Source of the DNA: Pseudomonadota bacterium
GTDB lineage: Bacteria > Pseudomonadota > Gammaproteobacteria > Steroidobacterales > Steroidobacteraceae
Assembly: GCA_003242275.1 (NCBI GenBank)
Contig: QGUX01000099.1
Location: 1 to 11,166 of the forward strand
Length of the DNA: 11,166 nt
Direction: 5' to 3'
Part shown: positions 1 to 11,166 of the stretch, in pieces
How positions within the stretch are numbered: the first letter of the stretch is position 1
How the letters are laid out: each line of letters opens with the position of its first letter
The notes under the pieces: model-generated
What the model was told of the DNA's origin: nothing
The model's input: only the letters and a program-made list of their open reading frames with translations
Databases searched by the model: none
Translations under genes and position numbers: made by a program

Positions 1-251
1 ATGCCACCAGCCTGCAGGTCACCGTGGCGGTGCTGGCCGGCATCATCTGGGCCATCGAGAACCCGGACCGCGGCCTGGTCGAGGCCGACGAGCTCGACCA
101 CAAGCGCATGCTGGAGATCTGCCGCCCCTACCTGGGCACGGTCACAGGCGCCTACACCGACTGGTCGCCGCTGTCCGACCGCGAGCGGCTGTTCCCCGAG
201 GACCTCGACCTGTCCGATCCCTGGCAGTTCAAGAACGTGCGCGTGCTGTAG
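1..251 (+). CDS. hss: Homospermidine synthase, C-terminal fragment (5' end outside window)
   Basis: This is the last 82 residues of a homospermidine synthase, read from base 3 in an open frame that enters from the left edge. The family makes sym-homospermidine from two putrescines, or from putrescine and spermidine, in an NAD-dependent cytosolic reaction. The visible part carries family-typical C-terminal blocks: ATSLQVTVAVLAGIIWAIENP, then GLVEADELD, PYLGTVTGAYTDW, and the ending LFPEDLDLSDPWQFKNVRVL before a TAG stop. The ATG at base 1 is in another frame and is not a start. The full-length bacterial enzyme is about 470-480 residues, so most of the gene, including the NAD-binding domain, lies to the left. 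It converges with greB across a 14-bp gap. The family call is firm; activity cannot be judged from the fragment. Confidence 0.9.
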   Translation, partial: ATSLQVTVAVLAGIIWAIENPDRGLVEADELDHKRMLEICRPYLGTVTGAYTDWSPLSDRERLFPEDLDLSDPWQFKNVRVL

Positions 252-260
252 CGCGCACGT
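235..260. terminator. Perfect inverted repeat between convergent hss and greB (candidate bidirectional terminator)
   Basis: ACGTGCGCG at 235-243 is the exact reverse complement of CGCGCACGT at 252-260. The loop is 8 nt and contains the hss stop codon. A 9-bp GC-rich hairpin at the meeting point of two convergent genes fits a shared terminator. Neither side has a run of T (CCCTCTC follows on plus, TCTTGAAC on minus), so it is not a classic intrinsic terminator. It may instead stall polymerase or protect the 3' ends. Confidence 0.45.
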
Positions 261-265
261 CCCTC

Positions 266-766
266 TCAGGCCTCGTACTCGATCGCGGTGATCACGTAGC
301 GGGTCTCGCCGCCCGCCGCGTGCACCGTCACTTCCGCGTCCAGCGGCTTGCCCAGCAGCGCGCGCGCCAGCGGCGCGTCCATGCTGATGTAGCCCTCGGC
401 CATGTCGAACTCGTCGGGACCGACGATGCGGTAGCGCACCTCGGTGCCGTCCTCGCGCTCCAGCGTCACCCAGGCGCCGAAGAACACCCGGTTCCTGTCC
501 GAGGGCGGCTGGTCGACCACCACCATGCCCTCCAGGCGCTTGCGCAGGTGCCTGACGCGGGCATCGATCTCGCGCAGGCGCTTCTTGCCGTAGGTGTATT
601 CGGCGTTCTCCGAACGGTCGCCCAGCGCGGCGGCCGCGGCCACCGCCTCGGTGACCTGCGGGCGCTCCACGCGCCAGAGCTGGTTCAGTTCGGCCTGCAG
701 CCGCGCATGGCCGGCCGGGGTGATGTAGCGGGAGGCGGGTTTGGAAGGAGGACGGTAACGACTCAT
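266..766 (-). CDS. greB: Transcription elongation factor GreB
   Basis: The product is a 166-residue GreB. It enters the RNA polymerase secondary channel and stimulates cleavage of backtracked RNA. The N-terminal coiled-coil hairpin (about residues 12-82) contains the GreB signature GDRSENAEYTYGKKRLREID; D50 and E53 are the acidic tip residues equivalent to the Mg2+-coordinating pair of Gre factors. The C-terminal FKBP-like domain (about 88-166) includes VFFGAWV, FRIVG-like YRIVGPDEFD, and YISMDAPLARALLGK. GreB is favoured over GreA by the KKRLREID...KRLE helix and the FFGAWV strand. The frame stays open upstream to 856, but MSRYRPPSKP at 766 matches the usual GreB beginning, is preceded by AAGAG, and gives a length near that of E. 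coli GreB (158). The gene diverges from the 64-residue gene at 846. Confidence 0.95.
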   Translation of the reverse strand: MSRYRPPSKPASRYITPAGHARLQAELNQLWRVERPQVTEAVAAAAALGDRSENAEYTYGKKRLREIDARVRHLRKRLEGMVVVDQPPSDRNRVFFGAWVTLEREDGTEVRYRIVGPDEFDMAEGYISMDAPLARALLGKPLDAEVTVHAAGGETRYVITAIEYEA

Positions 767-769
767 CTC

Positions 770-786
770 TTGCAGCAGTTGCAGCA
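770..786. repeat. Short tandem repeat in the greB leader
   Basis: TTGCAGCA occurs twice (770-777 and 779-786), separated by one G, just upstream of the greB ATG. On the greB strand this reads as two TGCTGCAA units, and the nearer copy forms part of the AAGAG sequence that would serve as ribosome binding site. It may be a small duplication with no function. Confidence 0.4.
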
Positions 787-801
787 ATCCCGATCTGTGG
801 A

Positions 802-818
802 CGGGCGCACAGCGCCCG
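802..818. promoter_or_regulatory. Perfect palindrome in the divergent greB / 64-residue-gene intergenic region
   Basis: CGGGCGC (802-808) and GCGCCCG (812-818) are exact reverse complements around ACA. The 17-bp element sits inside the 79-bp gap between two divergent genes, where an operator could act on both. Such GC-only palindromes also arise by chance in GC-rich DNA, and no regulator is recognisable here. Its role is inference. Confidence 0.25.
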
Positions 819-832
819 CCCGGCGCGGGGCA

Positions 833-838
833 TAGCCT
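833..838 (+). promoter_or_regulatory. Weak -10-like hexamer 7 nt before the 64-residue gene
   Basis: TAGCCT lies 7 nt before the ATG at 846, and there is no Shine-Dalgarno sequence in the leader. It fits a TAnnnT pattern but matches TATAAT at only three positions, so it is the weakest of five similarly placed hexamers in this window. If used, transcription would begin at or next to the start codon. Confidence 0.25.
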
Positions 839-845
839 ACTTTCC

Positions 846-1040
846 ATGCCCCGCAAGTACTACGCGCATTTCGTGACCGACGGCCTGCTGGCCGCCCCCG
901 ACGAGTACCGCGGCGTGGTCGAGCTGCGCTCGCCGCTGCGCCCGCAGCGCGAGGCCGCCGACCTGCGCGCGCTGCTGGCGCGCAACCTCGACCTGCCGGC
1001 CGAGCAGATCCGCATCCTGAACTGGGCCACGCTGCACTGA
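846..1040 (+). CDS. Hypothetical protein, 64 residues
   Basis: This small soluble protein (MPRKYYAHFVTDGLLAAPDE..., ending RILNWATLH) was not matched to a named family. It has no signal peptide, membrane segment or metal-binding cysteines. The sequence suggests a compact alpha/beta fold: a strand-like KYYAHFV start, a strand EYRGVVELRS, a helix through REAADLRALLARNLDL, and a final strand QIRILNWATL. The frame is clean, shows the same strong G/C third-position bias as its neighbours, and sits between greB and a stable hairpin with no competing gene, which supports it as real. No ribosome binding site is seen; a -10-like TAGCCT lies 7 nt before the ATG. It diverges from greB, but nothing in the protein points to transcription. 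Function unknown. Confidence 0.7.
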   Translation: MPRKYYAHFVTDGLLAAPDEYRGVVELRSPLRPQREAADLRALLARNLDLPAEQIRILNWATLH

Positions 1041-1047
1041 AGCGGCC

Positions 1048-1070
1048 TGCACGGACCGGCCGTCCGTGCA
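1048..1070 (+). terminator. Candidate terminator hairpin after the 64-residue gene
   Basis: TGCACGGAC (1048-1056) pairs perfectly with GTCCGTGCA (1062-1070) around a 5-nt CGGCC loop, starting 7 nt after the stop codon at 1040. The following ACAATTCCCTCTT is pyrimidine-rich but is not a T run. The position fits a terminator separating this gene from lemA. Confidence 0.5.
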
Positions 1071-1085
1071 ACAATTCCCTCTTGC

Positions 1086-1104
1086 AGGACGCCCCGGGCG
1101 TCCT
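1086..1104 (+). promoter_or_regulatory. Second perfect hairpin, upstream of lemA
   Basis: AGGACGCC (1086-1093) and GGCGTCCT (1097-1104) form an 8-bp stem with a CCG loop, 15 bases after the preceding hairpin and 35 bases before the lemA start. It could be part of a double terminator, an operator, or a structured 5' leader of lemA. A TTGCAG at 1082-1087 could be a -35, but no -10 at the expected distance supports a promoter here. Confidence 0.3.
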
Positions 1105-1125
1105 CACATCGTGCTGGTCCAAGGC

Positions 1126-1134
1126 AGGAGGAGG
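1126..1134 (+). promoter_or_regulatory. Strong ribosome binding site of lemA
   Basis: AGGAGGAGG ends 5 nt before the ATG at 1140. It is the only near-consensus Shine-Dalgarno sequence in the window and fixes the lemA start. It contrasts with several other genes here whose start codons have no such sequence. Confidence 0.85.
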
Positions 1135-1139
1135 CCGGT

Positions 1140-1727
1140 ATGCGCGGGTTCAAGTTTGCCCTGTTGGCGTCCGTGGTGCTGCTGTCGGGCTGCGGCTACA
1201 ACAAGCTGCAGCAGCAGGACGAGGCGGTGAACGCGGCCTGGTCCGAGGTGCTGTCGCAGTACCAGCGCCGCGCCGACCTGATCCCCAACCTGGTCGAGAC
1301 GGTGAAGGGCTATGCCGAGCACGAGGAGTCCGTGCTGACCGGCGTCACCGAGGCCCGCGCGCGCACCGGCTCCATCCAGCTCACGCCCGAGATGCTCGAG
1401 GACCCGGAGGCCATGCGCCGCTTCCAGGCAGCGCAGGGCGAGCTGACCCAGGCGCTGCGGAGCCTGTTCGCCGTGGCCGAGAACTATCCCGACCTCAAGG
1501 CCAACGAGAACTTCCGCGACCTGCAGGCGCAACTGGAGGGCACGGAGAACCGCATCACCGTGGCGCGCCAGCGCTACATCCAGGCCGTGCAGGCCTACAA
1601 CACCACGGTGCGCTCCTTCCCCAGCAACCTGACCGCGATGGTGTTCGGCCACAAGGTGAAGCAGAACTTCACCGTGGAGAACGAAGCCGTGATCAGCACG
1701 CCACCGCGGGTCGACTTCGGCAACTGA
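1140..1727 (+). CDS. lemA: LemA family lipoprotein
   Basis: This 195-residue LemA-family protein has a basic N-terminus, a hydrophobic stretch, and the lipobox LSGC with C18 as the lipidation site, so it should be anchored to a membrane on the periplasmic side. The mature part is the all-helical LemA fold: NAAWSEVLSQYQRRADLIPNL (about 31-51) is the family signature, followed by VKGYAEHE, long charged helices, RITVARQRYIQAVQAYN, and the conserved closing region with FPSNLTAMVFG and a terminal KVKQNFTVENEA. LemA is common next to TPM-domain genes, as here, with the next ATG 4 nt after the stop; the molecular role of the family is poorly defined. The strong ribosome binding site fixes the start. 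Length is normal for the family. Confidence 0.95.
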   Translation: MRGFKFALLASVVLLSGCGYNKLQQQDEAVNAAWSEVLSQYQRRADLIPNLVETVKGYAEHEESVLTGVTEARARTGSIQLTPEMLEDPEAMRRFQAAQGELTQALRSLFAVAENYPDLKANENFRDLQAQLEGTENRITVARQRYIQAVQAYNTTVRSFPSNLTAMVFGHKVKQNFTVENEAVISTPPRVDFGN

Positions 1728-1731
1728 CGCC

Positions 1732-2622
1732 ATGCTGCGCGCGCTGCTCGCGGCATTCCTGCTGGCCGGCTTCCTGGCGCCCGCGGCGGCGCAGGAGCTG
1801 CAGCCGGTGCCCGAGCTCACCGCGCGCGTCACCGACCTCACCGGCACGCTGACGGCGGGCCAGCAGGCCGAGCTGGAGCAGAGGCTGGCCGCGTTCGAGC
1901 AGCGCAAGGGCGCGCAGGTCGCCGTGCTCATCGTCGCCACTACGCGGCCGGAGACCATCGAGCAGTACTCGATCCGCGTGGTCGATGCCTGGCGGCTGGG
2001 CCGGGAGTCGGTGGACGACGGCGTGCTGCTGCTGGTGGCGCTGGAGGACCGCACGCTGCGCATCGAGGTGGGCTACGGCCTGGAGGGCGTGCTGCCCGAT
2101 GCCGTCGCCCGCCGCATCATCGACGAGACCATCAAGCCACTGTTCCAGCAGCGCGACATCTTCGGCGGCATCAGCGCGGGCCTGTCGCGCATCATGCAGG
2201 TGGTGGACGGCGAACCACTGCCTCCGCCGGACCGGCAGTGGCGCCGTCCGGCCGACCGCATTGGCGGGCTGTTGCCGGTCCTCTTCTTTGGCGTGATCGT
2301 GGTCGGCGGCATCCTGCGCGCACTGCTCGGGCGCACGCTGGGCGCACTGGCCACGGGCGGCGCCACCGGCGGCGTGGTTTGGCTGGCCTCCAGGATGCTC
2401 GGCCTCTCCATCGGCGCCGGCGTGATGGCCTTCGTGTTCGCGCTGCTGATGGGACTGGGCCGCGGCATGCGCGGCGGCGGGTACGGAGGCATGGGCGGCT
2501 GGCCGGGCGGCCTCGGCGGACTGGGAGGAGGCATCGGCCGCGTCGGCGGCCTGGGCCGCGGCGGTGGCTTCGGCGGCCTGGGCGGCGGTTTCGGCGGCGG
2601 CGGCGCCTCGGGCCGGTGGTGA
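1732..2622 (+). CDS. TPM-domain exported protein with glycine-rich tail (YgcG-like)
   Basis: The protein has 296 residues. Residues 1-20 form a signal peptide with a likely cut after AAA (before QELQPVPELT). The TPM domain (about 28-160) shows LTAGQQAELEQRLAAFEQRKGAQV, the strand VAVLIVATT, the conserved WRLGRESVDDGVLLLVALED, and IEVGYGLEGVLPDAVARRII. A linker leads to hydrophobic segments at about 179-200 and 222-244, then a glycine-rich tail (about 246-296) ending GGGGASGRW. The family's G/W tail is well known, but its function is not. The TPM fold has been linked to phosphatase activity and to photosystem II repair in plants, which does not transfer directly. The start lies 4 nt after lemA, so the two are surely cotranscribed. 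The TPM domain should be outside the cytoplasm. Function in bacteria is probably envelope maintenance. Confidence 0.92.
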   Translation: MLRALLAAFLLAGFLAPAAAQELQPVPELTARVTDLTGTLTAGQQAELEQRLAAFEQRKGAQVAVLIVATTRPETIEQYSIRVVDAWRLGRESVDDGVLLLVALEDRTLRIEVGYGLEGVLPDAVARRIIDETIKPLFQQRDIFGGISAGLSRIMQVVDGEPLPPPDRQWRRPADRIGGLLPVLFFGVIVVGGILRALLGRTLGALATGGATGGVVWLASRMLGLSIGAGVMAFVFALLMGLGRGMRGGGYGGMGGWPGGLGGLGGGIGRVGGLGRGGGFGGLGGGFGGGGASGRW

Positions 2623-2624
2623 AG

Positions 2625-3113
2625 ATGCGCGTCCTGCAGCACCTGTTCACGCCCTTCTGGCTGCTGAAGCTGCGCTATCCGCCGACGGTGCTGCAGCAGA
2701 TCGAGCAGCGCATCGCCGCGCTGGAGGCCCGCCATCCGGGCGAGCTGCGCTTCGTGGCCGAGCATGCCCTGGATCTCGCCGACCTCATCGCCGGCGTCAC
2801 GCCGCGCGAACGGGCGCTCGAGGTGTTCAGCCAGCTGCGCATCTGGGACACCGAGCGCAACAACGGCGTGCTGATCTACGTGCTGCATGCCGAGCACGCG
2901 GTGGAGATCGTGGCCGACCGGGGACTGGCGCGTGTGGTGCCGCAGGCGGAGTGGGACGCCATCTGCCGCATGGTGGAGCAGCGCTTCCGTGCCGGGCAGC
3001 ATGCGGAAGGGGCGCTGGCGGCCATCGACGCGGTGGCGAGGCTGCTCGACCAGCATTTCCCTGATGCCCGGCCCGATACCAACGAGCTGCCCGACCAGCC
3101 GCTGCTGTTGTAG
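2625..3113 (+). CDS. Second TPM-domain protein, no signal peptide
   Basis: The product is 162 residues (MRVLQHLFTPFWLLKLRYPP...). The TPM-like part covers about 23-147: a helix TVLQQIEQRIAALEARHPG, a strand LRFVAEHALD, then FSQLRIWDTERNNGVLIYVL, VEIVADRGLARVVPQAEWD, and a closing helix with AIDAVARLLDQHFP. The D-T-E-R-N-N-G-V-L motif equals the S-V-D-D-G-V-L block of the preceding gene. There is no signal peptide or clear membrane segment; the N-terminal FWLLK patch is too short. The frame is open far upstream inside the previous gene, but family homology begins near ATG 2625, 2 nt after that gene's stop; GTG 2619, overlapping the stop, is an alternative. It is the third gene of the lemA operon. 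Location is uncertain: cytoplasmic, or held at the membrane by partners. Confidence 0.88.
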   Translation: MRVLQHLFTPFWLLKLRYPPTVLQQIEQRIAALEARHPGELRFVAEHALDLADLIAGVTPRERALEVFSQLRIWDTERNNGVLIYVLHAEHAVEIVADRGLARVVPQAEWDAICRMVEQRFRAGQHAEGALAAIDAVARLLDQHFPDARPDTNELPDQPLLL

Positions 3114-3146
3114 GACGGCGACCGTGGGCGGTCCCGGCCGGAGCCG

Positions 3147-3155
3147 TGCCATAAT
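3147..3155 (+). promoter_or_regulatory. Extended -10 promoter of the L,D-transpeptidase gene
   Basis: TGCCATAAT is a good extended -10 element: TGn followed by CATAAT, five of six matches to consensus. It ends 7 nt before the ATG at 3163, which would place the transcript start at or next to the start codon. There is no convincing -35, which extended -10 promoters can do without, and no Shine-Dalgarno sequence. It would give this gene its own promoter, independent of the lemA operon. Confidence 0.5.
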
Positions 3156-3162
3156 CCGGGCC

Positions 3163-4350
3163 ATGAGCCCGATCCGCCTGCCGAACCTGATCGTCGCGGC
3201 TGCCCTGGGCGCCGTGCTCGCGGCCTGCTCGCTGTCACCCCTCAAGGACGAGGCGGCCCCTGAGCCGGTGGAGCCGGTCGAGCCCGAGATCATCCTCGGC
3301 GAACCCCTCGCCACCCACCGCTTCGAGATCGATCCCGAGACCGACGTGGTCGGCCAGGTGCAGGTGGTGATCATCGGCGAGCACGACACGCTCTCCGACG
3401 TGGCGCGCCGCTTCAACGTCGGCTACGACGAGATCGTGCGCGCCAACCCGGGCGTCGACCCCTGGCTGCCGGGGGTGGGACGCGAGGTGGTGGTGCCCAC
3501 CCAGTTCGTGCTGCCGGCCGCGGAGCGCAAGGGCATCGTGGTGAACCTCGCCGCGATGCGGCTGTTCTACTTCCCCACGCCGAAGAAGGGCGAGCCGCAG
3601 GTGGTCTACACGCACCCGATCGGCATCGGCAAGGTCGGCTGGTCCACGCCGGAGGGCACCACCAAGGTCACCGGCAAGGAGAAGGACCCGGTGTGGCGTC
3701 CCACCGCCTCCATCCGCGAGGAACATCGCAAGAACGGCGACCCGCTGCCGGCCGTGGTGCCGCCGGGCCCGGACAATCCGCTGGGCAAGTACAAGCTGAC
3801 GCTTGGTTGGCCCACCTACCTGATCCACGGCACCAACAAGCCCTATGGCGTGGGCATGCGCACCAGCCATGGCTGCATCCGCATGTATCCCGAGGACATC
3901 GAGGTGCTGTTCGGCATGGTGGCCAAGGGCACGCCGGTGACGGTGGTGAACCAGCCCTACCTGTTCGGCTGGCACGAGGGCGAGCTGGTGCTGCAGGCCT
4001 ACGACGTGCTCGAGGACGACAAGCGCGACTGGGCGAAGTCGCGGCCGAAGCTGCTGCAGAAGACCTTCAGCAAGCGCCTGCAGAAGCTGGTGGACGAGCG
4101 CGGCGAGAAGATCGACTGGGCGCGCGTGGACGAGATCGCCAATGCGCCGCGCGGCCTCGCCGTGTCGGTGACGGATCCCGGGCACACCGTGGACACCCTG
4201 GTCGCCGCGGCTCCCCGGGTGGAGAACCGCGTACCCGACGGCGCCAACTGGGATGGCGCGGATGATCCGGCGCGCCTGGCCGAGGCGGAGGCGCGCAAGT
4301 CCGGCGAGTCTTCCACAGTCGCAGAACAGCGACAGGTGCCGCGCAGTTGA
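3163..4350 (+). CDS. LysM and L,D-transpeptidase (YkuD) domain lipoprotein
   Basis: This 395-residue lipoprotein is of the ErfK/YbiS/YcfS/YnhG type. Residues 1-22 form a lipoprotein signal with lipobox LAAC (C22), followed by a proline/glutamate-rich spacer. A LysM peptidoglycan-binding domain lies at about 66-112 (GEHDTLSDVARRFNVGYDEI, then a closing VVVPTQF). The catalytic domain covers about 123-255 and contains H222 in LIHGTNKPYGVG and the active-site SHGCIRM with H236 and C238. Such enzymes make 3-3 peptidoglycan cross-links or attach outer-membrane lipoprotein to the wall; which reaction applies cannot be read here. A charged C-terminal extension (about 260-395) is predicted helical, then disordered. 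The frame is open far upstream, but the lipoprotein signal at 3163 fixes the start. Confidence 0.94.
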   Translation: MSPIRLPNLIVAAALGAVLAACSLSPLKDEAAPEPVEPVEPEIILGEPLATHRFEIDPETDVVGQVQVVIIGEHDTLSDVARRFNVGYDEIVRANPGVDPWLPGVGREVVVPTQFVLPAAERKGIVVNLAAMRLFYFPTPKKGEPQVVYTHPIGIGKVGWSTPEGTTKVTGKEKDPVWRPTASIREEHRKNGDPLPAVVPPGPDNPLGKYKLTLGWPTYLIHGTNKPYGVGMRTSHGCIRMYPEDIEVLFGMVAKGTPVTVVNQPYLFGWHEGELVLQAYDVLEDDKRDWAKSRPKLLQKTFSKRLQKLVDERGEKIDWARVDEIANAPRGLAVSVTDPGHTVDTLVAAAPRVENRVPDGANWDGADDPARLAEAEARKSGESSTVAEQRQVPRS

Positions 4351-4352
4351 GC

Positions 4353-4358
4353 TATGCT
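4353..4358 (+). promoter_or_regulatory. -10-like hexamer before the 48-residue gene
   Basis: TATGCT ends 8 nt before the ATG at 4367. A GCGACA at 4329-4334, 18 bp upstream, is a partial -35 match. No ribosome binding site lies between the hexamer and the ATG. If used, transcription would start within one or two bases of the start codon and would also cover the sheath-like gene. Confidence 0.4.
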
Positions 4359-4366
4359 TTGCCGTC

Positions 4367-4513
4367 ATGGCAAAGCTGTCGGAATGGATGCGGATCATGC
4401 TCGGCGAGATCGCCCGCAAGCAGGAAGAGGCGCGTGCGGCCGAGGCGGAAAGAAAGCTTCGTGAGGCAGCGGCGCGCGAGCAGCAGTCCGCGGTGAGGTC
4501 AGCGGCGCGGTGA
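4367..4513 (+). CDS. Small charged helical protein, 48 residues
   Basis: The protein starts MAKLSEWMRIMLGEIARKQEE and continues as a highly charged Ala/Glu/Arg/Lys helix to AVRSAAR. An amphipathic N-terminal segment (W7, M8, I10, M11, L12) followed by a single charged helix suggests a short coiled coil or peripheral membrane helix. No known family is recognised. The frame is open upstream to about 4253, but that part overlaps the transpeptidase gene and the ATG at 4367 gives a sensible protein. It begins 16 nt after the transpeptidase stop, and its TGA overlaps the GTG of the sheath-like gene (GTGA), the arrangement expected for translational coupling. A role with the sheath-like protein is inferred only from this overlap. 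High Ala/Glu/Arg content is easy to obtain in GC-rich DNA, so the gene call itself is moderate. Confidence 0.65.
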   Translation: MAKLSEWMRIMLGEIARKQEEARAAEAERKLREAAAREQQSAVRSAAR

Positions 4514-6108
4514 GCGTCATCAGGGGGTCCGGTCTCCTGCCCGGGTCACCGGGTGTCGCCGTCTCTCCCGCTCTTGTTGCCGAGGATGCCGCCGCCGCGG
4601 GCATCCTCCCCGCGCCGGTCGACGTGGTCGCCTTCCTCGGCCGCACCCTCAAGGGTCCCGTGGGCGAACCCGTCGCAATCGACGGCTTCGCCGACTTCGA
4701 GCGCGTCTTCGGCGGGCTCTGGACGGGGTCGCTGCTGCCGCACGCGGTGGAGCAGTTCTTCGAGCACGGCGGCTCCCGCGCCGTCATCGTGCGCGTGGCC
4801 AGCGGCGCGCGTCCGCCCACCATCGATCTGCCCGCCGGCCGCGAGCGCCTGACGCTGGTGGGCATCAGTCCCGGCAGCGGCGAGGCATTGCGCGCCTCGG
4901 TGGACCACGACGGCATCGCCGCGCAGGACTCCGACCTGTTCAACCTGGTGGTGCAGCGGGTGCGGACGCGCGGTTCGGAGCTGGTCGAGGACCAGGAGAT
5001 CTACCGCCGCGTCTCCGTCCTGCCCGGCTCGGCGCGCGAGGTGACGCGCAAGCTGGCCGCTTCGCGACTGGTGCGCGTGGCCGGCCCGCTGCCCTCCACG
5101 CGCCCGGACATCACCCGTGGCCGCGACCCCGGCGCGCTGATCGGCTATGTCGAGTGCAACGGCGATGGCGAGGATGGCGAGCTGCTCTCGGACTACGACC
5201 TGATCGGCAGCGAGGCGCGGCGCACCGGGCTGTTCGCGCTGAAGGACGGGCCGCACTTCAATTTCCTGTACATGCCGCCGCCGGCACGCGAGCGCGACGT
5301 GGGCATCAGCGCGCTGGTGGTGGCGGCGCGCTTCTGCCGGGAGCGCAATGCCATGCTGCTGGTCGACCCGCCGCTCGCCTGGCGGCGCGTCGAGCATGCG
5401 CTCGCCGGGTTGGCCGACTGGCCCTTCCACAGCGCCGACGCGATGATGTTCTTCCCGCGCCTGTCGGCGCCCGACCGGCTCACGGCCCGCCACGAGGAAT
5501 TCCCGCCGTCGGCGGCCGCCATCGGCGCGCTGCTGCGCAACCGCCGCACCGATGTCTGGGTCGACGAAACCGATCCGCCGCTGCTGCGCCCCAGCGCCAC
5601 GCCGATGGTGTGGGTGGACCGGCAGCAGCGGCTGCGCCTGGCGCAGCTGGGTGTCAACGCGCTGCGCGCCACGCGCACGCCGCTGCGCGAGTCCGTGCCC
5701 ACCTGCACGCTGGCCGGCGAGCTGGGCAATGGACCGGAGGCGCGGCTGCTGTCCGCGCGCCGCCTCGCCAAGCACCTGGCCGCCAGCATCGAGCGCGGCA
5801 CGCGCTGGGTCACGCTGGAGGGCAACACCGCCAGGAGCCGCGAGCGCGTGTGCCGCCAGGTGGGCGAACTCCTCGCCGGCTTCGCCTCCCGGGGCGCCTT
5901 CGCCGGCAACGAGCGCAACCGCGACTGGTTCGTGCTCTGCGACGAGCGGCTGAACGGCGAAGCCGAACTCGGCGGCGGGGTGTTCCGCCTGATCTGGGGA
6001 TACCGCCCGGTGCACGGCGCCTCGCGCATGGCCTGGCTGGTGGAACATCGCGCCGCCGGCAGCACTTCCCGCCCGGTGAGCCTGAACCAGTTCGCCGCGC
6101 TCGGGTAG
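4510..6108 (+). CDS. Phage tail sheath-like protein (orphan)
   Basis: The 532-residue protein follows the plan of contractile-tail sheath proteins. The N-terminal region has PGVAVSP (about 14-20), VAFLGRTLKGPVGEPVAIDG, FADFERVFGGLW and HAVEQFFEHGGSRAVIVRV (to about 96). The middle region has FNFLYMPPPA, VVAARFCRERNAMLLVDPP (about 270-288), ADAMMFFPRL and PPSAAAIGALL. The C-terminal domain has LGVNALRA, LLSARRLAKHLAASIERGTRW (about 413-433) and GVFRLIWGYRPVHGASRM (about 490-507). In phages, such subunits stack around a tube and contract. Start is GTG, overlapping the previous TGA, with GGTGAGG 11 nt upstream. No tube, baseplate, spike, AAA+ or other phage gene is present in the window; neighbours are housekeeping genes. 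Base composition matches them, so it does not look recently acquired. The family is firm; the role is unknown. Confidence 0.85.
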   Translation: MSVIRGSGLLPGSPGVAVSPALVAEDAAAAGILPAPVDVVAFLGRTLKGPVGEPVAIDGFADFERVFGGLWTGSLLPHAVEQFFEHGGSRAVIVRVASGARPPTIDLPAGRERLTLVGISPGSGEALRASVDHDGIAAQDSDLFNLVVQRVRTRGSELVEDQEIYRRVSVLPGSAREVTRKLAASRLVRVAGPLPSTRPDITRGRDPGALIGYVECNGDGEDGELLSDYDLIGSEARRTGLFALKDGPHFNFLYMPPPARERDVGISALVVAARFCRERNAMLLVDPPLAWRRVEHALAGLADWPFHSADAMMFFPRLSAPDRLTARHEEFPPSAAAIGALLRNRRTDVWVDETDPPLLRPSATPMVWVDRQQRLRLAQLGVNALRATRTPLRESVPTCTLAGELGNGPEARLLSARRLAKHLAASIERGTRWVTLEGNTARSRERVCRQVGELLAGFASRGAFAGNERNRDWFVLCDERLNGEAELGGGVFRLIWGYRPVHGASRMAWLVEHRAAGSTSRPVSLNQFAALG

Positions 6109-6111
6109 GAT
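6106..6111 (+). promoter_or_regulatory. -10-like hexamer before the alpha/beta hydrolase gene
   Basis: TAGGAT, whose first three bases are the stop codon of the sheath-like gene, ends 8 nt before the ATG at 6120. It matches TATAAT at four positions; no good -35 and no ribosome binding site are visible. It would allow a near-leaderless transcript for the hydrolase and plsB. Placement on a stop codon makes chance a real alternative. Confidence 0.3.
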
Positions 6112-6119
6112 TGCACCCC

Positions 6120-6644
6120 ATGGGTGTGACAGGGCATGTGGTGTTCTCGCACGGGCTGGACGGGTCGCCGTTCGGCACCAAGATCCGGGCGTTGTACGAG
6201 ATCGCGGAGGCCGAGGGCTACGAGGTCGCGGCCGTGGACTACCGCGGCGTCGACGACCCGGAGGAGCGCGTGCAGATGCTGCACGAGTTCTGCCGCGGCT
6301 TCACCGGCCACCTGATCCTGGTGGGCTCGAGCCTGGGTGGCTACGTGTCGCTGGCCGCCGCGCCCACGCTGCATGCCGGCGGCGTCTTCCTGATGGCCCC
6401 GGCCATCTACGTGCCCGGCCTGCCGCCGCTCAAGCGGGGTGTGCCCGACTGTCCCATCGCGCTGGTGCATGGCTGGCGCGATGAGGTCATCCCCTACGAA
6501 CAGAGCATGCGCTTCGCGCAGGAGAACCGCCTCGCGCTGCACCTGGTGGAATCCGACCACCGGCTGCACAGCGCCATTCCCTTCCTGCGCTACCTGTTCC
6601 AGTACTTCCTCGTCGAAGCCCGCCGCGCACGCTTCGTGCCGTAG
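6120..6644 (+). CDS. Small alpha/beta-fold hydrolase (YqiA/YcfP-like)
   Basis: This 174-residue protein has a minimal alpha/beta-hydrolase fold. VVFSHGLDGSPFGTKI (about 7-22) gives the first strand and HG oxyanion-type loop. The nucleophile elbow is LVGSSLGGYVS with S71. D121 in HGWRDEVIP and H147 in ESDHRLH complete the likely triad. The size and GxSxGG elbow resemble the YqiA/YcfP group of small esterases, whose natural substrates are mostly undefined. There is no signal peptide, so it is cytosolic. The frame is open far upstream inside the sheath gene; ATG 6120 is chosen because the fold begins there. It lies 11 nt after the sheath gene and 5 nt before plsB, so it is probably cotranscribed with plsB. 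An ester substrate from lipid metabolism is possible, but only by neighbourhood. Confidence 0.88.
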   Translation: MGVTGHVVFSHGLDGSPFGTKIRALYEIAEAEGYEVAAVDYRGVDDPEERVQMLHEFCRGFTGHLILVGSSLGGYVSLAAAPTLHAGGVFLMAPAIYVPGLPPLKRGVPDCPIALVHGWRDEVIPYEQSMRFAQENRLALHLVESDHRLHSAIPFLRYLFQYFLVEARRARFVP

Positions 6645-6649
6645 CCCCC

Positions 6650-9088
6650 ATGGAATCCACCATGGATCGTTTCACCGGGACCCTGCTGCCCTGGCTGCGC
6701 TTCTCCGTGCGCCCGCGGGACGCGGCCGAGCGCGTGGCCCAGGCCGACGCGCCGGTGTGCTACGTGCTGGAGACCGGCCGCGCGCTCGACGTGCGCGTGC
6801 TGCAGCGGGCCTGCGCGCAGGCCGGCCTGCCCCGGCCGCGCAAGGCGCTGCTGCCCGGCACCACCGGACGGAAGCTGCAGTCGCTGCTGGTGCTGACGCG
6901 CAGGGTGGGCTTCTGGAAGAAGCGCATCGACCGCCGGCCGCCGCCGGAACTCCGGAGCCTGCTCGAGGCGCTGCGGCGTGATCCCGCCCTCGACGTGATG
7001 CTGGTGCCCGTGGCCGTGTACTGGGGGCGGGCGCCGCGGCGCGAGCACGTGTCCTGGTTCCGCCTGCTGTTCTCCGAGGACTGGGCGCTGACCAGCGGCG
7101 TCAGCCGCTTCCTGTCGGTGCTGCTGAACGGCCGCAATACCGTGGTCGAATTCGGCACCGGCGTGTCGCTGCGCTCGCTGGTGGGCGAGGGCGCCGCCGA
7201 CAACCAGGCGGCGCGGCGCGTGGTGCGCCACCTGAATGGCCAGCTGGTCGCCTCGCGCACCGCCTACGTGGGCCCGGACCTGTCCCACCGCCGCACGCTG
7301 ATGTACGACGTGCTGCGCGGCCGCAGCGTGCGCGCGATGGTGGCGCAGGAGGCGGCGGAGAAGAAGATCCCGCGCCGGGAAGCGCTGCTGTCGGCCAAGG
7401 CGATGTTCGAGGAGATCGCCGCCGATTACTCGCACACCTTCGTGCGGCTGATGGAGCGTGTGCTCAGGCGGCTGTGGACGCGCATCTACGACGGTGTGTT
7501 CGTGGCCAATGTCGATGCCCTTTCCGGCATCGCCACCGGCAGCGAGCTGGTCTACGTGCCCTGCCACAGGAGCACCATGGACGACCTGCTGATGCCCTAT
7601 GCCATCTACACGCATGGCTTCGCGGTGCCGCACATCGCCGCCGGCATCAACCTGAACCTGCCGGTGATCGGTCCGGCGATGCGCAAGGGCGGGGCGTTCT
7701 TCCTGCGCCGGAGCTTCCGCGGCAACGCGCTGTACTCGGCGGTGTTCATGCGCTACCTCGCCGTGATCATGGCGCGCGGCCATCCCATCCAGTACTTCAT
7801 CGAGGGCGGCCGCAGCCGCACCGGCCGCTCGCTGGCGCCCAAGACCGGCATGCTGTCGATGACGGTGCGTTCCTTCCTGCGCAATCCGGTGCGCCCGGTG
7901 GTGTTCGTGCCGGTGTACATCGGCTACGAGCGCATCATGGAGATCGACAGCTACCTGGGCGAGCTGTCGGGCAAGCCGAAGGAGAAGGAGAACCTGTGGG
8001 GGTTCATCCGGAGCCTCAAGCGCCTGCGCGAGAACTTCGGCCACGTGCACGTGAACATCGGCGAGCCCATCCCGCTCGCGCCGCTGCTGGACGAGCATGC
8101 CCCGGACTGGCGCGGGATGCTGGGCCAGGAGGGACGGGCCGCGGCGGTCAGCGGCGCGGTGGACGCGCTGGCCGGCAGGATCATGCGCCGCGTGAACGCG
8201 GCGGCGGCGGTGACGCCGGTGAACCTGATCGCCATGGTGATGCTGGCCACGCCGCGCCATGCCATGCTGGAGGCCGACCTCGCGCGCCAGCTCGCCACCT
8301 ACCTCGATCTGCTGCGGGCGGCGCCCTACGACGCGCACATGACGGTGACCGACCTCGACGCCGCGTCCATCATGAAGCTGGGCTTCGAGCGCGGCCTGCT
8401 GTGCCGGCTGGAGGGCGATGCGGTGGGGCTGGCGCCGGCGCATGCGCCCGGCATGCCGTACTACCGCAACAACGTGCTGCACGTGTTCGCGATCCCCTCG
8501 CTGCTGGCCTGCTGCTTCCTGTCCAACGGGAAGCTGCGCGCGGCCGATGTGCTGCGGCTCGCCGGCCGCGTCTATCCCTATGTCTCCGAGGAGCTGTTCC
8601 TGCGCTGGAGCGAGGAGGAGATCGGGCCGGAGGTGCGCCGCCAGCTGGAAGCCATGCGCGCGGTAGGGCTGCTGCGCCAGTCGCCGGACGACCCGGAAGC
8701 CTGGTGCGCGCCGCCGGCCGCCTCGGCCGAGGCCGTGCAGCTGTCGGTGCTGGCGCAGCCCATGCTGCAGACGCTGGAGCGCTACTACGTGGCCATCGCG
8801 CTGCTGCTGAATGCCGGCAGCGGCCGGATCGCGCAGGCGGAGCTCGGCCGCAAGTGCCAGGAGGTGGCGCAGCGCATCGTCACGCTGTACGGCTTCTACT
8901 CGCCGGAGTTCTTCGACCGCTCGCTGTTCGACGGTTTCCTGGGCCTGCTGCGCCGGCGCGGCGTGATCCGCGCCGACGGCGAGGGCCGGCTGGTGTTCGA
9001 CGACGTGCTCGAGCGCGTCGCCGAGGACGCGCAGCTGGTGCTATCCGAGCAGCTCCGCAACAGCGTGCTGCAGGTGCTGCACGGCTGA
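6650..9088 (+). CDS. plsB: Glycerol-3-phosphate 1-O-acyltransferase PlsB
   Basis: The 812-residue enzyme acylates sn-glycerol-3-phosphate at position 1, using acyl-CoA or acyl-ACP, at the inner membrane; this is the first step of phospholipid synthesis. All four acyltransferase blocks are visible: PCHRSTMDDLL with H306 and D311 (HX4D), GGAFFLRRSFRGNALYSAVF (R354), IEGGRSRTGR (E385) and VFVPVYIGYE (P421). These numbers coincide with the E. coli positions as I know them, and length is close to E. coli PlsB (about 807), which supports ATG 6650 over ATG 6662. A long N-terminal region and a helical C-terminal half are as usual for bacterial PlsB. It follows the hydrolase gene by 5 nt with no clear ribosome binding site. 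Its last 48 bp overlap the 3' end of glpD on the other strand. Confidence 0.97.
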   Translation: MESTMDRFTGTLLPWLRFSVRPRDAAERVAQADAPVCYVLETGRALDVRVLQRACAQAGLPRPRKALLPGTTGRKLQSLLVLTRRVGFWKKRIDRRPPPELRSLLEALRRDPALDVMLVPVAVYWGRAPRREHVSWFRLLFSEDWALTSGVSRFLSVLLNGRNTVVEFGTGVSLRSLVGEGAADNQAARRVVRHLNGQLVASRTAYVGPDLSHRRTLMYDVLRGRSVRAMVAQEAAEKKIPRREALLSAKAMFEEIAADYSHTFVRLMERVLRRLWTRIYDGVFVANVDALSGIATGSELVYVPCHRSTMDDLLMPYAIYTHGFAVPHIAAGINLNLPVIGPAMRKGGAFFLRRSFRGNALYSAVFMRYLAVIMARGHPIQYFIEGGRSRTGRSLAPKTGMLSMTVRSFLRNPVRPVVFVPVYIGYERIMEIDSYLGELSGKPKEKENLWGFIRSLKRLRENFGHVHVNIGEPIPLAPLLDEHAPDWRGMLGQEGRAAAVSGAVDALAGRIMRRVNAAAAVTPVNLIAMVMLATPRHAMLEADLARQLATYLDLLRAAPYDAHMTVTDLDAASIMKLGFERGLLCRLEGDAVGLAPAHAPGMPYYRNNVLHVFAIPSLLACCFLSNGKLRAADVLRLAGRVYPYVSEELFLRWSEEEIGPEVRRQLEAMRAVGLLRQSPDDPEAWCAPPAASAEAVQLSVLAQPMLQTLERYYVAIALLLNAGSGRIAQAELGRKCQEVAQRIVTLYGFYSPEFFDRSLFDGFLGLLRRRGVIRADGEGRLVFDDVLERVAEDAQLVLSEQLRNSVLQVLHG

Positions 9089-10534
9089 GGCGTCCAGCGC
9101 CAGTCCCAGGCGCGTGCGCCGCCAGAGGATGTCCTCGGCGCTGCGCGCCCATTCCTCGCGCACGAGGTAGCGCACCTCGGCCTCGGTGAGCAGCGCGCCG
9201 AAGTGCCGGCCGAGGTCGGCCAGCTCGCGCGCCGCGCCCAGGATGTGTGCCATGCGCGTGCCATGAAGCCGCGCCAGCCGCTGCACCAGTCCCGCCGGCA
9301 GGGCCGACCAGCGGCCGCAGGCGCGGCTGATGAAGGCATCGAGGTCGCCATCGGCGATGTCGCCGCCCGGCAGCGGCGTGCCGGCGGTCCATGGTTCGCC
9401 GCGGCACTTCAGTTCCCGCAGCACCATTTCCATGGCGGCCTCCGCGAGGCGGCGGAAGGTGGTGATCTTGCCGCCGTAAACCGACAGTACCGGCGCGCCA
9501 TGGGTGCCGTGCTGCAGCTCCAGGTGATAGTCGCGCGATACCTTCTGCGCCGCCGGTTCGCTGCCGTCGTCGTACAGCGGCCGCACGCCGGCATAGCTCC
9601 ACACGATGTCCGCCGCCGTCGCCGGCACGCGCAGGAAGCGGTTCACGCCGGCCAGCAGGTAGTCGCGCTCGGCGTCGTCGATGGACACCCGCGAGGGGTC
9701 GCCTTCGAAGGGTACGTCGGTGGTGCCCAGCAGCGTGTAACGGTCCTCGAAGGGAATCGCGAACAGCACGCGCCGGTCCGGGCTCTGCAGCAGGTAGGCG
9801 TGATCGCCCTCGTACAGGCGGCGCAGCACCAGATGGCTGCCCTTGACCAGCCGCAGGCGCTGGCGCGGTTCGATGCCGGCGCGGCCGAGCACCTCGTTGA
9901 CCCAGGCGCCGGTGGCATTGACCAGCATGCGGCCGTGCAACGTGCGCTGCGCGCCGGTGGCGCTGTCCTCCACCCTCACCGACCAGCCCTCGGGCAGCGG
10001 CGTGGCCGAGACGAGACGCGTGCGCACCAGCACGGCGGCACCGCGCGCCGCCGCGTCCATCGCGTTCAGCACCACCAGGCGGCTGTCCTCCACCCAGCAG
10101 TCGGAATATTCGAAGCCGTCGGTGAGGTTCCCGCGCAGCGGCGCGCCCAGCGGCGTGCCGGCCAGGTGCGTGCTGCTGGAGGCGGCCAGTTTCTCGCGTC
10201 CGCCGACGTTGTCATAGACGAACAGGCCCAGCCTGAGCAGCCAGCGCGGCCGGAGGCCATCCACATAGGGCAGCACGAAGCGCATGGGCCGGACGATGTG
10301 CGGCGCGATGGCCAGCAGCCGTTCGCGCTCGGACAGCGACTCGCGCACCAGCCGCAGTTCACCGTGCTCGAGGTAGCGCAGCCCGCCGTGGATCAGCTTG
10401 GTGCTGGCCGAGGAGGTGTGCGCCGCGAGATCGTCCTGTTCGACCAGGCACACCGACAGTCCGCGACCGGTCGCGTCGCGCGCGATGCCGGCGCCATTGA
10501 TGCCGCCGCCGACGATGATGAGGTCGAACTGCAT
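9041..10534 (-). CDS. glpD: Aerobic glycerol-3-phosphate dehydrogenase GlpD
   Basis: The 497-residue FAD enzyme oxidises sn-glycerol-3-phosphate to dihydroxyacetone phosphate at the inner membrane and passes electrons to quinone. The N-terminal Rossmann motif is FDLIIVGGGINGAGIARDA (GxGxxG at about 9-14). STKLIHGGLRYLEHGEL (about 45-61) is the conserved GlpD segment. YLLQSPDRRVLFAIPFEDRYTLLGTTD and VWSYAGVRPLYDDG belong to the substrate-binding domain, and VYGGKITTFRRLAEAAM precedes the C-terminal helical DAO_C domain. E. coli GlpD has 501 residues. The frame is open to 10582, but MQFDLII at 10534 is the normal start. A TATGAT lies 6 nt before the ATG and no ribosome binding site is seen. The TolB-like gene ends 23 nt upstream on the same strand. 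The TAG end overlaps plsB by 48 bp. Confidence 0.96.
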   Translation of the reverse strand: MQFDLIIVGGGINGAGIARDATGRGLSVCLVEQDDLAAHTSSASTKLIHGGLRYLEHGELRLVRESLSERERLLAIAPHIVRPMRFVLPYVDGLRPRWLLRLGLFVYDNVGGREKLAASSSTHLAGTPLGAPLRGNLTDGFEYSDCWVEDSRLVVLNAMDAAARGAAVLVRTRLVSATPLPEGWSVRVEDSATGAQRTLHGRMLVNATGAWVNEVLGRAGIEPRQRLRLVKGSHLVLRRLYEGDHAYLLQSPDRRVLFAIPFEDRYTLLGTTDVPFEGDPSRVSIDDAERDYLLAGVNRFLRVPATAADIVWSYAGVRPLYDDGSEPAAQKVSRDYHLELQHGTHGAPVLSVYGGKITTFRRLAEAAMEMVLRELKCRGEPWTAGTPLPGGDIADGDLDAFISRACGRWSALPAGLVQRLARLHGTRMAHILGAARELADLGRHFGALLTEAEVRYLVREEWARSAEDILWRRTRLGLALDASAVQHLQHAVAELLG

Positions 10535-10540
10535 TGCGCC

Positions 10541-10546
10541 ATCATA
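10541..10546 (-). promoter_or_regulatory. -10 hexamer 6 nt before glpD
   Basis: On the minus strand TATGAT, five of six matches to TATAAT, is followed by GGCGCA and the glpD ATG. A start 6-7 nt downstream would fall on the ATG itself, giving a leaderless glpD transcript. No -35 is recognised. It sits in the 23-bp gap after the TolB-like gene, so read-through from that gene is the alternative. Confidence 0.45.
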
Positions 10547-10557
10547 CGCCCCGATGC

Positions 10558-11139
10558 TCACTCGGCCGGCAGCGACATCCACGCGGGCGTGCCGTTGGTG
10601 AACTCGATGTCGGTGAGCTGGCGCACGTCGGAGCCGTCGGCGCGCATCACGAAGATCTGGCCGACGGCATGGTGGGCGCTCAGGAAGTCGGTGGGCTGGA
10701 TGCGCGGGTTGATCCGGGCGCTGGTGAAGGCGATCCAGCGACCGTCGGGCGAGTACGCCGGGTGGGCGTCCTGCACGCCGGGATGGAAGGTGAGGCGCGT
10801 CAGTCCCGTGCCGTCCGGCTTCACCGAATGGATCTGGGATGCCCCGGCCAGGCCGAGCGGCGAGCGGGTGAAGGCAATGCGGTCACCCAGCGGCGACCAG
10901 GACGGGAAGTTGTCCGGTTCCGTGGTCAGGACCGTGATGGCGTTCGTGGCCAGGTCGATGATGCGCAGCCCGCGCTGCTCCCCCGTTCCCATCTCGGCAT
11001 AGACCAGCTGGCCGCCGTCCGGCGACCAGCTCGGGAAGGCGGCATGGTCGCCCGCCGCGCCCAGCTCGACCAGCCCGCTGCCGTCGGCATTGACGATGGC
11101 CAGGCGCAGCGTCGCATTGCCGCCCGCCATCGGTCCCAC
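10558..11139 (-). CDS. TolB-like beta-propeller (PD40) protein, possibly the 3' part of an interrupted gene
   Basis: Up to 193 residues of PD40 blades are seen. The blade motif appears as FPSWSPDGGQLVYAE, FPSWSPLGDRIAFTR and HPAYSPDGRWIAFTS, with a degenerate fourth TPAWMS just before the TGA. Between them lie typical strands such as LRIIDLATNAITVL and IFVMRADGSDVRQLTD. This is about half of a six-bladed propeller. Possible starts are GTG at 11139 and ATG at 11130 (GGTGGG lies 4 nt before the ATG). Neither gives a signal peptide, although most proteins of this type are exported. In the same frame, TAA at 11152-11154 is preceded by codons for GGDA, giving GGDA-stop-RLASVGP, which resembles a blade boundary (GGDAxRL). 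The gene may therefore be broken or carry a sequencing error; alternatively it is a short independent protein. The frame is clearly coding; its completeness is uncertain. Confidence 0.7.
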   Translation of the reverse strand: MGPMAGGNATLRLAIVNADGSGLVELGAAGDHAAFPSWSPDGGQLVYAEMGTGEQRGLRIIDLATNAITVLTTEPDNFPSWSPLGDRIAFTRSPLGLAGASQIHSVKPDGTGLTRLTFHPGVQDAHPAYSPDGRWIAFTSARINPRIQPTDFLSAHHAVGQIFVMRADGSDVRQLTDIEFTNGTPAWMSLPAE

Positions 11140-11166
11140 CGAAGCGAGGCGTTACGCGTCGCCGCC

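Follow-up and report, generated by a model that had tools for sequence, protein, structure and literature searches.

Tail sheath proteins are known as parts of contractile machines, among them T6SS, whose contractile sheath is built from two sheath-fold proteins, TssB and TssC. The tail sheaths of phages (T4 gp18, P1, XM1 and Milano) have the sheath fold in common with the protein described here and are virion proteins that assemble by handshake arms around a tube, with N- and C-terminal strands of the subunits pairing with neighbours and thus holding the rings together, according to two papers (PMC10457771, PMC10811340). The sheath of a haloarchaeal contractile injection system (CIS; 9ezm, Halogeometricum borinquense) is likewise part of a contractile system, which is reported to mediate antagonism (PMC11566945). 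The nearest tube-linked relatives that we found are the eCIS-type sheaths of loci L097-L101. In L097 the sheath gene is followed by tube (PF06841), T4_baseplate-type, Pvc16_N, AAA and eCIS_core genes, and L098-L101 carry a tube-like ORF, recognised by eye. Full-text searches confined to openly licensed papers listed none that, judged by its title and the beginning of its abstract, concerns an orphan sheath family.

The window, as we call the whole stretch of 11,166 nucleotides that was analysed, carries such an orphan sheath gene with the following features:

3163..4350, + strand: L,D-transpeptidase (LDT), YkuD, the conserved same-strand neighbour upstream of the sheath gene

4367..4513, + strand: 48-aa microprotein (MAKLSEWMRIMLGEIARKQEE...), whose TGA stop overlaps the GTG start of the sheath gene (GTGA)

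4510..6108, + strand: orphan sheath-like protein, GTG start, 532 aa

4510..4614, + strand: sheath codons 1-35, the place of the N-terminal handshake arm

4954..5400, + strand: sheath codons 149-297, containing 11 of the 12 positions at which the orphan family has fixed a new residue

5476..6105, + strand: sheath codons 323-532, the inner and C-terminal part, where 42 of the 58 lost sites lie, among them those of the KAPA region and of the C-terminal arm (PLKPAEF)

6120..6644, + strand: alpha/beta hydrolase, whose cluster lies near the sheath gene in 31 of 64 loci

6650..9088, + strand: PlsB-like glycerol-3-phosphate acyltransferase (GPAT_C), whose cluster lies near the sheath gene in 23 of 64 loci

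A sequence-only reading of the window had described a complete phage-tail-sheath-like gene between an L,D-transpeptidase and an alpha/beta hydrolase, with host-like base composition and no other tail gene in view. Domain searches identified the same neighbours, the transpeptidase as YkuD, and no tail gene matched among the nine other ORFs scanned, which cover only part of the small ORFs; the eCIS genes looked for (tube, Pvc16_N cap, AAA ATPase and eCIS_core) had no match in the same nine ORFs. The GC content of the sheath gene (0.735, against 0.709 for the window) and its GC3 (0.925, against 0.927 for the LDT gene and 0.952 for the PlsB gene) are in line with those of host genes. In addition, the LDT showed a LysM match just below the cut-off and, by eye, a lipoprotein-like N-terminus. 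The 48-aa ORF at 4367-4513 was absent from the earlier reading.

By fold and by sequence homology, the window protein is a member of the contractile tail sheath superfamily. It matched the PHROG_23 tail sheath family (E=3.3e-17) and sheath chains in the PDB, with E values of 1.8e-18 to 8.3e-18 from the single sequence and of 3e-47 from the family profile, the latter including the Streptomyces CIS sheaths 8bky, 8bl4, 9gtp and 9gts, which have the same fold over most of the chain. The structure prediction proposed as a check on the sheath assignment likewise matched solved sheaths over most of the chain length, and the relative P0015 (named Steroidobacteraceae) is 74% identical. Curated models were silent, with no match for the window sheath in Pfam-A (E up to 0.01) or NCBIfam (E up to 1) and neither of the Pfam sheath domains, PF04984 and PF17482, in the window protein up to E 0.01; the orphan L049 matches both domains below the cut-offs and the eCIS relative L097 matches them above. 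The claim that N-terminal, middle and C-terminal sheath regions are all recognisable thus holds for the fold and fails for curated sheath models, and the N- and C-terminal arm motifs are absent from the window protein. The model has a confident core, whereas residues 1-29 are disordered and lack the eCIS YPGVYIEE motif, of which a residual PGVAV stands at residues 14-18. Two C-terminal strands (507-514 and 517-523) were predicted with mostly good confidence, and that they might form a self-capping hairpin is offered here as an idea only. The model of a control eCIS sheath (P0146; alignment of 32 rows, mean column identity 72%) was poor from about residue 318 onwards, with a mean pLDDT of 61.6; because the two alignments differ in depth and diversity, the contrast between the orphan and control models allows no conclusion.

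Comparison with the tube-linked sheaths showed that the assembly motifs have been lost while the body has been retained. The sheaths of L097-L101 have a YPGVYIEE-type start and a GFAPLKPAEFVV-type end, and eCIS sheaths keep YPGVYIEE-, KAPA- and PLKPAEF-type motifs, whereas the window protein has no N-terminal arm, KAPA or C-terminal arm motif. Across the family, the strict N-arm motif was found in 4/85 orphan rows (L046, L049, L050 and L073) compared to 16/17 canonical, tube-linked rows, a looser version in 32/85 and 15/17, respectively, and the C-arm motif in 1/85 and 16/17. KAPA and WG[AS]RT were each seen in none of the 85 orphan rows and in 15/17 canonical ones, and a very loose P-[AGS]-[EQ]-[FYW] pattern occurred in 28/85 and 16/17. 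The orphan rows include two fragments, L020 and L044, unable to show every motif, and these counts leave out duplicates or near-duplicates (L024-L029, L031, L033, L039, L088-L094), the 10-base L105, and L095/L096. 

Furthermore, when 84 orphans were aligned with 42 eCIS sheaths (L020, of 251 aa, was dropped), 57 sites were conserved in both groups, 58 conserved eCIS sites were lost and 12 were newly fixed. Within residues 39-311 lie 42 of the 57 shared sites but only 4 of the 58 lost ones (Fisher p 3e-14 for this contrast), together with 11 of the 12 new ones, which are Q149, R150, Q162, Y213, Y229, D230, G233, F242, L283, P288 and A297, all within codons 149-297. Orphans keep a median of 2 of the 58 lost residues, while sheaths outside the site definition keep 51 (Ensifer) and 45 (Streptomyces). 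Four more distant sheath-type rows keep just 14-23 of the 58, indicating that part of these losses, defined on a narrow reference set of 42 rows from one eCIS subgroup, is subgroup-specific. Of the 12 orphan residues, 1-5 are present in these six outside rows; the two rows of L104 were taken out of the site comparison and brought back as outside controls.

The state of the arms bears on a rival explanation, also among the options of the sequence-only reading, in which the protein would still polymerise in the cytoplasm, without a tube, into a static tubule or filament of sheath alone, held by what remains of the C-terminal strands and of the N-terminal segment and lined or capped by the microprotein. 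The body fold appears intact in the model, strands 507-514 and 517-523 are predicted and 32/85 rows show the loose N-arm; together with the four strict rows, the latter implies that some polymerisation may survive. However, the N- and C-terminal strands that hold the rings together, as described in PMC10457771 and PMC10811340, have lost most of their conserved residues, and the monomer model shows residues 1-29 as disordered, even if a donated arm may be disordered anyway. We consider such a static polymer rather unlikely, though it is the main rival.

The sheath gene is under purifying selection. Its dN/dS, from simple NG86 counts with gene starts as called, was 0.10-0.34 in 11 pairs, within the range of GreB and other neighbours. 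A quick ML tree separated the 84 orphans from the 17 canonical rows by one branch (SH-aLRT 99, no bootstrap; L020, of 251 aa, L024-L029, L031, L033, L039, L088-L094, L105 and L095/L096 were left out). The orphan descends from a sheath subunit akin to those found in eCIS-type contractile injection systems. Within the tree, the strict-arm rows L046, L049 and L050 lie near the orphan base and L073 is nested, so that arm erosion looks gradual. 

A functionless, decaying remnant of a prophage or eCIS, to which the loss of the tail motifs could point, is at odds with the purifying selection, with the 57 sites common to orphans and eCIS sheaths, with the 12 newly fixed ones and with retention of the gene in 228/296 genomes of the order, and we give it almost no credence. 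Altogether, the gene has been domesticated. Of the three options put forward by the sequence-only reading, that of a domesticated structural protein is strongly supported by the spread across 228 of 296 order genomes, the lost assembly motifs and the purifying selection, and another, a contractile particle encoded elsewhere, is contradicted in most relatives by data described below, so that its overall interpretation stands in part.

Regarding distribution, a scan of contigs yielded 23 loci, all in proteobacterial MAGs, three of which are named Steroidobacteraceae. Judging from these names, the order sampled, that of G013, is probably Steroidobacterales, to which NCBI assigns Steroidobacteraceae. 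The window probably belongs to it too, as synteny and the relative P0015 suggest. In this order 233 of 296 genomes matched, 228 of them at E<1e-50 and mostly with one match each; the gene is mostly single-copy and apparently vertically inherited in this gammaproteobacterial order. With the best eCIS sheath at 1.6e-102, those 15 carriers among the 228 whose E was above 1e-105 were re-read together with G100; KAPA was absent from all of them and their residues were orphan-type, the pieces found in G286, G123 and G235 not reaching the KAPA region. Five matches in the order were weak: those of G264 and G301 are fragments whose residues resemble the orphan type, and those of G031, G039 and G065 appear canonical or of another kind. 

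Within the class sample 27/274 genomes matched: G013, G029 and G033 are orphans that also belong to the order sample, G515, G391, G387, G379 and G355 have eCIS sheaths, and the remaining 19 gave E values of 8e-28 to 7e-9 and were read in part. In the phylum sample only G013 and G708 matched at E<=1e-40 among 299 genomes, and G708 was rejected as an orphan because its motifs are canonical. Matches were also found in 44 plasmid records, of which two were opened, Streptomyces L109 and Ensifer L108; both were rejected as orphans because they are eCIS-type, with a tube-like ORF adjoining the sheath (by eye in Ensifer). The Ensifer adhaerens locus (L108 6989-13817) lies on a megaplasmid, in a stretch without annotated features. 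Two further observations concern single loci. L022 (JAHEEO010000011.1) is titled Rhodospirillales, yet its genome falls in the order of G013 and, in the tree, its orphan sheath clusters with that of G157, so the label is probably wrong. In L123/L132 (G229:C4:107329-108711), the orphan sheath matches in two pieces (profile 16-207 and 303-534) within one open frame, leaving a gap of about 95 positions in the middle of the profile; a deletion within the gene, spanning the region of new conservation, may be the cause.

A search for tail genes elsewhere in the genome, proposed with the earlier reading, was run in relatives. The tube model (PF06841) matched 11/296 order genomes with the control genomes silent, and these matches show that the model does ring; gp25 (PF04965), which is also used by T6SS, matched 19/296, with matches in two control genomes. 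In the first contig set, tube matches were found in 0/23 carrier genomes, where the control was also silent. Intersecting the lists, 16/228 carriers had a tube or gp25 match or both and 212/228 had neither. G029, the one orphan carrier with an eCIS that was read in detail, has an eCIS-like locus (L104) with tube and gp25 matches, and its orphan (L103) is separate, with an LDT gene upstream. Two sheath-type ORFs, 638 and 990 aa long, and two matches to the tube model lie in L104 (4687-10593). Thus, that the orphan is the sheath of a contractile particle with its other genes elsewhere, as the 16 carriers might suggest, is contradicted in the 212 carriers with neither match and in G029, whose cluster has two sheath-type genes of its own, and we regard it as very improbable. 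By extension from these relatives, the window's own genome would have no tail genes.

No phage or defence link emerged either. Two peptide patterns, followed through 62 stretches, confirmed no relative in viral contigs, and none of 50,697 phage records matched the window protein at tblastn E 1e-5. A prophage or tailocin remnant was rejected, there being no linked phage genes among the ORFs scanned, no phage relatives in these searches and no sporadic distribution. Sheaths that are arm-less with an intact body would be plausible dominant negatives, and the orphan could in principle be an interference factor that caps or poisons the tail assembly of an incoming contractile phage or eCIS. Nevertheless, its core-gene spread and stable place beside housekeeping genes are unlike those of most defence genes, and no PADLOC defence family matched the sheath, the microprotein or the LDT up to E 0.01, which makes this role improbable.

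The sheath gene is frequently accompanied by the microprotein. In the window its ORF begins 16 bases past the LDT stop, and the GTGA overlap makes translational coupling likely, so that microprotein and sheath are probably translated together. Across 28 aligned members, W7, M11, E14, E28 and R32 do not vary. A microprotein of about 40-65 aa lies upstream of the sheath gene on the same strand in 40/66 orphan loci, the window counted (64 loci plus L102 and L103; L024-L043 and L084-L096 left out), and was not found in the other 26; in L011 and L023 it has no start codon in the stretch scanned. It was found in 0/6 eCIS loci scanned. A protein database search yielded 25 clusters of 43-49 aa, including the window's own, all unnamed or 'hypothetical'. 

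In addition, the microprotein co-occurs with the sheath gene across the order, in 12/40 sheath-positive compared to 0/40 sheath-negative genomes, and all 12 matches lie upstream of the sheath gene, on its contig and strand, at distances of 33 bp to 5.3 kb. Among the sheath-positive genomes, 12 were loci scanned before, with 3 known microprotein carriers, and the microprotein was found in 9 of the remaining 28; in all, 28 of the 40 gave no match to it. The sheath-negative genomes were taken from 63 known negatives, and 22 of the 40, with sizes of 2.5 Mb or less, may be incomplete. As these genomes may also be lineages of their own, the co-occurrence is partly phylogenetic.

The LDT gene is also linked to the sheath gene. 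It was called upstream on the same strand in 51/61 loci with a called sheath gene, and a profile search added L011, L048, L082 and L083, plus the later loci L102 and L103, so that the synteny comparison suggested earlier gave 57/65 testable loci (L001, whose contig begins with the sheath gene, was excluded). The eight loci in which no LDT gene was found are L022, L045, L046, L049, L050, L051, L054 and L079, and none of eight eCIS loci scanned had an LDT gene upstream of the sheath. The distance between the two genes ranges from overlap to 5.7 kb, and the LDT gene mostly stays despite a changing wider neighbourhood, which has a LemA cluster in 34/64 loci and, in another clade, an SppA-like and lipoyl-synthase-like set (named by eye). 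The absence of the LDT gene from 8/65 loci and of the microprotein from 26/66 loci and 28/40 genomes means that neither is obligatory. The LDT-sheath link could be inherited gene order, and neither of the two links is independent of shared ancestry.

The gene order also varies in other ways. In L003 (6809-9924) and L047 (8284-12983) extra genes lie in between, in L003 an M1-type peptidase and a rhomboid-like protein (by eye), with the LDT-microprotein-sheath order kept. A hydantoinase/oxoprolinase-like gene (by eye) of about 1200 aa, not present in the window, occurs in 28/64 loci, antisense to the sheath gene and usually just downstream (L005 4917-8660, L013 11653-15234 and 26 further loci).

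Lastly, an order-wide core gene that has lost its assembly parts and is often in the company of a microprotein probably does a new job, unlike that of the sleeve of an injection device. The best explanation overall, which we hold with somewhat better than even confidence, is a domesticated sheath acting as a soluble, non-contractile scaffold or adaptor together with the microprotein. A sheath subunit has become a gene of most members of the order, keeping the body fold, losing KAPA and most conserved arm residues and fixing new residues in the middle. On this explanation, the product would be cytoplasmic, non-contractile and translated together with the microprotein, which could bind the exposed inner or handshake side of the sheath, and the newly conserved middle-domain patch may bind a client, probably one of the cell-envelope or peptidoglycan machinery served by the linked L,D-transpeptidase. 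More tentatively, and with less than even confidence, we propose that this core sheath-fold protein, its arms and tube-facing side freed from constraint, its middle domain carrying a new binding patch and the dedicated microprotein replacing the contacts to tube or neighbours, couples a cytoplasmic scaffold to L,D-cross-linking or another envelope task.

The analysis raises a concrete partner hypothesis, LDT-microprotein-sheath, and brings to light a microprotein family whose only label in databases, if it has one, is hypothetical. A sheath descendant kept order-wide without machine, tube or intact arms would show that this fold can turn to ordinary cell biology, and the orphan family offers a clean test of what the sheath body alone can do.
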